A stretch of DNA of 64,000 nucleotides, taken from an uncultured Hellea sp. (lineage in GTDB: Bacteria; Pseudomonadota; Alphaproteobacteria; Caulobacterales; Maricaulaceae). How positions within the stretch are numbered: the stretch's first letter is position 1; every line of letters starts with the position of its first letter. Below are positions 1 through 64,000 of this stretch, one piece after another. Where the stretch lies: contig CALLMD010000006.1 of assembly GCA_938007935.1 (NCBI GenBank), positions 57,156 to 121,155 on the forward strand, given 5' to 3'. Made by a program: the position numbers and the translations under genes. Under the pieces are notes generated by a model. That model had not been told where the DNA came from. It saw nothing but the letters and a program-made list of their open reading frames with translations, and did no database searches.

Positions 1-1
1 T

Positions 2-538
2 TGGATAAATTTATCTGAGTTATCAAATATACTGCCAGCGCAAGCCGAGTTGTTAAAAGAAACAGTTTCTGCTCCGAAGCAAGTAGATAACCTTAATCTA
101 ACTAAATACACTACTGCTGACCCCCTAAATTACAGAGATGCACCAAACGGAAATAAACTAGGCAGTTTGTCGTACGGTTCATTAGTTAAAGTCTATGAAG
201 AACGGGATAACTGGGTAAGAATATCGAAATCAAATGAAACCCCAAATTGGGTGCACAAAGATTACGTTTCCAAGTCAAAGCCTCGACCCAAAAAGACGGT
301 AACTCGCACTCAATCAAAAAGAGGCTTTAAGGAAATTGGCGATGGCGGAAGGTATGGCATCAGTCGTTCGCTAAAAACACTTAAGAGCAAATGCAGCTAC
401 CGACAAATGGCACAATTTAGTGTAGGTGAGTATGTTTCAGGCGGTTGTCATTATGTCGTTCAAATCCTTAAAAAAGAACCTAACCACCCATATTCTACAA
501 ACTTGACGCGGTATATGAACAGTTCACTTTGGCCATAA
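2..538 (+). CDS. SH3-domain protein, 5' truncated by window edge
   Basis: The frame is open from base 2, before the TTG at 50 used in the ORF track, so the gene probably starts outside the window. About residues 25-75 (from the TTG) look like a bacterial SH3 (SH3b) domain: LNYRDAP, a GSLSYGSLVKVYEE strand and a closing NWVHKDYV. Such domains usually bind cell-wall peptide or act as adaptor modules. A basic linker (KPRPKKT) and a C-terminal part I do not recognise, with two Cys, follow. The gene is AT-rich compared with the housekeeping genes from 3.2 kb onward. Partner and cellular role cannot be told from this fragment. Confidence 0.6.
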   Translation, partial: WINLSELSNILPAQAELLKETVSAPKQVDNLNLTKYTTADPLNYRDAPNGNKLGSLSYGSLVKVYEERDNWVRISKSNETPNWVHKDYVSKSKPRPKKTVTRTQSKRGFKEIGDGGRYGISRSLKTLKSKCSYRQMAQFSVGEYVSGGCHYVVQILKKEPNHPYSTNLTRYMNSSLWP

Positions 539-907
539 TATTTCTGTCCTAGGTGATATTTTCTAACCCACATGACCCATCCGTCATTAACTAACCTTGG
601 CATCCAGAGTTTTCACCTATTGGTCATCTGAAAATTGAAAAAAAATTTCGCATCTTGGTATTGATAGCTCTAATTTTTTCCAAGAAAGACAGCCTCCCAG
701 ATCATTCAAAACTATGTATTAATTACTAGTCTGTCTTAGACTATTTTAAGAAACAGCTAAGAGGGCAAACGAAATATTTGACGTTCATTTAAAACGATTG
801 ATTCAGTATAATATACGCGGTTTTGTACTTCAGTTTTCAAAGCTTATTTGTTTAGAATTATTCCATCAAGGGTTGTTTTAAACTAAGCCTAATGTCAGTT
901 TGGCAAA
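539..907. other. AT-rich intergenic region, no gene seen
   Basis: 369 bases between the SH3-domain gene and the ATPase gene. I see no ORF of useful size, tRNA or strong hairpin. It presumably carries the promoter of the downstream ATPase, but no clear -35/-10 pair or Shine-Dalgarno sequence stands out before the ATG at 908. The high AT content matches both flanking genes. Confidence 0.5.
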
Positions 908-2746
908 ATGATTATTCACTTCACTAGTAAATATAAATGCATTCCCCGTGGAGGGACTGTGGAACTTCCAAAATTTGTTGTATTAACAGGTAAAAACGGA
1001 AGTGGTAAAACTCAATTATTTGAAGGTATTCATAATAAAAGGTTTAAGCTAAAAGATAGTGAAGGCGAATTTATTACCAGAATAACATATATTGAATCTG
1101 GTAAGTTGTCCGTCGACGACAATTCCTTTTCTGAGCCTACAGAAACTAAAGCTCTTTTGGCTTATTACTACAACCAAATTATTTTAAACATCAACGGTAA
1201 TCGCGGTGGGAATTTTGACTCATATGATAGAGACCCAAACGGTAGATTTTTAGGGGTCGCACGGCAATTAGCTCAAGAGTTAAAAAGAAATAAGATAACT
1301 GAAATAAGTTATGATGAAATGGTTGAAAAATTCGATGAATATATAAATAGCATGAAGCCTAAAACAATTTTTTCTGATCAGCTTAGTGAAACCTTCACGA
1401 ATTATTTTGGACAAAAGTGGGATAATGACAATAATCAGTTTTTAGCTGAGATAAAAAATAGAGATGTAAAATTTTTAACTGATGAAGAATTTTTAGATTT
1501 GCAAGGTCCACCTCCTTGGGAGTTAATTAATGAAGTTCTAAAGAATGCTAAAATACCATATACAGTTACCCAGCCAGAAGATGAAAAGAAGCCTTTTAAG
1601 GCTCAATTAAAAAGTGTTACTGACCCCCAAAACATAATTGAATTTTCAGATTTATCTTCTGGTGAGAGAACTTTATGCAAACTGGCTATCGCAATATATC
1701 AAACAAAAACTGCGCCTGAATTTCCTGATTTACTTTTACTTGATGAACCAGATGCTCACCTGCATCCTTGTATGTCAAAACAGATGATAGACACTTTAGT
1801 AGTTAGTTTTTTGCCATACATCAAACATGGAATAATTATTACGACACATTCGCCTTCGACATGCGCATTGGCACCTGATGGCTCTCTTTTCTACATGCAA
1901 ACTGATACAAGAAGGCCAATGTCAATTCAAATTGACGATGCCCTAGAGGAATTATGTGTAGGTATTCCAACCTTATCCATTCGCAAAGAAAATGAACGTC
2001 AAATAATCGTTGAAAGCAACATTGATGCTGAACTTTATACATCAATTTGGCAAAGGGTTAGAAAGGTATTAGAATTACAAAATGTTCCAAACTTAAACTT
2101 TATCTCATCTGGCAAAGCATGGAGAAAAGGCAACTGTGAACAAGCACAACATATGTGTGCGAGCTTAAGAAAAGGCGGGTCAACAACTTGTTTCGCGATA
2201 ATTGATTACGATGGCAAAAATAAATCTAATGATCATATATTCGTGCTAGGTGAAGGGGAAAGGTATTCAATCGAAAACTTCATTCTAAATCCATTATCAA
2301 TAGCTGCTCTTCTGGTACACCATCATGGTAGTGCAGCTCCATATGAATTTTTAAAAGGCATATCAATTATAGATATCAAAGACCTACCCCCAGAACAGTA
2401 TCAGATAATTTCAGATGGTATCTGCAATAGGATTGAAACCAGTTTGGAAGAATTTCGAACGAGTAAAAGTCTTGAAAATAAATTTCCAGGGGTTGAATTG
2501 AGTGATGAGAGAATTGAAGTATCCACGATTACTGGTTTAGAGCTAAAACTTCCTGTTTGGTATAGCGTTACGAATGGGCATGTACTTGAAAAACTAATAC
2601 TCGCGGTTTTCCCTAAACTTTTACATTATGGAAGAGACAATGAAGCGGGAAAATTAATGACTTCTGTATGCACTCATATTTTAGCTCCAATTCCCGAATT
2701 TATTCCTCTAAGTCTTTCTGAAACTTTAGTTAAACTAACAGAATAA
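908..2746 (+). CDS. ABC-type/OLD-like AAA ATPase with TOPRIM/DUF4435-like C-terminus
   Basis: A 612-aa protein. Residues 28-35 are a Walker A (GKNGSGKT), 249-255 an ABC signature-like LSSGERT, 275-287 a Walker B (LLLLDEPDAHLHP) and 312-316 an H-loop (TTHSP), the pattern of SMC/OLD/RecF-type ATPases. After about residue 365 come IIVESNIDA, IIDYDGK (about 433) and RYSIENFIL, resembling the acidic motifs of TOPRIM or DUF4435 domains fused to such ATPases. Proteins of this build often belong to phage- or plasmid-defence loci; that role is inferred here. The gene stands alone, is AT-rich and lies between the truncated SH3 gene and tRNA-Met. No partner nuclease or reverse transcriptase gene is adjacent. 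Family class is fairly sure, function is not. Confidence 0.75.
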   Translation: MIIHFTSKYKCIPRGGTVELPKFVVLTGKNGSGKTQLFEGIHNKRFKLKDSEGEFITRITYIESGKLSVDDNSFSEPTETKALLAYYYNQIILNINGNRGGNFDSYDRDPNGRFLGVARQLAQELKRNKITEISYDEMVEKFDEYINSMKPKTIFSDQLSETFTNYFGQKWDNDNNQFLAEIKNRDVKFLTDEEFLDLQGPPPWELINEVLKNAKIPYTVTQPEDEKKPFKAQLKSVTDPQNIIEFSDLSSGERTLCKLAIAIYQTKTAPEFPDLLLLDEPDAHLHPCMSKQMIDTLVVSFLPYIKHGIIITTHSPSTCALAPDGSLFYMQTDTRRPMSIQIDDALEELCVGIPTLSIRKENERQIIVESNIDAELYTSIWQRVRKVLELQNVPNLNFISSGKAWRKGNCEQAQHMCASLRKGGSTTCFAIIDYDGKNKSNDHIFVLGEGERYSIENFILNPLSIAALLVHHHGSAAPYEFLKGISIIDIKDLPPEQYQIISDGICNRIETSLEEFRTSKSLENKFPGVELSDERIEVSTITGLELKLPVWYSVTNGHVLEKLILAVFPKLLHYGRDNEAGKLMTSVCTHILAPIPEFIPLSLSETLVKLTE

Positions 2747-3077
2747 TGTACTCTCTCAGTCTAAGATGCGTCTTTAAAGATTATTGACCAAAATCTTGGT
2801 TCATTCCCGAAATATTACTTAAGCAGTAACCCAAAGTGCTACAGACCTAATATGGGAACATGGGTCAAAAATAGCCTTAAATAGATAGATTTTGAAGACC
2901 GAGAGAATCTTTATTGAGATAAAAATTTGGGGAAAATCAAACCCGATTCAAACCGCCCATATTTTTAAAAATAAGCAGGATGACTAGCTTAACGACGCAT
3001 TAAGCTAGGTCTGAGAGACTAAGACATTGAAATAAAACAATATTTACGTTACAAATGTCGAAACTTTTAAGAAAAAA
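2747..3077. other. Intergenic region at the 3' side of tRNA-Met
   Basis: 331 AT-rich bases between the ATPase gene and the 3' end of the tRNA-Met gene. No supported ORF, no integrase remnant and no obvious repeat of the tRNA 3' end were found. The 3' flank of a tRNA is the usual insertion point of integrative elements, so the accessory segment to the left may have entered here. The matching outer boundary is outside the window. Confidence 0.4.
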
Positions 3078-3154
3078 TGGTAGTGAGAGTGAGACTTGAA
3101 CTCACGACCTCAGGATTATGAGTCCTGCGCTCTAACCAGCTGAGCTACCCCACC
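3078..3154 (-). tRNA. tRNA-Met (CAT)
   Basis: Read on the minus strand, the sequence begins GGTGGGGTAGCTCAGC and ends in CCA, 77 nt including the encoded CCA. Acceptor GGTGGGG pairs with TCTCACT using several G-U pairs. The anticodon loop reads ACTCATAAT with CAT, and the T arm contains GTTCAAGTC. The overall form matches elongator tRNA-Met of Alphaproteobacteria rather than initiator tRNA. A tRNA-Ile(CAT) needing lysidine cannot be fully excluded from anticodon alone. Confidence 0.93.
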
Positions 3155-3221
3155 ACGAGGCGTCCTTATGAACAGGCGCGGGGAATAAGCGAATTTAGCC
3201 TCTATGACAAGCACAAACCTA

Positions 3222-4424
3222 TCATAAAAACATCATTGTTGGGTCTTCGAGTAAAGCTTTCATCTCTTGCATCATTTTCGCTGCGTCATAACCGTCTATC
3301 ACGCGGTGATCACAAGAGACGCTGTAATTCATGACAAGACGTTCGATAGGCTGCCCGTCTTCTAGGACCAGTTTTTTACGGATTTTATTGGGGCCAAAAA
3401 TGGCAACTTCGGGCCGGTTGATAACTGGCGTAGTCACGAGCCCGCCAAGTGGTCCAAGCGATGTGAGAGTGGTCGTTGCCCCGCTAAGCTCTTCGGGGCT
3501 GAGCTTATTGGTGCGCGCACCTTCGGCCAGCCGCGTTATTTCTGAAGCCAAGTCCCAAATGGAGCGTGTTTGCGCGCGGCGCAGCACGGGGACGATCAGG
3601 CCATTATCGGTTTGCGTCGCGATGCCCAGATGCAAATCAGAAAATTGGGAAACATAGCCGCCCTTCCCACTCGCCATATTCTCATCAATGAAACGCGCGT
3701 TAAATTGCGGCCAGTCTTCAAGCGTGCACGCAAGCGCGCGTATTATGAAAGGCAGAACCGTAAGCTTTGGCTGGTCTTCAGATTTTTTTTCATTGGCGCG
3801 CTTACGCAGAGCTTCAAGTTCCGTGACGTCAATTTCTTCAACATAGGTGAAGTGCGGGATATGGCGCTTAGCTTCTTGCATGCGCTGGGAAATTACACGG
3901 CGCAGGCCAATGACTTTTATGCGGGTTTCGCCCTCTTCCGGGGTGAAAGTTTTTTCCAGCAAATCAAGGTCAGCTTGGGTGACTTGCCCGTTCTTACCCG
4001 TCGCAGTGACTTGGGAGAGCTCTACGCCTAGCGCCTTAGCCCGCTTGCGCACAGCCGGCGCGGCCAAAGCTTTATCTGTTGACTCCGCTTCTTTTTTGGA
4101 AACTGGCTTAGTCGGTGGTTTTTTGGGGGCCTTGTCCTTAGCTGCTTCTTTTGTCGGTTCATTTATTGGCTCAGACGTATCACCTTCAACCTCAAAAATA
4201 ACAAGATCAGCCCCAACTGCGAGTATATCGCCCTCTTCACAGGCCACCATGCTGATTATGCCGTCAACGGGTGCTGTCAGTTCAATCGTCGCCTTATCCG
4301 TCATAGCATCGGCTATGGGATCGTCTTCGGACACCTTATCCCCCAGCGCGACATGCCAAGCGGTAATTTCCGCCTCAACAACACCTTCGCCGATGTCGGG
4401 CAGTTTAAAATGATACTCACCCAT
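3222..4424 (-). CDS. bkdB: Branched-chain 2-oxoacid dehydrogenase E2 (dihydrolipoyl transacylase)
   Basis: E2 core of the branched-chain 2-oxoacid dehydrogenase complex; transfers acyl groups from E1 via lipoyl-lysine to CoA. The N-terminal lipoyl domain (KLPDIGEGVVEAEI, lipoyl Lys in DKATIEL) is followed by an Ala/Pro/Lys linker, a peripheral-subunit-binding domain (APAVRKRAKALGV) and a catalytic acyltransferase domain with the active-site HRVIDG near the C-terminus. The ORF track starts 46 codons too early. MGEYHFKLPD at 4424 is the proper start: it forms a TAATG overlap with the E1-beta stop and matches family N-termini. It is the last gene of the operon. No E3 (lipoamide dehydrogenase) gene follows, so E3 must be shared or encoded elsewhere. 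Confidence 0.93.
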   Translation of the reverse strand: MGEYHFKLPDIGEGVVEAEITAWHVALGDKVSEDDPIADAMTDKATIELTAPVDGIISMVACEEGDILAVGADLVIFEVEGDTSEPINEPTKEAAKDKAPKKPPTKPVSKKEAESTDKALAAPAVRKRAKALGVELSQVTATGKNGQVTQADLDLLEKTFTPEEGETRIKVIGLRRVISQRMQEAKRHIPHFTYVEEIDVTELEALRKRANEKKSEDQPKLTVLPFIIRALACTLEDWPQFNARFIDENMASGKGGYVSQFSDLHLGIATQTDNGLIVPVLRRAQTRSIWDLASEITRLAEGARTNKLSPEELSGATTTLTSLGPLGGLVTTPVINRPEVAIFGPNKIRKKLVLEDGQPIERLVMNYSVSCDHRVIDGYDAAKMMQEMKALLEDPTMMFL

Positions 4425-5452
4425 TATCCAGCATCCATCACTTTGCGTATGCCGTTTATGACACGCTTTGGCCCGGGGAAGAAGGCCCATTCCTGTGCAT
4501 GGGGGTACGGCGTATCCCACCCCGTGACCCGCACGATGGGCGCTTCGAGAGAAAAGAAGCAATGCTCTGCGACTTGAGCGGAGAGCTCTGCGCCAAAGCC
4601 AGAGGTTCGTGTGGCTTCATGTAGGATAAGGCAGCGCCCTGTTTTTTTGACCGATGCCGATATGGCGTCAATATCAAGCGGCAAGAGCGAGCGAATATCG
4701 AGAATATCAGCATTTACGCCTGCTTCACGAGCGGCATTTTCAGCCACCCAAACCATTGTGCCATAAGCCAATATGGTGAGATCATCACCTTCGCTGAATT
4801 GACGCACGGTCTCAAATGGAACTGTGTAATGGCCTTCAGGTACTTGGCCCAGCTCATGCTTGGCCCAGCTCACAGCGGGTTTATGCGGATCACCATCAAA
4901 GGGACCATTATAAAGCCGCTTTGGTTCTAAAAAGAGAACAGGATCATTATCTTCGATAGCCTGTATCAGAAGCCCCTTGGCATCATAAGGGTTAGAGGGG
5001 ATAATCGTTTTAAGGCCCGATATATGCGTAAATAGCGCTTCCGGGCTTTGGCTGTGGGTTGTGCCGCCAAATATGCCGCCGCCAACGGGCGTACGAATTG
5101 TCAGCGGCGCTGTGAAATCCCCATTGGAACGGTAACGCAGGCGCGCGGCCTCTGAGGCAATCTGATCATAACCGGGATAGATATAATCTGCGAACTGGAT
5201 TTCAGCGACAGGGCGCAGGCCATTGGCGGCCATGCCGACAGCAATGCCGACAATGCCGCCTTCTGAAATTGGCGTATCAAAACAGCGGTGAAGCCCGTGT
5301 TTTTCCTGAAGGCCCGCCGTGCAGCGAAAGACGCCGCCAAAATAACCAACATCTTCACCGAAGACCAAGACATCAGGGTCTTGGCTCATCTTGACATCAA
5401 GCGCATCGCGAATGGCTTCGATCATATTCATTTGTCGGGTAGGAGCACTCAC
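4424..5452 (-). CDS. bkdA2: Branched-chain 2-oxoacid dehydrogenase E1 beta subunit
   Basis: Beta chain of the thiamine-diphosphate E1, which decarboxylates the 2-oxo acids made from Val, Leu and Ile. MNMIEAIRDALDVKM, FGEDVGYFGGVF and the IRTPVGGGIFGGTTHSQS region are typical of the transketolase-like Pyr domain; the C-terminal transketolase domain contains LILHEATRTSGFGAEL. 342 aa is normal. The start is GTG two bases after the E1-alpha stop, with GGAG upstream. The stop overlaps the E2 start as TAATG, so translation is probably coupled. A PdhB-type subunit is a possible alternative, but the E1-alpha length and the Lrp-type neighbour favour the branched-chain enzyme. Confidence 0.92.
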   Translation of the reverse strand: MSAPTRQMNMIEAIRDALDVKMSQDPDVLVFGEDVGYFGGVFRCTAGLQEKHGLHRCFDTPISEGGIVGIAVGMAANGLRPVAEIQFADYIYPGYDQIASEAARLRYRSNGDFTAPLTIRTPVGGGIFGGTTHSQSPEALFTHISGLKTIIPSNPYDAKGLLIQAIEDNDPVLFLEPKRLYNGPFDGDPHKPAVSWAKHELGQVPEGHYTVPFETVRQFSEGDDLTILAYGTMVWVAENAAREAGVNADILDIRSLLPLDIDAISASVKKTGRCLILHEATRTSGFGAELSAQVAEHCFFSLEAPIVRVTGWDTPYPHAQEWAFFPGPKRVINGIRKVMDAG

Positions 5453-5454
5453 AG

Positions 5455-6696
5455 TTAAAGCTCCTCATCAAAGAGGTCACGTTGATCACGCAAATGACGG
5501 GGCAGTTCCTCATAAACTTGCTCAAACATTGTGTAATGGTCGACCTTGGTATCGCCGGATAGACTGCCTAAAGCCTCGGCTGATTTATAAATATCTCGAA
5601 TTTCTTTTTTACAGCTCTCTTCAAGCGCGGCGTGCTGATCTTCATCCCACTCACCAATTGCAATCAGGTGCATTTTAAGACGTTCAATAGGATCGCCAAA
5701 AGGCCAAATATCAGGCTCGCTCTCTGGTCTATATTTTGTCGGATCATCCGATGTCGAATGCCCCGAACTGCGATAGGTGAAATGTTCGATAAGTGTCGCG
5801 CCGCCGCCTTTGCGGGCACGTTCCGCGGCCCATTTCGTTGCCGCATAAACGGCGAGCAAATCATTTCCATCTACACGCAGCGTTGCCAAGCCAAATCCGG
5901 TGCCGCGAGCCGCAAAGGTTTCACCTTCACCTGCGGCAATGCCTTGGAAGCTAGAAATCGCCCATTGATTATTCACCACATTGATAATGCAAGGCGCGCG
6001 GTAAGTTGACGCAAAGTTGAGCGCATAATGAAAATCGCCCTCTGCGGTTGCGCCCTCACCCGTGAATACCGACGCAATATCATCAAGGTTCTTATAGGCA
6101 TTGGCCATCGCCCAGCCTACGCCTTGAATAAGCTGTGTTCCAAGATTACCTGAAATAGAAAAGAAACCATGCTTTTTAAAAGAGTAAAGAACAGGAATGG
6201 ATTTACCGTCCAGAGGATCGCCAGAATTAGACAGACATTGACACATCATCTCTTTGATAGAAGCCCCGCGGTTAATCAGGATGCCTTGCTGACGATAAGT
6301 CGGAAACACCATATCAGAATTTTTAAGCGCCATAGCGTGGCCAACTGAAACCGCCTCCTCGCCTCTGGACTTCATATAAAAGCTCATCTTCCCTTGGCGT
6401 TGCATGTTAAACATGCGGTCATCCATCGCGCGTGTCATCATCATGTCTTTTAGACCTTTATGCATAAGGTCGAGGGGCATTTGCGGGTTCCAGTCACCCA
6501 CAGCCTCGCCATTAAACCGCAGAACACGGATTAAGCCCAGCGCATGCTCCATAGTATCATAATCATCACATAAGGGATCAGGACGCGGAGGCGTATGCGC
6601 TGTAGGGACAGAGATATAGGAATAGTCAGGTGTATCACCTGGGCGGAAGGGCGGCTCAGGAATATGAAGGCGGGATTGATTGGAGGTTTTTGACAT
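5455..6696 (-). CDS. bkdA1: Branched-chain 2-oxoacid dehydrogenase E1 alpha subunit
   Basis: Alpha chain carrying the thiamine-diphosphate site. The ThDP motif is visible as GEGATAEGDFHYALNFAS followed by NNQWAIS. The stretch YRSSGHSTSDDPTKYR corresponds to the phosphorylation-loop region of BCKDH E1-alpha. At 413 aa with a Pro-rich N-terminal extension it fits bacterial BkdA1 rather than the shorter PdhA. A good Shine-Dalgarno GAGG lies just before the ATG at 6696. First gene of bkdA1-bkdA2-bkdB; the promoter must lie in the AT-rich 126 bp shared with the divergent regulator gene. Confidence 0.92.
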   Translation of the reverse strand: MSKTSNQSRLHIPEPPFRPGDTPDYSYISVPTAHTPPRPDPLCDDYDTMEHALGLIRVLRFNGEAVGDWNPQMPLDLMHKGLKDMMMTRAMDDRMFNMQRQGKMSFYMKSRGEEAVSVGHAMALKNSDMVFPTYRQQGILINRGASIKEMMCQCLSNSGDPLDGKSIPVLYSFKKHGFFSISGNLGTQLIQGVGWAMANAYKNLDDIASVFTGEGATAEGDFHYALNFASTYRAPCIINVVNNQWAISSFQGIAAGEGETFAARGTGFGLATLRVDGNDLLAVYAATKWAAERARKGGGATLIEHFTYRSSGHSTSDDPTKYRPESEPDIWPFGDPIERLKMHLIAIGEWDEDQHAALEESCKKEIRDIYKSAEALGSLSGDTKVDHYTMFEQVYEELPRHLRDQRDLFDEEL

Positions 6697-6822
6697 TTTT
6701 CCTCATATTTCAAAATAGTTGCTAAATTTAGCCCTCTATAACCGTATTATTATAATTTTTCGTGTTGATATTCAATAAAATGCAGAATATTTGTCCTAAA
6801 ATATATTAATAGGAGGCTAAAA
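6697..6822. promoter_or_regulatory. Divergent promoter region bkd operon / Lrp-type regulator
   Basis: 126 bp, very AT-rich, between two divergently transcribed start codons. It holds AGGAGG just upstream of the regulator ATG and GAGG upstream of bkdA1 on the other strand. Lrp-type proteins usually bind AT-rich degenerate dyads, so it is the likely operator. I cannot point to one convincing palindrome. Confidence 0.5.
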
Positions 6823-7317
6823 ATGCCCGAACAAATAGATGGCATTGATGCAAAAATTTTGCATCTTATTCAAACCAATGCCGCCCTTTCAGTCGCAGAT
6901 ATTGCTGATAGCGTCGGACTGTCCTCCTCGCCCTGTTGGCGGCGTATAAAACGCATGGAAGAAATCGGGATTATCAAACAGCGCGTGACGATTCTTGACC
7001 GCAAAAAACTTGGGCTTGATTTTGAAGTTTTTGTTGCTGTTAAGCTCGCTTTGCCAAACCGCGTAAATATGGAAAAATTTGAAGCCGCGGTCTCTCGTAT
7101 GCCCGAAGTCGTCCAATGCGCCACCGTTACAGGGGCCGTTGATTTCATGCTGCGTGTCGTCACCAAAGACATGCATAGCTATGAAGACTTTTTAAGAGAA
7201 GTCCTGCTCTCCATTGATTTAATCTCAGATGTACAAAGCCGTATTGTTCTCAGGCAAAGCAAAGACAGCTATGCTATTCCTCTAAATCTGATTAGTAATT
7301 CAGTTCCGCGCCTTTAA
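6823..7317 (+). CDS. bkdR: Lrp/AsnC-family regulator, probable bkd activator
   Basis: A 164-aa feast/famine regulator. The N-terminal winged HTH reads DAKILHLIQTNAALSVADIADSVGLSSSPCWRRIKRM, followed by the RAM ligand-binding domain with TGAVDFMLRVVTKDMHSYEDF. A strong AGGAGG precedes the ATG. It is divergent from the bkd operon, the arrangement of BkdR in pseudomonads, where the Lrp-like protein activates the operon in response to branched-chain amino acids. By position this protein probably does the same. The specific symbol rests on context only. Confidence 0.85.
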   Translation: MPEQIDGIDAKILHLIQTNAALSVADIADSVGLSSSPCWRRIKRMEEIGIIKQRVTILDRKKLGLDFEVFVAVKLALPNRVNMEKFEAAVSRMPEVVQCATVTGAVDFMLRVVTKDMHSYEDFLREVLLSIDLISDVQSRIVLRQSKDSYAIPLNLISNSVPRL

Positions 7318-7404
7318 ATCCCTCACCCTTATTTAGATTACAAATATATAATCTAGATAAATATGGGCTGAAATGATGTTTCAGCAACGGTTCAGCTTAC
7401 GAAT

Positions 7405-7545
7405 CTATAAGGGGTCTTGCGTGCGTCCCCTCTGTGACGTCCCTTCCCCCCCGGTGGGTGGCCGTGAGACTTCCGGCCCACAGATCGCGCAGCAGGGCGG
7501 TGGTTGATTTTTCTCTCTCTAGATCAACCCCGCCTCTGTCTTTTC
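7405..7545 (+). ncRNA. Candidate structured small RNA with terminator
   Basis: Within the 248-bp gap after the Lrp gene is a GC-rich block unlike its AT-rich flanks. It contains a hairpin near GTGGGTGGCC ... GGCCCAC (about 7454-7481) and a long stem GGCGG-tg-GTTGAT / ATCAAC-CCCGCC (7496-7534) followed by a pyrimidine/T tract (TCTGTCTTTT). This is the build of a small RNA ending in a Rho-independent terminator on the plus strand. I do not recognise it as 6S, SRP, tmRNA or RNase P RNA. It could simply be a distant terminator for the Lrp gene. Confidence 0.35.
7496..7544 (+). terminator. Rho-independent terminator-like hairpin
   Basis: An 11-bp stem in two blocks (GGCGG/CCGCC and GTTGAT/ATCAAC) with a 14-nt pyrimidine-rich loop, followed by TCTGTCTTTT. 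The T-rich tract lies only on the plus-strand side, so it would end transcripts from the Lrp gene or from the candidate small RNA. On the minus strand it lies downstream of the DUF6456 gene but lacks a T tract. Confidence 0.5.
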
Positions 7546-7565
7546 AAATATACTGAATCCTTACA

Positions 7566-8303
7566 TTATTTTTTACCTGCGAGCGTTCCGTAATGCTCAA
7601 CCAGAGCCGAAAGCCCCATTTTTAATATAGTTAAACCGCTAGACGCTGCCCATTTTTCAGCTCTTTCAACCTCACTTAAAGACTTATCCATGCAGCACAC
7701 AGCAATAAGAGCTTTGATTAAACTTCGCCCGATAATCTTATCTGCTGTCTCAAGACGCCTGCGCGCGTCTATTCTTCTATTCAGTACCACACTATTGCGA
7801 TCAGCATAATGCGTTTTATCTTCCCCTGCCGAGAGATAATTCTGGGTCGAAATGTTGGCGTAACCAGCCAAAGCATAATCCTTTGCATAACGACGCCCCG
7901 CTTCATATTCAGCGCTACTCAGTAGGGTTTGCCCGTCTCTATCTCTGCGCCGGTATAGGCGATCTAAAGCTGATAAAGAGCCGTTAATGCGCGCCGGGCG
8001 TTTCACCCCTGACGGAACAAATAGGTCGCGCTCCTCAATATCTCTATGTTGATTGGCAAAATTTTTATTGGCTCCGGATCGCTTAGAAAAACTACGGGCA
8101 ACCGCAAAACCCTCGCCTTGTTGCTCAAGAACACCAAAGCTGGACAAAGCCTTGAAGCTATCTTGGCTTACCCAGCATATCGGACGTTTACGGCGATCGC
8201 CTCTAGGATAGGCTGGAAATGCATCCGAGCCGGATTTGATAATTAGCGCCTCATGTTTGGCCAGCCGCTGGGCAAGGTGGTTATCTGATAAAGGCAAACT
8301 CAT
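7566..8303 (-). CDS. DUF6456 domain protein
   Basis: A 245-aa protein of unknown function. The middle part (SALDRLYRRRDRDGQTLLSSAEYEAG) and the C-terminal helical part (ADKIIGRSLIKALIAVCCMDKSLSEVE ... GLTILKMGLSALVEHYG) match my recollection of DUF6456, a domain mainly of Alphaproteobacteria. The end resembles a helix-turn-helix-like segment. Its start overlaps the stop of the upstream DnaA domain IV gene by 4 bases (ATGA), so the two are made together and may act on DNA together. No catalytic motif is visible. Function unknown. Confidence 0.65.
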   Translation of the reverse strand: MSLPLSDNHLAQRLAKHEALIIKSGSDAFPAYPRGDRRKRPICWVSQDSFKALSSFGVLEQQGEGFAVARSFSKRSGANKNFANQHRDIEERDLFVPSGVKRPARINGSLSALDRLYRRRDRDGQTLLSSAEYEAGRRYAKDYALAGYANISTQNYLSAGEDKTHYADRNSVVLNRRIDARRRLETADKIIGRSLIKALIAVCCMDKSLSEVERAEKWAASSGLTILKMGLSALVEHYGTLAGKK

Positions 8304-8653
8304 ATATTTAGGCCTAACAGTTTCGCATTTGTCATCTGCCGAAGCCGGTTTTCCATAGCAATGAGTTTACTGTCCAAAACAGGGTCGTCGCGCTGTTCTT
8401 CAATGACGTTACATGCATGAGACACAGTCGAAAAATGCCGCCCAAACACTTCCCCGATCCGCGTCTTTGTTGATCCAAAAATACAATGCATTAAATACAT
8501 CGCAATTTGGCGCCCAAAGCTTATGTCACTGGTTCCTTTTTTATGGCTTAATATTTGGTTTTCTGGAACCGAAAACTCCAATGATACAGTTGAAACCACC
8601 AAATGGGCCCGAGCCGTATCTATATAAAAAGGTGTTGGATTTTTTTTGCGCAT
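8300..8653 (-). CDS. Stand-alone DnaA domain IV-like DNA-binding protein
   Basis: 117 aa from the ATG at 8653. This start is preferred over the track start at 8668 because GAGG sits 7 bases upstream. The central part (RQIAMYLMHCIFGSTKTRIGEVFGRHFSTVSHACNVIEEQ) matches the C-terminal DnaA domain that binds DnaA boxes, including the STV-HA signature, but there is no AAA+ part. It could bind DnaA-box-like DNA as a regulator or compete with DnaA. It is coupled to the DUF6456 gene. Fold assignment is solid; role is unknown. Confidence 0.75.
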   Translation of the reverse strand: MRKKNPTPFYIDTARAHLVVSTVSLEFSVPENQILSHKKGTSDISFGRQIAMYLMHCIFGSTKTRIGEVFGRHFSTVSHACNVIEEQRDDPVLDSKLIAMENRLRQMTNAKLLGLNI

Positions 8654-8786
8654 ATTGTCCTCATTCATTCACTGAAGTCACTATAACATGATTATAGTAA
8701 TTGAGGATTATATTCCTAGGATTTTTTTCCTATTATATCAAAAGCTTGTGAGTAAGTTTAATCTCTAGCTACTTAAGCTTTTGAAA

Positions 8787-9296
8787 TTAAGCATATTTTA
8801 TCTGTGGTTCCTCTCGGATGAAAACAGCATCAGACAGCTTCACCATATGGTCATAACCGAGGATAAGATCAATATCTCTTCCATCAGTCGATAAAGGGAG
8901 TCTAATCCAAAACTGTGCAAAATGAGCCCCATTAGGCGTTCCGGGGCGGGTGACCCCGGCAAAAGGACGTCGCTTATCCACGACTTGTCCTAAAACCCGG
9001 TTCCAATAAGCACAGCGATTACCGAGCGGTAAATCATCAATATACTGTCCTTGAATTTCGTCCTGATATAAATTCCAAAATCCAGTACCCGCCAAACGAT
9101 AACGATAGCGCTTCTCCTGTCCCTGACGTTCCACGCCAGTTAAGCTTGTCATTGGCAGTTGATCAATAATATCTTCGGGCAATATATCGGCGCGGGTAGG
9201 AAACGTACCACCTTGGCATTTAGAGCGCCAATAATCGTAAAATTTTTGTTGCTCTGGTAAAACAATTTGATGCCTAAATGCATTTGCCTGCAACAT
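8787..9296 (-). CDS. PAS_5 (DUF1457)-type PAS-domain protein
   Basis: A 169-aa single-domain protein. YDYWRSKCQGGTFPTRADI and the following DIIDQLPMTSL are the typical opening of the PAS_5 family of Alphaproteobacteria. The rest gives the PAS beta strands (YRYRLAGTGFWNLY ... ILGYDHMVKLSD). It has no kinase, HTH or membrane segment, so it probably senses a ligand and signals by protein contact. AGGA lies upstream of the ATG. Such proteins are often tied to cell-cycle or surface regulation, but nothing in the sequence proves that here. Confidence 0.75.
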   Translation of the reverse strand: MLQANAFRHQIVLPEQQKFYDYWRSKCQGGTFPTRADILPEDIIDQLPMTSLTGVERQGQEKRYRYRLAGTGFWNLYQDEIQGQYIDDLPLGNRCAYWNRVLGQVVDKRRPFAGVTRPGTPNGAHFAQFWIRLPLSTDGRDIDLILGYDHMVKLSDAVFIREEPQIKYA

Positions 9297-9446
9297 GATC
9301 CTAGCCCCTCAAGCCTCTTCCCACATCATCAGTGAATCGCATCGGCCTTTGCATCAAGACTTTGTTAACCATATTTAGGTCGTTAACAGCTTATTAACCA
9401 TGTTTTTTGTTACGGTGCCGATTCAATTAAGCGCGGCGGCAAGCTT

Positions 9447-9848
9447 TTATCTATTCTTGCCTAGACCCGTCTTCTTGGCGAGGGCGGAACGCCGTTTCGC
9501 ATAATTAGGCGCAACCATGGGATAATCACGCGGTAATCCCCATTTTTCGCGATAAGCCTCAGGGGTCATATTATACTTTACGCGCAAATGTCTTTTAAGC
9601 GACTGAAAGGGCTGCCCGTCTTCCAAGCAAATAATCGCATCATCAGTTAATGAGTTCTCAATGGGAACGGCAGGCTCTGGGCGCGGTTCAGCGTTCACAT
9701 CCTCAGGTGACGCGACGCGCTGAATACCCGCAAACACGGCTTCAAACAGGTCTGGTAGTTTATCAGAGCTGACTTCATTGTTGGATAGATAGGCGGCCAC
9801 AATGTTAGTGGTCATTTTCATTAAGCGCTCTTTGTCAATGTCGCTCAA
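9447..9848 (-). CDS. MucR/Ros family transcriptional regulator
   Basis: A 133-aa DNA-binding regulator. The C-terminal half (CLEDGQPFQSLKRHLRVKYN, then TPEAYREKWGLPRDYPMVAPNYAKRRSALAKKTGLG) is the Ros/MucR zinc-finger-like domain. The second metal position is Asp (CxxD) and the second His position seems to be Tyr/Asn, as in MucR forms that fold with little or no zinc. The N-terminus (IVAAYLSNNEVSS) matches family oligomerisation regions. The start is TTG at 9848, kept because MSDIDKERL aligns with typical MucR N-termini; an ATG at 9821 is the alternative. It lies 9 bases after the last antiporter gene on the same strand. Confidence 0.88.
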   Translation of the reverse strand: MSDIDKERLMKMTTNIVAAYLSNNEVSSDKLPDLFEAVFAGIQRVASPEDVNAEPRPEPAVPIENSLTDDAIICLEDGQPFQSLKRHLRVKYNMTPEAYREKWGLPRDYPMVAPNYAKRRSALAKKTGLGKNR

Positions 9849-9857
9849 TGCTCTGAC

Positions 9858-11591
9858 CTAAACCGATGTAATAAACATAATGAGTAGCGCTATCACCAAC
9901 ATACCAGCCGTTAACACCGCCGCTAAGCCGCTAGGCGCTGCCTCACTCATAGCTCCTGCTGGGCTGAAGATTTGATAGAGGCGCTTACCGGCATTATCGA
10001 TAAATGTTTTACGCAGGCCTGTGATGTTCACACTTAAACGTGTCCACATTGCGCCAATCCATTTCGCAATACCCAAACCAAGTTTTCTATAGGTCCAATC
10101 AAAGTCGATAATCTCGGCCCGTTTTTCAGATGGATAGAGACCATATTTCTTAAGGATACAGAACGCTGTTATCGCCGCAAACAAAAGCTGTAATTGGAAA
10201 ATAACATGGTCAGGTGTGTAAGGATGATAATCCACTTCATACGGCAAAAGTGAATATAGTAATTTATACCCGAAGCTAACACCCGGTAATGCAAAGACAA
10301 TACAAAGCAAGGAAGCAAGCCCCATGGCCGTGAGCATATTCCAAGGCGCTTCTTTAACCCGCCGCCCGCTATCATGTGAGAAGAAGGTGAAGTATGGCAC
10401 TTTGATGCCTGAATGTTCCATAACACCCGCAGATGCGAATAAGAGCATAGCCAGCGGCACCCAGAGATGTTCCTCAAGTGCGGCTGTTAAGATCATAGAT
10501 TTCGTTACAAAGGCCGATAGTAATGGGAAAGCCGCAATAGACCCCGCCCCAATCAGGCAGAATAATGTCGTATAAGGCATAGATCGGAATAGACCGCCAA
10601 GCTCAGACGCTTTGGTTGTACCTGTACGCAGCATCACCGCGCCCATCGACATAAAGAGTAAGCCTTTAAAGATAACATCGGCAACAACGTGAGCCGCGAC
10701 GCCGTTCATGGCCAGAGGCGTACCAATACCGATACCGCAAACCATAAAGCCAAGCTGGTTATTGAGTGAATAAGAAAGAACCCGTCTTAAGTCATTTTCG
10801 ATAACCGCAAAGAATACTGGGAAACAGGTCATCACCGCACCGATATAGATAAGAATATCTTCGCCTGCAAAGCCGCGCGCTAAGGCATAAAGTGCGAGCT
10901 TAGTCGTAAAGGCCGAGAGAATAACCGTACCCGTAATAGAGGCTTTGGGATAAGCGTCTTGGATCCAGTTATGGAGGAAAGGAAAGCCGCACTTAATACC
11001 CATGGCAATTAAGAGGAGCCAGCCGCCCGGCGCGCCAAGGCCAATATTGCCAAAGGTGAAATCGCCGCCATTCGCGCGGCCATAAACAATCGCCCCCGCG
11101 AGTAATAATACGCCAGAAAGCACATGTATGGCCAAATAACGGATACCAGAGGCGTAAGAATGCTCGCCGCCTTTCCAGACTAGGAAAACGGAAGAGATCG
11201 CCGCGAGTTCCCAGAAAATGAAAAGGGTCAGCAAATCACCGGAAAATACACCTGCAAGGGCCGCGCCCATATAAATAAGCGCCGAGCTATCCGTAATTTT
11301 ACATTTTTCATGCAGGCCATAAATCGCGTTTAAAACGCCCGCTAAACAGAAGAGATAGCCCCAAATCATCGAGAGGCGATCTATACGCAGAGTGGTATAG
11401 TCCATCCCCGCAAAATTTATGACGCCGCCAATCACTTCTTGCGCGCCATAAATTTGGAAAATCATCACGGCCGCAAAAATCGGGGCTAGCAGCACAAGGG
11501 CTTTGCGGATTGGGCTGACGGGTAGGAAGGCACATATTATGCCTGCCAGAATAACCCAAAGGCCTGGATTGATTTGAAGGATATCAATCAT
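9858..11591 (-). CDS. mnhD: Mrp antiporter ND4/ND5-like subunit D (third copy)
   Basis: A 577-aa, many-pass membrane protein of the proton-translocating Complex I ND4/ND5 / MrpA-MrpD superfamily. The conserved FWELAAISSVFLVWKGG gives the Glu of TM5, and the broken-helix region includes GIKCGFPFLHNWIQDAYPKA. The track start is 21 codons too early; ATG at 11591 has AAGGAG 6 bases upstream and overlaps the previous gene by 8 bases. The C-terminus extends beyond the usual D length with an extra helix and a final TM. It is the most diverged of three D-type subunits and may fill the place of MrpA, which is otherwise missing. Confidence 0.85.
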   Translation of the reverse strand: MIDILQINPGLWVILAGIICAFLPVSPIRKALVLLAPIFAAVMIFQIYGAQEVIGGVINFAGMDYTTLRIDRLSMIWGYLFCLAGVLNAIYGLHEKCKITDSSALIYMGAALAGVFSGDLLTLFIFWELAAISSVFLVWKGGEHSYASGIRYLAIHVLSGVLLLAGAIVYGRANGGDFTFGNIGLGAPGGWLLLIAMGIKCGFPFLHNWIQDAYPKASITGTVILSAFTTKLALYALARGFAGEDILIYIGAVMTCFPVFFAVIENDLRRVLSYSLNNQLGFMVCGIGIGTPLAMNGVAAHVVADVIFKGLLFMSMGAVMLRTGTTKASELGGLFRSMPYTTLFCLIGAGSIAAFPLLSAFVTKSMILTAALEEHLWVPLAMLLFASAGVMEHSGIKVPYFTFFSHDSGRRVKEAPWNMLTAMGLASLLCIVFALPGVSFGYKLLYSLLPYEVDYHPYTPDHVIFQLQLLFAAITAFCILKKYGLYPSEKRAEIIDFDWTYRKLGLGIAKWIGAMWTRLSVNITGLRKTFIDNAGKRLYQIFSPAGAMSEAAPSGLAAVLTAGMLVIALLIMFITSV

Positions 11592-11937
11592 GGTGATCTC
11601 CTTCGGTCGAATATTCTGGGTCAGGTAACCCGCCTTCACCGTAATAATCTTCATTGCGCGCTAATAGCTTAAAGAGAGGCCCTGCACTAAAAACGACGAG
11701 GCTATAGGCGACAAAACCGATCACCGTCCAAGAGCCAAAGAAATCCCAAGGCGCGAGGTGATGGGGCGGATAAATCAGGCCAAGCGCCGTACAAATGATC
11801 ATCCCTGCAATAGGAAGCCACATGAAGTTTTTAATGGTAGATTCCCGTCCTAGCCACAGAAAGGGCACAGACATGGGATGCGCATTTGTGCGCTCTTCGA
11901 GTTCAGCCTCACTTAAGTTTTCAGGTGATTTGGCCAT
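11584..11937 (-). CDS. Small two-TM protein of the antiporter operon
   Basis: 117 aa with two likely membrane helices (about residues 40-57 and 70-88) and a charged C-terminus (EDYYGEGGLPDPEYSTEGDHHD). It abuts the second D-type gene and overlaps the third by 8 bases, so it is surely part of the operon. I do not recognise it as a standard Mrp subunit A-G. By position it is probably an accessory subunit linking or assembling the third D-type protein. Function not assigned. Confidence 0.65.
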   Translation of the reverse strand: MAKSPENLSEAELEERTNAHPMSVPFLWLGRESTIKNFMWLPIAGMIICTALGLIYPPHHLAPWDFFGSWTVIGFVAYSLVVFSAGPLFKLLARNEDYYGEGGLPDPEYSTEGDHHD

Positions 11938-13422
11938 CTAAAACCCTCCTGGCAGCATAGGACCTAAAAACTCTGCGATAGGTCCGGCGAAGAAGAATAA
12001 AATAAGCGCGCCAAAGGCCGTTACAACTGGCGGGATGATAACCCAGCGGTGCTTCTTTCGCTCCTCAACAATATGCAGATCTTTTTCTGCATTTGCTGGC
12101 GGTTTCATAAAGGCCCGAATAGAGATCGGCAGAAGGTAAATAATATTGAGAATCGAGGACACAATCAAAGCCGCCATCAATATGCCCTTCCCGCTATCCA
12201 GCGCGCCGACCATTAAGAAGAACTTCGGCCAAGACCCTCCCATTGGCGGAATGCCGATAATAGACAGCGAGCCAACTAGAAACGCGCCAAAGACCCAAGG
12301 CATAGACCGCCCTAGGCCATCTAGTTTAGAAATTTCAGTTCGGTGCGCGACGGTATAAATCGCGCCCGCGCACATAAAGAGGGTAATTTTACCCCAAGCA
12401 TGCATGACGATTTGCAAGCCCCCGCCAATTAAAGCCATGGGCGTCGCAAGCATGGCCCCTAAGGTAATATAAGAAAGCTGAGACACTGTTGAATAGGCCA
12501 AACGGGCCTTAAGGTTGTCTTGGCGCATAGCAATAATTGACGCCACCACAATCGAAATCGCCGCCACCCACGACAAGATTGTGCTCATGGACGTATCAGC
12601 CATCACAGACGGCCCAAAGATAAAGACAACGATTTTAAGAATGGAGAACACCCCAGCCTTCACAACGGCAACAGCATGCAAAAGCGCAGAAACAGGCGTC
12701 GGCGCTACCATGGCATTAGGTAGCCAAGGATGCACCGGCATGAGCGCGGCTTTGCCAATACCAAAGGCAAAGAGGAAAAGCAGAATAGATGTCGCCAGAG
12801 TGGACGTCCCTTCTGGGAAGACGCCGCCAACGGCAAAATCGGTTGTACCAGCGATAACCTGCGTGCCGATAATGGCGGGCAAGAAGAGCGCCAAGGACGT
12901 GCCCATCAAAATAAGGGCATAAATCGTGCCGCCGCGTTTGGCCTTGGCATCGCCTTTATGGGTTACCAACGGGAATGTCGAAATTGTCAGGGCTTCATAG
13001 AAAATAAAGAGCGTGATTAGATTGGCTGACGCCGCAATACCCATTGCCCCAAAAATCGCAATCGCCACAAATGTATAAAAGCGCGTTTGGTTTTTCTCAT
13101 TATTGCCGCGCATATAACCAATCGCAAAGAGCGAATTGACAATCCAGAGTGAGCTGGCGATGGCTGCAAATGTCGCTCCAAGGGGTTCAAGCTTGAGCTT
13201 AACATCAAAGTTTCCTGCAAATGTCCCCAAATGTAGTTCTGGACGCGCGCCGCCAGATACCATTGAAATCAATCCAATAACATTGGCAAGCAAAGCTACG
13301 CCCGCAACGAGCGTAATGCCCTCGCGAATATTGGCATTTTTGCCAAATAGCGGAATAAGCGCGGCCGCAACCAACGGAATCATGAGCAAAAGGAAGAGCG
13401 CGAGTTCAGCAGTATAAGTCAT
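11938..13422 (-). CDS. mnhD: Mrp antiporter ND4/ND5-like subunit D (second copy)
   Basis: A 494-aa polytopic membrane protein. LITLFIFYEALTISTFPLVTHKG carries the TM5 Glu of proton-pumping ND4/ND5-type subunits. GKAALMPVHPWLPNAMVAPTPVSALLHAVAVVKAG carries the conserved Lys/Pro/His features of the TM7-8 region. It sits one base after the first D subunit and directly before the small two-TM gene. It likely forms one of the ion-translocating modules of the complex. MnhD and hydrogenase-4/MbhH-type subunits are hard to separate by eye. Confidence 0.87.
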   Translation of the reverse strand: MTYTAELALFLLLMIPLVAAALIPLFGKNANIREGITLVAGVALLANVIGLISMVSGGARPELHLGTFAGNFDVKLKLEPLGATFAAIASSLWIVNSLFAIGYMRGNNEKNQTRFYTFVAIAIFGAMGIAASANLITLFIFYEALTISTFPLVTHKGDAKAKRGGTIYALILMGTSLALFLPAIIGTQVIAGTTDFAVGGVFPEGTSTLATSILLFLFAFGIGKAALMPVHPWLPNAMVAPTPVSALLHAVAVVKAGVFSILKIVVFIFGPSVMADTSMSTILSWVAAISIVVASIIAMRQDNLKARLAYSTVSQLSYITLGAMLATPMALIGGGLQIVMHAWGKITLFMCAGAIYTVAHRTEISKLDGLGRSMPWVFGAFLVGSLSIIGIPPMGGSWPKFFLMVGALDSGKGILMAALIVSSILNIIYLLPISIRAFMKPPANAEKDLHIVEERKKHRWVIIPPVVTAFGALILFFFAGPIAEFLGPMLPGGF

Positions 13423-13423
13423 G

Positions 13424-14962
13424 CTACGCTCCTGATCCTAAAAGAAGACGCGCGGCGGCTTCGGCAGCGCCGACGAAATTATCTCCAAGATTAAATATAT
13501 TTGATCCGATGGCGATTGACATAATGGCTAATACCCACATCGGCACAAGCATCATGAGCGGAGCTTCATTACGCTTAGCAACTTCGCCGTTAATTTCTGG
13601 TGCGTCGCCAAAATAAGCCGAGAGCAAAATCCGTCCCATATAAATAATGGCTAGAACAGAGGTCACAACAATCACAGCAACTGCCCACCACCAACCTTTA
13701 TCAGCGGCGGCTGTGGCAAGATTGACTTTGGACACAAAGCCCGCGGTGAAAGGAACGCCGATTAAAGATAGCGCTGAAACTGTAAAAGCGCCCATTGTCC
13801 AAGGCATCGTCTTTGATAATCCCTGAAAATCTTCTACGCGCGTAATACCAAAGCGATACCAAAACGCGCCAAGCGCGATAAAAAGACCGCCTTTGATAAC
13901 GGCGTGATTAAGTAAATGCAGATAGCCTGCCGCAAGGCCCGCTGCCGTTGCAAGGCCAATGCCTAAAAGCATATATCCGACCTGAGCCACAGATGAAAAG
14001 GCGAGTGTTCTTCGGACATCTGTTTGGAAAATCGCCTGTAGTGAGGCAAATATCATCCCGACAACCCCGACGCCAATCAGCAAATATTTCACCAAGGTTC
14101 CGACATATTCAAAGCTTGGATCAAACACAGTAAAGGTAAATCTTAGCAACAGGTAAAGCGCGGCTTTCGTGGCCGTAGAGGCCAAGAATATCGTCACCAT
14201 GCTTGGCGCGTATGCATAGGCTCCAGGAAGCCACGTATGTAGCGGGAACATGGCAAGTTTTAAGCCAAGACCGACAACAATGAAACCAAAGGCAACTTTG
14301 GCCACGCGTGACCCGCCATCAAGATCGGCCAAAATACGGGCCATATCCGCCATATTCAGCGTCCCAGTCTCCATATAAAGAAAGCCCAAACCAATAACAA
14401 AGAATGTCGCGCCGATTGATCCCATAATAAGGTAATTAAAACTTGCTGTTAGGGCCCGTCGATCGCGCGCGGCGCCCATGGCAACCAAAGCATAAGTCGA
14501 GATAGAACTAACTTCGAGGAAGACAAATACGTTAAACGCATCACCCGTTACCACCATGCCCATAAGACCAGCAAAGCAAAGTAAGAAGGCTGCATAGAAA
14601 GGCGCGCGTTTCTTTGGCTCAACCTCGGCAATTGTGGCTGGCATACCATAAACCATCGTGAGGACAGCCATGGCTGAAATCAGGAGTAAAACAGGCGCGC
14701 TCAGAGCGTCGACAACTAATCCGATTCCATGCGGAGGATCCCAGCCGCCCATCGAATAAACCGTCGTCCCCTCGGACATCATATTTAGCACAAGACCAAA
14801 ACTTGTGAGCGTAACGATTACAGTAACAATAAAGGCCGTCCACCAGGCTAAGGATCTGCTGGGTAAAATCGAGGTAATGGCGCCCATTAAGAGCGGGAGA
14901 ATAATAATGAATGCTGCGCCGTGCTCAATTAACCACGACGGGAAAAGAGAAAGGAGGTCCAT
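13424..14962 (-). CDS. mnhD: Mrp antiporter subunit D (first copy)
   Basis: A 512-aa polytopic protein of the ND4/ND5 family. FNVFVFLEVSSISTYALVAMG contains the key Glu, and GLKLAMFPLHTWLPGAYAYAPS the Lys and His/Trp motif. QTDVRRTLAFSSVAQVGYMLLG is the TM11-12 signature. It directly follows mnhC (stop and start overlap as TGATG), the normal C-D order, so this copy is the most likely orthologue of canonical MnhD. Part of a cation/proton antiporter in the inner membrane, expected to serve sodium or pH homeostasis. Confidence 0.92.
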   Translation of the reverse strand: MDLLSLFPSWLIEHGAAFIIILPLLMGAITSILPSRSLAWWTAFIVTVIVTLTSFGLVLNMMSEGTTVYSMGGWDPPHGIGLVVDALSAPVLLLISAMAVLTMVYGMPATIAEVEPKKRAPFYAAFLLCFAGLMGMVVTGDAFNVFVFLEVSSISTYALVAMGAARDRRALTASFNYLIMGSIGATFFVIGLGFLYMETGTLNMADMARILADLDGGSRVAKVAFGFIVVGLGLKLAMFPLHTWLPGAYAYAPSMVTIFLASTATKAALYLLLRFTFTVFDPSFEYVGTLVKYLLIGVGVVGMIFASLQAIFQTDVRRTLAFSSVAQVGYMLLGIGLATAAGLAAGYLHLLNHAVIKGGLFIALGAFWYRFGITRVEDFQGLSKTMPWTMGAFTVSALSLIGVPFTAGFVSKVNLATAAADKGWWWAVAVIVVTSVLAIIYMGRILLSAYFGDAPEINGEVAKRNEAPLMMLVPMWVLAIMSIAIGSNIFNLGDNFVGAAEAAARLLLGSGA

Positions 14963-15426
14963 CAGTCAGCCGTCCCTTCCAGATTATATTGATAATCTAG
15001 CGCCTCGATCTCGTCTTCTTCGATAGTGCCATATATTTCACGAATTCGAACAATCAAAGATAATCCAATTGCGAGAGTCGCAACGCCAACAACAATAGCT
15101 GTTAGAATAAGAACGTGCGGCAAGGGGTTTGAGTAAAGCACATCGGATTTTGCAGCGGCATGACCCACAGCCTCTTTGGCCCCCGCCGCTGCCACCAAAA
15201 CAGGCTCCAAGCTGGCATGGTCATCACCATGGCTATCGACAATGATAGGCGGCTGCCCGCCTGAGACTTTGCCTATGGTGATATAGAGCAAGAAAACGGA
15301 TGTTTGAAAAATTGAAAGACCGACGAGCTTCTTGATAAAATTACGACTTGCAAAAACCACATAAAGCCCTGTCATCATAAGAATGATAACAATGGCATAA
15401 TTATATTGTTCAAAGAGGACAGACAT
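14962..15426 (-). CDS. mnhC: Mrp antiporter subunit C
   Basis: NuoK-like subunit with three membrane helices (YAIVIILMMTGLYVVFA, LVGLSIFQTSVFLLYITIG and VLILTAIVVGVATLAIGLSL). A hydrophilic insert rich in Ala/His between helices 2 and 3 makes it longer than typical MnhC. The start at 15426 (MSVLFEQYN) is preferred over 15432: GAGG is well placed and the ATG forms TAATG with the mnhB stop, like other junctions in this operon. Confidence 0.9.
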   Translation of the reverse strand: MSVLFEQYNYAIVIILMMTGLYVVFASRNFIKKLVGLSIFQTSVFLLYITIGKVSGGQPPIIVDSHGDDHASLEPVLVAAAGAKEAVGHAAAKSDVLYSNPLPHVLILTAIVVGVATLAIGLSLIVRIREIYGTIEEDEIEALDYQYNLEGTAD

Positions 15427-15893
15427 TACCAATCCTCACTTTCCATATCAGGCTGACGTGAGCCAAAGGCATAAAATATCGCAACCATGACTGTCGCAAC
15501 AGTGACAAGAACCCCAAGCTCAATCGCGATAATCCCGTAATGTTGTCCATGGGCTGCATCATGGGCAAGAACGCTATAATTGAGGAACTCACCGCCTAAA
15601 ATCCAAGCCAAAACACCGGTGCCGCCATAAATCAAAACACCAAGAGTCATGCCAATTCTAATCCAAGAGGGCGGAAAAGCTTTCTTCGCTGCATCTAAAC
15701 CGAAAATAAGCGCATAAAGGATGACTGAGGCCGCTAAAATGACACCGGCCTGAAATCCTCCGCCCGGCCCAAAATCACCATGAAATTGAACATAAAACGC
15801 GAATAAAGCGATAAACGGGATTAGAAATTTAGAGACTACCCGCAAAATTACATGCGGGTCGTGTTCGATGGGTTCTTGGATAGGATCTGGCAT
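15426..15893 (-). CDS. mnhB: Mrp antiporter subunit B
   Basis: A 155-aa MnhB/MrpB protein with about four membrane helices. FGPGGGFQAGVILAASVILYALIFG is the family signature (Gly-rich segment leading into a helix), and YGGTGVLAWILGGEFLNY is also typical. It overlaps the upstream MbhD-like gene as TAATG and mnhC as TAATG. In other Mrp systems B is essential for assembly of the complex. Confidence 0.92.
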   Translation of the reverse strand: MPDPIQEPIEHDPHVILRVVSKFLIPFIALFAFYVQFHGDFGPGGGFQAGVILAASVILYALIFGLDAAKKAFPPSWIRIGMTLGVLIYGGTGVLAWILGGEFLNYSVLAHDAAHGQHYGIIAIELGVLVTVATVMVAIFYAFGSRQPDMESEDW

Positions 15894-16720
15894 TACGCGT
15901 CTCCCGCCTTAGATTTATTCTTGGGCTTATTCTTGGACCCTTTTGGGCGCCCCCGTTTTGATGATTTAGCCTTAGTAGAGCTCGTTGCCTTTTTTATGGC
16001 AGGTGTCTTCTTTGCAGTAGGTGTCTTTTTAGCTGTCGCTTTACGTTTTGCTGCAGGAGATTTTATTACTTCTATTTCTTCTTCTATCATCTCCGCGGCA
16101 GGCGCTGATGGGGCGGAAATACGCTGCCCATTTGGACTTGCTTGCCAGTGTCCTGCATTCCCATTCAGGCCAAGAAGTAATAAGACCCCGAGACCCGCGG
16201 CAAAAATAACCACGACTTCGCCAAATGTATCATAGCCGCGATAGCTCCCCAGAACAGCCGTCACGACATTTGGAATATGAATTTCATCTGCTGTACGCGC
16301 GATGTAATCCATCCCGACATAGCTATTCGCCGCAGAGTTCGCATCACCATAAGCTGGCATATCCCCAATCGCGAAAAACATGGCTAGGCCCGCAACAATG
16401 ACAACTAATAGCGGCGCAATTTGTTTAGAAACCGGTACAGGATTGGATTGCCGGTCAGCCAATAACATCGCCGCTAGCATTAGAACGGTGGACACCCCTG
16501 CCCCAACAGCCGCCTCTGTAAATGCTACATCCACAGCATCTAGTGAGACGAACCAAGCCGCGCAAACAAGACTATAAACCCCTTGGAGCATTACAATCCC
16601 GAAAAGTGATCGCATTCTGACAATGGCAAAGGCCACAACAACAAGAATGGCCATGAGACCTACATCTAAAATCATTGTTGGAAGTGCTGGCGTGGATGCC
16701 ATAATTGCGGAGACGATCAT
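15893..16720 (-). CDS. DUF4040/MbhD-MbhE-type antiporter subunit with basic AT-hook-like tail
   Basis: The first 190 residues form an MbhD/DUF4040-like NuoJ-type part (FGIVMLQGVYSLVCAAWFVSLDAVDVAFTEA, split here as known family motifs) plus an MbhE-like end (GYDTFGEVVVIFAAGLGVLLLLG). Together they equal the C-terminal part of canonical MnhA. Residues about 210-275 are a soluble tail: an acidic patch (IEEEIEVI), then Lys/Ala/Pro/Thr repeats like histone H1 (KKTPTAKKTP) and the AT-hook core RGRPKG at 256-261. The tail is in the same ORF with no sign of frameshift and is not part of known Mrp subunits. By the positive-inside rule it should face the cytoplasm. Confidence 0.82.
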   Translation of the reverse strand: MIVSAIMASTPALPTMILDVGLMAILVVVAFAIVRMRSLFGIVMLQGVYSLVCAAWFVSLDAVDVAFTEAAVGAGVSTVLMLAAMLLADRQSNPVPVSKQIAPLLVVIVAGLAMFFAIGDMPAYGDANSAANSYVGMDYIARTADEIHIPNVVTAVLGSYRGYDTFGEVVVIFAAGLGVLLLLGLNGNAGHWQASPNGQRISAPSAPAAEMIEEEIEVIKSPAAKRKATAKKTPTAKKTPAIKKATSSTKAKSSKRGRPKGSKNKPKNKSKAGDA

Positions 16721-17118
16721 TTCACGTCTCCATCAATTTCTGGCGCTTTATATTTACCCAGCTTAGGCTTGAGGCCCGCCTTATAGGCGGCATGCGCGAC
16801 AGCATGCGTTGCCGTTGGACTTGTTATAAAGAGAAAGAAGCCAACAATTAGTAATTTCAAACTCATTTGCGAGAAGCCCGATTGTAGAATGAGGCCTAAT
16901 AAAATTAATTCTGCGCCTAATGTGTCTGTCATGCCCGCGGCGTGCAATCGCGTATAAAAATCTGGCAGTCTCAAAACACCTAATGTACCCGCAAGGACAA
17001 AAAATAGACCTGCAAAAATAGAAACAACCGAGGCGACTGTTGTAATGAGGCTCAGCCAATCAATATGAATGGCCGCAGACTTTACCTCTGTGGAAGAAGC
17101 TAGAATTAAATCAATCAC
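16717..17118 (-). CDS. mnhG: Mrp antiporter subunit G
   Basis: A 133-aa MnhG/PhaG protein. Three membrane helices are visible, with the signature GTLGVLRLPDFYTRLHAAGMTDTLGAEL (known family motif, quoted in parts) and the conserved SPTATHAVAHAAY near the end. The start overlaps mnhF by 4 bases (ATGA), and its stop overlaps the MbhD-like gene by 4. Order E-F-G ahead of the MbhD-like gene and B-C-D marks the group of Mrp operons lacking a full-length MnhA. Confidence 0.92.
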   Translation of the reverse strand: MIDLILASSTEVKSAAIHIDWLSLITTVASVVSIFAGLFFVLAGTLGVLRLPDFYTRLHAAGMTDTLGAELILLGLILQSGFSQMSLKLLIVGFFLFITSPTATHAVAHAAYKAGLKPKLGKYKAPEIDGDVK

Positions 17119-17444
17119 TTAGACACTCCCTTACGGCGAGCATTTCGAGTTTGGTCTTTAATAAGAGGCACACCAAGGGCGCGATAATTAAAGAATTTTA
17201 AAACGGCGATGGTGGCTATAAAGTTCATCAAAGCATATAAAAGCGCGATATCTACGCCGTCAGGACGGTCGATAACAAAGCAAAAAACACAAAGGAACAA
17301 TACTGTCTTTGTTCCAAATGAATTAACCGCGAGCAAGCGATCATAAAGGGTGGGGCCGCCAAGTAAGCGGCCTAACATCATCGCCATACTGACAATGAGG
17401 AAAAATGCCGCCGCAAGATTAATATATGGAAGAAACTGTGCCAT
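17115..17444 (-). CDS. mnhF: Mrp antiporter subunit F
   Basis: A 109-aa protein with three membrane helices. RLLGGPTLYDRLLAVNSFGT and the following DIALLYALMNFIATIAVLKF are MnhF/PhaF signatures. It overlaps mnhE as TAATG and mnhG as ATGA. In Mrp systems with cholate or alkali phenotypes, F is linked to transport, but no specific substrate can be read from the sequence. Confidence 0.92.
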   Translation of the reverse strand: MAQFLPYINLAAAFFLIVSMAMMLGRLLGGPTLYDRLLAVNSFGTKTVLFLCVFCFVIDRPDGVDIALLYALMNFIATIAVLKFFNYRALGVPLIKDQTRNARRKGVSK

Positions 17445-17932
17445 TAGCGTGCCTTCACAGCTTCGCCGATGGCCCAGGCCGATTGCTCACCCATTTCTTT
17501 AAAATCAGCAGGCTTACTCATCTCTTTAAGCAAGGCATGCACGAGAATATGATTATCTTCCATATCCACGGCGACAGTTCCAGGCGTCAAGGTTATCGAG
17601 TTCGCAAACATCGTTCGCGCAACATCTTCGTCACTCGCATAGGGAATTTTCGTAAGCGTCGGCGACACTTCCAAATCAGGGCTCAATACGGCTTTTACGA
17701 CTTGGACATTTGCTTTTACAATCTCAGAAAAAAGCCAAGAGAAATATACAATAGATTGCGGTAGCGATAAATAAGGCACCGTTTCTCGGTCCAGAATATT
17801 CATTCTCTTACACATCCAAAGAACGAAAAGCACCGAGATAACGCCCAAGGACAAAATCATGGGAATAAAATAGCCCGATAGAGACAACCAAGTTGCCGCC
17901 AAAATTAGGGCCAAAATAACACCGAAACGCAC
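17444..17932 (-). CDS. mnhE: Mrp antiporter subunit E
   Basis: MnhE/PhaE family, about 162 aa, first gene of the antiporter operon. Two or three N-terminal helices are followed by a cytoplasmic domain with NSITLTPGTVAVDMEDNHILVHAL, the family hallmark (quoted as short motif). The track start (TTG, 17953) has no Shine-Dalgarno. A GTG at 17932 has AAGGGAG 7 bases upstream and leads directly into the first helix, so it is preferred. The operon promoter should lie between 17933 and 18070. Confidence 0.88.
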   Translation of the reverse strand: MRFGVILALILAATWLSLSGYFIPMILSLGVISVLFVLWMCKRMNILDRETVPYLSLPQSIVYFSWLFSEIVKANVQVVKAVLSPDLEVSPTLTKIPYASDEDVARTMFANSITLTPGTVAVDMEDNHILVHALLKEMSKPADFKEMGEQSAWAIGEAVKAR

Positions 17933-18070
17933 AACGTCGCTCCCTTCCACCAATCGATTCTTATCTTTATCGAAAGTCTTTAAAGGGCGCAGTATTGAAA
18001 CGAAAGACTAATCGCTCAAAAAACGACAATTTTCTTGGGATGAAATTGAGACGATTTTTAGCGTCTTAGC

Positions 18071-19363
18071 CTAGCCGTTACGGTTACCAAAGACGAGAGC
18101 CGCCGTAATAGCGGCCGCGCCATGGTCTTCTTCACGCGGAATAACACCGTCTTTAATGTGCCGAAGGACCTCTGCGTTTAGAGACGCTGTCAAAGACCAG
18201 TTCCAATATCTCAATACCGTTTGAGCCTTGTCAGTGGAAATGACATCATAGGCTTGATAGACTTTTTCAAGATCAGGATGCACTTCACCGTCAACATCAT
18301 GGACAGGACGTTTTAAGGCCCGCCATAATTTTTCAACATATTGGCGCTTTAATCCTGGCGCTTTACACAAAATTGCGATGGATTCGCCCCCCTTATCTGT
18401 CAGTATTTGAGCGCCCGTCGCTGGCTTAATACCTGAGATATAGGATATCTCTTCGGTCAAAGAGCGTGTTAAACCTTTAACTTCCGCAGCCTCTATAGCC
18501 TCTTCAAGTGTCGCAAACTCACTTCGCTCCATAGCGGCGCGGTTTCTTTGACGGCGTTCAATGAATTGTAGGGCTTTTCTCACGCCTGGATCAGACCACC
18601 CTTCTTGAGCTGCCTTTGGAAAAAGATCGTGACACGTTTCTTGTAGGACATTTCGTGTGACACCAAACCGATGTAAAATCTTTTTACGTGTCGCGCTTGT
18701 TGCCCACCAAAACATGGTCAAGCCATGCGAGGGACGTAATTCTACCCGTTTAACCAACAGGTCAACATAAGGCAGGTGACTACGCGAGACGGTTAATATA
18801 CGCTGCAAGGCCGTTTCGGAAAAATTCGCGCCTTTGTTTTTAAGCAAAGTTTCTACAACATCTTCTTCAAGAAATTGAACTAAAGCATCGACAACAGCGT
18901 CAGAGACCTTTCGGCGCTTGGCAATAACCTCACGGTGCTCGCCAGACACTTTTTGAATAATCTGAATAAGATCAGAGTCTGTGAGGCTTTTACTTTCCTC
19001 CAATACATGACGCGCAACCTGAATATCATCTTTTGCAAGAATGACTAATATCGTTCTTGGCGCTTCGTTAAGCATGACTAAGCGCTTGGCGACGCCTTCT
19101 CTTAGCTCAACATCTGCATCTCTGAGGAGTTCAACGAGGACATCCCCTGCCATATGACGTTCCTGCGGCGTTAATTGACTCGCTGGAATACAAATCACAT
19201 CCGACAGGCGTTTGGCGAGCTGCCGTCTTACAGATTTATCTTGTGGTGTATCCGGCGCTATAGCTGTAGGCTTAAGGTCCAAAGCGGGTGCTGACGCCGG
19301 AGAAGGCGCAGGAGACGGCATTGCCAACGGAGCTGTAGGAACGGGCGCGGGGTGGGCCTGCAT
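18071..19363 (-). CDS. DUF2336 domain protein
   Basis: About 430 aa, largely helical. ELLRDADVELREGVAKRLVM, the repeated ILVILAKDDIQVARHVLEES and SRSHLPYVDLLVKR belong to DUF2336, a HEAT-like domain widespread in Alphaproteobacteria. A Pro/Ala-rich N-terminus precedes it. The start at 19363 (MQAHPAP) has GAGGA 8-9 bases upstream; the track's TTG start at 19444 lacks a Shine-Dalgarno. No enzyme motif or membrane segment is visible, and the function is unknown. It is on its own, upstream of the antiporter operon on the same strand and divergent from degP. Confidence 0.75.
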   Translation of the reverse strand: MQAHPAPVPTAPLAMPSPAPSPASAPALDLKPTAIAPDTPQDKSVRRQLAKRLSDVICIPASQLTPQERHMAGDVLVELLRDADVELREGVAKRLVMLNEAPRTILVILAKDDIQVARHVLEESKSLTDSDLIQIIQKVSGEHREVIAKRRKVSDAVVDALVQFLEEDVVETLLKNKGANFSETALQRILTVSRSHLPYVDLLVKRVELRPSHGLTMFWWATSATRKKILHRFGVTRNVLQETCHDLFPKAAQEGWSDPGVRKALQFIERRQRNRAAMERSEFATLEEAIEAAEVKGLTRSLTEEISYISGIKPATGAQILTDKGGESIAILCKAPGLKRQYVEKLWRALKRPVHDVDGEVHPDLEKVYQAYDVISTDKAQTVLRYWNWSLTASLNAEVLRHIKDGVIPREEDHGAAAITAALVFGNRNG

Positions 19364-19521
19364 ATCAAAATCCTCGTAATATCGGGATAAACTTAGGCAT
19401 AGACCGTTAACCAAGCGTGACCATTTTCTGTATTTTTGCGCCAAATCTGCCGAATTAAAAGACGTTTAGATTATGCTTTGATGCCTTGAAGCCCTCAAAA
19501 TCTAGCTTATGTGGAGGATAA

Positions 19522-20979
19522 ATGACGCAATTTTATAAGAAGAAGGAACTCTCTATGCGCAAATCGCTTATTCTTGGAACCGCCCTTGTGGCTTTATCTT
19601 TGGCCCCTTTGGCTTCCTCACAAAGCCCATTTTCACGCGGAGCTGAAAGCTCAGCTATGACAATAGACAGCCGGGGTGTTTTGACTATGGCCCCACTTTT
19701 GGAAAGCGTAACGCCAGCTGTGGTGAGTATAGACGTCTCAGGCACAAGAAAGGCAAGTGCGACGCCGCCAGGGTTTGAAGGTAATGAAGAGCTATTTGAG
19801 CGCTTTTTTGGAGGCCGGATGCCCCGTCAACAAGAGCGGGAGAGACGCGGCATTGGCTCTGGCGTTATTGTGGACGCTGCAAAAGGCCTCATTATTACAA
19901 ACCATCATGTTGTTGAGGATGCGGATGAAATCACCGTCACGCTTGAAGATAAACGGGAGTTAAAAGCTGAACTTGTCGGCTCCGACCCCAAAACAGACAT
20001 CGCCGTGATTAAAATTCCTGCGCGCGGATTACGCGCCTTAAAATTTGCAAGATCATCTGATGTTAAAGTTGGTGATTACGTCATTGCCGTTGGCAACCCT
20101 TTTGGACTTTCGCACTCTGTTACAAGTGGCATCATTTCAGCCTTGGGCCGAGATCGCGGCGCAGGCCAAAACTATCAAGACTTCATTCAAACAGATGCCT
20201 CCATCAATCCTGGAAACTCAGGCGGGGCCTTAGTAAATTCTAAAGGCGAGCTTATTGGAATCAATGCCGCGATTGTGTCGCGCTCAGGCGGAAATAACGG
20301 CATTGGATTTGCGGTTCCGACACGAATTGTGCGAGGCGTTATGCGTCAATTGGTGAGTTACGGCGAAGTACGCCGCGGGCGTATTGGCGTCTTAATTGGC
20401 GATATCACGCCAACTTTAAAAGAGGCTCTAGACTTGCCAACACTTGATGGCGCTCTCGTCAGTGATGTTGTTGATGATAGTCCAGCCGCAAAGGCAGGGC
20501 TTAAAAAAGGCGACGTCATTGTCGCATTTAACGGCGAAGATATCGCTGATGCATCTGACATTCGCAATTCAGTTGGCCTCGTAGAACCTGGCGAGCGGGC
20601 GGACATCACCTATTTAAGAGATGGAAAACGCCGCACGACACGAATTGAAGTCGAGGAATTCGAAGAAGAACGCGAAGTCCTTGATGAAAGCGCCGCTGAT
20701 GATATTCCCGCGCTTGAGAGTTTTTCCGGAGCCTCAATCACAGATATTCCTGATGATATGGAGCTTCGCGGCGGGACGAATGGCGTCTTAGTAGCCTCTG
20801 TCGAGCGCGGATCCAAAGCGGCGCGAGCAGGCCTGCGCAAAGGAGACATTATTCGCGAAGTGAACCGTAAGGAAGTCTCTAATCTGGATGATTTTGAAGC
20901 CGCCATTGACGGTAAAGATGGCCCCTTCGCTCTCTCCGTTGAGCGCGATGGACGCAACGCTTTTATCGCTGTTAAATAA
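19522..20979 (+). CDS. degP: Periplasmic serine protease of the DegP/HtrA (Do) family
   Basis: A 485-aa envelope quality-control protease and chaperone. N-terminal signal peptide (MRKSLILGTALVALSLAPLASS). Trypsin-like domain with catalytic His129 (TNHHVVED), Asp159 (DPKTDIAVI) and Ser233 (GNSGGAL). PDZ1 begins near RGRIGVLIGDIT and PDZ2 near NGVLVASVERGS. Two starts are possible: 19522 with GGAGG four bases away, or ATG at 19555 with AAGGA and directly at the signal peptide, which I find at least as likely. It converges with the DUF1244 gene, two bases apart. Confidence 0.92.
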   Translation: MTQFYKKKELSMRKSLILGTALVALSLAPLASSQSPFSRGAESSAMTIDSRGVLTMAPLLESVTPAVVSIDVSGTRKASATPPGFEGNEELFERFFGGRMPRQQERERRGIGSGVIVDAAKGLIITNHHVVEDADEITVTLEDKRELKAELVGSDPKTDIAVIKIPARGLRALKFARSSDVKVGDYVIAVGNPFGLSHSVTSGIISALGRDRGAGQNYQDFIQTDASINPGNSGGALVNSKGELIGINAAIVSRSGGNNGIGFAVPTRIVRGVMRQLVSYGEVRRGRIGVLIGDITPTLKEALDLPTLDGALVSDVVDDSPAAKAGLKKGDVIVAFNGEDIADASDIRNSVGLVEPGERADITYLRDGKRRTTRIEVEEFEEEREVLDESAADDIPALESFSGASITDIPDDMELRGGTNGVLVASVERGSKAARAGLRKGDIIREVNRKEVSNLDDFEAAIDGKDGPFALSVERDGRNAFIAVK

Positions 20980-20981
20980 CG

Positions 20982-21272
20982 CTAACTTTTTCGAGCTTCA
21001 AAAGCCGCCATCTGTTCTGGACTGGCGGCTTTTTGATGCTTGGTTTTCCACTGTGCATAAGGCATGCCGTAAACGCGCTCGCGGGCCTCTTCGGCGCTGA
21101 TCTCAACGCCCTGCTCATCGGCAGCCGCTTTATACCATTTACCCAAACAATTTCGGCAAAAATCAGCCAAAATCATAAGATCAATATTTTGAACATCTTT
21201 GCGGTTGTCCAGATGCGAGAGCAAACGCCTAAACGCAGCCGCATCCAACTTATCTTGTGTCTGCTGATCCAT
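20982..21272 (-). CDS. DUF1244 protein
   Basis: A 96-aa cytoplasmic protein. HLDNRKDVQNIDLMILADFCRNCLGKWYKAAA with the CxxC-like pair (FCRNCLGKWY) and VYGMPYAQWKTKHQ are the DUF1244 signature (quoted in parts). The family is small, common in Alpha- and Gammaproteobacteria and of unknown function; the Cys pair could bind metal or act in redox. It precedes the methyltransferase gene bmt with 9 bases between its start and the stop of bmt, on the same strand. Confidence 0.85.
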   Translation of the reverse strand: MDQQTQDKLDAAAFRRLLSHLDNRKDVQNIDLMILADFCRNCLGKWYKAAADEQGVEISAEEARERVYGMPYAQWKTKHQKAASPEQMAAFEARKS

Positions 21273-21281
21273 TAAAACGTC

Positions 21282-22283
21282 CTATCTGCGGCGGCGGTTT
21301 CCGCGTGACCCTGTCGCGCCGGGCTTGGGCGGTGGATTTACAAGCTCGCCCAATTTAGACGTGACTTCAGCCATGCTCGGTCTTTCCCCGCGCTCGAAAT
21401 TATCCATGGCTTCGCGCATAGCCGCAACATGCTCGGGCGCTGTTCCGCAACAGCCGCCGATGATACGTACGCCAGCATTAGCAGCCATTTCAACATAATC
21501 CGCCATTAGTTGCGGCGTACCAGAATAAACCGTGTTTTTGCCTTTAACCGTTGGAACGCCGCAATTGGCCTTACCAACAATAACTGCCTCGCCATTAGCA
21601 GCTGTCATTTCCAGCATAGTCAGCATCATATCAGAGGCCCCAACGCCGCAATTCGCGCCATAAGCCAAAGCCGCCTCGGGGATTGAGTTTGCAACAGCAT
21701 CAAGCCCATCTGGCGCGATACCCATCATAGTACGACCAGCTGTATCAAAACTTGCTGTAAACACATAAGGGATGCCGACATTTATGGCAGCTTGCGCGGC
21801 GGCTTGAATTTCTTCAGCCGCTGACATGGTTTCAATCCAAGCGACATCTGCGCCGCCATCTTTCAGGCCCTGAATTTGCGTGGTAAATTCGGCGATTGCG
21901 CTTTCCATGGTCATCTCGCCCATAGGTTCAAATAATTCTCCTGTCGGGCCAACTGAACCCGCAACAACAACCGGACGGTCCGCCGCTTCTGCAACGCGGC
22001 CGGCGATCTTCGCGCCAGCCTTGTTAATGGCATGGGTTTGGTCCTGCGCGTCATGAAGCTTGAGGCGCGGTGCATTAGCCCCGAACGTATTGGTAAGAAT
22101 AATGTCCGACCCTGCATCGACAAATGCTTGATGCAAAGCTTCTGGTTTTTGCGGCTCGGATATATTCCAGAGATCTGGCGGAAAGCCCGGTTCAAGCCCC
22201 ATCTCCATAAAATTTGTCCCGGTCGCGCCATCAGCCAAGAGTATATCGCTCTGCGCCAAGAGTTTCTCGAGGGAAATACGCAT
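21282..22283 (-). CDS. bmt: Betaine-homocysteine S-methyltransferase
   Basis: A 333-aa homocysteine methyltransferase barrel. DGATGTNFMEMGL, the zinc Cys in GANCGVG and the Cys pair in GGCCGT define the family. A methyl donor such as glycine betaine is likely; no cobalamin domain is present, so it is not MetH. The C-terminus ends in a basic Arg-rich tail (RGNRRRR). It lies three bases after folB. A role in methionine synthesis with osmolyte breakdown is expected. Dimethylsulfoniopropionate-type donors cannot be excluded. Confidence 0.8.
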   Translation of the reverse strand: MRISLEKLLAQSDILLADGATGTNFMEMGLEPGFPPDLWNISEPQKPEALHQAFVDAGSDIILTNTFGANAPRLKLHDAQDQTHAINKAGAKIAGRVAEAADRPVVVAGSVGPTGELFEPMGEMTMESAIAEFTTQIQGLKDGGADVAWIETMSAAEEIQAAAQAAINVGIPYVFTASFDTAGRTMMGIAPDGLDAVANSIPEAALAYGANCGVGASDMMLTMLEMTAANGEAVIVGKANCGVPTVKGKNTVYSGTPQLMADYVEMAANAGVRIIGGCCGTAPEHVAAMREAMDNFERGERPSMAEVTSKLGELVNPPPKPGATGSRGNRRRR

Positions 22284-22286
22284 AAT

Positions 22287-22697
22287 TTACTTTCTTCGGG
22301 TAATGCGAACGCCAACAGATTGAGCGTCTTCAATCGCGTCTAGCTTGAGAACTGATACGCAAACTTGGCGTGCGCGCTCATACAAGAGACATGCCGCCGC
22401 AATACGTTCAGCTAAAGTTTCTACAAGGTCAATATGGCCTTCATTTATGATTGTCTTTATATCCGCCACGATGTGATCGTAACGCACAATATTATGCGTC
22501 TCATGCGACGCCTCGGCAGCCAAGGGTTCTATATCGACGACAAGATCAAAGCGAACCGATTGCTCTTGGCCACATTCAAAATCGAACACACCAATTTCTA
22601 CGGGCAACACTAAGCCTTCAATCAATATTTGATCACAGGGCAAATGTGCCACACCCTGCGCCCGGGACGTTATTTTATTATCATAAACCTTGAGCAT
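22287..22697 (-). CDS. folB: Dihydroneopterin aldolase
   Basis: Folate-pathway enzyme that splits dihydroneopterin to 6-hydroxymethyl-dihydropterin. ILIEGLVLPVEIGVFDFE, the NIVRYDHIVADI segment and HIDLVETLAERIAAACL are FolB motifs; the conserved Glu and Lys (VLKLDAIED) are present. The ATG at 22697 has GGAG five bases upstream and is preferred over 22754, which gives an atypical N-terminal extension. It is first of a folB-bmt-DUF1244 run and divergent from the B12 riboswitch/btuB unit. Confidence 0.88.
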   Translation of the reverse strand: MLKVYDNKITSRAQGVAHLPCDQILIEGLVLPVEIGVFDFECGQEQSVRFDLVVDIEPLAAEASHETHNIVRYDHIVADIKTIINEGHIDLVETLAERIAAACLLYERARQVCVSVLKLDAIEDAQSVGVRITRRK

Positions 22698-22820
22698 ATT
22701 GGCTCCATGTTTGGTCTGAAATGTCCCTCTGACGTGGATAGAAACAGAATTCAAGCTATTCCCTCAGAAATTGAAAAAAAATCTATCTTGCTTAATAATA
22801 ATGACTGCTCTATCGGGCCG

Positions 22821-23010
22821 TTATTGGTCCCTCGCAAGGGGGTGAATATGGGAAGCCTGTGCCATAGCGCTCTTAAAGCTCTGTGAAGTCAGGCACTGCA
22901 CCCGCAGCTGTAATCGGCAAGTGGGTCTGACACATGTCACTGCATCCTCACAAGGGCGCGGGAAGACGTCAGACACACATTTGAGCCGGAAGTCAGAAGA
23001 CCTGCCAATA
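22821..23010 (+). promoter_or_regulatory. Cobalamin (adenosylcobalamin) riboswitch
   Basis: Upstream of btuB on the plus strand. It starts with TATTGGTCCC / GGGGGTGAAT and GGGAA, continues with a GTCACTG element and the B12-box AGTCAGAAGACCTGCC at about 22991-23006. Spacing of roughly 190 nt matches the cobalamin riboswitch class. It should shut down btuB when cobalamin is plentiful. The expression platform would lie between about 23010 and the btuB start at 23120; the ATG has GGAG seven bases upstream. Confidence 0.92.
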
Positions 23011-23119
23011 CGTCGCCAGCGCGCGCGGGCGGGACAGACCGATGCGCATGGAGCTACTCCAATGACGACACCTTGTTGAACCTGTTTGAGTCATACTCAG
23101 ACATAATTGGAGTCGTGCT

Positions 23120-25036
23120 ATGAAACGATTATTACTAGGGGCCGCGATTGCAGCTTTTTCTACGCAGGCTTTTGCACAAGTGCATGAGCTTCCTCAAAAA
23201 CAAGGCGTCGATGGCGACGGCGACATGGTTTATGCAGTTCTTTTCTATGAACCAGATACTGAAGGCGAAATTATTACAGTTAGTGAACGCATTGGGACGC
23301 GATACAAAGACACCCTTACAAGTCCTGCCTCTATCTTAACCTCAGACGAACTCGCCGCCAGAGGGCAGCAATATATCTCTGATCTCCTGCGCTCCCTTCC
23401 CGGTATTGCTGTGAATTCTTCCGGCCCCGCAGGCGGCCTTACTCAAATCCGTGTGCGCGGCTCCGAAGCTAACCATGTCCTTGTTCTGATTGACGGCGTT
23501 GAAGTTGGGAACCCAAGTACAGGAGAGTTTGATTTTGCCGGCCTTCGCGCCGAAGACATTTTGCGCATTGAAACTCTTCGCGGTGAACAATCAGCCCTTT
23601 ACGGCTCTGACGCGATTGGCGGGGTTATCAATATCATCACCCGCGCAGGCTCAAGCCGAGAAGGATGGCGCGTCTCCGTCGAAGCTGGTAGCCGTGACAC
23701 AATCGAAGGCCAGCTCAGCGCAGTTTTACCTCTAGGCGGGGCGGCTTTATCGCTTAACGGAAATTTGTTTAATACTGAGGGATTTGATATTTCGGGTCTT
23801 GATGATGAACGTGATGGATCCAAATCGCGCAGCCTAAACATTGGACTTAACAAACTTAATCTCGGCCCTATTTCCCTTTCCGCAAAATTTGGCTCATCAC
23901 GCCTTGATGTCGATTTTGACGGCGATTCAGATTTCGACGGACGCCTGAACAATACAAGCGGAGAAACCACAGTAAAAACCGAGACGGCCCGTATAGATGC
24001 CCGCTTCAATCTTGCTGGATTTGAGAATCTAATTACTTCCCACATGGTCGATACAGACACTAACACGCGCGGCGGATTTTCGTCACAATCTATTGGTCAA
24101 CGCCATAATATTAACTGGGCTGCAAAACGTAGTTTTGGCTATAGCAGTTTTACGGCGCTGGGCGAGATTGAGCAAGAAAGCTACCAAATCATTCCGAATT
24201 TCACTGAAGCGGATGCCAAGCCCGATAACTGGACCTATGCCTTGGCAGGTGATTACCGCTATAATAAAGGTCCTATCGCGCTTTCCGCCTCAGCCCGTTA
24301 CGACATTAATGACCTCTTCGCTGATGCCACAACATGGCGGTTTGGCGCTGGATACGCTTTTGAAGAGTTTGGCGGCCGTATTCGCGCATCTGTCGGAACA
24401 GGTATCAAAAATCCGTCTATGATTGAGCTTTTTGGGTTTTTTCCGCAAAGTAATTTTACAGGTAATCGCGATTTACAGCCTGAAGAATCGCTTGGCTTTA
24501 GCCTCGGATATGAACAAGAGCTGGGAGATTTAAACCTCTCAATTGATGTTTTCAGATCTGAATTAACTGATGAAATCACTACCATATTTAATCCTGATTT
24601 CTCATCAACTGTTATCAACTTGGACACCGATAGCACCCGTCAAGGCGTTGAGGTTGAGGCGAGATGGAAAATCTCTGACACATTATTCGCTAGGGGCTCA
24701 GCCACCTATCTTGAAAGCGATCAGGACGATATCGAAGAAATTCGCCGCCCAGAATTTATAGCAAGCGCGAGCGCCACATGGCGCCCCACAAACAAGCTTA
24801 GCTTAACCGCCAATGTCGACCATAATGGCAAGCAGCTCGATACGGATTTCAGTACGTTTTCAAATGTAACGCTAGACGCCTTCACACTTGTCGGCGCAAA
24901 TGCAAGCTACGCTGTGAACGACTTTGCTACGCTCTCTCTGCGCGGGGAAAACCTTCTGGGTGAAGCGTATCAGGAAGTCTTTGGCTATACCTCTCCGGGA
25001 CGCGCGGTTTACGCAGGTCTAAGGTTAGACTTTTAA
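23120..25036 (+). CDS. btuB: TonB-dependent vitamin B12 receptor
   Basis: A 638-aa outer-membrane beta-barrel receptor. Signal peptide (MKRLLLGAAIAAFSTQAFAQ), TonB-box-like region EIITVSER, plug domain with LRSLPGIAVNSSG, RVRGSEANHVLVLIDGVEV and LYGSDAIGGVINIITR, then barrel strands and a C-terminal Phe (YAGLRLDF). The upstream cobalamin riboswitch makes cobalamin the probable cargo. It converges with the TraB/GumN gene, stops overlapping by four bases. No btuCDF transporter genes are in the window. Confidence 0.92.
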   Translation: MKRLLLGAAIAAFSTQAFAQVHELPQKQGVDGDGDMVYAVLFYEPDTEGEIITVSERIGTRYKDTLTSPASILTSDELAARGQQYISDLLRSLPGIAVNSSGPAGGLTQIRVRGSEANHVLVLIDGVEVGNPSTGEFDFAGLRAEDILRIETLRGEQSALYGSDAIGGVINIITRAGSSREGWRVSVEAGSRDTIEGQLSAVLPLGGAALSLNGNLFNTEGFDISGLDDERDGSKSRSLNIGLNKLNLGPISLSAKFGSSRLDVDFDGDSDFDGRLNNTSGETTVKTETARIDARFNLAGFENLITSHMVDTDTNTRGGFSSQSIGQRHNINWAAKRSFGYSSFTALGEIEQESYQIIPNFTEADAKPDNWTYALAGDYRYNKGPIALSASARYDINDLFADATTWRFGAGYAFEEFGGRIRASVGTGIKNPSMIELFGFFPQSNFTGNRDLQPEESLGFSLGYEQELGDLNLSIDVFRSELTDEITTIFNPDFSSTVINLDTDSTRQGVEVEARWKISDTLFARGSATYLESDQDDIEEIRRPEFIASASATWRPTNKLSLTANVDHNGKQLDTDFSTFSNVTLDAFTLVGANASYAVNDFATLSLRGENLLGEAYQEVFGYTSPGRAVYAGLRLDF

Positions 25037-26025
25037 GGCTCTGAACTTTCAGGGCGCTCAATTTTTGCATCAACCGGGATTATAACGTTCTCACCTTGAA
25101 AATCATAATAACGTGAGACTTTATAGCCTTGGTCACGCAGTAAATTAATCACGCTATCTTCACCTAAAAGATGGCTCGTGCCCACTGCTACAAATGCTGT
25201 CCCGCTACCTTCCATATAGCGGGTCAGCACTTTAGCCCATTTCTGATTCCTATCAGTCAGCAATGCTTGATAGTAATCAGGTGAAGTCTTCTTTAACTTC
25301 TCAACCATTTCACGGGTAAGGAAGGCTGTTCTGCCAACCGACCACGCCTTAACAATTTGCGTGAGGTCAGAACCAAGAGAATTGAAATTTTCAAGTGTCT
25401 CAGTCAAAATTTTCATCTGCACAAATTCAGGCTGGTCCGCCGAAAGACGGATTTGCTCTTCCATTGTTTCGAGATAAATGACGTTTTTTTGTTCGCGCGC
25501 CGCACGTGATTTAAGCGCCGTATCGGCGGAAAGCTCTGGTGATAGCCCTGCATTTGTCGCTGCGGCCACGGTTAGAAATTCACTTGCCAGCCACGGTTTC
25601 ATACTATCAAGCGCCGCCAGAGTAATATTTCCATTATGCGCGGCTGCATCTAAGAGCTTTAGCTGATAACTATCCAAGCTATCAGATAGTCTCAAACCAT
25701 CGCTTCTCATTCCCAGATTTTGGGTCAGAATACTCGCCTCAATTTGCCCCTGCGTTCCTGTATCGACTTCAAAATAAACAGTCCCCGCTTCACGAAAAGC
25801 CGCTTTCATATCATCTTTCATCCAGCTTAAATCATCAGGCAAAAGATGCACCGTCCCATACAGATAAACCGTACTGTTATAATCTTTGGCAACCCAAAGC
25901 GCGGGCCCATCATTGCGCGCTCTTGCATCTGCAACTTTTTGGGCGGCCCCATCAATAACAGGCGCTGGACCACAAGCTGAAAAACCCAGAGCCATTAGTG
26001 AAAAAATTATGCCACGTAAAAACAT
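25033..26025 (-). CDS. TraB/GumN family lipoprotein
   Basis: 330 aa, with a lipoprotein signal peptide (lipobox FSAC). YLYGTVHLLPDDLSWM is the first TraB/GumN motif and AFVAVGTSHLLGEDSVINLL the second; both carry conserved His residues thought to form the metal site of this protease-like (Tiki/TraB) fold. Probably membrane-anchored facing the periplasm. Substrate unknown. It follows btuB in convergent orientation, and a link to B12 uptake is not implied. Confidence 0.85.
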   Translation of the reverse strand: MFLRGIIFSLMALGFSACGPAPVIDGAAQKVADARARNDGPALWVAKDYNSTVYLYGTVHLLPDDLSWMKDDMKAAFREAGTVYFEVDTGTQGQIEASILTQNLGMRSDGLRLSDSLDSYQLKLLDAAAHNGNITLAALDSMKPWLASEFLTVAAATNAGLSPELSADTALKSRAAREQKNVIYLETMEEQIRLSADQPEFVQMKILTETLENFNSLGSDLTQIVKAWSVGRTAFLTREMVEKLKKTSPDYYQALLTDRNQKWAKVLTRYMEGSGTAFVAVGTSHLLGEDSVINLLRDQGYKVSRYYDFQGENVIIPVDAKIERPESSEP

Positions 26026-26160
26026 GAGGTCTCATGAACAATCGGGGCTAAAATTTCAACGACATTCACACATAATGTTCGCCCTTATGACCGTTAGCAA
26101 TTTCACATTCACCCGTTGCACAAACCCGCCAGCTGTCCTATGAGCCGCCTCATCCCTGAT

Positions 26161-26237
<77 letters not shown>

Positions 26238-26571
26238 ATAAAATCAATGACTTATTAAATTATTTATTATTCGAATTTTTATTTCGGAAGCTTAACGGAA
26301 GCAAATAGACTTAAGCTCAAGAGAACATATCCAGGAGACACCACGAACAATTTTTCTTTTTACCTCTTTCACGACCTTCGTATCAATTTTGGGAATACGA
26401 GGTTCCCTAAAGACCGCACCATAATTTTATGATCATTCTACTAGGTTTAATCCTAGAACTTGCAGGATAAGTAATTATGGCTAAATCAGTACTCATTTAA
26501 TTTCAAAAGGGCTACGGATTGCATTTACTGGCCCTGCGTGGCACAAAATAGAATAACTTAGAAAGCTCGCT
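26238..26571. other. Intergenic region after tRNA-Arg
   Basis: 334 AT-rich bases between tRNA-Arg and the DUF885 gene. I see no supported ORF, no repeat of the tRNA 3' end and no long hairpin; the best is a short dyad around CTAGGTTTAATCCTAG near 26445. It presumably holds the DUF885 promoter. Only a weak purine stretch precedes its ATG. Confidence 0.45.
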
Positions 26572-28449
26572 ATGAAAGTTTCCCGCCGAACCCTCTTAAG
26601 TCAATCTACTGCGGCAACTCTGGCCATGACTTTTCCGCTGGCATCTTGCTCGGATAAGTCGACAAAGAACGCAAAGGCTGTTTCAACCCACGCGACCAAT
26701 ACAGACCATGAAAAATCAGCAAAAGACTTACTTGGACAAGCCACAGATCTTATGCTCAACGCTTATCCTGAAAGTGCGTCCAGTGCTGGAATTGATAGCG
26801 GTAAATATGCGGCCTTAAAATCGAAACTCACCGACCGTTCACCCGCAGGTCAAGCCAAGATCAAAGGCGACGTACGCGCAATGCTTGGTAAAATGAATGC
26901 CGTCAATACATCAGCTCTCCCTGCAGATACTGCGCTTAATCTTGAGGTCGTACGCTCTGTTTTTGATATGAGCGCGCAAGGTTTTGACTTGCCTTATGGC
27001 GATATGGCGCTGCTGAACTCAAATTGGTCTTATCGCAATAGTCCCTATGCCGTTGCGCAAAATACAGGCGCATTTGTCGAAATTCCCAGTTTCCTCGATG
27101 CTTCCCATAAAGTCGAAACCGCCGCCGATGCAGACGCTTATTTAGAGCGCCTTAAAGCCTATGCTGGCCAACTTGATGGGGAAACTGAACGCACGCGCAT
27201 TGATGGTGAAAAAGGCGTTATCTTACCCGACTTCCTGATGGAGAAAACATTAGGTCAACTACGCAACGCCCTGTCCAAATCTCCAGAGAGTTGGAGTATG
27301 ATTTCCATGCTTGGAACGCATTCAGATAAGCTGGGCGATAGCTATGTAAAGACGGCCAATGACATTGCGGCAAAGAATATTGCTCCCGCCATTAAGCGCC
27401 AAGTTGAAGCCCTTGAAAAACTCACCCCCAAGGCGACGAGTGATGCAGGCGTGTGGGCCAAGCCAGATGGGGATGCTTATTATGATTGGGCGTTACGCGC
27501 TGGTACAACGACCACGCTCTCGCCAGATGAGGTTCATCAGATGGGCCTTGATGAGCTTGCCAGCCTGCAAGCTCGCATGGACCCTATTTTAAAATCTGTT
27601 GGCTATTCAGAGGGTACGGTCGGAGACAGAATGACAGCTTTAGGGCGGGACAAACGTTATCACTTCTTGCCGGGCGATCCTGGCCGGGCGGAAATTATGG
27701 GTTTCATTAATGACGCCGTAGAAGAAATTCGCGCCCTGATGCCCCAAGCTTTTGAAACCCTTGTGCCGGGCTTTCTTGAAGTCACGCGAATCGCGCCCGA
27801 GGTTGAGGCGGGCGCGCCAGGGGCCTATGGCGGGGCGGGGTCAATTGATGGTACGAAGCCTGGGCATTTCTGGATTAATCTACGCTCCACGGATTTACAC
27901 AATAAATTTAACCTCAAAGACCTGACCTATCACGAAGCGATTCCGGGCCATGTCTGGCAAGGTGAATATACGTTCAAGCAGCCACTTATCCGATCGCTTC
28001 TTGCCTTTAATGCCTATTCCGAAGGCTGGGCGCTATACGCGCAACAACTCGCCGATGAGCTAGGTGTTTATGATGATTTCCCAGTGGGCCGATTAGGGTA
28101 CTTACAATCTCTGGCCTTCCGTGCCTGCCGCCTTGTTGTCGATACGGGTCTTCACGCCAAACGCTGGACTCGCGAAGAAGCTAATATCTGGTTTGTCGAA
28201 AATAACGGCTCTAACCCAGAAGAAGTGCGCGGCGAAATTGACCGCTACTGCGCGTGGCCTGGTCAAGCCTGCGGCTATAAAGTTGGGCATACGGCGATTA
28301 ACCGCTTGAGAAGCAAAGCCAAAACAGAGCTTGGCGATAAATTTGACTTCCGCCGTTATAATGACGCTGTCGTCCTTGGCGGGAGCGTGCCTATGACAGT
28401 GCTAGGCCGCGTCATCGACGATCATGTTGCCCGAGAAAAAGGAGCTTAG
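26572..28449 (+). CDS. DUF885 family metallopeptidase-like lipoprotein
   Basis: A 625-aa exported protein. The N-terminus MKVSRRTLLSQSTAATLAM is a twin-arginine-like signal with a lipobox-like LASC at about residue 26. The DUF885 signature HEAIPGHVWQ (an HExxH-type metal motif variant) lies in the second half, followed by YSEGWALYAQQLADELG, a typical downstream Glu helix. Related proteins are putative zinc carboxypeptidases or dipeptidases. Substrate unknown; probably degrades peptides in the envelope. It stands alone, convergent with the epimerase gene. Confidence 0.85.
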   Translation: MKVSRRTLLSQSTAATLAMTFPLASCSDKSTKNAKAVSTHATNTDHEKSAKDLLGQATDLMLNAYPESASSAGIDSGKYAALKSKLTDRSPAGQAKIKGDVRAMLGKMNAVNTSALPADTALNLEVVRSVFDMSAQGFDLPYGDMALLNSNWSYRNSPYAVAQNTGAFVEIPSFLDASHKVETAADADAYLERLKAYAGQLDGETERTRIDGEKGVILPDFLMEKTLGQLRNALSKSPESWSMISMLGTHSDKLGDSYVKTANDIAAKNIAPAIKRQVEALEKLTPKATSDAGVWAKPDGDAYYDWALRAGTTTTLSPDEVHQMGLDELASLQARMDPILKSVGYSEGTVGDRMTALGRDKRYHFLPGDPGRAEIMGFINDAVEEIRALMPQAFETLVPGFLEVTRIAPEVEAGAPGAYGGAGSIDGTKPGHFWINLRSTDLHNKFNLKDLTYHEAIPGHVWQGEYTFKQPLIRSLLAFNAYSEGWALYAQQLADELGVYDDFPVGRLGYLQSLAFRACRLVVDTGLHAKRWTREEANIWFVENNGSNPEEVRGEIDRYCAWPGQACGYKVGHTAINRLRSKAKTELGDKFDFRRYNDAVVLGGSVPMTVLGRVIDDHVAREKGA

Positions 28450-28470
28450 GTTTAGGTTTTTATGTTTATA

Positions 28471-29307
28471 CTAAGTTTTTTTAGTATCATCCACGATGTT
28501 CATTGTTGCTAATCCGCTATGACCTAACTCCACAGATGCAAAGGGGCCCCCATGGGACATGTCGCCAATATCCAAAGGGTTAAGCGGCTCTGAATTGGCA
28601 AAGATATCTGCCGCAAATTGCTCAGCATTATCTTTAGGCTTATATCCAAGATGGCTGGCTTTGCTATTATCTACGGGGGCGCGGTCATTATTGGAAACCC
28701 CATAAGCAATCGTAAAGCCCGTGACCGGCGTAGACACAGATTTTTCAACCAATTGAATAAGGTCGTCATAAGACAGCCATGACCCAACAGCGCGAGGATT
28801 GGTCACTTGCGCACAAGATAAAATACGCAGGCAGACAGCTTCAAGACCACGTTTTTCCCAATACATGCGGCCTAAATCTTCAGCGAAACATTTTGCAAGG
28901 CCATAAAATGTGTCTGGACGATGCGGTACATCCGTTCCAATAAATTCATTTTTCGGATACATCCCCACCGCATGAATAGAGCTAGCATAAACAACGCGGC
29001 GCAAGCCCTGCTGGAATGCGGCCTCCCAAACATTATAGGCTCCAATAAAATTAGGTCCTAACAATTTTTCAAACGGGCCTTCATCCACATAGGCCCCAAA
29101 GTGGACAACCATGTCGGCACCTTCCAAAACCGCCATCATCGCATCAAGGGATTCAAGGTCAGCCTGCATGTAGCTCTCACCTGCATATAGCTTTCCAATA
29201 TCGCCAACGATATCTGTAGAGATCAAGACATCTGCTATTTTTGAAAGTGGCTCACGCAAATAGGACCCTAAGCGGCCAGCCGCACCTGTTAGAACAATTT
29301 TTTTCAT
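28471..29307 (-). CDS. NAD-dependent epimerase/dehydratase (extended SDR)
   Basis: A 278-aa Rossmann-fold protein. The NAD-binding motif is TGAAGRLGSYL (GxxGxxG type), and the active-site pair is Tyr/Lys in TFYGLAKCFAEDL. Length and the ASSIHAVGMYP region resemble uronate dehydrogenase-like SDRs. Its start overlaps the stop of the FAD oxidoreductase gene by four bases, so it is the last gene of the putA operon. Its substrate is not evident; a role in oxidation of a compound linked to proline or amino-acid breakdown is inferred only from position. Confidence 0.8.
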   Translation of the reverse strand: MKKIVLTGAAGRLGSYLREPLSKIADVLISTDIVGDIGKLYAGESYMQADLESLDAMMAVLEGADMVVHFGAYVDEGPFEKLLGPNFIGAYNVWEAAFQQGLRRVVYASSIHAVGMYPKNEFIGTDVPHRPDTFYGLAKCFAEDLGRMYWEKRGLEAVCLRILSCAQVTNPRAVGSWLSYDDLIQLVEKSVSTPVTGFTIAYGVSNNDRAPVDNSKASHLGYKPKDNAEQFAADIFANSEPLNPLDIGDMSHGGPFASVELGHSGLATMNIVDDTKKT

Positions 29308-30524
29308 ATGACGGCTTTCTCAACAAACGGCACATTATTGATAATACGTTCGTAATTAAAGGGCGAAAGATCAAGGCTTCGATACTCGCCGTAAGTTATA
29401 AGTTCTGATATTCCGCGGCCCATAGCGGGTGATTGCTGGAAACCATGGCCGGAAAATCCATTCACAAAAATAAAGTTTTTGACCCTATCATGCGGGCCTA
29501 AAATAGCATTTTGATCAAAGCTATTAAAAGCATAATGTCCGGCCCAGCTATTGATTAATTTTATCGCTTCAAACTGAGGAATTCGGTGGGCAATGATGGG
29601 CCAGACTTTCTCCTCCCATAGGCTATAATCTTGGATAAAATCATCATAATCGACCGCAGGGTCATCATCTGGCGGACATCCCGCTAGATAATAGGTGCCG
29701 TCAGTGCGAAAATGAATACCACTTGGGTCAATCGTCAAAGGCAGGTCACGATCCAAAGGTTGCGCAGCATCAAATATAAAGGTGTAACGTTTGCGCGGCT
29801 GAACCGGAATTTCTATACCCGCCATGCTAGCCGTCAGTGCGGCCCTCGGGCCTGACGCATTAACAGCATATCCACATTTGATAACCTCGCCTGATTTAAA
29901 TGTCACGCTTTCCACTTGAGTCCCCGCCGCGTTTTTGGTCATAGCCACAACTTCATTTGTCAGATATTCGGCGCCGCGCTCCTTGGCTGAGCGCTTCCAC
30001 CAATCAAAAACGGTTCCCCCATCAAAATAACCTTCATCTATCAGGTTATGGTTTCCGCCAATAATATCCTCGACGTTATAAAAGGGATAATCGCGCTTTA
30101 TCTCCTCAGCCGTCATATATTTTGTGCCAGCCCCGCATGATTTTTGTATGACTTGGCTGTCTTGAAGCGTTTGCGCAAAGGCTTGCGTATCTGCGAGGTA
30201 CATATAACCATAGCTTTGAATCGGGATATTGGGGACACGCGTGTCTTCTCCAAAATAGGATCTAAAATTTGTGACAAAATCAGCCGCGAATTGAGAAATC
30301 CTGACATTGATTTCATTAGAAAATTGCTGCCGCATACAGCTATTCGTGTGGGCTGTGGACGAAAACTCATAGCTTGGGTCTTTTTCAACCACCAATATAG
30401 ATCCATCAAAGTCAGGATTGCTCGATAGAAACCACGCAACTGATGACCCAAACATCGCGCCGCCAATAATAACAACATCATAGCTATTTTTTGATGGCTT
30501 CTGCAGTTTGACTATCATCGTCAT
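29304..30524 (-). CDS. FAD-dependent amine/amino acid oxidoreductase (DAO family)
   Basis: A 406-aa flavoprotein. The FAD-binding dinucleotide motif is VVIIGGAMFGSSVAWFL, followed by VVEKDP and the Ser/Cys-rich SSTAHTNSCMRQQF. C-terminal FVNGFSGHGFQQSPAMGRGISELI is typical of sarcosine oxidase, glycine oxidase and D-amino-acid dehydrogenase-like enzymes. It starts seven bases after the putA stop; the third codon (ATG at 30518) has a better-spaced AGGG and may be the true start. Operon context suggests that it oxidises a proline-related or N-methylated amino acid feeding PutA, which is inference. Confidence 0.82.
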   Translation of the reverse strand: MTMIVKLQKPSKNSYDVVIIGGAMFGSSVAWFLSSNPDFDGSILVVEKDPSYEFSSTAHTNSCMRQQFSNEINVRISQFAADFVTNFRSYFGEDTRVPNIPIQSYGYMYLADTQAFAQTLQDSQVIQKSCGAGTKYMTAEEIKRDYPFYNVEDIIGGNHNLIDEGYFDGGTVFDWWKRSAKERGAEYLTNEVVAMTKNAAGTQVESVTFKSGEVIKCGYAVNASGPRAALTASMAGIEIPVQPRKRYTFIFDAAQPLDRDLPLTIDPSGIHFRTDGTYYLAGCPPDDDPAVDYDDFIQDYSLWEEKVWPIIAHRIPQFEAIKLINSWAGHYAFNSFDQNAILGPHDRVKNFIFVNGFSGHGFQQSPAMGRGISELITYGEYRSLDLSPFNYERIINNVPFVEKAVI

Positions 30525-30531
30525 GCCCTAA

Positions 30532-33500
30532 TTATAAGGCCAATAGAGTCGCATTACCACCCGCGGCTGAGACATCTGTTGACACTGTTCGTTCAACACC
30601 AAATCTATCAATCTCATCAGCTGCGGATAAGACGGGCAAAATAGCGCCTTCGCGATCTACCATAAACTTGGCGATTTTTGACCTGTTCTTTCCATCGCAA
30701 ACAACGCCGTCAAATTTAAGCGAGAGAGCGCCCTGTAAATCGCCATCAGGAACAAAATTTAGCGACATATTCAAATCTGGATATTCAGACGTCAGCTTAT
30801 TCAATGCGGATTGGGTCTCTTCATTGGCTATGATAAGAGGTTTATTCCCACTTGCCAAAACCTTGAAAATTTGCCGCTTTAAAAGAGCGACATCATTATT
30901 AGCTTCACATAAGAGAGTACCGCGCGGATACAAACTAAGTTCATTCACTTCACCCGTAGGACCAGGCATCAACTCGGTTTTTGAAAATTCGGTCTTATCA
31001 TGCTGATAGACTTCCATAGGGTCAGATAGGTCCGAACTCACCTCAGCTGCTTTTGAGAGGCGTTTAAGATAATGTGGACCACCAGCTTTCGGCCCTGTCC
31101 CAGATAGGCCTTCGCCGCCAAAGGGCTGCACGCCGACGACTGCGCCGATTTGGTTTCGATTGACATATATATTCCCAATGCGCGCCACTTTCGCGACATG
31201 TTCGGCCCGTCTATCAATGCGTGTGTGCAGGCCTAAAGTTAGCCCAAATCCAAGGCTATTAATTTGCGACAGCACATCATCAAAGTCTTCGGCTTCATAT
31301 TCATAAACATGTAAAATGGGGCCAAATTGTTCGTCCTTTAACGCCGTTATTGAATCAATCTCTACGGCTGTTGGCGGGATAAAATGCCCTTCCAGATTAT
31401 CATCTATCTCGGCGGTGCCAATAACTGGCCAGCGCTGTTTAATATCTTTGATATACGCCCCTAATTTATCAGAGGCAGCTTGATTTATAACGGGTCCAAC
31501 ATCAACGGATAGGCGTTCTGGATTACCAACCTCCAAAAGCACCATAGCGCCAGACAACATGGTTTTAAAATCTTCTGCAATATCATCTTGCACGCAAACA
31601 ATCCGGCACGCCGAGCAACGCTGCCCCGCGCTTTGAAATGACGACATAATGACATCGCTAACGGCTTGCTCAAGCAGCGCCGTCGAGTCGATAATCATAG
31701 CGTTAATTCCGCCTGTTTCAGCGATAAAGGGGATAAGGGCTCTATCTGTATCGGCCAAGGATTGACCTATACGTTTTGCTGTTGCCGTCGATCCCGTAAA
31801 ACAAACACCATCAACATCAAGGGCGGAGACGAGTGCTGATCCAATCTTGGCCCCTGTGCCAAGCACAAGATGTAAAGCATCTTTGGGAATACCCGCCTCA
31901 TGTAACAATGAGACGGCTTTAAAAGCGATAAGCGGTGTCTGCTCCGCAGGTTTGCAAATCACACGATTACCAACTGCCAAGGCGGCCACAATCTGGCCCA
32001 TGAAAATCGCGAGTGGAAAATTCCAAGGAGAGATACAGGCGACAATACCTAATGGCGCTTTCTGCTTTTGGGTTTCAGCATCAGCTTGGTTGGCATAATA
32101 TTCACAAAAATCAATTGCTTCTCTGACTTCGGCAATAGCATCAACCCAGCTTTTTCCAGCTTCTTTCACCAATAAGGTTAGGAACATATCACGGGTGTCA
32201 TCCAAGGCCTTAGCCGCACGCCGCAAACAAGCAGGCCGTTCGATGACAGAATTTTTATGTCCCCACTTTGACGTTTTGGCTGACTTAATGGCTTTGTCTA
32301 AATCAGCTCTTTCTGCATCCATCACCTGACCCATGACTTCAGATGTCTTGGCAGGATTGACAATGTTATAGAATGATTTTTTTCCTTTCAGTATTTTTTT
32401 GTGTTGAGCCTTGCCATTTATGATGGAGCTCACTTTTTCTGGTTTGAAACCTGCCAACATGGTTTTAACTTTTGCGCCCATATCAGCTTGAGTGTCATCC
32501 AGACCTCTGGCCAATAGACGGCGGCCTTCAAAGATATCACGGGGTGCTGGGATCTTATCATGTGCGGCCATAGGGTTCGCCAAGGCCTCTGCAATCGGAT
32601 CCGCAGCGAGACCTTCTGGACGGATATCTGGATTTAGAAATTGATTGACGAAAGAACTATTGGCCCCATTTTCAAGAAGACGCCTGACGAGATAGGGAAG
32701 CAAATCCTTATATCGCCCAACGGGCGCATAGATACGGCTCTTAATGGACGTACGCTGCATAATTTCATCATGAAGAGGGCCGCCCATTCCGTGTAATCTC
32801 TGGAATTCGAAGTCTGTCCGCTCCCCAGCCATTTGCAGCACGGCCGCCATCGAGGCGGCATTATGCGTTGCAAAGCGCGCATAGACAATATCGCCAGCAT
32901 TTAGCAATTGCCGCGCGCAAGCTATATAAGACACATCGCTATTTTCTTTACGGGTAAAAACGGGATAGCTCTCAAGACCCATTTCTTGGGCGCGTTTTAT
33001 TTCGCTATCCCAATAAGCGCCTTTAACAAGGCGTATCGAAAATTTTCGATTTACGGCGCGGGCCGTTTCCAAAAGAAAATCAATCACAGCAGGTGCGCGG
33101 CGTTGATAGGCCTGCACCACCACACATAGCCCGTTCCACCCCTCAAGGTCAGGATCGGTTAACAGCCCCCGCGCTATATGCATAGAGAGCTCTAAACGGT
33201 CGGCCTCTTCGGCATCTATAGATAGACCGACATTGCCAGCCTTAGCAATCAGAGCAAGCTCTTTAAGCGTCTGAATAAGATAAGGAACACATGCCTCTTT
33301 TTTTGCATATTCATAGCGAGGATGAAGCGCTGAAAGTTTGACGGATAAGCCTGACTGATCTTCAACAGCCATGCGAGCGTCGGCGTCCTGAACGATACGG
33401 TTCAACGCGCGCTTATACGCCTCTTTATATCGCTTGGCATCTGCCCACGTATAGGCAGCCTCGCCTAACATATCATAGGAGAAGCTATATCCGGATTTAG

Positions 33501-34053
33501 CGAAATCTTTAGCGCGGGAGACGGCGTCTTCAATCGTTTCTCCTAAAACAAAATGGCGGCTCATCATCTGCATAGCCACTTTGATGGCTTGGTATAAAAC
33601 TTTATCACCTAGTTTAGAGAGAAGATTTCCCGCCGCGCCAACACCTGTTGCTCTGACCCATTTGGCTGAAAAACTGAGGCCATCTGTTGCGCGGTTAACA
33701 ATAAAGGCGGGGCTTTGCCCCTTATGGGACAGCCAATTACGGTCCGAAAGTTTGTCCCGAATGAGTAAATGCGCCGTCTCTTCATCTACAGTACGAATAA
33801 GGGCCTCAACAAGCCGCATAAGTGTTACGCCCTCTTCTGAGGACAAACCATATTCTTGTAATATCGCATCAAAGACACTGCCTTGCCCAGCGCTCTCGCG
33901 GCAAGTTCTGATAATGTCTGCAGCTTCTATCTCAATCTGTTTGCGGGCCTTAGGGCTTAAATCAGCCTGCGCAACGCAAGCCTTTAGACAGCTCGCCTCT
34001 GGCATAAGGTAATGGCTGGAAAATTGAATATCATCTGCAATCATAAAGCTCAC
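30532..34053 (-). CDS. putA: Bifunctional proline dehydrogenase / glutamate-semialdehyde dehydrogenase
   Basis: 1173 aa; oxidises proline to glutamate in two steps. The first 130 residues are a helical arm. The FAD proline dehydrogenase barrel (about 130-440) includes DAEEADRLELS, LVKGAYWDSEIKRAQ and YARFATHNAAS. The aldehyde dehydrogenase part (about 560-1010) has ISPWNFPLAIFMGQ, the Glu in ETGG and the nucleophile in GQRCSA. There is a further C-terminal domain. No N-terminal ribbon-helix-helix is present, so unlike E. coli PutA it should not repress its own gene. The divergent Lrp-type gene is the probable regulator. First gene of a three-gene unit. Confidence 0.95.
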   Translation of the reverse strand: MSFMIADDIQFSSHYLMPEASCLKACVAQADLSPKARKQIEIEAADIIRTCRESAGQGSVFDAILQEYGLSSEEGVTLMRLVEALIRTVDEETAHLLIRDKLSDRNWLSHKGQSPAFIVNRATDGLSFSAKWVRATGVGAAGNLLSKLGDKVLYQAIKVAMQMMSRHFVLGETIEDAVSRAKDFAKSGYSFSYDMLGEAAYTWADAKRYKEAYKRALNRIVQDADARMAVEDQSGLSVKLSALHPRYEYAKKEACVPYLIQTLKELALIAKAGNVGLSIDAEEADRLELSMHIARGLLTDPDLEGWNGLCVVVQAYQRRAPAVIDFLLETARAVNRKFSIRLVKGAYWDSEIKRAQEMGLESYPVFTRKENSDVSYIACARQLLNAGDIVYARFATHNAASMAAVLQMAGERTDFEFQRLHGMGGPLHDEIMQRTSIKSRIYAPVGRYKDLLPYLVRRLLENGANSSFVNQFLNPDIRPEGLAADPIAEALANPMAAHDKIPAPRDIFEGRRLLARGLDDTQADMGAKVKTMLAGFKPEKVSSIINGKAQHKKILKGKKSFYNIVNPAKTSEVMGQVMDAERADLDKAIKSAKTSKWGHKNSVIERPACLRRAAKALDDTRDMFLTLLVKEAGKSWVDAIAEVREAIDFCEYYANQADAETQKQKAPLGIVACISPWNFPLAIFMGQIVAALAVGNRVICKPAEQTPLIAFKAVSLLHEAGIPKDALHLVLGTGAKIGSALVSALDVDGVCFTGSTATAKRIGQSLADTDRALIPFIAETGGINAMIIDSTALLEQAVSDVIMSSFQSAGQRCSACRIVCVQDDIAEDFKTMLSGAMVLLEVGNPERLSVDVGPVINQAASDKLGAYIKDIKQRWPVIGTAEIDDNLEGHFIPPTAVEIDSITALKDEQFGPILHVYEYEAEDFDDVLSQINSLGFGLTLGLHTRIDRRAEHVAKVARIGNIYVNRNQIGAVVGVQPFGGEGLSGTGPKAGGPHYLKRLSKAAEVSSDLSDPMEVYQHDKTEFSKTELMPGPTGEVNELSLYPRGTLLCEANNDVALLKRQIFKVLASGNKPLIIANEETQSALNKLTSEYPDLNMSLNFVPDGDLQGALSLKFDGVVCDGKNRSKIAKFMVDREGAILPVLSAADEIDRFGVERTVSTDVSAAGGNATLLAL

Positions 34054-34125
34054 CTGATTGAATAGCTAGACAATAGTCTCAATCAAAGGTCTTTGAGTCT
34101 ATATTTAGATCAAAACAGGATAAAT

Positions 34126-34141
34126 ACATATGAACATATGT
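34126..34141. promoter_or_regulatory. Perfect dyad in the putA/Lrp divergent region
   Basis: ACATATG-AA-CATATGT, two perfect 7-bp arms with a 2-bp spacer, in the 114 bp between the putA start and the regulator start. It is a good candidate operator for the Lrp-type protein. It also argues against the track start (TTG 34093) and the ATG at 34138 for the regulator, since both would place the dyad inside coding sequence. Confidence 0.5.
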
Positions 34142-34167
34142 TTCATATTAGACAAAAAGACTGCATA

Positions 34168-34647
34168 ATGGACAATATGCAGACCTTAGATAATATTGAC
34201 AAAAATATCCTGAGCATTCTTCAGACAGATGGCAGACTCTCGGTTGTCGATCTGGCGAAACGGGTGAGCCTGAGCAAAACCCCCTGCTTGACCCGCTTGA
34301 GACGTCTGGAAAAAACAGGATATATCTTAGGGTATCAAGCCCGCATCAACCCACATAAAGTGGATCAAGGCTATCTGGTTTATGTGCAAGTTAAGCTTCA
34401 AAACACAACGAGTGAAACTCTTAAAAAATTCAACCTCTCCGTCAAAGCTATTCCCGATATCATGTCCTGTCACATGCTCTCTGGGGGCTATGATTATCTG
34501 CTAAAGGTTAGAACACGGGACATGGGAAGTTACCGCGAGCTACTTGGCGACGTCATCGCAAGCCTGCCCGGCGTTCAAACGACGGCAAGCTTCCCTGTGA
34601 TGGAAGAAGTCAAGGAAAGTTCTGCTATCAAAATTGAGACGAGCTAA
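34168..34647 (+). CDS. putR: Lrp/AsnC-family regulator, probable putA regulator
   Basis: About 160 aa from the ATG at 34168 (MDNMQTLDNIDKNIL). The winged HTH (ILQTDGRLSVVDLAKRVSLSKTPCLTRLRRLE, known fold) is followed by a RAM domain with LSGGYDYLLKVRTRDMGSYRELL. The track start is a TTG 25 codons upstream with an atypical N-terminus. Divergence from putA matches PutR of Rhizobiales and Rhodobacterales, an Lrp-type activator responding to proline. No strong Shine-Dalgarno is visible for any start, so the exact start stays uncertain. Confidence 0.83.
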   Translation: MDNMQTLDNIDKNILSILQTDGRLSVVDLAKRVSLSKTPCLTRLRRLEKTGYILGYQARINPHKVDQGYLVYVQVKLQNTTSETLKKFNLSVKAIPDIMSCHMLSGGYDYLLKVRTRDMGSYRELLGDVIASLPGVQTTASFPVMEEVKESSAIKIETS

Positions 34648-34648
34648 T

Positions 34649-35422
34649 TTAAATAAGACCTGCCAAAGGCGAGCTTGGATCGGCATATTTTTTACGCGGC
34701 ATGCGCCCTGCCAGATAAGCTTCACGTCCTGCAATCACCGCATGTTTCATCGCTCGCGCCATTTGAATGGGGTCTTTCGCCTCGGCAATCGCTGTGTTCA
34801 TCAAAACACCATCACAGCCAAGCTCCATAGCCACCGTAGCGTCTGACGCCGTACCTACGCCCGCATCGACAATGACGGGGACTTTGGTTTGCTCGACGAT
34901 AAGGCGAATATTGACGGGATTTTGAATGCCAAGGCCCGACCCAATTGGCGCACCTAGGGGCATAATGGCGGCGCAGCCTAAATCTTCGAGCTTACGCGCA
35001 AAAACGGGATCATCGGAACAATAGACCATAACGTCAAAACCATCTTTGATCAGAAGCTCTGCGGCGCGAAGCGTTTCTTCCATATCTGGGTAAAGATGCT
35101 TGGGGTCAGAGAGCACTTCGAGTTTGACGAGGTTCCACCCGCCCGCTTCTTTGGCCAGACGCAATGTGCGCACGGCGTCCTCGCCCGTGAAACAGCCCGC
35201 CGTATTGGGTAAATATGTGAATTTTTTAGGGTCTATAAAATCCATAAGCATTGGCTCATCTGGCTTGCTGATATTGACGCGCCTGACCGCGACAGTCACC
35301 ATATCCGCGCCGGAGGCTTCTAGCGCCGCCGCATTTTGCGCATAGTCTTTATACTTCCCCGTCCCGATAATAAGACGTGAGTTAAATGTCTGTCCTGCGA
35401 CTATGAGTTTGTCAGTCGACAT
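34649..35422 (-). CDS. thiG: Thiazole synthase
   Basis: A 257-aa TIM-barrel enzyme that forms the thiazole phosphate of thiamine from deoxyxylulose phosphate, dehydroglycine and ThiS-thiocarboxylate. [13 protein letters not shown], the Schiff-base Lys in [12 protein letters not shown], and the phosphate-binding [15 protein letters not shown] and [14 protein letters not shown] are diagnostic. The start overlaps the thiS stop as TAATG. It converges with the Lrp gene, one base apart. No TPP riboswitch is seen upstream of thiS, and no thiC, thiO or thiE genes are near. Confidence 0.95.
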
Positions 35423-35625
35423 TAGCCACCTCCGATAAAATGTATAATTTCGAGCCGGTCACCTTCTGACAGCGCCGCCGTAGAAAAAGTCGATTTGGGT
35501 ACAATTTCGCGGTTACGTTCAATCGCGATTTTCTTTTCGGGCAATCCAAGATGCGCGATTAAACCCGCGACCGTTAGCGGGTCAGGTAAATCGTGATGAT
35601 CTTCGCCGTTAATGACCAAAAACAT
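35422..35625 (-). CDS. thiS: Sulfur-carrier protein ThiS
   Basis: A 67-aa ubiquitin-like protein ending in the expected glycine tail (IHFIGGG), whose C-terminus is converted to a thiocarboxylate. [20 protein letters not shown] and [11 protein letters not shown] are family motifs. Directly coupled to thiG by TAATG, so the two proteins should be made in similar amounts for the thiazole step. Confidence 0.93.
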
Positions 35626-35708
35626 AGGACATCCAAATCAAATCCAAAATAAATCTAGGCTTGTCGCCCGAGTCCTGCACCGTTAACATGAGCGAAACAG
35701 GACACACA

Positions 35709-36149
35709 ATGGCAAAACCCATCTATATCCTCAATGGGCCAAATTTGAATCTTTTAGGGACGAGAGAACCTGAGATTTACGGCTCTGACACGCTGGCTGA
35801 TATCGAAGCCGCCTGCGCGGCGCTTGCCAAAGCCGCTGACCATAAAACCGTGTTCAAACAATCAAATATTGAAGGCGAATTGGTCGATATGATTCAAGAG
35901 GCTAGAGCCAAAGCCAGCGCTCTCGTTTTTAATCCTGCCGCCTATACCCATACCTCTATTGCGATTTATGACGCGCTTAAAACCTTAGATATTCCTGTGA
36001 TTGAGGTTCACCTCTCCCAACCTGCAAAACGCGAGAGTTTTCGCCGCCGAAGCTACGTCGCAGAGGCCGCAACAGGCACAATTAGCGGTTTTGGCGCAAA
36101 ATCCTATGAATTAGGGGTGCAAGCCGCGATTAATCTGCTAAACGCATAG
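35709..36149 (+). CDS. aroQ: 3-dehydroquinate dehydratase, type II
   Basis: Shikimate-pathway enzyme, about 146 aa from the ATG at 35709. [19 protein letters not shown] carries the catalytic Arg and Tyr region; [15 protein letters not shown] and [13 protein letters not shown] follow, and [15 protein letters not shown] carries the substrate-binding stretch. The track start is 16 codons too early; AGGA lies before the 35709 ATG, and the resulting length is normal for AroQ. It heads an aroQ-accB-accC run, common in Alphaproteobacteria. Confidence 0.93.
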
Positions 36150-36189
36150 GTTAGCGTTTAAAGCAATTGACCATTTAAAGAGAGATTAC

Positions 36190-36681
36190 ATGGCCAGCAC
36201 ACCTAAAAAAGCCGCAACGGCTGACACAAAACTTGTGAGAGAATTGGCGCAAATTCTCAATGAAACAGACCTCACAGAAATAGAGCTTGAAAAAGGTTCA
36301 CTAAAAATTCGTGTGGCCAAAGGCGGCGGCCAAGTCGTTCAAACGGTAGCATCCGCTGCCCCTACCGCTGCGGCGGCGCCTATCCCCGCAAGCCAGCCTG
36401 TTGCCGCCCCTGCAGCCAAAACGGAAAAAGCCGATGCGAGCGCGCATCCCGGCGCTGTGAAATCGCCCATGGTCGGCACCGTCTACACGCGCCCCTCTCC
36501 TGACGCAGATGCTTTCGTCAAAGTTGGCGATAAGGTCAAAGAAGGCGATACAATTGTTTTGATCGAAGCGATGAAAACATTCAATCCGATTACCGCGCCC
36601 AAATCTGGCAAGATCGAAGAGATCCTTGTCGAAGACGCACAGCCCGTCGAATTCGGCGAAGCCTTATTCATCATCGTCTAG
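36190..36681 (+). CDS. accB: Biotin carboxyl carrier protein of acetyl-CoA carboxylase
   Basis: A 163-aa biotin carrier for the first step of fatty-acid synthesis. A helical N-terminus ([19 protein letters not shown]) and an Ala/Pro-rich linker precede the biotinyl domain, where the Lys of EAMKTFN is biotinylated. The Met-Lys motif and the thumb residues ([19 protein letters not shown]) are visible. Three bases separate it from accC. Confidence 0.95.
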
Positions 36682-36684
36682 TCT

Positions 36685-38043
36685 ATGCCCGGCTCAACAT
36701 CATTTAAGAAAATCCTCATCGCGAACCGCGGTGAAATTGCATTGCGCATTCACCGTGCCTGCAAAGAAATGGGGATTAATACGGTGGCTGTTTATTCAGA
36801 AGCAGATCGTGACGCCATGCATGTCCGGCTCGCCGATGAAAGCGTCTGCATTGGTCCCAATAGCGCCACGGATAGCTACCTTAATATCCCCGCGATTATT
36901 TCGGCCTGTGAAATCACAGGCGCGGATGCCGTGCATCCCGGCTATGGCTTTCTATCGGAAAACGCCCGCTTTGCTGAAATCGTCGAAGCACATGGCATGG
37001 CTTTTATCGGGCCAACGGCCGAGCATATCCGCATTATGGGTGATAAAATCACAGCCAAAGATACGGTCAAATCAGCGGGTATCCCCGTTGTTCCGGGCTC
37101 TGATGGCGGGGTTAGCTCTTATGCAGAAGCCAAAAAAGTCGCACAAAAAGTCGGCTTTCCGCTTTTAGTCAAAGCCGCAGCAGGCGGGGGCGGTCGCGGT
37201 ATGCGCCTTGCCGAAACGCCCGATGATCTCGAAGAAGCCTTATCGGCTGCCCAGCAAGAAGCCATAGCCGCCTTTGGTGACGGCGCGGTATATCTAGAGC
37301 GCTACCTCACAGGCCCGCGACATATCGAAATTCAAGTGCTCGCCGATACGCATGGTAATGTCGTGCATTTAGGTGAACGCGATTGCTCGCTCCAGCGCCG
37401 CAATCAAAAAGTGCTCGAAGAAGCCCCCTCTCCGACTCTGACCGCGAAAGAACGCGATAAGATCGGAAAGATTGTGGCTAAAGCGATTAAGAAAATCGGC
37501 TATCGCGGCGCGGGGACAATCGAGTTTTTATATGAGAAAGGCGAGTTCTTCTTTATCGAAATGAATACACGCCTGCAGGTCGAACATCCTGTGACCGAAG
37601 AAATTACGGGCATTGATTTAGTCCGGGAGCAAATCCGAGTCGCGGACGGACAGCCGCTTAATTACTCACAAAAAGATGTGACCTTTAAAGGCCATTCCAT
37701 TGAGTGCCGCATTAATGCCGAACACCCTCGAACCTTTGCGCCGAGCCCCGGTAAAGTCACCGAATTTCATGCCCCCGGCGGCATGAATACTCGCCTGGAT
37801 TCCGCGCTCTATTCAGGCTATTCCATCCCGCCCCATTATGACAGCTTGATTGGTAAGCTCATCGTCTGGGGCAATACACGAGAGGGCGCAATCTTACGCC
37901 TAAGACGCGCCCTTGGCGAAATGGTGATTGAAGGCATCCAGACAACCAAACCCCTCCACGAAGCCCTGCTCGATAATGAGGATTTCCAAAAAGGTGATTA
38001 CAATATTCACTGGCTTGAGAAGTGGTTAGAGGCGCAGGGATAG
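36685..38043 (+). CDS. accC: Biotin carboxylase of acetyl-CoA carboxylase
   Basis: 452 aa; carboxylates biotin on AccB using ATP and bicarbonate. The N-terminal [17 protein letters not shown], the ATP-grasp glycine-rich loop [35 protein letters not shown] and the catalytic [15 protein letters not shown] are complete. Length is normal. Its partner carboxyltransferase genes (accA, accD) are not in the window. Confidence 0.96.
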
Positions 38044-38046
38044 GGA

Positions 38047-38361
38047 ATGATCAGTTTTCTATTATCTTGGATACCGCTTCTTGTAGCTATCTTAGTTGCT
38101 ATATCTAAGATAAAAAGAAAACGAGTAGCACTTCCACTTATAATATTAGCTTACGTTATTGCTGCGATTGTTTTAATATTGGTCGCGCATGCACTTCCTG
38201 CTTATAACGAAATGATAGAAAGCGGGGTTGGTGACCCTCAACTTTTAGCTGGGGAAATATCCGTCGCAATTGTAACCGCAATGCTGCGGGCTATTATAGA
38301 TATTCCTATTGCAATCTTAGTATTTTTTGGTGTGCGAAAATGGCGCCAAAAACGGGCATAA
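38047..38361 (+). CDS. Small membrane protein of unknown function
   Basis: 104 aa with three predicted membrane helices (about residues 3-20, 28-48, 65-93) and a basic C-terminus (RKWRQKRA). The start lies three bases after the accC stop with AGGGA just upstream, so it may be co-translated with accC, yet it is clearly more AT-rich. I recognise no family. It ends four bases before the first 86-bp palindromic element. Confidence 0.55.
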   Translation: MISFLLSWIPLLVAILVAISKIKRKRVALPLIILAYVIAAIVLILVAHALPAYNEMIESGVGDPQLLAGEISVAIVTAMLRAIIDIPIAILVFFGVRKWRQKRA

Positions 38362-38365
38362 ATAC

Positions 38366-38451
38366 TAAAGGTCCTAGGGATAAACCCTAGGATGACATAG
38401 ATTTAAAAGATAATCACAACGTCTTCCTAGGGCCTGTCCCTAGGATCTTTA
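38366..38451. repeat. 86-bp palindromic repeat, copy A
   Basis: Begins TAAAGGTCCTAGGGA and ends TCCCTAGGATCTTTA, so the ends are inverted repeats matching in 14 of 15 positions. Inside are two hairpins: CCTAGGG-ATAAA-CCCTAGG and CCTAGGG-CCTGT-CCCTAGG, separated by about 30 AT-rich bases; the marks GATGACAT and GTCTT adjoin them. A second copy of identical length lies on the other side of the GIY-YIG gene. It resembles a MITE or REP-pair element. Confidence 0.85.
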
Positions 38452-38459
38452 CTGCTTAG

Positions 38460-38771
38460 CTAACTCCATTCAAATGGTAAGAACTCGCCCGTTTCAGGAT
38501 GCAGGGGTAACCACTCAGGATTATTTTCTTCAATCAAATTAATTTTCCACTGACGTAAATATCGTTTGAGAGATTTTTCACGTTGAATGGCGCTATCCAT
38601 ATCCTCATGGTCTTCAAACCAGACCAATCTTCGGATTTGATATTTAGCAGCGTATTTCGACCCTTTTCTGCTTCTATGATCGACCATTCGGCTGGGCAAA
38701 TCACTTGTCACGCCAATATATAAACTGCCATTTTTGGAAGAGGCGAGGATATAAACGCACGGGTTTTTCAT
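38460..38771 (-). CDS. GIY-YIG nuclease superfamily protein
   Basis: 103 aa, a single GIY-YIG domain. VYILASSKNGSLYIGVTSD holds the (V)YI...YIG core. The conserved Arg is in LPSRMVDHRS and the metal-binding Glu in AIQREKSLKR. Small proteins of this type (UPF0213/URI-like) occur in many copies in some Alphaproteobacteria and are annotated as putative endonucleases without known role. Its stop lies 8 bases from repeat copy A and its start 16 bases from copy B, so the gene is tightly framed by the repeats. No Shine-Dalgarno is visible. Confidence 0.88.
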   Translation of the reverse strand: MKNPCVYILASSKNGSLYIGVTSDLPSRMVDHRSRKGSKYAAKYQIRRLVWFEDHEDMDSAIQREKSLKRYLRQWKINLIEENNPEWLPLHPETGEFLPFEWS

Positions 38772-38787
38772 ATTGAGAGTTTAGTCG

Positions 38788-38873
38788 TAGAGGTCCTAGG
38801 GACAAGCCCTAGGATGACATGAAATGAAGATTCAAAATAAGTGTCTTCCTAGGGTTTATCCCTAGGACCTTTA
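38788..38873. repeat. 86-bp palindromic repeat, copy B
   Basis: Same length and layout as copy A: TAGAGGTCCTAGGGA at the left, TCCCTAGGACCTTTA at the right, hairpins CCTAGGG-ACAAG-CCCTAGG (one pair weaker) and CCTAGGG-TTTAT-CCCTAGG, with GATGACAT and GTCTT at the same places. Outer and hairpin parts match copy A closely while the middle differs. It ends three bases before the crtB stop codon and may also act as its terminator. Confidence 0.85.
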
Positions 38874-38876
38874 ATA

Positions 38877-39800
38877 TTAAGGCCGCTTATAAAACCCATC
38901 TCTCGGCGTGACCTCTACTCGATTTCTCTTCACCGCAGTTCCAACAGCCCCTAATGCCAGTGCAATTTTCCGCCCTTTACTCGCGCTCACGCGCCCTTCC
39001 CACGCCTCAGGGCCGCCTTCTTTTAAGCGTTCCCCAATTGCGCGGTAAACGGATAGCGCCGCGCTTATCGCCCATGCACATCGAAAGGGCAGCTCTTTGA
39101 TGCCGATTTTAGCGCTTTGATAATAGGCTTCAGCGACATCGAGTTGTTCACGCGCGGCGGCATAGGCGGCGGGCCAGTTTTCCTTTTGCGCGAGGGCGGC
39201 CGCGTCAACAGGCGCGCCGTGTTTTATAAGCAGATCACGCGGAACAAATACGCGGTCAGCCTGCGCGTCATCAATCACGTCGCGGGCGATATTGGTAAGC
39301 TGGAAGGCAAGACCTAAATCACTGGCGCGGTCGAGCGTGGGCTCATCCCTTACGCCCATTATATTGGCCATCATTACGCCGACAACGCCCGCCACATGAT
39401 AGGAGTAATCAAGAATATCATCGACGGTTTCATAAACGCGGTCCTGCGCGTCCATCTCGAAACCTTTGAGCAAATCAAAAGGATGTTTGTGATCGATATT
39501 ATGGGTTTCGACCACACGGGCGAGCCCCGCAAAGACGGGGTTGTCTGTGGGCACGCCGTCCAAGGCGTTTTTCGTATCTAGGCGGAGCTGCGCAAGCCGC
39601 TCGCCCTGCCCCGTCTTATAATCTGCGATTTGGCCATGACCCATTTCCTGACCATCAATGACGTCGTCGCAGTATCTGCACCATGCATAGAGCATGGAAG
39701 CATCATCGCGCAGTTCTGGCGGGAGCACACGTGAGGCCAACGCGAAAGACTTGGAGCCTTTCTTTATGCTTTCATGGCCGTGGGCGGTGATGGAGTCCAT
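38877..39800 (-). CDS. crtB: Phytoene synthase
   Basis: 307 aa; condenses two geranylgeranyl diphosphates into phytoene. KKGSKSFALASRVLPP, the first Asp-rich motif YAWCRYCDDVIDG (DxxxD type) and the second, LTNIARDVIDDAQADRVFVP, are present. Last gene of the crtY-crtI-DUF1993-crtB run. Separated from DUF1993 by a pair of hairpins and with no obvious Shine-Dalgarno. Confidence 0.95.
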   Translation of the reverse strand: MDSITAHGHESIKKGSKSFALASRVLPPELRDDASMLYAWCRYCDDVIDGQEMGHGQIADYKTGQGERLAQLRLDTKNALDGVPTDNPVFAGLARVVETHNIDHKHPFDLLKGFEMDAQDRVYETVDDILDYSYHVAGVVGVMMANIMGVRDEPTLDRASDLGLAFQLTNIARDVIDDAQADRVFVPRDLLIKHGAPVDAAALAQKENWPAAYAAAREQLDVAEAYYQSAKIGIKELPFRCAWAISAALSVYRAIGERLKEGGPEAWEGRVSASKGRKIALALGAVGTAVKRNRVEVTPRDGFYKRP

Positions 39801-39819
39801 AGAACTAACTTTGTAACAT

Positions 39820-39873
39820 CCGAAACCGCCAGCGGTTTCGGCGCTTCATTGCAATCGATTGATATTCGATTGC
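39820..39873. terminator. Two adjacent hairpins between DUF1993 gene and crtB
   Basis: CCGAAACCGC-CA-GCGGTTTCGG (39820-39841), a perfect 10-bp stem, and GCAATCGA-TTGATAT-TCGATTGC (39851-39873), a perfect 8-bp stem. They fill the 75-bp gap between the DUF1993 stop and the crtB start. No T tract follows on the minus strand, so they may lower read-through or stabilise RNA ends rather than act as a classical terminator. Confidence 0.55.
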
Positions 39874-39875
39874 GG

Positions 39876-40382
39876 TCATTTCGCGCCAAAAAAGTCAAAT
39901 TTACCCAACGGTACCCCATTATGGCGCATGATATTATAGACCGTCGTCACATGAAAATAGAGGTTCGGAATTGTGAAGCCAGAAAGATAGCTTATCCCCG
40001 TAAAGTCCATGTCTCGCGGTCCCATCTTTAGAGAAAACTCACGGCCTTCTTTGCCGTCAAGATCGCTTGCTGAAACGGCGGCTACATCTTTGCGAGCGCG
40101 CTCAAGCAGCGCGTAAAGCTCTGCAAATGTTTCTTCTCCGCCTTCATAATTTGGCGGTTCTTGATCTGCGATACGGTAAGGTGCGTTTTTTGCCAGCGCC
40201 GCAATAGTCGAGACTTGTTTTTTTAGCGGCCACATATCAGGTGCAAGCCGCGCATTTAAAAGAACATCTGCATCAATACCGCGTTCTTCAAAATTAGCTT
40301 CTGCTTTGCGCACAATATGCTCAAGATTATCGAGGATAGTGGTTACGGCGCTCACCGCACTTGACATAGAGAGTTTAGACAT
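39876..40382 (-). CDS. DUF1993 protein
   Basis: A 168-aa protein of the DUF1993 family, a four-helix DinB-like fold. LARLAPDMWPLKKQVSTIA-type stretch (LNARLAPDMWPLKKQV), TFAELYALLERARKDV, and IPNLYFHVTTVYNIMRHNGVPLGK near the end are typical. The conserved His in YFHVTTVYNIMRH could bind metal. It lies inside the carotenoid cluster, nine bases after crtI on the same strand. Its role in carotenoid synthesis is unknown, and it may merely be co-transcribed. Confidence 0.82.
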   Translation of the reverse strand: MSKLSMSSAVSAVTTILDNLEHIVRKAEANFEERGIDADVLLNARLAPDMWPLKKQVSTIAALAKNAPYRIADQEPPNYEGGEETFAELYALLERARKDVAAVSASDLDGKEGREFSLKMGPRDMDFTGISYLSGFTIPNLYFHVTTVYNIMRHNGVPLGKFDFFGAK

Positions 40383-40391
40383 AATCTGTTC

Positions 40392-41939
40392 CTAATTATT
40401 ACTCGGCCAACCTTCGGCCTTTATTTTAGATAACACCCCATCAAAGTCATCTTGAATGACACCGGCTGTTGCCTTGGCAGCCCCGACCACTCCAGGGACA
40501 CCGGCCCCCGGATGGGTGCCTGCGCCTGTAATATACATATTACCGATAACGTCGTCGCGGTTATGCGGGCGAAACCACGCCGATTGTGTTAGGATTGGCT
40601 CGACTGAGAACGCACTACCTAGATGAGAATTCATAATATCACGGAACCCAAATGGCGTGAGTGTATGCAGGACTTCAAGATTTTCATTTAGGCCCGCAAT
40701 GGCGTGCTCTTCGAGGTAGTCTAAAATCTTTTGTGTATAGGCAGGCCCGATTTCATCCCAATCAAGATCAGCATGTCCCAAATGCGGCACAGGCGCGAGG
40801 ACATAGTAAGATGACTTCCCTTTAGGAGCCATGGATGTATCCGTCACACAAGGCGCGTGCATATAAAGCGAGAAATCATCAGAGAGCTTTCCGCCCTTCC
40901 CGAATATCTCTGCAATAAGTTCCTTATAGCGCTGTCCAAATAATATGATGTGATGTTTTAGATGCTCTGGCGTCGGCGTTTTCAGGCCGAAATATATCAC
41001 AAAAAGTGACATAGAATGGCGCTTCTTTTTCAGCGCTTTGCCGTAATTTTGCCCGCGCTTATGGCCGCGTAATAATTTGGAATAGGTATGCACGACATCG
41101 GCGTTGGACGCGACCAAGTCCGCCTTTTGAGTCCAGCCATCTTCTGTTGTTACGCCAGTGACGCGGTCGCCTTCTGTGTGGATGTCGGTGACCTCAGCGT
41201 TTAGGCGTAACTCACCGCCAATATCCTTAAAAAGGCTGACAAGCCCTGCGACCAAAGCCCCTGTCCCGCCTTTGGCAAACCAGACGCCGCCTTTACGTTC
41301 AAGCGCGTGGATAAGCGCGTAAATGGCGCTCGTGGCAAAGGGGTTGCCGCCGACTAAAAGAGATTGAAATGAAAGAAGCTGTCTTGTCTTCTCATCTTTT
41401 ACATATTTAGAGACGCGATTATAAACGCTTTGGTCTGCGCGCAAACGAATAAGCTGCGGCGCGGCGGCAAACATCTGGCTCATTTTTAAAAAGGCCGTGG
41501 TGCCAAGCTTTTCATAACCCTCGCGGTAAAGCTCTTGGGAATAGGCCAAGAACTTGCGGTAGCCTTCGACATCATCTGGATTACGCGACGCGATTTGCTG
41601 CTCGAGGAAATCTTGGTCATTATTATAATCCATGACCTCGCCATCTTCCCATTGCAGACGGTAAAATGGATCAACAGGCAGAAGCGTGACATAGTCTTCC
41701 ATCTTGCGCTCGGTTAGTGTGAAGAGCTCTTCGAGGCAATCAGGGTCTGTAATGACAGTGGGGCCACCATCAAATTTAAAACCGTCTATTTCATAAACAT
41801 AGGCTCGCCCGCCTGGCTTATCGCGGTTATCAAGCAAAGTCGTTTGAAAGCCCATGGCTTGGAGACGAATAGCCAAGGCGATACCGCCAAAGCCTGCACC
41901 AACAACAATAGCCGTTGGTTTTTTAGATGATTGTGTCAC
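40392..41939 (-). CDS. crtI: Phytoene desaturase
   Basis: A 515-aa FAD enzyme that turns phytoene into lycopene (or neurosporene). The N-terminal dinucleotide motif is VVGAGFGGIALAIRLQAMG, then RDKPGGRAYVYE and GGPTVITDP. The C-terminal signature YITGAGTHPGAGVPGVVGAAKATA is the carotenoid desaturase mark (known motif, quoted in part). The GTG start overlaps the crtY stop as GTGA. The adjoining cyclase suggests that lycopene is the product. Confidence 0.94.
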   Translation of the reverse strand: MTQSSKKPTAIVVGAGFGGIALAIRLQAMGFQTTLLDNRDKPGGRAYVYEIDGFKFDGGPTVITDPDCLEELFTLTERKMEDYVTLLPVDPFYRLQWEDGEVMDYNNDQDFLEQQIASRNPDDVEGYRKFLAYSQELYREGYEKLGTTAFLKMSQMFAAAPQLIRLRADQSVYNRVSKYVKDEKTRQLLSFQSLLVGGNPFATSAIYALIHALERKGGVWFAKGGTGALVAGLVSLFKDIGGELRLNAEVTDIHTEGDRVTGVTTEDGWTQKADLVASNADVVHTYSKLLRGHKRGQNYGKALKKKRHSMSLFVIYFGLKTPTPEHLKHHIILFGQRYKELIAEIFGKGGKLSDDFSLYMHAPCVTDTSMAPKGKSSYYVLAPVPHLGHADLDWDEIGPAYTQKILDYLEEHAIAGLNENLEVLHTLTPFGFRDIMNSHLGSAFSVEPILTQSAWFRPHNRDDVIGNMYITGAGTHPGAGVPGVVGAAKATAGVIQDDFDGVLSKIKAEGWPSNN

Positions 41940-43156
41940 GTATCAGATTCTCTTCTAGCTCTTTCGCGCTTGATAAAAGCTTTTTCAGAGAAATTATAGA
42001 GTGCCTTTGTCACAGGCACAGGCGGTTTTCCAATTAAGATACGCGCTTTGTCTGACTTAGAAAGTGTTCCAGCATAGAAGCGTTCAATTAAGTCTCGCGG
42101 CAGGCCATAAAAACGTTGCAAGACTTTATAACGCTCTTCAGGCGCGCAGGAACGAAACAGCATACGATTCAAGAGCCGAAGAAAGGTTTCTTCATCATAA
42201 TGCCCTTCTCGATATTGCGGAATAAATTCCGCCAAAAAGCTTAGTTCTCTATCATTAAAAATTTCCATCTCATCACAGATTTCGTCAGCAAGTTTAACTG
42301 CTTCCGGAAAGCTGTAACCTGTGACGGCATTATAGAACCCACCGCGAATTCCAATTCTACCATCATTTTCTTGATGACCCGACTTTCCGTGACCTGACTT
42401 AAAATCGATAGCTAAAGTAATCGGCAAAACGCCCTTCTCTTGCCTGACTAATTCATGATCGCCCCAACCTTTAGCGTTGATATAATCATCAATACGGGCC
42501 GTCACTTCATTCTCGGAGAGTTCAGGCCCGTCCGTATAATAGGTATCTTCAACCAACACCTCATGCGCGGTAAAAGGCAGGCAATAAACAAAACGATAGC
42601 CCCCTAATTGCGCGACTTTGGCGTCCATAATAATGGGGCGTTTGAGCCCATGCGGTGTTTTGGTGCGAATGGTTCGGCCAACAAATTTTTGATAACCTAA
42701 AAAAACATTCTCATTGGGTTCAAATCCGCGCGCATCCAATACGCATGTGGCCTGCAATTTTTGGCCATTATCCAAGATGACATAATCAGCTTTTAGCTCT
42801 TTGACGCGGGTCTTGAGTTTTACCTTTAACCGCCCGCTTTCAATATGCGGCTGAACACAGGCGCGAAGCGTCTCGCTATTGCCCGTACAATAGGTGATAT
42901 CCAATGTGCGCTCGCGCTTTGGAAATTTTACGTCATAGCTATCCCATTGATAGGCGATGAAAGGCTTTATCCAAGCGCGAAGGCTTTCATCCACATCTGT
43001 TAGATTGAAAGACCATGTGTGATCACCCGCGATTTTATCTGCGGCTTCAATTATCATTATCTTTAAATCAGGATTGACATCCAGACAGCGCCAAGCCGTC
43101 AGAAGACCTGAGAGGCCAGCCCCTACAATAATCATATCTGCCTGAGCATTCGACAT
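41936..43156 (-). CDS. crtY: Lycopene beta-cyclase
   Basis: A 406-aa CrtY-type cyclase forming beta-carotene. DMIIVGAGLSGLLTAWRCL is the NAD/FAD motif; KIAGDHTWSFN, LPFTAHEVLVEDTYYTDG and GIRGGFYNAVTGYSFPEAV are typical. The track start is 15 codons too early; ATG at 43156 has GAGG four to five bases upstream. First gene of the crt run. No crtE, crtZ or crtW lies in the window, so later steps are encoded elsewhere. Confidence 0.93.
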   Translation of the reverse strand: MSNAQADMIIVGAGLSGLLTAWRCLDVNPDLKIMIIEAADKIAGDHTWSFNLTDVDESLRAWIKPFIAYQWDSYDVKFPKRERTLDITYCTGNSETLRACVQPHIESGRLKVKLKTRVKELKADYVILDNGQKLQATCVLDARGFEPNENVFLGYQKFVGRTIRTKTPHGLKRPIIMDAKVAQLGGYRFVYCLPFTAHEVLVEDTYYTDGPELSENEVTARIDDYINAKGWGDHELVRQEKGVLPITLAIDFKSGHGKSGHQENDGRIGIRGGFYNAVTGYSFPEAVKLADEICDEMEIFNDRELSFLAEFIPQYREGHYDEETFLRLLNRMLFRSCAPEERYKVLQRFYGLPRDLIERFYAGTLSKSDKARILIGKPPVPVTKALYNFSEKAFIKRERARRESDT

Positions 43157-43205
43157 TTTACCCTCTAAAGCGACATTCGTCGCGCATAGGCGCTTTATCA
43201 CTTAG

Positions 43206-43355
43206 AGCGTCCATAAAGACATTCTAAGACCCCTACAATGCGAATCTATTTGGAATGCCGCAGATATTGGCTCGCTTGAGGCGGCAAAATATGCGGATAT
43301 TATCCCCGAAACAGGGAACCATCTAAAGGATATCTCAATTTTTGGCAGATGTTAA
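43206..43355 (+). pseudogene. C-terminal remnant of an amidohydrolase
   Basis: The open frame between stops at 43203 and 43353 encodes WNAADIGSLEAAKYADI, then IPETGNHLKDISIF and a stop. IGSLEAGKYADIIAV-GNPLEDIS is the standard C-terminal signature of imidazolonepropionase-like amidohydrolases. No N-terminal barrel, metal-binding HxH or start signal precedes it, so only the last 35-40 codons remain, upstream of and divergent from crtY. It was too short for the ORF track. Confidence 0.7.
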
Positions 43356-43655
43356 AATCGGGATGAAGGGGTGGAAATACCGATGAAAACACGTCCTAAT
43401 ATAAAATTTATAATAACTAACAACTTAAAGACTATGGGCAATGCTTAAGTAAAATCTAAAGTAACTAAAATATGGCTTATAAAGAAGAATAGTGAAATCA
43501 AAGACTTATCCAGATAAAAATAAAAAAAATGTAATGTTTCACTCCCCTTTTATATTTCTGTCACGTATACACTAATATCCTATCTTTGATAGGCGGGCGG
43601 GCGGCGAGGTTGCCCCACATCGGCTGAGCTGCTCGTCCAATTTATTCTCATAAAA
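43356..43655. other. AT-rich intergenic region with a GC-rich patch
   Basis: 300 bases between the amidohydrolase remnant and ccmE. Mostly AT-rich without an ORF. Near 43580 lies a perfect hairpin CCTATC-TTT-GATAGG, followed by a GC-rich patch up to about 43630 that stands out from its surroundings. It lies on the 3' side of ccmE and may be part of its terminator or a small RNA; I cannot decide which. Confidence 0.35.
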
Positions 43656-44087
43656 TTATTTTTCTGACTGATATTTTATATCAGGTTGATAATTTTCATC
43701 ATGTTTTGCGAGAACTTCATTGGCTTCAAATGAGGTTTTACCCGTTAAAAATCCAGTAATGACAACGCCTTGGCCCTCGCGGAACAAATCTGGTAACACA
43801 CCCGTATATGTTACAGTTATGGGAACCTGCATCTCTCTTTCAAAATCTTTAATCTTGAATATTGTCGTGAGTTCTCCTTGTTTTTCGACGGTTCCATCTA
43901 TGACAAGCCCGCCGATTTTAAAGGCTTCTGATTCGGGGACGAATCCTTCAGCAATCACATCACTTGGATTATAGAAAAACTGTGTATTTTCTTGCAAAGC
44001 CGATAAAAGCAAGAATACACCTCCAGCCAGTAACACAGCAAATAAAGCGACCAGTCCAATTCTGCGGCGTTGATGAGGAGGTGTCAT
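43656..44087 (-). CDS. ccmE: Cytochrome c maturation heme chaperone CcmE
   Basis: About 143 aa. N-terminal basic stretch and one membrane anchor (IGLVALFAVLLAGGVFLLLSAL), then a periplasmic OB fold (FKIGGLVIDGTVEK, TVTYTGVLPDLFREGQGVV). The heme-binding His is in LAKHDENY. The start at 44087 (MTPPHQRRR) has AAGG upstream and suits the family better than 44126. It lies divergent from ccmABCD, 69 bp apart. ccmF, ccmG and ccmH are not in the window. Confidence 0.93.
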   Translation of the reverse strand: MTPPHQRRRIGLVALFAVLLAGGVFLLLSALQENTQFFYNPSDVIAEGFVPESEAFKIGGLVIDGTVEKQGELTTIFKIKDFEREMQVPITVTYTGVLPDLFREGQGVVITGFLTGKTSFEANEVLAKHDENYQPDIKYQSEK

Positions 44088-44156
44088 ATAGTTTGCCTTT
44101 TTATCGCATCGCAATATGGGTGACATGGCGAAAAGCGCAAGGCATAACGGCTTGAT

Positions 44157-44810
44157 ATGGCTGAGCTATTTTCACGCATCGGCGCCGAAACCCCAATAAA
44201 GGCGCGTCTCAAGGTTTCTGACCTATCAATTTCTCGCGGCGGAACGCCTTTATTTGCGGGCCTTTCGACATCGGTCTCCAATGGCGACATTCTTTGGATT
44301 CAAGGCGATAACGGCATCGGGAAAACCACATTACTCGGCGCATTGGCTGGATTAAATCGAGCCGAAACGGGAACCGTTGAATGGTCGGCAGATAATCAAC
44401 CCTGCGAAGCCCGAGACATCTGCGCCTATCAACCCCATAAAAGCTACGCAAAACCCTCTTTAACCGCGCATGAAGACCTCACCTTTTGGGCGAAGCTCCA
44501 CGGAACATTATCTCTCACACATCACGCGCTCGAAAAAGTGAGTTTAGGCCCGAAAGCCAATGTCCGAACGCAGCACCTATCCGCCGGTCAAAAGCGCCGC
44601 CTCGCGTTAGCGAAGCTAATTATCAGCCAAAAACCCATATGGATTATGGACGAACCCGCAGCTGCTTTGGACAGTGATGGCACAGCGCTAATTGATGAGC
44701 TCGTTCAAGCGCATATAGCCAGAGGCGGCGCTGCCATTATCGCCTCACATAGCGGCGCCCGAGTATTATCAAGCGCAACTCGCACACTGACCTTACGAGC
44801 GACGACATGA
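44157..44810 (+). CDS. ccmA: Heme exporter ATPase CcmA
   Basis: A 217-aa ABC ATPase of the CcmABCD heme-handling complex. Walker A is GDNGIGKTTLL, the signature LSAGQKRRLALAKL and Walker B IWIMDEPAAAL. With CcmB and CcmC it releases holo-CcmE for cytochrome c assembly. No Shine-Dalgarno is clear at the 44157 ATG. The stop overlaps the ccmB start by four bases. Confidence 0.93.
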   Translation: MAELFSRIGAETPIKARLKVSDLSISRGGTPLFAGLSTSVSNGDILWIQGDNGIGKTTLLGALAGLNRAETGTVEWSADNQPCEARDICAYQPHKSYAKPSLTAHEDLTFWAKLHGTLSLTHHALEKVSLGPKANVRTQHLSAGQKRRLALAKLIISQKPIWIMDEPAAALDSDGTALIDELVQAHIARGGAAIIASHSGARVLSSATRTLTLRATT

Positions 44811-45466
44811 TGCGGGCCATGATAAAACGCGACCTGACACTCGCCATGAGATCTGGCGGCACTTGGCTTTATGGATTGTTTTTTTTCGCAGTCTTTATTG
44901 CCCTCTCGGCAATTGCCTTGGGTGGATCTTTAAACCTTATGCGCCCCTTCGCCCCGGCCCTCATCTGGCTGGCTGTCATTTTTTCAGCCATGTTATCATT
45001 CCCGGCAATCTTTCAAACAGATTTCGAAGATGGCAATCTCGCGCAGTTCAAGCTCTCAAACCAAAGCCTATTAAGCCTATGCATGGCCAAAGCGATTAGC
45101 TTTGCCGCTCTTTCTATTTTGCCGCTTATCCTTGCGACGCCTTTAGCGGCGCTTGTTTTTGATATGCCGCTCCAAAACGTTATGGCGACGATGATTTCGC
45201 TATGTCTGGCCGCACCAGCCCTCGCCATTTACGGCGTTCTCTCAAGCGCGATATTAGCAGGGCGGCAGGGCGGCGGATTTTTGATTGTTTTAATTACCAC
45301 GCCTTTTATCATTCCCCTGCTTATCTTCGGGGTAGAAGCCATTAACGGCTATGCCCAATCAGCCTTAGCCGCGCCTGAATTGCGTGTTCTTATCGGCCTT
45401 AGCCTTATTTCAATCGCAGTGGGTTTACCTGCGGCAAGTGCGGCCCTAAAAGCTCAGCTAGAATAA
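44807..45466 (+). CDS. ccmB: Heme exporter membrane subunit CcmB
   Basis: A 219-aa membrane protein with about six helices. IKRDLTLAMRSGGTWLYGLFFF, the DFEDGNLAQFKLS segment and FIIPLLIFGVEAI are CcmB features. Coupled to ccmA (ATGA), and one base before ccmC. Forms the membrane part of the CcmA2B ATPase. Confidence 0.93.
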   Translation: MMRAMIKRDLTLAMRSGGTWLYGLFFFAVFIALSAIALGGSLNLMRPFAPALIWLAVIFSAMLSFPAIFQTDFEDGNLAQFKLSNQSLLSLCMAKAISFAALSILPLILATPLAALVFDMPLQNVMATMISLCLAAPALAIYGVLSSAILAGRQGGGFLIVLITTPFIIPLLIFGVEAINGYAQSALAAPELRVLIGLSLISIAVGLPAASAALKAQLE

Positions 45467-45467
45467 T

Positions 45468-46208
45468 ATGATAAATTACCTCGCCAATCCCGTTCGGTTT
45501 TTAAAATTCTCCAAAATAGCCACGCCTATTTTTGGCTGGCTATCTCTTGCGGCTTTTATATGGGGCTTATATCTCGCTCTGATTAAATCTCCGCCAGCCA
45601 TTGAGCACGGACAAGCTGTTCGCATGATGTATGTCCATGTCCCAGCGGCGTGGTGCGCGCAAATGGCCTATACAGCGCTTGCTATCGCCAGCCTTGTCAG
45701 TTTTATCTGGCGTCACCCTCTGGCAGATAGCGCGGCCCGAAGCTTCGCCCTGCCCGGCACAGCCTTTACCTTTTTAGCGCTTGTCACGGGGAGCCTTTGG
45801 GGAAAACCCGCTTGGGGGACATGGTGGCAATGGGATGGACGTATGACGTCAGTCTTAATTCTACTCTTCATCTATCTTGGCTACCTTGCCATCTGGAATA
45901 TAATTCCCGAGCGCAAACGCGCCGCGCGCCTTGCCAGCATTCTAGCCATGGTTGGCTTTATCAATATTCCTATCATTAAGTTCTCTGTTGATTGGTGGAA
46001 TACCCTCCATCAACCCGCCAGTATTTCAAGTCCTGGCGCGCCGGGCTTCCCCCCCGAAATTCTCTGGCCACTCGCAATTATGGTTTTGGCTTACACGTTT
46101 TTATTTGGCTGGCTATCGCTGCGCGGTATCGAGGCCGATGTTGTCAGGAGCCGCATCGCCCGCGCAAATACCAAGCCCGCCGCCACCGCAATCATCGAGA
46201 CGTTGTGA
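45468..46208 (+). CDS. ccmC: Heme handling protein CcmC
   Basis: 246 aa, six membrane helices. The periplasmic heme-binding WWQWDG motif is visible in WGTWWQWDGRMTSVLILLFIYLG, with the two flanking His sites in MMYVHVPAAW and WWNTLHQPAS. Transfers heme to CcmE. The stop overlaps the ccmD start as TGATG. Confidence 0.96.
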   Translation: MINYLANPVRFLKFSKIATPIFGWLSLAAFIWGLYLALIKSPPAIEHGQAVRMMYVHVPAAWCAQMAYTALAIASLVSFIWRHPLADSAARSFALPGTAFTFLALVTGSLWGKPAWGTWWQWDGRMTSVLILLFIYLGYLAIWNIIPERKRAARLASILAMVGFINIPIIKFSVDWWNTLHQPASISSPGAPGFPPEILWPLAIMVLAYTFLFGWLSLRGIEADVVRSRIARANTKPAATAIIETL

Positions 46209-46315
46209 TGCTAGAATTTGGGAAAAACGCAGCCTATATCTGGTCGTGTTACGGCATTAGCGCGCTTGTCTTAGCCTTGCTGATTATACGGGCTTGGCGG
46301 AGCCCAAAACAGTGA
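46208..46315 (+). CDS. ccmD: Heme exporter small subunit CcmD
   Basis: A 35-aa protein, below the ORF-track limit as a separate entry. The sequence starts MLEFGKNAAYIWSCYGIS, continues with one membrane helix and a short basic tail (IRAWRSPKQ). AAYIWxxYG is the CcmD hallmark. The start shares bases with the ccmC stop and the end overlaps the GTG start of mazG. It stabilises the CcmABC-CcmE complex in other bacteria. Confidence 0.9.
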   Translation: MLEFGKNAAYIWSCYGISALVLALLIIRAWRSPKQ

Positions 46316-47106
46316 CTGACATAACTTTTCTCGGTGAAACGCCCTATGAACGCCTAAAGGCCCTTATGGCGCGTCTGCGGCAAGATTGCCCTTGGGATAG
46401 TCAGCAAAATTTTGAAACCATTGCGCCCTATACCATAGAAGAAGCCTATGAAGTTTCCGACGCCATTGAGCGTAAAGATATGGGTAGCCTGAAAGAAGAA
46501 CTGGGCGATCTTTTATTTCAAGTTTTATTCCACGCCGAAATCGCGTCCGAGGCCGCAAGCGATGGTTTCAACCTTGATGAGTTAAGTGATGCTTTGGTCT
46601 GTAAAATGGTTGAGCGCCACCCCCATGTTTTTACAGCGCGCGAGGGTTCAAACACCAACAAGATAATCCCGTGGGAAGTTTTAAAAGCGAATGAGAGAAC
46701 AGCCAAAGGGCATGAAAGCCTGCTTGATGATGTCGCGCTGGCCCTACCCGCCTTAATGCGGGCTGAGAAATTACAGAAACGCGCCGCGCGTGTCGGTTTT
46801 GACTGGCCTGACCTTGACGGTGTTTTTGAAAAAATAGACGAGGAAACACAAGAACTCAAAGACGCTATCACCTCTGGAGAGAGCGACGAAATCGAAGATG
46901 AAATGGGCGATCTCATATTTGCTGTGACGAACCTTGCGCGAAAAACAGGTATAGACCCAGAAAAAGCTCTTCGGCGTACAAATTCAAAATTTTCAAAACG
47001 GTTTCGTTTCATCGAAGCTCAGGCGAAAGCACAAGGCCGCGCGGTTAGCGAGATGGATTTGGAAGAAATGGAAGCGCTTTGGCAGGCCGCGAAACTAACT
47101 GACTAA
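46312..47106 (+). CDS. mazG: Nucleoside triphosphate pyrophosphohydrolase MazG
   Basis: About 264 aa. Hydrolyses (d)NTPs to monophosphates. Two MazG domains: the first with CPWDSQQNFETIAPYTIEEAYE and KEELGDLLFQVLFHAEIA, the second with EEIEDEMGDLIFAVTNLAR-type residues (EIEDEMGDLIFAVTNLAR). The track start (TTG, 46294) lies inside ccmD; GTG at 46312 forms a GTGA overlap with the ccmD stop and has GGAG upstream. It converges with hflX, 12 bases overlapping. Confidence 0.92.
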   Translation: MTDITFLGETPYERLKALMARLRQDCPWDSQQNFETIAPYTIEEAYEVSDAIERKDMGSLKEELGDLLFQVLFHAEIASEAASDGFNLDELSDALVCKMVERHPHVFTAREGSNTNKIIPWEVLKANERTAKGHESLLDDVALALPALMRAEKLQKRAARVGFDWPDLDGVFEKIDEETQELKDAITSGESDEIEDEMGDLIFAVTNLARKTGIDPEKALRRTNSKFSKRFRFIEAQAKAQGRAVSEMDLEEMEALWQAAKLTD

Positions 47107-48408
47107 ATTTTTGTGCCGTGCGCGCAATTTACCCGCATCAGATTCAGTCAGGCGTACATCCATTTCGCATGTCCCATTTCGCTTCGTTGTTTCTTTAATG
47201 ACGTGACCATTTTTATGTAGCCATGCCCGCACATCATATTGTTGCGGCGGAACATCAACGTGTAAAATTTCATCGCCAGCCGTCAAAGATTTTTCAATGC
47301 CCGCAGCCAAATGCTCAAGTCCCGTTTTATTGTGACAACTGAGCGGATAGGCCGATATCATATCCTCAAAGTCTTGTGAGGCTTGCGCGCGTTCATGAAT
47401 TTGATCCATTTGAACCTCACCAAGTAAATCTATCTTATTCCAGACTTCGATAATATCCTGTCCATGATCAGGTCCGGCTTTAATTTGATCTAGGACCTGC
47501 ATAACCTCTTCACGGCGGCGCTCCGTAAGCGGGTCAGAAATATCACGTACATGGATGAGCAAATCGGCTTCTTTGACTTCTTCAAGCGTGGCTCGGAACG
47601 CATCGATTAAATCGGTGGGCAGATCGGATATAAAGCCCACAGTATCAGAAAGGATAGCAGGTTGACCGCTGGGAAGCGTAAGCACACGGTGCGTTGTATC
47701 TAGCGTCGCAAAAAGCATATCCTTGGCGAAAACGCCGCCCTCCGTGAGGAGGTTAAAAAGGGTTGATTTGCCCGCATTTGTATAGCCCACTAAAGCCGCA
47801 ACCCGTTCTGGCGCTCGTTTGCGTTTTTGTCGTTGCAAACCGCGGGTTCGCCTGACTTGACCAAGCTCGCGTTTAAGCTTGGCTATTTTATCATTTAGGA
47901 CTCTACGGTCACTTTCAATCTGCGTTTCACCTGGACCCGCAACTGTTCCTGTTCCGCCGCGCTGACGTTCCAAATGCGTCCATGTGCGCACAAGGCGAGA
48001 GCGCTCATAGCCCATACGTGCAAGTTCGACTTGGAGCTGCCCTTCTTTAGTCGCTGCCCTAAGTCCAAAAATTTCAAGGATTAAGCCAGTGCGGTCGATA
48101 ACTTTTGTCTTCCAGATTCGTTCCAGATTACGCTGCTGAACAGGTGACAGCGCCGCATTCACGATAATGATACTAATATCATGTGCGTTAACTTCGGCCG
48201 CAATATCTTGAATTTGGCCAGAGCCGAAATAATTAGACACCTTAAGATCGCGAACTGGGACAATCCGCGAGGCTTTAGTTATCACCCCTAACGCATCGGC
48301 AAGGCCAATGGCTTCTTCAAGGTCATAGTCAACATCATCAACTCTTGCGAACCTAAAACGCGGATGCAGAACCATCGCATTTTCGACAGGCGATTCTTGA
48401 GTTATCAT
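47095..48408 (-). CDS. hflX: Ribosome-associated GTPase HflX
   Basis: 437 aa. The N-terminal HflX domain (SNYFGSGQIQDIAAEV, LSPVQQRNLERIWKTKVIDRTGLIL) and Gly-rich linker (RGGTGTVAGPGETQIESDRR) precede the G domain with GYTNAGKSTLFN, DTVGFISDLP and NKID. It splits stalled or hibernating ribosomes in other bacteria. The start has AGGG upstream. The hfq-hflX order is conserved across Proteobacteria. Confidence 0.95.
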   Translation of the reverse strand: MITQESPVENAMVLHPRFRFARVDDVDYDLEEAIGLADALGVITKASRIVPVRDLKVSNYFGSGQIQDIAAEVNAHDISIIIVNAALSPVQQRNLERIWKTKVIDRTGLILEIFGLRAATKEGQLQVELARMGYERSRLVRTWTHLERQRGGTGTVAGPGETQIESDRRVLNDKIAKLKRELGQVRRTRGLQRQKRKRAPERVAALVGYTNAGKSTLFNLLTEGGVFAKDMLFATLDTTHRVLTLPSGQPAILSDTVGFISDLPTDLIDAFRATLEEVKEADLLIHVRDISDPLTERRREEVMQVLDQIKAGPDHGQDIIEVWNKIDLLGEVQMDQIHERAQASQDFEDMISAYPLSCHNKTGLEHLAAGIEKSLTAGDEILHVDVPPQQYDVRAWLHKNGHVIKETTKRNGTCEMDVRLTESDAGKLRARHKNLVS

Positions 48409-48426
48409 AAGCGCCCTGAAGCCAAT

Positions 48427-48672
48427 TTAGTCTTCATCTGTTTCGGCATCAAACATTTGAACAGGCCCAGACGGCATAATAGTAGAAATGGCATGTTTAT
48501 AGACTAATTGAATTTGTCCTTCGCGCCGTAACAAAACACAAAAATTGTCAAACCAGGTGACAACGCCTTGCAGCTTTACGCCGTTAACAAGAAAAATCGT
48601 CAAAGGCGTTTTAGATTTTCGGACAGAGTTTAGAAAAGTATCTTGAAGGTTTTGTTTCTTGTCACCGGACAT
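48427..48672 (-). CDS. hfq: RNA chaperone Hfq
   Basis: An 81-aa Sm-like hexameric RNA chaperone for small-RNA pairing. The Sm1 motif is [23 protein letters not shown], and the Sm2 part is [15 protein letters not shown], with the family YKHAIS. A short acidic C-terminus (DAETDED). It lies between trkH and hflX on the same strand, with a 137-bp upstream gap that can hold its own promoter. Confidence 0.97.
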
Positions 48673-48809
48673 GTCTATTCCTCAAATTATTATTGTTTTA
48701 TGCGATTCGTTGGTCGCAACCCACCTTGTTCTACTTAAAGAGTTACGCCCTTTGGTGGCAAGCTTAATGTCGGAAAATCGCAAATTTTATACAGTTGCTA
48801 TAAATTTAT

Positions 48810-50249
48810 TCATCTTTGCCAAAAAGACGGAATAAATAGAATAAGAACAGCTAAAACCTCAACGCGGCCAACCAACATGAAGAAAGCTGACGCAATTTTC
48901 TGAGCGCCTGTGAAGTCTGCATAAGTCAGACCGCTTTCAGGAAATGTCGCGGGGAGTAATGGCCCCATATTTGAAATAGACGCTGCGCCCGTCACAACCG
49001 CATCCTCAAATCCCAAACCTGTGGCGCCCAAAGTTAAAATCGCGAGGCCGAAAAAAAGTGTGTATCCAAAGAAATACATCCAAATAGACAAAAAGGCATT
49101 ATCTGCGATTTGTTGCCCCTTAAAGGTCACCGGAATTAAACGTGATGGATGTGTGAGCCGCCCTAAATCAGTGAAAAGGTGCCTAAATAAAAGCAAAAGC
49201 CGAATAATTTTTACCCCGCCAGCCGTAGACAAGGCCGACCCGCCAATTAACGCAACCGCGATAAGGACAGCCGAGGGCAGCATCTCCAATCCTATCACGT
49301 CATAATCAAATCCTGCCGTACTTACAAAAAACAGACTCTCAATGAAAAGCGTATAAACTTGGGCTGGCCCGACCATCACAAGCCCCAGTACAAATAAGCT
49401 TGCCGCAAGAACAAAAAGCCCTCGGCTCTCCACGCTGCGAAATAAAGCTAAAAAGCTTCGCCATTTTCTTAGCCTGAAAAAATCCCAGAGAATCGATATA
49501 TTCATCGCCCCGAGAACCGTAAAAATAGCCAAGAAAAATGCGCCAAAGCGGCCGACATAATGACTCATTGGTCCAGAATGCGGCATCAAGCCTCCTGTTG
49601 AAACGCCGCTTAGAGACAGGCAAAGCGCGGAAAACAGCTCTGTTCCAGTAAGCATTAGACTCATAAAACAAAGCGCGGCCAAAAATGTGTAAACACCAGC
49701 TACGATTTGACCTATCGATGTCAAACGCGCAAATAACTCCTCTTTATCCAAGGTGAATAACATTGAGCGGTGCACCCCTGTTCCTGCAAGATTTAGCGCC
49801 GCCAGAATAACAACAGCAAAGGTCGCCACGCATATACCGCCAAACCATTGTATAAGTGATCGCCACAGCAGAAGAGATTTAGGCAGTACATCAGGATTGA
49901 GAGCGCTAGCCCCTGTCGTTGTAAACGCTGAAACCGCTTCAAAATAGGCGGATGTTAAATCAGGAACGGCGTTCAGCGTTAAATATGGCAAAGCCATAAT
50001 CGCGGGCATAAGCAGCCAAAAAAGCAATAAGAAAAGCAAGGCATCTGCCTTGGTCTCCTGCGCAGGCGTATTTTGCGTGGTCCAAATCAAGATAAGACCC
50101 AGAACGCCAACCCCTAAGCTTCCGGCTGATAAAGCCATGACCGAGCTTATATCCAACATCAAAAATGAAGACACGGCTGGCACCGCCATTAATACAGCGC
50201 AGATGACGAAGCTATTGCCCAGCCAATGAATGATGCGCGTTAACGCCAT
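48810..50249 (-). CDS. trkH: Trk/Ktr-type potassium transporter membrane subunit
   Basis: A 479-aa K+ transport protein with four pore-loop repeats: AFTTTGASALN, SGVSTGGLMPHSG, FVSTAGFDYD and GAASISNMGPLLP. These are the selectivity filters; the first two end in conserved Gly. Placed directly after trkA with no gap, so the regulator and channel are made together. Confidence 0.93.
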   Translation of the reverse strand: MALTRIIHWLGNSFVICAVLMAVPAVSSFLMLDISSVMALSAGSLGVGVLGLILIWTTQNTPAQETKADALLFLLLFWLLMPAIMALPYLTLNAVPDLTSAYFEAVSAFTTTGASALNPDVLPKSLLLWRSLIQWFGGICVATFAVVILAALNLAGTGVHRSMLFTLDKEELFARLTSIGQIVAGVYTFLAALCFMSLMLTGTELFSALCLSLSGVSTGGLMPHSGPMSHYVGRFGAFFLAIFTVLGAMNISILWDFFRLRKWRSFLALFRSVESRGLFVLAASLFVLGLVMVGPAQVYTLFIESLFFVSTAGFDYDVIGLEMLPSAVLIAVALIGGSALSTAGGVKIIRLLLLFRHLFTDLGRLTHPSRLIPVTFKGQQIADNAFLSIWMYFFGYTLFFGLAILTLGATGLGFEDAVVTGAASISNMGPLLPATFPESGLTYADFTGAQKIASAFFMLVGRVEVLAVLILFIPSFWQR

Positions 50250-51623
50250 TTAAAAATAGTCCGAGCTGACCCTGAACATGTGTTCGATATCTTTCAGAGC
50301 TGACTTCTCTGCGAGCAATACAATATGATCACCTTGTTTTATAACCGTATCGTAATCAGGAAACTTCACTTGGCCTTTTTGGATAATCGCGCCAATGGCA
50401 ATACCGTCTGTCATACCCGCTTCAAAAATCGTTTTACCAGCTAAAGGAGACGTTTCTAAAACCTCACCTTCCATCACCTCAGCGCTCCCATTTTCAAGGG
50501 AATAAACATCAAGAATACGTCCGCGCCGCACATGACGTAATATAGACGACACTGTACTGGCGCGTGGATCAATAATCATATCAATGCCCAGCTCATTTTG
50601 CATGCCTTGCATCGACACTTCATTGATAAGGCTAATCGTGTTTGACGCGCCGAGTTTCTTGGCAAGTACAGCGGCAAGTACATTTATCTTATCATCATTG
50701 GTTAAGCTGATAACCATTTCAGATTTTGCAACACCTGCTTCTTCTTGAATAGCCGCGTCCATCGCGTCGCCGTTCAAAATAACTGTGCGTTTAAGCTGCT
50801 CCGCCGCGCGTTCGGCTTGGGCTTTATCTCGCTCTATGACGCGCACCCGAATACCTGAAATACTTTCAAGCTCTTTCGCCACATAGGACCCGATATTACC
50901 GCCGCCAATAATTACGATATGGCGGGCTTTGTTCTCACGGTTACCCACAATTTCCAGCAAGCGCGTGGCATGATCTGACTGGGTTATAAAATAAGCATCA
51001 TCCCCTACATTAAGGGGGTCAGTTGGAACAGGCGCAAAGATTTCACCATCACGTTTAACACCGACAATCGCCGCATGCAGGCCAGAGAATAAATCTGGAA
51101 TTTGTTTTATAGGCGTGTTCACAATCGGGCAGTCTTCATCGATTTTTACGCCAATCATTTGAACGCGGCCTTCCGAAAAGCCCACAACATTAAAAGCCCC
51201 GGGCGTATTCAAACGTCTTAAAATAGCTTTCCCAATTTCAATCTCCGGCGAGATGATAATGTCGATAGGCATATTTTCGCGGCTATAAAGATCGTTATAT
51301 TCGCTCTCAAGATAGCTTTGCGCCCTCACGCGCGCGACCTTGGTCGGAACATTGAAAAGCGAATGCGCGACCTGGCACGCAATCATATTCACTTCATCAG
51401 AATAAGTGACAGCGATAATCATATCAGCGTTTTCAACGCCGGCGCGTTTTAAAACTTCTGGATGGGACCCATGTCCAACAACGCCTCTGACATCAAGCTC
51501 AGTCGTAATATTTCGGATGAGGTCTGATGAGAGATCCACAACCGTAACCATGTTGTTTTCGCTGGATAGCCGAGCGGCTAAGCCATAACCCACACGCCCT
51601 GCTCCGCAGATAATGACACGCAT
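50250..51623 (-). CDS. trkA: Potassium transport regulator TrkA
   Basis: 457 aa. Two RCK_N Rossmann domains (ICGAGRVGYGLAARL and IIGGGNIGSYVAKEL) each followed by a RCK_C domain, the last one ending with QGDHIVLLAEKSALKDIEHMF. Binds NAD(H) and gates TrkH. Located 18 bases after ntrX; the ntrBCYX-trkA linkage is a typical alphaproteobacterial arrangement. Confidence 0.95.
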   Translation of the reverse strand: MRVIICGAGRVGYGLAARLSSENNMVTVVDLSSDLIRNITTELDVRGVVGHGSHPEVLKRAGVENADMIIAVTYSDEVNMIACQVAHSLFNVPTKVARVRAQSYLESEYNDLYSRENMPIDIIISPEIEIGKAILRRLNTPGAFNVVGFSEGRVQMIGVKIDEDCPIVNTPIKQIPDLFSGLHAAIVGVKRDGEIFAPVPTDPLNVGDDAYFITQSDHATRLLEIVGNRENKARHIVIIGGGNIGSYVAKELESISGIRVRVIERDKAQAERAAEQLKRTVILNGDAMDAAIQEEAGVAKSEMVISLTNDDKINVLAAVLAKKLGASNTISLINEVSMQGMQNELGIDMIIDPRASTVSSILRHVRRGRILDVYSLENGSAEVMEGEVLETSPLAGKTIFEAGMTDGIAIGAIIQKGQVKFPDYDTVIKQGDHIVLLAEKSALKDIEHMFRVSSDYF

Positions 51624-51641
51624 TGCCCTTAAGTCCTTCGT

Positions 51642-53024
51642 TTAATCGTCTCGACCGTTCGCGCCCAACCCTAAAGATTTGAGTTTACGATGCAAGGCCG
51701 AACGCTCCATTCCGACAAAGCTCGCTGTACGGGAAATATTACCGCCAAAGCGTTCAATTTGAGCCGACAGATATTCACGTTCAAAATGCTCCCTTGCATC
51801 CCTAAGCGGCATGGCGATGACCTTCTCATTTTCATTTGCGCCCGCTGCCTTGCGAACAACCGACACCTCTGGCGGCAGGGTTTCTAGCGTAATCGGTTGA
51901 GATGGCTCCCCCGTGGCCAATATCAATAAACGCTCTACATTATTACGTAGCTGACGTACATTTCCAGGCCAATCATGAGCCTGTAGAGCTGCCATTGCGT
52001 CGTCTCCAATTTTACGCGCCGGAAGGCCTGTTGAAGCCGCAAGTTGGCTAATAAAATGCTCGACGAGTTCAGGAATATCTTCACGCCGCCCCGTCAAAGC
52101 CGGCGCTTCTAGCGGCATGACATTGAGACGATGAAACAAATCCTCTCGAAAGCGGCCAAGATCAACATCTTTGGCCAGGTCACGTGATGTGGAGGTAATC
52201 ACTCTGACATCAACTTGAACATCGTCATGACCCCCAATGCGGTGGAAACGCTGCTCAACAAGGAGGCGCAGTAATTTGCCTTGCGTCTCCAGCGGCATAT
52301 CGGCAACTTCATCCAGATAAAGTGTCCCATTATGTGCGCGTTCCAATAATCCTACCTTGGCTGTTGTCCCTTCATCATCTTCGATGCCAAAAAGTTCTTC
52401 TTCAACACGTTCAGGCACCATGGAGGCGGCATTGACAGCTTTAAAAGGCCCCTGTGCCCGTCCAGAACTCCCATGCAGAAGACGCGCAATTAATTCTTTA
52501 CCAGAGCCTGAAGGTCCCGTGATTAGAACTCGGCTATTTGTAGGCGCGATTTTTTCTATTTTTTGACGCAATTGAATAATTTGTGGTGAGGTCCCAACGA
52601 GCTTATCATCCGAAGGCGCTTTGCCTTTAAGCTCCTCATTTTCTTGCCTAAGCCGCGAATTTTCTAAGGCGCGACTGACAGTGACAAGCAACTTGTCAGC
52701 TTTGAAGGGTTTCACAATATAATCATAGGCTCCCTTACGAATAGCGGAGACGGCAGTTTCAACAGTGCCATGACCGCTAATGACAATAACGGGCAAGTTT
52801 GGATGAATAGATTTGAGCTTATCAAGAAGCTCGATTCCATCCATTGAGCTTCCTTTGAGCCAAACATCAAGCACCATAAGGGAAGGTTTTCTGGCTTTAA
52901 CGGCTTCTAGCGCCCCATCACTTGTTGCTGATTGGCGAACCTCATATCCTTCATCAGATAATATCCCTGCTACCATCTCGCGGATATCATCTTCGTCTTC
53001 GACAATAAGTACATCATATTTCAT
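51642..53024 (-). CDS. ntrX: Response regulator NtrX (lacks GAFTGA)
   Basis: 460 aa: receiver domain with EDEDD and phospho-Asp in LMVLDVWLKGSSMDG, AAA+ domain with Walker A TGPSGSGKE and Walker B LYLDEVADM, and a Fis-type HTH at the end (NISRTASFVGMERSALHRKL). At the place of the sigma-54 contact loop it reads ELFGIEDDEGTTAKVG, not GAFTGA, as in many alphaproteobacterial NtrX. So it probably regulates without classical sigma-54 activation. Coupled to ntrY by a four-base overlap. Confidence 0.93.
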   Translation of the reverse strand: MKYDVLIVEDEDDIREMVAGILSDEGYEVRQSATSDGALEAVKARKPSLMVLDVWLKGSSMDGIELLDKLKSIHPNLPVIVISGHGTVETAVSAIRKGAYDYIVKPFKADKLLVTVSRALENSRLRQENEELKGKAPSDDKLVGTSPQIIQLRQKIEKIAPTNSRVLITGPSGSGKELIARLLHGSSGRAQGPFKAVNAASMVPERVEEELFGIEDDEGTTAKVGLLERAHNGTLYLDEVADMPLETQGKLLRLLVEQRFHRIGGHDDVQVDVRVITSTSRDLAKDVDLGRFREDLFHRLNVMPLEAPALTGRREDIPELVEHFISQLAASTGLPARKIGDDAMAALQAHDWPGNVRQLRNNVERLLILATGEPSQPITLETLPPEVSVVRKAAGANENEKVIAMPLRDAREHFEREYLSAQIERFGGNISRTASFVGMERSALHRKLKSLGLGANGRDD

Positions 53025-55303
53025 GAGTGTTCCTCACTTAGTGGATCGATTTTCTTAGTGATTATTAAATTAGGATCAAAGCTATCGACATCACCTCCGC
53101 GCGGAAGTACGAGCTCAATAACAGCGCCCTGTTCCCCGTCATCGCGCTCATGAAGCGTTAACTTACCACCGTGATCTGCTGCGATACGCATAACAATCGC
53201 AAGCCCAAGCCCCGTACCACTATCGCGAGTCGTCACATAGGGTTCTAAAAGTCGTTCTTTATCAGGGACAGGCCATCCCATTCCATTATCCGAAATCCGA
53301 ATTTTTATTTTATTTTCAAAGATCGAGAGACGTGTTCTAATCAAGCCATCATGCTCGCCTCTGCCAAGTTCCGCGATGCGGCGAAGAACGGACTCAGAAG
53401 CATTTTTATAAATATTCGTCAGGGCCTGATTAATCAGACGCCCATCACACCGAACCATGAGCTCACCTCGGGTCTCGTCGTTAAATTCAAATTCGATATC
53501 GGGAAAGGCCACACCTTGCGCAAATAATGTATCCTGAATTAACTTGCGCAGAGGCGCAGATTCAAAATTTGGCGCAGGCATTCGGGCAAAGGCAGAAAAT
53601 TCATTCACCATTTGCTCCAAGGATTCAACTTGACGAATAATCGTTTGCGTACAGTTTTGGAAAACGTCAGGATCGGTTTTTATTTCTTTTGAATATTTAC
53701 GAAGAAGACGCTCTGCTGAAAGCTGAATGGGTGTCAGCGGATTTTTAATCTCATGCGCAATACGGCGCGCCACTTCACGCCAGGCAGAATGCCTCTGAGC
53801 AGAGACAAGCCGTGTCATATCATCAAATGTCAGAACCCAGCCCGTATCATTGCGCACACCCTGATAGGCTGACACCCGAAGATCAAAATTTCGTACACCG
53901 TTTTCTGTCTTGAGATTTACCTGATCTTCAGCCGTGGCTAAAATGCTCTCTCTTGCCTTTTTAAAGGCGGGCGAAAACTCGCTCAACACATCATCAATGG
54001 GATATCCAAGCAATTCTCTTTCATTCAGCCCAAGTAATAATCCGGCAGAATCGTTCATAAGGGTGATACGGCCAGTTTGCGTCAAACCAATTACGCCTGC
54101 CCGTACGCCAGAAAGCACCGCTTCCGAGAATTGTCGGCGCTGCTCGGAAACATCATGCTCACGCACTAATTCATCGCGCTGAGAATTTAATTGACTGGTC
54201 ATCCTGTTAAAGGCGCTACCAAGGTCAGACATTTCTCCCCAGTCTTTACCAACATCAACGCGGGCCGTCATATCCCCGGCTCGGATACGCTCCGCCGCGT
54301 TTATCAGCCGACCAAGGGGGTCAATAATGCGGTTGGCAACACCCAACCCCAGCCAAATAGCCGCAAATAAGATAAGCAAAGCCGTTTGAATAAAAGTCAG
54401 TAAAAATATGCGGCCCATCAGCGCCTGACTATCGGCAAATTTATCAATCGCGCTCGTCGCGCTCGCTATCCCTGTCAAGCTAGACAGGACGGGGCTTTCA
54501 GACTGCAATAGCTGACCTACATATAAATAGGCATCATCGTAATTTTCGAGCTGCGTAACTGCGATGAGATAATCTAAATCGTCACGTCTCTGGAATGCAA
54601 TTTCACCTGCCTCCAATCCTTCAAAAACACCCTGACGCGGTATCTCAAAAAGCGGCGCGGCCGGGCTTTCAACGCGTGTTAAAACATAGCCATTTTTTCG
54701 CACAATATAAACGGCATCCAAATCTTGAACCCGCGACATAATTTGTAAGTCCGCCGTATAAGAAATGCGAGAATTCAACCCACTGGGGCGGCGATTAAGC
54801 TCTGTTTTTACGGTCCTGACAGCGCGGCCAAGTTCCGACATTTCCTGCTCGACATAATCTCCCAAAATTGAGCGTGCAGATTCAATATTACTGCGCACAT
54901 TAGACCCAAAAAGATCATTAATATTTCGGCTAATGAGCGTTGTCGAAAAAGCGCCCACAATGACCGCAGGCGTAAGGGCGGCCAGACTAAAAATAAGAAC
55001 AAAGCGACGATGTAAAAGAGGCGCGGATTGCCGCGAAGATTTAGCAAAAAGAACTGACCAGGTTCTATAGCCCAAATAGCCGCCTAAAAAGGCAATAATA
55101 ACGAGATTAAATAGAAGTATAGAATAAGCCGCCGAAGAGCGTTCCGGGTTGCCAGATAAGGAAAACAAAGTTCCTATAACGGTCAGAGCAATAGCGGCAG
55201 TAAATGCTATTCCAAAGCCCGCAGAACGAACAATCTCAGGCGCGCGGCGTAACCGCGGCAGGTTTTGCGCATCAGCGAGTAAAATTGGCTTTTGCTGGTT
55301 CAT
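53021..55303 (-). CDS. ntrY: Sensor histidine kinase NtrY
   Basis: A 760-aa membrane kinase. N-terminal helices flank a large periplasmic/outer part, then HAMP (RIIDPLGRLINAAERIRAGDM), PAS (GLTQTGRITLMNDSAGLLLG), HisKA with phospho-His in RRIAHEIKNPLTPIQLSAERL, and HATPase_c with SDNGMGWPVP and TRDSGTGLGLAIVMRI. Partner of NtrX, coupled by ATGA. Linked to nitrogen and redox/oxygen sensing in other Alphaproteobacteria. Confidence 0.94.
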   Translation of the reverse strand: MNQQKPILLADAQNLPRLRRAPEIVRSAGFGIAFTAAIALTVIGTLFSLSGNPERSSAAYSILLFNLVIIAFLGGYLGYRTWSVLFAKSSRQSAPLLHRRFVLIFSLAALTPAVIVGAFSTTLISRNINDLFGSNVRSNIESARSILGDYVEQEMSELGRAVRTVKTELNRRPSGLNSRISYTADLQIMSRVQDLDAVYIVRKNGYVLTRVESPAAPLFEIPRQGVFEGLEAGEIAFQRRDDLDYLIAVTQLENYDDAYLYVGQLLQSESPVLSSLTGIASATSAIDKFADSQALMGRIFLLTFIQTALLILFAAIWLGLGVANRIIDPLGRLINAAERIRAGDMTARVDVGKDWGEMSDLGSAFNRMTSQLNSQRDELVREHDVSEQRRQFSEAVLSGVRAGVIGLTQTGRITLMNDSAGLLLGLNERELLGYPIDDVLSEFSPAFKKARESILATAEDQVNLKTENGVRNFDLRVSAYQGVRNDTGWVLTFDDMTRLVSAQRHSAWREVARRIAHEIKNPLTPIQLSAERLLRKYSKEIKTDPDVFQNCTQTIIRQVESLEQMVNEFSAFARMPAPNFESAPLRKLIQDTLFAQGVAFPDIEFEFNDETRGELMVRCDGRLINQALTNIYKNASESVLRRIAELGRGEHDGLIRTRLSIFENKIKIRISDNGMGWPVPDKERLLEPYVTTRDSGTGLGLAIVMRIAADHGGKLTLHERDDGEQGAVIELVLPRGGDVDSFDPNLIITKKIDPLSEEHS

Positions 55304-55393
55304 AGCAACATTTTTAACGCGCTCACTTGCGCAAACTGTTACCTTAATACCTCAGTGTTGCCAAAAATCAACACATCTTAAATTGCGATTTCG

Positions 55394-56707
55394 TTAGGAA
55401 ATGTCCAAATCCTTCATACGTGTGCGTAACGTATTTCGGTGAATTCCCATTTTATCAGCAGCCTTTGCGCGGTTTCCACCTGTAATCCTGAGCGCCTCGA
55501 CAATTAAGGGGCGTTCAATCCAGCCTAAGGCGGTCTGGTAATGCGTATCTGTTCCCTCAACTTCATCCGAGTTAAGTAATTGCCGACAAGCGAGTTCAAT
55601 TTGTGTTTCGAGCTTCGCATCATCCTTATGCGGTTTTCCAGACAGAATATCTTTAGAGAATTCCTGCAAAACCATATCTGCCGTTATGACATCATCTGAA
55701 TAAAGCACGGCTAAGCGTCTGACGAGATTTTCAAGCTCACGCACATTTCCAGCCCAATTATGACGATGAAGAATATCAAGCGCTTCTGTCTCAAATCGGC
55801 GGCTATTTGAAGATGAGGTGTTAGATAAAAAACTTTCCGCCAGTTCATATATATCTCGGTCACGTTCAGATAATGGGGGTATCCGGATTTCAGCTACATT
55901 TATTCGAAATAAGAGATCATCGCGAAACTTTCCCTCATCAGATAGCCGTCTAAGGTCTTTGCGGGTCGCCGATAAAACACGCGGCCTGTCAGCGGCATGT
56001 ATGCGTTCAGACTCGGTCATTACCGCCAAGAGACGTTCTTGTTGTTGCATTGAAAGCTCAGCAATTTCATCAATATAAATATCGCCGCCATTGACTTTTT
56101 GTAGAGTCAGTGAAGTATTTTCAAAATCAGTTGTACGCAGAAAAGGGCGGTCTTTACGCATGCCACCATCATGAATAAGCCGCGCCACCAAATCTTTTCC
56201 TGTTCCAACAGCCCCTTGAATAAGGACAGGTAAATCCCCCGAAGCAAAACGGGACACGGCGCGGTAGACGGGCTGCATCGCCGGGCTTCGGCCAATCATG
56301 GGGAGCTTGCCAAGTTCGGCGCTTACTTTGTTTCGGCGTGGATTTACGCTTTGCCCGGCACGCGCCACGGCTTGTGTCACATCATCCAGATCAAAAGGTT
56401 TGGGCACATACTCAAAGACTTTATGGCGTCCAGATTTAAGCGCCGTATTCACTGTGTTATTTGCGCTGATGATAATCACAGGCATTTTAGGCCGCGCGGC
56501 AGCCAGATCAGGAAGCCGTTCAAAGACCTCGCGCCCCCCCATCATAACATCGGTTAGAACAATATCGCCCTGTCCCGCTTCAGCCCATTTCAATAACGTA
56601 TCCGCATTGTCAGTGGCTTTGACACTATGCCCAGCACGCGAGAGCGCTTTGGATAAAACAAGGCGAACACTATCATCATCATCGGCTAACAGGACTTCAT
56701 ATTTCAT
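55394..56707 (-). CDS. ntrC: Nitrogen regulator NtrC with deleted GAFTGA loop
   Basis: 437 aa, shorter than the usual 470-480. Receiver: LADDDD, phospho-Asp53 in VLTDVMM, Lys in PKPFDL. AAA+ domain: Walker A GAVGTGKD (165-172), Walker B GGDIYIDEIAEL (Asp213-Glu214). Between them only about 42 residues remain, and the ELFG...GAFTGA loop is missing. The Arg finger region (FRDDLLFRINVAEIRIPPL) and the Fis-like HTH (NRAKAADKMGIHRNTLRTRM) are present. Loss of the loop should prevent sigma-54 activation, as known for Rhodobacter capsulatus NtrC. Coupled to ntrB (ATGA). Confidence 0.92.
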   Translation of the reverse strand: MKYEVLLADDDDSVRLVLSKALSRAGHSVKATDNADTLLKWAEAGQGDIVLTDVMMGGREVFERLPDLAAARPKMPVIIISANNTVNTALKSGRHKVFEYVPKPFDLDDVTQAVARAGQSVNPRRNKVSAELGKLPMIGRSPAMQPVYRAVSRFASGDLPVLIQGAVGTGKDLVARLIHDGGMRKDRPFLRTTDFENTSLTLQKVNGGDIYIDEIAELSMQQQERLLAVMTESERIHAADRPRVLSATRKDLRRLSDEGKFRDDLLFRINVAEIRIPPLSERDRDIYELAESFLSNTSSSNSRRFETEALDILHRHNWAGNVRELENLVRRLAVLYSDDVITADMVLQEFSKDILSGKPHKDDAKLETQIELACRQLLNSDEVEGTDTHYQTALGWIERPLIVEALRITGGNRAKAADKMGIHRNTLRTRMKDLDIS

Positions 56708-57756
56708 GATAATTCTCCGTCATTAGGAATCGGCAAAAGCAGTGAAAATTTTGTGCGGCCCGGACGCGAGCTCACCTCGACAAGGCCGCCATGCGCGCTG
56801 GCAACTTTGGACACAAGCGCAAGGCCCAAGCCTTGGCCTTCAGGTTTATTTGTCACAAAGGGCTGGAAGAGCTGTTCTTTAATAACCTCATCAACGCCGG
56901 GACCATTATCGATAATTCTAATTTCTATCGGAAGATGCTGGCTTTTTTCCGAAGCTCTTAATTTAGACACGCCGCTCCTAAAGCGTGTTTCCAAACTAAT
57001 CTCGCCCGTCCCTGACACAGCTTCTGCGGCGTTTTTGATAATGTTTAAAATCGCCTGCATGAGCGTATCTGCATCGCCTTTAGCGTGAGGCAATGAGGGG
57101 TCGTAACGTTCAGTAAAAACAAGCTCGGGATTAGCAGATTGAATAATGCGGCGCGCGCGGCGAAGTATTTCATGAATATTGACGCGGTCTACATTATCGG
57201 GGTCTTGATCGCCCAATGTTTCCATACGGTCCGCCAAGCGCCGAATACGGTCAATCTCCGAGCTAATTAAATCAAGAAGACTTCGCCCTTCTTCACTTTC
57301 CACATCATCACGCAAGAGCTGGGCCGCGCCTTTAATACCAGCCAGCGGATTTTTAAGCTCATGGGCAATCATTCGGCCCATGCCAGACACTAATTGCCCC
57401 CCGACCCGACTTTGTCGCGGCTCTGAGCGCGTAAACCACAGACTAAGCCCAATTCCATTATCCGATGGAAAAGCCATCAGATGACAGAGCTCTTCCTCTT
57501 TGCCTTCGCGGTTGATAGGGCAATCACGCATAGTCAGGGGCGAATGGGCGGCCTTGGATTTAGCAATTATTTGCTGCGCGTCCGCATCGACTTGAAACAG
57601 CTCCCACGGAGTCTTACCGCTCAAGCGGCGAATAGATTTACCCGTCCATTCCTGCGCGGCTAGGTTAGCCCAGCTGATAGTTTCAGTTTCAGGCTCAATC
57701 AAAAAGAGCGGGAAAGGCCAGTCTTCGGACAGAGATGTCGGCATTAATTCGCTCAT
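56704..57756 (-). CDS. ntrB: Nitrogen sensor kinase NtrB
   Basis: A 350-aa cytoplasmic kinase, no membrane helix. N-terminal PAS ([20 protein letters not shown]), HisKA with phospho-His in [22 protein letters not shown] and HATPase_c with [13 protein letters not shown] and [17 protein letters not shown]. Expected to be controlled by PII protein. Overlaps dusB and ntrC by four bases each, giving a dusB-ntrB-ntrC operon. Confidence 0.94.
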
Positions 57757-58751
57757 GCCGCTAGCTCCGCAATATCAACGCTGTAGATATCAGCCAAAGT
57801 CGCGATGACTTCTTCTGGGTCTTCGGAGCGGGAAACAATTGATCTGACATCGGCTTCATTAACCAATCCCAAATCCTCGACATAGCCAACCAGATGTTTG
57901 CGCGCGATGCGAATACCTTTGCCCTCGCCATAAAAGCTTAGCAAATCACGGTAATGGGCAATCGCGACTTTGCCCCTAACTGGGCGCGGTAATTCAGGCG
58001 GCACGGGCAAGCCGTCTACCGCGGCTATAATTTCACGAAGCTTCCACGGCGCGCCAATAAGGCCGCGCCCCACCATAACCCCGTCTGCGCCTGATTGCGT
58101 CATCGCCTCTAATGCGCTGGCGGGGTCATTAATATCGCCGTTAACAAAGACGGGAATAGAGACCGCCTCTTTCACCGCTTTCACAGCGGCCCAATCCGCC
58201 TCCCCTGTGTAAAACTGATTGCGCGTACGGCCATGAACAACAAGCATTTGCACCCCCGCCGCTTCGGCGAGCCGTCCAAGCTCTGGCGCGTTTAGACAAT
58301 CAAAATCCCAACCGAGGCGCATTTTAAGCGTGACTGGCACATCCACCGCGCCGATAGTCGCTTCAATTAATTCCAAAGCGTGGTCGAGATTTCGCATTAG
58401 CGCCGAGCCTGACAGCCCAGAGGTGACCTTGCGCGCGGGGCAGCCCATATTGATATCGACTATCGCCGCGCCCGCCTCTTGGGAGAGTTTGGCCCCTTCG
58501 GCCATCCATTTCGCTTCGCGTCCGACGAGCTGTATGACGAGCGGCTCTATCTCGCCGCCGCCTGCCGCTTTGGCGACAATATCGGCATGGCCCTTGGCGA
58601 GAAATTCACTCGCTACCATCTCGGAGACCACAAGGCCGGGTTTGAACCTCTGCAATATCCGGCGGAACGGTAAATCCGTAATGCCAGATAAAGGCGCGAC
58701 AAGGACGCGCGAGGACAATTCATGCTTGCCGATTTTGGGCATAGGGTTCAT
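57753..58751 (-). CDS. dusB: tRNA-dihydrouridine synthase B (NifR3)
   Basis: About 332 aa, an FMN TIM-barrel enzyme reducing uridine in the tRNA D loop. [17 protein letters not shown], the catalytic Cys in [28 protein letters not shown] and [10 protein letters not shown] are family marks. The start at 58751 is preferred: GAGG lies six bases upstream, and the track start 12 codons earlier gives an odd N-terminus. First gene of the dusB-ntrBC unit, as in R. capsulatus nifR3-ntrB-ntrC; divergent from ispDF, 45 bp apart. Confidence 0.93.
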
Positions 58752-58796
58752 GTTGAGCCTCATAGAGGGCGAAATCCCTTTGCACAATATTTCATC

Positions 58797-59966
58797 ATGT
58801 CAAAAAGGGTCTCCGTGACACGAATTGCACAAATTTTGGTCGCCGCAGGCAAAGGTGAACGCGCCAAGGGCGAAAGTGGCGGCGATTTACCCAAGCAATA
58901 TCAGACAATAGGCGGTAAAGCTGTCTTACGCCGCACGCTCGAGGCGACTCAATCCGAACTACGCATTCGCGAAACAATCGTCGTTGTGGCCAAAGGTGAC
59001 CCACATATCGGCCCTCTGATTGAAGATTTAGACACTATCAGAACCGTCACAGGCGGCGCGACCCGCACAGCCTCGGTCAAAGCAGGTCTTGCGGCGCTGG
59101 CGGATAATCCGCCAGATTTTGTCCTTATTCATGACGGGGCGCGGCCCTTTGTGACACCCGCCCTGATTGGCGAGGTGATTGACGCGCTTAACACATCCAC
59201 CGCCGCCGTACCCGCTCTGCCTATTGCGGACGCGCTAAAGTCAGTGGACGGCGCAAGCGTAGACCGAGATAAGCTGCGCCGCGTACAAACGCCCCAAGGC
59301 TTTCATTTTGATAAAATATGGGCCGCCTTTAGCGCCCTGCCCGAAGGCGCAAGCTTTGCCGATGACATAGAAGTCGCACACGCAGCAGGCCTAGATATTG
59401 CCTTCACAACGGGGGATACCAATAATTTCAAAGTGACATATCCGTCTGACTTTGCCAAAGCTGACGCGATGCTAAAAACTGAAACTTACACCGCAACAGG
59501 CACAGGCTTTGATGTCCACCGCTTTACCGAAGGTGACGTGCTTTGGCTCTGCGGCGTCCCGATTGAATGCGGCTTTACCCTGCTCGGTCATTCCGACGCT
59601 GATGCAGGCTTACACGCCCTCACCGATGCCATACTTGGCGCGCTTGCTTACGGCGATATTGGCGATCACTTCCCGCCCTCTGATCCGCAATGGAAAGGCG
59701 CCAGCAGTGATAAATTCCTGATCTACGCCATTGAGAAAATCAAGGAGCGCGGCGGCGCGCTCCAACATGTGGACGTGACCTTGATTTGCGAAAAGCCCAA
59801 AATCAAACCTCATAGAGACGCCATGCGCGCGCGTATCGCAGAGCTTTGCGGATTACCGCTCACCCGTGTCAGTGTCAAAGCCACCACAACAGAAAAGCTT
59901 GGCTTTACAGGACGCGGTGAAGGCCTCGCCGCTCAAGCCAGCGCCACGATAAAGCTCCCCGCATGA
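58797..59966 (+). CDS. ispDF: Bifunctional IspD/IspF enzyme of the MEP pathway
   Basis: About 389 aa, a fusion of CDP-methylerythritol synthase (IspD) and cyclodiphosphate synthase (IspF) for isoprenoid precursors. Isp[33 protein letters not shown] and [13 protein letters not shown]. Isp[32 protein letters not shown] and [15 protein letters not shown]. Track start is 25 codons early; ATG at 58797 or GTG at 58815 (AAGG upstream) fit better. Supplies the isopentenyl units used by carotenoid synthesis among others. Confidence 0.94.
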
Positions 59967-60457
59967 ACCAGATGCTAAAAGATATCTTCGCCGAAGCCAA
60001 AACCATCATCACTTTGGCGAGCGAAAAAGGCCTCACTATAGCCACAGCTGAGAGCTGTACGGGCGGGCTGATTGGGGCGGCCATCACCGCTATTCCCGGC
60101 TCATCGGCGGTCTTTAAAGGTGGCATCATTGCCTATGATAATGCGGTCAAAACCAAACTGCTCGGCGTCTCGCCTAGCGTGCTGGGGAAATATGGCGCGG
60201 TGAGCGAAAAAACAGCCGAGCGCATGGCGGCGGGCGTTCGCGAACGCCTCGGCGTAGACATCGCCATCTCCGTCACAGGCATAGCTGGTCCCGGCGGCGG
60301 CACAGAAGACAAACCCGTCGGCACAGTCTGGATAGGCATCGCGACGAAAGACGGGGTCAGCGCCACACGGTTTGATTATGGCGACATTGGGCGGAACAAA
60401 GTGCGGGACGTAACGTGTATGGACGCGCTGAAGGCGTTTACGGGGGCTTTGGGGTAA
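59963..60457 (+). CDS. pncC: CinA C-terminal-type nicotinamide-nucleotide amidase
   Basis: 164 aa. TAESCTGGLIGAAITAIPGSS is the catalytic Ser region of PncC/CinA-C; GVSPSVLGKYGAVSEKTAERMA and SVTGIAGPGGGTEDKPVGTVWIG complete the fold (quoted in part). Lacks the N-terminal MoCF domain of full CinA. Deamidates NMN for NAD recycling. The start overlaps the ispDF stop by four bases. Normally followed in this order by the COQ10-like gene, here separated by about 1.1 kb of accessory DNA. Confidence 0.9.
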   Translation: MNQMLKDIFAEAKTIITLASEKGLTIATAESCTGGLIGAAITAIPGSSAVFKGGIIAYDNAVKTKLLGVSPSVLGKYGAVSEKTAERMAAGVRERLGVDIAISVTGIAGPGGGTEDKPVGTVWIGIATKDGVSATRFDYGDIGRNKVRDVTCMDALKAFTGALG

Positions 60458-60523
60458 AAAATATAGAAAACTTCGACTTTGGAATTGAGTTAACAACTTC
60501 AAATCCTCGAAAGGGAACTTTGA

Positions 60524-61246
60524 TTAATCTTCGGAAGTGGAAGTTAAAAGTCGTTTTTTTTTCTTAGATATTTGAAGATCTTTCCATTTTACATAATCTT
60601 GTTTTTGGAGTCTTTCACTAGTTATAAACAAAAGCTTACTGTGTTTATTGAAATCTCTTTCAAACGCGTCTCCACCAACGACTAAGTCGTTGATAATATT
60701 TGCAATGCAATCAATGATTTGCTTCTTTCCTTTGCAACTTAGTGGGTTTTCTGTATTTAGCTGCTGCATCCGCTCAGGTGAAATCTCAGTCAATTCAGTA
60801 TTGAAAGTACGAGCCCACTGACCATGGGCTAAATTATTTCTAATTTCAATTAATGGCTTAAGATCTCCATCAAGAAGAGATTGAATTTTATCGTGTTTTG
60901 CTAGAGCATCAAAACCAATCTTAGCTTCTGTTAATTCACCAACAACACCATACCTTTTGCAAAAACCTAAATAAACAGCCTCTTTCCATTTATCCAGCAG
61001 TGAGCGTTTATCCATAATCTGAGAAATATCAGAATCAATGAAACCATTGGGTTCAAACAAAACTTTCAACAGTCTTACTTCTGCCCAAGCACCAATAAGC
61101 ATTAGATAAACTTTCAAAAATGCTTTTTCAGCGACAGTATTTTTTGAAGCTACGGCATTATTTAACTGACGTTTAAAATGCTTATGAGCATCATTTAGTT
61201 CCCTTAAGTTTAGAACGTGAGCTTTATATTTTTCATTTCTATTCAT
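60524..61246 (-). CDS. HEPN-like protein with RNxxxH motif, possible RNase effector
   Basis: A 240-aa, mostly helical soluble protein that I do not recognise beyond one motif: EIRNNLAHGQW at about residues 135-144, with Arg136 and His141 spaced as RX4H and Asn after the Arg, which is the HEPN ribonuclease signature. A basic C-terminus (KKKKRLL) follows. AT-rich, lone gene inserted between pncC and the COQ10-like gene. GGGAAG precedes the ATG by six bases but lies inside a 15-bp inverted repeat with the upstream tRNA-like element. No antitoxin (MNT-type) gene is next to it. RNase activity is inferred. Confidence 0.55.
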   Translation of the reverse strand: MNRNEKYKAHVLNLRELNDAHKHFKRQLNNAVASKNTVAEKAFLKVYLMLIGAWAEVRLLKVLFEPNGFIDSDISQIMDKRSLLDKWKEAVYLGFCKRYGVVGELTEAKIGFDALAKHDKIQSLLDGDLKPLIEIRNNLAHGQWARTFNTELTEISPERMQQLNTENPLSCKGKKQIIDCIANIINDLVVGGDAFERDFNKHSKLLFITSERLQKQDYVKWKDLQISKKKKRLLTSTSED

Positions 61247-61251
61247 ATAGC

Positions 61252-61301
61252 TTCCCGGTCATCAAAAAACATTCCTTAAAACGTCCTTTGATGACCGGGA
61301 A
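61252..61301. repeat. 15-bp perfect inverted repeat spanning the HEPN leader
   Basis: TTCCCGGTCATCAAA (61252-61266) and TTTGATGACCGGGAA (61287-61301), perfect, with a 20-nt spacer. In a minus-strand transcript it forms a hairpin that hides the GGGAAG just before the HEPN start codon. The right arm equals the last 15 nt of the tRNA-like element. Confidence 0.85.
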
Positions 61302-61353
61302 TCGAACCCAGCTAGACTTCCCGAAGGACGTGTTTCCATTACACCATCATCGA
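61287..61353 (-). other. tRNA-like element without a normal anticodon arm
   Basis: On the minus strand: acceptor TCGATGA pairing TCATCAA (six of seven), T8, D arm GTGT-AATGGAA-ACAC with A14, GG and A21, and T arm CTGGG-TTCGATT-CCCGG are canonical. Between D and T arms are only 18 nt rather than about 22-23; they form TCC-TTCG-GGA, a UUCG-type mini hairpin, instead of an anticodon stem and variable loop. No CCA is encoded, unlike the two intact tRNAs here. It is either a decayed tRNA or a mimic. The HEPN gene begins 40 bases downstream on the same strand. Confidence 0.5.
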
Positions 61354-61373
61354 AAATATAGATTTGCATGTAG

Positions 61374-61403
61374 TGGTATAAACTTCAAGGAGTAGTTATA
61401 CCA
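61374..61403. promoter_or_regulatory. 8-bp inverted repeat upstream of tRNA-like element
   Basis: TGGTATAA (61374-61381) and TTATACCA (61396-61403), perfect arms with 14-nt spacing, 20 bases upstream of the tRNA-like element on the minus strand. It could be an operator for the element or HEPN gene. No confident -35/-10 pair is seen, so this is tentative. Confidence 0.3.
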
Positions 61404-61470
61404 AGTTGCCAGTTAAGCCGTATTGTCAAATGATCAAAATAAGGAGAAAATTCACTATCCTCACCACATC

Positions 61471-61571
61471 ATTACAAGGCTTGTCCTTGTAATCCATCAT
61501 GAGATGTCTGCCTTAAAGACTATGGAAAATATCGCGAGATGGATTGCAAGAATAAATCTTGCAATGACGGT
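61471..61571. repeat. Two-hairpin palindromic element
   Basis: ATTACAAGG-CTTGT-CCTTGTAAT (61471-61493), then CCATC ... GATGG enclosing about 40 bases, and ATTGCAAG-AATAAAT-CTTGCAAT followed by GACGG. The layout (two hairpins with inverted outer marks and ATGAC after one hairpin) resembles the 86-bp elements at 38.4 and 38.8 kb, though the sequence is different. It lies seven bases before the stop of the COQ10-like gene. Confidence 0.7.
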
Positions 61572-61577
61572 AAGTAA

Positions 61578-62081
61578 CTAAACCTTCAACCCCAACCGCG
61601 ATAACTCCGCGCTTAAATCCAGCTTCCCGCTCTTCACAGGCTTACACACCTTTGCGGCGCGGCGTTCGAACGCGCCCATAATGACGTCGCTGGCTTTGGC
61701 CATTTTTTCTTTGATGAGCATGTTAAGCGGGAAAGCTTTGAGGCTAACCTCGACGAAAAATTCGACCGCTGTTGTCCCGTCAGACAGTTCGTGAAATTTC
61801 CATGTATTTTCTAATGTTTTGACCGCCCCGCCCTTTTCGGCCTTTGTCACGCGGATGAATTTATTTTCGCGGTCAACATGGATAAGCGAGCGAAAACTCT
61901 CGCGTAGCATTTTATAAGAGACAATCGCTTCGGCTTCGAAATCGGTCTCGCTGATTTTCTTGGTGATGCGTAGCGCCGAAATCAGATTTATAAATTGCGG
62001 ATAGTTTTCAACATCGGCGACCATCTCCAACAGCTCATCTGCACTGTGGCAAATATGGCGTGTGAACTGGGTGGAGGGCAT
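61578..62081 (-). CDS. COQ10/RatA-type START-domain protein
   Basis: A 167-aa polyketide-cyclase/START-like protein. HSADELLEMVADVENYPQFI and the closing PLNMLIKEKMAKASDVIMGAFERRA match the ubiquinone-binding COQ10 family (also called RatA). Probably aids ubiquinone function in the respiratory chain. Six bases after lipA on the same strand; the lipA-COQ10 pair is a common alphaproteobacterial arrangement. The name RatA (ribosome association toxin) from E. coli should not be taken as proof of toxin function. Confidence 0.88.
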   Translation of the reverse strand: MPSTQFTRHICHSADELLEMVADVENYPQFINLISALRITKKISETDFEAEAIVSYKMLRESFRSLIHVDRENKFIRVTKAEKGGAVKTLENTWKFHELSDGTTAVEFFVEVSLKAFPLNMLIKEKMAKASDVIMGAFERRAAKVCKPVKSGKLDLSAELSRLGLKV

Positions 62082-62087
62082 TGGTCT

Positions 62088-63053
62088 TTAGCCGTATTTA
62101 GCTTGGCGCGCGGCTTGGAGCTTCGCGAAATCACTATCGGCATGATAGGATGAGCGCGTGAGCGGCGTGGCCGAGACGAGCAAAAAGCCTTTGGCTTTGG
62201 CGATGGTCTCATAGGCTTTGAACTCTTCGGGCGTGACAAAGCGGTCAACCGGCGCATGTTTGCGCGTGGGCTGTAGATATTGTCCGATGGTGAGGAAGTC
62301 GATGCCCGCAGAGCGCATATCATCCATGACCTGCATGACCTCTTCTTTGGTTTCGCCAAGCCCGACCATGAGGCCCGATTTTGTAAATTGGCTCGGATCG
62401 CGCTCTTTGACTTTTTCAAGCAGGCGCAGAGAATGGAAATAGCGAGCACCGGGACGAATTTTCAAATAAAGCCGCGGCACGGTTTCAAGATTGTGATTAA
62501 ACACATCGGGCTGCGCATCAATCACGGTTTCTGTGGCGCCCTCTTTACGTAGAAAATCAGGCGTTAAAATTTCAATTGTGGTTTTCGGGTTGAGGCCGCG
62601 AATGGCCTCTATCACATCGACAAAATGCTGCGCGCCGCCATCAGCCAAATCATCACGATCAACCGAGGTAATCACCACATGTTGCAGCTTCATCTCTTTG
62701 ACGGCCTGCGCAATTTTGGCGGGTTCCTGCGGGTCAATGGCATTGGGCAGCCCCGTTGTGATATTGCAGAAAGCGCAAGCCCGCGTACAAATTTCGCCGA
62801 GTATCATGAAAGTGGCGTGGGATTTTTCCCAGCACTCACCAATATTGGGGCACGCCGCCTCCTCGCAAACGGTCACAAGGCCTTTATCTTTGACGATTTT
62901 ACGGGTCTCGGCAAAGCCTTTGGAGGTCGGGGCTTTTACCCGTATCCATTTGGGTTTGCGCAGGACCTCGCTTTCTGGATTTTTCGCCTTTTCCGGATGG
63001 CGCAGCTTTTGTTTCGGCTGAATATTTTTATGGGTATCAATCAAAGTTGCCAT
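62088..63053 (-). CDS. lipA: Lipoyl synthase
   Basis: About 321 aa. Radical-SAM enzyme inserting two sulfurs into octanoyl-lysine of lipoyl domains. The auxiliary cluster Cys set is in [12 protein letters not shown], the radical-SAM CxxxCxxC in CTRACAFC, and the C-terminal RSSYHADSD contains the conserved Ser. The track start is 21 codons early; [10 protein letters not shown] at 63053 fits better. Its product modifies E2 proteins such as the BkdB encoded at the left of this window. Confidence 0.95.
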
Positions 63054-63204
63054 AGGCGCTAAATGGGACTTTGCGCAGGGAATGACAAGAGCGAAAAGAC
63101 GTGAGCTGGACCCCAAAATCCGAAAACACTTGGCATTTACATTAAGTTAGCCTAAAATGTAGTTAGTATAATCTTATACTTATAGCTGTGTGGGGCGCAG
63201 AATA

Positions 63205-63537
63205 ATGATAGATACGGGCGTAAAATATCGTGAAATTCCTCTTCCAAGAGGCCTATATAACTCGCGCATGGCCGCGCTTAATGCCTGCCTAAAGATCATA
63301 TCTGGTTCAGAGGTAAAAGTAGAAAAAGTCGCGATTTTCGAAGATCCCCCGCGCGCGATATTGCATATATCTAACGCTGATTTTGAAAGTCAAAAGGAGC
63401 AAAAACCTAAATGGCTACCAAGTTTCTTTGGCGCTGCGCCTAAACAAAAACCCCTGACTACACTTGAATTAAACGTGGATAAACAAAGCCGGGCAGACAA
63501 ATCCTACACACTCAAATATGAGATAAATCCGGCTTAG
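63205..63537 (+). CDS. Small protein of unknown function
   Basis: About 110 aa from the ATG at 63205 (the track begins with a GTG five codons earlier; GGGGCG is the only purine-rich stretch upstream). MIDTGVKYREIPLPRGLYNSRMAALNACL suggests a helical start; the rest is polar with beta strands (ILHISNADFES, TTLELNVDKQ). No membrane segment, no motif I know. It is divergent from lipA. Codon use and AT content look ordinary, so it may be a real but uncharacterised gene. Confidence 0.45.
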   Translation: MIDTGVKYREIPLPRGLYNSRMAALNACLKIISGSEVKVEKVAIFEDPPRAILHISNADFESQKEQKPKWLPSFFGAAPKQKPLTTLELNVDKQSRADKSYTLKYEINPA

Positions 63538-63558
63538 TTTAGTTTGATAAGAGTTATG

Positions 63559-63687
63559 GAACCCCTCACCCACCTTCCGCATTTTTCCAAAATGCTATAG
63601 GCACCCTCTCCCTATGGGAGAGGGACAGGTTTTTATATCCTTCTCCCATAGGGAGAAGGTGGCGCGAAGCGTCGGATGAGGGGTTCG
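63559..63687. repeat. MITE-like palindromic element
   Basis: About 130 bp with terminal inverted repeats GAACCCCTCACCC and GGATGAGGGGTTCG (one mismatch over about 12 bases). Inside are two palindromes: CCCTCTCCC-TAT-GGGAGAGGG and CCTTCTCCC-ATA-GGGAGAAGG. Similar CCCTCTCCC elements are scattered in many proteobacterial genomes. No ORF inside. Confidence 0.75.
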
Positions 63688-64000
63688 GGATTAGATTAAT
63701 CCTAACTTATCAAAATATATTACCCTCTCTTTTCAGTCCCTTATAAATTAAATCAAAAACTCAATCCTCGCAAACTCTCACGGGGTTATATTCCAATCAT
63801 TGAAGTTCAGAGATAGGCTCTGTTCCGTGCAATTTTGTTTCACAAAAATGCACTAAAATGAGGAGAGCAAGAATTTGGCTTTGATAAGTTCCCCGCATCA
63901 CAGGACAGGTAAGACGTTGCTTACTGGATTTGGGGACGATGAGATTGAGCACTGTGTAAATGTATTGGTTGCGATCATTTGCGAGATGCAATGAACGCCG
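63688..64000. other. Right-end region without a supported gene
   Basis: 313 bases after the palindromic element. A 64-codon minus-strand ORF (63797-63991) exists but has no recognisable motif, Shine-Dalgarno or domain, so I leave it out. No tRNA, repeat of other elements or clear promoter seen. The next real gene probably lies beyond the window. Confidence 0.4.

Follow-up and report, generated by a model that had tools for sequence, protein, structure and literature searches.

The ntrC gene of an uncultured Hellea species encodes an NtrC in which the GAFTGA loop is absent, which raises the question of which RNA polymerase this regulator serves and what its ATPase is then for. The gene lies in a window of 64,000 nucleotides (the whole stretch of DNA that was analysed), where the gene order is dusB-ntrB-ntrC-ntrY-ntrX:

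57753..58787, minus strand: dusB
56704..57756, minus strand: ntrB, histidine kinase, overlapping the start of ntrC
55394..56707, minus strand: ntrC, 437 aa, REC-AAA+-Fis HTH, GAFTGA loop absent
53021..55303, minus strand: ntrY
51642..53024, minus strand: ntrX, also without GAFTGA (ELFGIEDDEGTTAKVG)

The ntrC reading frame is uninterrupted and carries the domains Response_reg, Sigma54_activat, AAA lid and HTH_8; Pfam Sigma54_activat (the sigma-54 interaction domain) is matched by two split pieces only, which flank a gap. By its architecture and its adjacency to ntrB in the dusB-ntrBC-ntrYX locus the protein is NtrC, and both locus and tree keep it distinct from NtrX. Its closest named relatives are those of Hellea species (83% identity with H. 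balneolensis), a genus placed in Robiginitomaculaceae by NCBI ranks and belonging with Caulobacterales. The NtrX of the window (51642-53024) is without GAFTGA but retains ELFG; absence of GAFTGA from Caulobacter NtrX is already published (PMC10274813). Within NtrC, we located the following features:

56549..56551, minus strand: receiver phosphoacceptor Asp53, the same residue in every group compared
56195..56215, minus strand: Walker A GAVGTGK, residues 165-171
56090..56143, minus strand: deletion scar, residues 189-206, in place of the L1 with ELFGHEKGAFTGA of GAFTGA-type NtrC; 23 residues shorter
56066..56080, minus strand: Walker B IYIDE, residues 210-214
55904..55924, minus strand: arginine fingers R262 and R268 (FRDDLLFR)
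55739..55741, minus strand: sensor II Arg323 (GNVREL)
55406..55483, minus strand: helix-turn-helix, residues 409-434, whose RNTL motif also occurs in GAFTGA-type NtrC

The original prediction had put the spacing from Walker A to Walker B at about 42 residues. It is exactly 42 (K171 to D213), against 65 from the Walker Lys to the Walker Asp in all 43 GAFTGA-bearing alphaproteobacterial NtrCs. Thus 23 residues are missing and, as had been claimed, the whole ELFG...GAFTGA loop is gone, so that the protein does not carry the GAFTGA L1 of a sigma-54-dependent bEBP. It retains the Walker A, Walker B, arginine fingers and sensor II of that class, together with the phosphosite triad Asp, Ser/Thr, Lys and the HTH RNTL. 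The further claim that receiver, ATPase motifs and HTH remain extends to the relatives: the receiver Asp/Ser/Lys, Walker A Lys, Walker B Asp-Glu, both arginine fingers, sensor II Arg and RNTL are invariant in 26/26 Hellea-type rows. The 42-residue spacing was found in every one of the 26 rows checked, hence the deletion is no sequencing error. An AlphaFold2 model of the window NtrC, computed with 21 relatives, was too poor for use (mean pLDDT 55, pTM 0.26). Could ntrC nevertheless be decaying, an early pseudogene? In neighbouring genera the locus has lost either both ntrB and ntrC (L119, L120) or just ntrB, but the full-length reading frame, the invariance of phosphosite, ATPase and HTH in 26 genomes and a low dN/dS make this extremely improbable.

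The comparison covered 119 related genomes, with a further 50 NtrC loci taken from other Alphaproteobacteria. No Caulobacterales relative that was sampled has GAFTGA. In Caulobacteraceae-type rows the spacing is mostly 57, in agreement with the deletion of eight residues published for Caulobacter (PMC10274813); this Caulobacter type of deletion, with ELFG retained, is not the pattern of the window NtrC. A quick NtrC tree with several long branches, from which the loop columns were left out, sets Caulobacterales apart from all other rows with an SH-aLRT of 100, including two Rhodobacterales-like rows (L173/L174) whose spacing is 47. This separate branch and the spacing of 42 versus 47 indicate that the Hellea deletion arose inside Caulobacterales and not jointly with Rhodobacterales. 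The alignment of related genera that had been proposed therefore places the deletion within this order, as a loss common to the 26 Hellea-type rows. Read from the aligned sequences, the order of loss is that GAFTGA was already missing in the Caulobacterales relatives sampled and that the rest of the loop was then lost in the Hellea clade. GAFTGA is also missing in scattered rows (L172, L178, L181, L188, L190), which were picked for low similarity, so that the frequency of loss among them carries no meaning.

The original prediction had likened dusB-ntrB-ntrC to the order in R. capsulatus. The order itself was confirmed; it is general across Alphaproteobacteria, GAFTGA-bearing genomes included, and is therefore no evidence of kinship with R. 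capsulatus. The tree and the spacing, through L173/L174, also speak against kinship. The likeness to R. capsulatus lies in mechanism and not in descent: as quoted in PMC10274813, R. capsulatus NtrC shares the large L1 deletion, the retained ATPase motifs and the REC-AAA+-HTH architecture, whereas its deletion is a separate one, as judged on the two Rhodobacterales-like rows (47 residues, outside the Caulobacterales branch) and not on the R. capsulatus sequence itself. Caulobacter crescentus NtrC has the same order and locus, has likewise lost GAFTGA (North et al. 2023; PMC10274813) and keeps the phosphosite and Walker motifs, but eight L1 residues are missing there and ELFG is kept, in contrast to 23 missing residues and no ELFG in the window NtrC.

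To locate the sigma-54 element we scanned upstream of glnB, the first gene of glnBA and expected main target of NtrC, for -24/-12 sequences with GG and GC fixed and at most three or at most two mismatches. At the looser threshold, 20 of 23 GAFTGA-bearing genomes had the element (1.5 expected by chance) versus 1 of 25 Hellea-type genomes (0.75 by chance). At the stricter one, in genomes matched to their NtrC row, it was found in 17/20 GAFTGA-bearing versus 0/43 GAFTGA-lacking genomes, GAFTGA and the sigma-54 promoter being phylogenetically clumped, so that shared descent leaves a single well-supported independent contrast, or four if the best tree is taken as it stands. At sequence level, then, L1 is wholly deleted, the phosphosite, ATPase site and DNA reader are kept, and glnBA has no -24/-12 element.

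The genome of the window has rpoN and two GAFTGA/GSFTGA bEBPs, and rpoN is present in 113/119 relatives. In two genomes of the same genus, G001 (97% complete) and G002 (92%), neither profile nor protein search found rpoN, in assemblies fragmented enough for a gap to be possible in principle. Their only bEBPs are NtrC and NtrX, and their NtrCs are intact and under purifying selection (dN/dS 0.048). NtrC exists there without rpoN, with which a sigma-54-dependent bEBP would be expected to co-occur. Since relatives without sigma-54 still keep NtrC, that of the window very probably works with ordinary RNA polymerase. One could argue that it still acts through sigma-54 polymerase, through a different surface or by forming mixed oligomers with a partner that carries GAFTGA. 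The rpoN and the two GAFTGA-type bEBPs of its genome speak for this, as do DNA-binding mutants of the GAFTGA-less Caulobacter NtrC, in which sigma-54-dependent mRNAs rise (PMC12421884); but the two same-genus genomes keep NtrC with neither rpoN nor a GAFTGA-type partner, and none of the 43 GAFTGA-lacking genomes has the element at glnB. We consider such residual dependence very unlikely, and independence of the window NtrC from sigma-54 very probable. Of the checks named in the original prediction, rpoN in the genome itself speaks against a bypass and the lack of a -24/-12 element at glnB in GAFTGA-lacking genomes speaks for it; the bypass very probably holds, at least for glnBA.

What takes the place of the sigma-54 element? 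Hellea-type glnB leaders have almost nothing in common beyond a box and a palindrome. The box, usually CTCGACTC, lies 56-98 bp upstream of the glnB start codon. These 8 bp are nearly invariant among otherwise dissimilar leaders (L192-L216) and form the best conserved glnB element. The palindrome, 17 bp of the known NtrC kind TGCAC-N7-GTGCA with at most 3/10 mismatches, starts 62-64 bp upstream of the box in 17/23 Hellea-type leaders, nearly always at 62 or 63 (chance 1.1% per leader). One further leader (L201) has the same spacing with the box CTAGACTC, which a stricter scan misplaces. The leaders of the rpoN-less G001 and G002 (L199, L200) keep the box and good palindromes (AGCATAAAAAAGGTGCA and AGCATAAAAAAAGTGCA); that of the window has a weak one (AGTCCAAAAAACAGGCA, 5/10 mismatches). 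In GAFTGA-bearing genomes the best palindromes stand at scattered distances from the -24 element. The fixed spacing from palindrome to box fits contact activation of ordinary polymerase, which needs a fixed spacing as remote looping to sigma-54 would not. We take the box to resemble the -35 of alphaproteobacterial housekeeping promoters with one T to C change; it may be a -35 element or the binding site of another factor. No -10 element could be placed in the glnB leaders, so the promoter at CTCGACTC is a putative one; neither an E. coli-type sigma-70 promoter upstream of glnB nor an Rfam element in the glnB leader was found. A genome-wide search with the palindrome gave 32 sites, and 19 in a reversed-pattern control; this noise is too high to define a regulon.

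In the mechanism that we propose, NtrB would phosphorylate Asp53 of NtrC under nitrogen limitation; NtrC would then oligomerise in an ATP-dependent manner on the palindrome TGCAY-N7-RTGCA upstream of the promoter-like CTCGACTC box, the palindrome being held 62-63 bp upstream of the box, start to start. Bound there, it would bring the housekeeping sigma-70 polymerase to glnBA through contact, with no ATP-driven remodelling of sigma-54 involved. Both the activation through sigma-70 and the part played by ATP are what we infer here for the Hellea-type NtrC. That the window NtrC is a sigma-70 activator of glnBA is probable; the full model, in which this true NtrC of Hellea type has departed from sigma-54 and contacts sigma-70, we hold likely with marginally less assurance. 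The GAFTGA-less NtrCs of R. capsulatus and Caulobacter, which are reported to act at sigma-70 promoters (PMC10274813), provide a precedent. On another reading NtrC chiefly represses, or regulates processes other than this one, and glnBA is driven by another factor that binds the box. Against this stand the direct activation of glnBA by Caulobacter NtrC (PMC10274813) and, in most of the family, the constant distance between palindrome and box. That reading, which we find rather improbable, draws on the Caulobacter NtrC repressing as well as activating (PMC10274813), on the weak palindrome of the window and on the box itself, the best conserved glnB element, with no resolvable -10.

Sister genera of the same family retain the phosphoacceptor Asp and the HTH RNT, and comparison of the rows indicates that their ATPase is dead. 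In one group the Walker A Lys is Arg in 15/15 rows and the Walker B Asp-Glu is Arg-Arg (the Glu in 14/15); in a second, Walker B Asp-Glu is Leu-Arg in 6/6; in a third, its Glu is Arg in 5/5. The first arginine finger is mostly lost in these genera. Their NtrCs are under purifying selection, with dN/dS of 0.04-0.16 (several dS values are near saturation). Such maintenance of phosphosite and HTH favours the idea that the ATPase is irrelevant, NtrC being a plain phospho-switched DNA binder whose ATPase residues merely hold the fold. In the Hellea clade, however, all ATPase residues are invariant in 26/26 rows though the intervening loop is gone; Caulobacter strains with the K178A and D235A substitutions in NtrC fail to grow on ammonium (PMC10274813); and R. 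capsulatus NtrC without GAFTGA is reported to work with sigma-70 polymerase and to need ATP binding (Bowman and Kranz 1998, quoted in PMC10274813). We therefore regard an irrelevant ATPase as unlikely, and lean slightly towards ATP binding being needed by the window NtrC.

A more tentative reading, which we put forward as a possibility, is that the NtrC of this one family runs in a series, with an AAA+ machine at one end and a simple transcription factor at the other: a trimmed loop; no loop but an ATPase still in place, in the Hellea clade; no Walker B Glu; a wholly dead ATPase; no ntrB or ntrBC. ATP binding and hydrolysis in the Hellea clade might then be uncoupled from sigma-54 remodelling and serve only the oligomer state or a reading of cell energy at a sigma-70 promoter of fixed helical phasing. 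The ATPase-dead orthologues are rows L096-L118 (genera g5, g10, g14, g15 and others). In genus g7 (L091-L095, L115), ntrB is absent from a dusB-ntrC-ntrYX locus that still has ntrC, and in all six rows the first arginine finger and one acidic residue of the receiver are lost. L119 and L120 (genera g4 and g8; two loci checked) have neither ntrB nor ntrC, and ntrYX comes straight after dusB.

That an NtrC without GAFTGA can act with sigma-70 is known from published work on R. capsulatus and Caulobacter (PMC10274813). Our literature search, with most subscription journals outside it, found no report of full loop loss with an intact ATPase, of sisters with a dead ATPase, of rpoN-free genomes keeping NtrC or of a matched loss of the promoter element. 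VpsR, HupR, TyrR and DhaR likewise have an AAA+ bEBP fold diverted from sigma-54 and no working GAFTGA (PMC3162934), but they are not NtrC orthologues and have other signals and domains. Alphaproteobacterial NtrX, from the same operon (Brucella structure 5m7n), is also REC-AAA+-HTH without GAFTGA; it differs in keeping ELFG and most of L1 and in having NtrY as its kinase. The window NtrC shows a regulator's way out of its sigma factor, in which the sigma-54 loop and the sigma-54 promoter of the target are missing together and signal input and DNA reading stay. The family offers a natural set of proteins (ATPase intact, ATPase dead, sigma-54 lost) for asking what an AAA+ ATPase does without sigma-54. 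As the Pfam 'sigma-54 interaction domain' is here unable to interact in the known way, automatic predictions of sigma-54 regulons for Hellea-type bacteria would be wrong.

Several further observations concern these genomes. G001 and G002 are streamlined, Hellea-like genomes of 1.8 Mb, seemingly without rpoN and all GAFTGA-type activators. One PII protein was found in the window's genome, the GlnB of glnBA (L151, contig C1), as in most other family members; with a single PII protein, the NtrC regulon seems to have no glnK-amtB branch. The same genome encodes a PspF-like activator (L306:5379-6401, contig C31) that has lost GAFTGA (FGETFMDGRDDTNGRF) and the Walker B Glu (FLDNIE); its gene adjoins pspA (L306:4167-4859) and a pspC-like gene, and GAFTGA is absent too from its readable relatives (L307, L308, L309, L296). 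A -24/-12 scan of this genome gave 271 matches versus 176 in the control, a mild excess only. Its sole exact YTGGCACGNNNNTTGCW match (L152) lies shortly upstream of a gene for a secreted-looking protein, and sigma-54 may serve mainly surface functions in this bacterium.

Follow-up and report, generated by a model that had tools for sequence, protein, structure and literature searches.

Why should a gene for an HEPN-like protein be preceded by an RNA that resembles a tRNA, and why should the sequence around its ribosome-binding site be complementary to the 3' end of that RNA? Both features are found in the window, by which we mean the whole 64,000-nucleotide stretch of DNA analysed here. An open reading frame on its minus strand (60524-61246, ATG at 61246-61244) encodes a protein of 240 amino acids with an RNNLAH sequence containing R136 and H141, and direct reading of that strand bore out the earlier note, which had placed this frame after a GGGAAG. 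The answer we prefer, and hold to be fairly probable, is that the locus is a mobile one-gene cassette in which a self-contained, bistable, tRNA-like 5' leader would gate a toxin or defence RNase of the HEPN type. Leader and gene together look like a previously undescribed genetic switch.

The tRNA-like element lies at 61353-61287 on the minus strand, as do all the leader features given below, and comprises a D-arm, a T-arm and an acceptor stem, all of which the earlier note had described, although the acceptor turned out to have 5 bp and not 7, as the AAA that follows it is paired in a downstream trailer hairpin and does not belong to the acceptor. The 5' strand of the acceptor, GATGA (61347-61351), pairs with TCATC at 61290-61294. 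By direct reading, the D-arm is GTGT-AATGGAA-ACAC (61330-61344), with a GG in its loop that recurs in the D-loop of 19 of the 20 leaders of this family, and the T-arm is CTGGG-TTCGATT-CCCGG (61295-61311); such motifs are uncommon in the window, where only about 2% of 260-nt stretches have one. At the position of the anticodon arm there is a mini-hairpin, TCC-TTCG-GGA (61319-61328), a 3-bp stem with a UUCG loop and no anticodon loop, and this part is highly variable in relatives. Neither ARAGORN nor Rfam at its gathering thresholds called the window element a tRNA. A functional tRNA gene was rejected on the grounds of the 5-bp acceptor, where 7 bp are expected, and of the lack of a canonical 7-nt anticodon loop in the fold with the tRNA-like helices held. 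A tmRNA identity was likewise rejected, given that ARAGORN found no tmRNA and that the best Rfam match of the element, to beta_tmRNA, reached 22.7 bits, far below the gathering threshold of 84. Elsewhere in the window, Rfam identified a Cobalamin riboswitch (RF00174, 95.9 bits) at 22808-23024.

Just before the ATG, the sequence at 61266-61252 (TTTGATGACCGGGAA) is the exact complement of 61301-61287 and holds the GGGAA of the GGGAAG. This is the 15-nt complement that the earlier note had reported, and the repeat is in fact longer, as 61301-61279 pairs with 61274-61252 over 23 positions around a 4-nt loop, giving a complete long hairpin at 61252-61301. None of the 1162 stretches of 110 nt into which the window was divided has a stronger inverted repeat (it scores 21, versus 14.5 for the next), and the fold z-score of the leader is -5.0. 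The apical part of this hairpin is the trailer hairpin (61264-61289, AAAGGACGTTT...AATGTTTTTT), which fits both folds. It is followed by a second copy of the acceptor 5' strand, again GATGA (61259-61263), which can pair with the same TCATC at 61290-61294, and it is because this invading arm can displace the first copy that the leader can take either the tRNA-like or the long-hairpin fold. The arm ends in the Shine-Dalgarno sequence GGGAAG (61251-61256).

A sigma-70 promoter, TTTATA-16-TATATT, is predicted at 61355-61382, with its predicted start at the 5' end of the tRNA-like element, and a consensus promoter scan selected the same site as our simple sigma-70 scoring. With the latter, 14 of the 20 leaders have their best site at a spacing that would start transcription at -4 to +3 relative to the first acceptor pair. 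U-tracts of 3-6 occur in many trailer hairpins; notwithstanding these, attenuation through an intrinsic terminator was provisionally set aside, since the scan detected no terminator beyond this hairpin in either the window or leader L023, and its match in L019 lay elsewhere. Immediately upstream of the leader promoter, at 61460-61570, there is a palindrome-rich, REP- or MITE-like intergenic element, partial copies of which were seen at two other places in the same genome (contigs C16 and C25).

What the gene encodes was approached from several directions. The window protein matches phrog_12663, a family of unknown function (E=2e-57), and had 0 matches in Pfam, NCBIfam and PADLOC. The family shares the motif RNx[L/I]AHGQW (Rx4H), unchanged in every member, and the invariant residues, numbered as in the window protein, are N13, E56, W87, R136, N137, A140, H141, G142, Q143 and W144; in particular R136, N137 and H141, as well as E56 and W87, are retained in 19 relatives at identities down to about 20%. 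A conserved Rx4-6H motif, a feature of the HEPN superfamily, is thus present, and the 19 members gave sub-threshold matches to four HEPN Pfam families (best E 0.026). The AlphaFold2 model is confident and all-helical (pLDDT 90). A Foldseek search with this model returned no match at E<=0.001; the HEPN antiphage RNase AbiV was the only antiphage HEPN among the weak matches listed, at E of about 0.6, and the hhalign alignment with RiboL-PSP covers the RN..AH motif only, with a probability of 10%. The Arg and His that the earlier note had singled out are invariant; the evidence for HEPN membership as such is confined to the motif and sub-threshold profile matches. In our opinion, the protein is likely HEPN-like on these two grounds, its fold being unconfirmed by Foldseek or profile comparison, and the gene probably specifies an HEPN-type toxin or defence RNase.

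The family to which the window gene belongs is rare, mobile and made of a single gene. The protein was present in 2 of 398 genomes of the order, the window's own included, and genome searches found few members outside it. Hosts nonetheless include alpha- and gammaproteobacteria (another member was found in a gammaproteobacterium), cyanobacteria and actinobacteria, and protein identity between members falls to about 20%. Plasmid-borne members occur in the cyanobacterium Kovacikia, in Raoultella and in Rhodococcus, and others reside on IMG/VR viral contigs. The window gene is flanked by ratA and cinA, one on each side, with 1120 nt between them, compared to about 50-470 nt in those relatives of the window genome for which both genes were located on a single fetched locus (L061, L064 and L066-L068); because of this short gap in relatives and of the single other carrier genome in the order, the cassette looks like a sporadic insertion. 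No recombinase is attached to it in the window, and no constant protein partner was found in the neighbourhoods seen; the leader is the sole conserved partner of the family gene. The Rhodococcus copy lies near a gene for an AbiGi-family antitoxin and a restriction endonuclease.

If the leader belongs with the gene, it should be found wherever the gene is. A tRNA-like element lies directly upstream in 20 of the 20 members for which upstream sequence was available, a set that contains the near-duplicates L007/L024, L014/L029, L016/L017 and L020/L021 and from which L003 and L027, cut off at contig ends, were left out. An arm complementary to the acceptor 3' strand follows in 18 of these 20 leaders (L006 has none and that of L028 is weak), and the layout that the earlier note had proposed looking for in relatives is thus kept in distant ones. 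From 5' to 3', the order is 1-2 unpaired bases, the 5-nt acceptor 5' strand, the D-arm, a variable arm in the anticodon position, a T-arm with TTCRANY, the 5-nt acceptor 3' strand, the trailer hairpin, usually on AAA...UUU, the second copy of the acceptor 5' strand and the start region. When the tRNA-like helices were held, a 5-bp/7-nt anticodon arm folded in 0 of 20 leaders. The resemblance to tRNA is not merely one seen by eye, as the Rfam tRNA model scored two leaders above its gathering threshold (L023 at 40.1 bits and L016 at 34.5), and ARAGORN made tRNA calls on some leaders. The more alike two of the proteins are, the more alike their leaders tend to be (Mantel r 0.48, with 2 of 5000 permutations as high), and leader and gene therefore travel together. 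Several of the trailer apical loops of L012, L014, L023, L025 and L029 resemble CGAGTG/GAGTG, a possible protein-binding motif.

Whether both folds are maintained can be read from the way these sequences vary. The 14 non-redundant leaders give 70 cells for each helix. The 3' strand of the acceptor is paired to its 5' strand in 68 of them, a count that leans towards pairing for L015, L016, L019 and L020-22 as their acceptor registers were set by hand, and to the downstream arm in all 70; in 50,000 shuffles, pairing never rose above 60. For a second count, the strands were cut out and placed in fixed alignment blocks separated by constant spacers, because MAFFT on whole leaders misplaces the acceptor, the anticodon arm being variable; the T-arm block of L019 is mis-registered in this alignment, outside the counted pairs. 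Here all 5 acceptor pairs and all 10 pairs of arm plus trailer change on both sides, with covariation scores of 1.09 and 0.93 against 0.27 and 0.32 in shuffled data, and 0 of 500 shuffles reached the observed values. The shuffle tests ignore relatedness among leaders, which is kept in a control where the partner was slid by 1-3 columns, and there the covariation signal was lost. Two mutually exclusive helices thus share one strand, and both pairings are under selection. The fold-exclusive layout seen by the earlier note in a single sequence is therefore matched by covariation of both helices in relatives, and since one strand is kept complementary to two partners that exclude each other, we regard this as the signature of a switch. 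Among comparable stretches, the arm is also specific to the family: when the D/T pattern shown by two types of leader was sought in viral contigs, 89 stretches fitted it, of which 5 had the arm (scores 15-18), all of them leaders of the window gene's family, with the other 84 scoring <=8. Upstream of other HEPN families, the T-arm motif was found in 0 of 15 loci for RiboL-PSP, 1 of 15 for Abi_2 and 0 of 4 for AbiU2, against a background of about 2% in stretches of the window.

Folding predictions show what such a switch could do to the start site. Once the arm is removed, most leaders have the tRNA-like fold as their best or near-best, whereas in the full leader the long hairpin is favoured by 8.5-23 kcal/mol, as computed by minimum-energy folding, with kinetics, modified bases and tertiary contacts lying outside the model. 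When the tRNA-like fold is held, the predicted probability that the Shine-Dalgarno is unpaired goes from 0.01 to 0.59 in the window, from 0.03 to 0.72 in L015 and from 0.00 to 0.65 in L012, and it rises in 13 of the 20 leaders; L006, L016, L017, L018, L021, L023 and L028 show no clear opening. In L016, L017 and L007/L024, a considerable distance separates the arm from the start downstream of it, and in L016 and L017 the start codon is roughly 50-70 nt beyond it, with a Shine-Dalgarno of its own, so that in these two the arm must serve another role. The idea that the ribosome-binding site is alternately hidden and free, put forward in the earlier note, is thus predicted for the window and for most members but is not universal among the 20 leaders, and control of initiation may therefore not be the sole role of the leader.

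On the switch reading, transcription would start at the 5' end of the tRNA-like element, and the nascent RNA would take the tRNA-like fold first. With the arm synthesised, branch migration could then proceed from the trailer hairpin and melt the acceptor and the T-arm, and the resulting long hairpin would bury the Shine-Dalgarno in the window and most members, leaving the resting mRNA poorly translated. A binder of the tRNA elbow or acceptor might then hold the tRNA-like fold and change expression; candidates are the HEPN-like protein itself and a tRNA-binding or processing factor. The signal might be tRNA-processing factors or the protein's own cleavage, as the earlier note had suggested, or else tRNA supply. 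It is also conceivable that a released tRNA-like RNA binds the protein in trans, as the AbiF RNA does, and this step, alongside the nature of the ligand, is the least certain. More tentatively, the look-alike leader might compete with tRNAs for the tRNA-binding machinery, so that its fold state would report tRNA supply, damage or processing and switch on an HEPN-type antiphage RNase, which would make it a new class of riboregulator.

The main rival to a cis-acting switch, and one compatible with it, is a role in trans. It is possible, if rather doubtful, that the system is of the type III-like toxin-antitoxin kind, with the tRNA-like RNA acting mainly as an antitoxin, a substrate mimic that the HEPN RNase binds but cannot cleave and that thereby blocks it, and the arm merely disabling the mRNA copy or lowering read-through. 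The architecture of AbiF-RCd22, where the 5' UTR of the gene for an Rx4H HEPN toxin carries a non-coding RNA that is made from the same promoter and neutralises in cis and in trans, is a close parallel (PMC12373285), and a leader that is the only conserved partner, that lacks a canonical anticodon loop, as a mimic resistant to cleavage at that site should, and whose similarities correlate with those of the protein would all suit such a role. However, a pure trans antitoxin needs no fold-destroying arm that covaries with it, and after the trailer hairpin no terminator was found in the window or L023, the match in L019 being elsewhere. The architecture and the predicted promoter phasing would agree with an upstream antitoxin RNA under a shared promoter, as in AbiF-type systems, and the terminator scan of the window was empty.

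That we are dealing with a tRNA gene, ordinary or decayed, next to an unrelated hairpin serving as terminator or repeat, appears most improbable to us. The Rfam tRNA matches of L016 and L023 and the ARAGORN calls on some leaders would fit it, but the missing anticodon loop, the short acceptor and the constant tie to one protein family do not, and neither does an arm that is absent from 84 comparable stretches and covaries with the acceptor. We also consider it very unlikely that the repeats act at the DNA level, as a cruciform or as the integration/excision site of a mobile cassette, for although the cassette looks sporadically inserted in a widened ratA-cinA gap, the GG of the D-loop, the TTCRANY of the T-loop and acceptor covariation on both sides are signatures of RNA, the predicted promoter is in phase with the 5' end of the tRNA-like element and no recombinase accompanies the cassette in the window.

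AbiF is a proposed ancestor of Cas13. The AbiF/AbiD systems (Abi_2, PF07751; abiF RNA, RF03085) resemble ours in the structured non-coding RNA that occupies the 5' UTR of their Rx4H toxin of HEPN type, in a shared promoter, which for the window leader is a prediction, and in an occurrence in prophages and on plasmids; they differ in that the window leader is tRNA-like and bistable. In the RCd22-AbiF pair of C. difficile, the 5' UTR RNA lowers expression and also neutralises the toxin in trans (PMC12373285). PF07751 was matched neither by the window protein, nor by the 19 members in the families listed, nor in profile comparison, and RF03085 had no Rfam match in the window or the leaders, and for these reasons we do not claim AbiF membership. 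AbiV and other HEPN RNases are likewise all-helical with an Rx4-6H motif, but they have no significant sequence or fold match to the window protein, and no such leader is known to have been described for them. The thrS operator mimics tRNA and is bound by ThrRS; its hairpins are mimics for its own synthetase, whereas the window leader keeps the elbow and acceptor, has lost the anticodon and has a fold exclusive with a hairpin that hides the Shine-Dalgarno. The likeness is in the structured leader beside the ribosome-binding site, which in E. coli thrS is recognised by a tRNA-binding protein (PMC3858243). T-box leaders also have mutually exclusive folds tied to tRNA, but they bind tRNA, whereas the window leader itself takes the tRNA-like fold, and Rfam found no T-box in the window or the leaders. 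Searches of the literature, mostly open-access and without bioRxiv, did not turn up any account of an HEPN gene with a tRNA-like leader.

If our reading is correct, these leaders would form a class that alternates between a tRNA fold and a second state and is coupled to an RNase-like toxin that plasmids and prophages have spread across phyla, and they would link the RNA antitoxins of HEPN toxins such as AbiF to tRNA surveillance. The model is compact and testable, and intact copies exist in E. coli, one in a prophage of strain NH-21 (WP_338850341), with a second copy in 2018-11-1BCC. Separately, an N-terminally truncated remnant of the gene (L010, L009) was seen beside sitABC in about 298 E. 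coli genomes, in lambda-like phages and on an E. coli plasmid.
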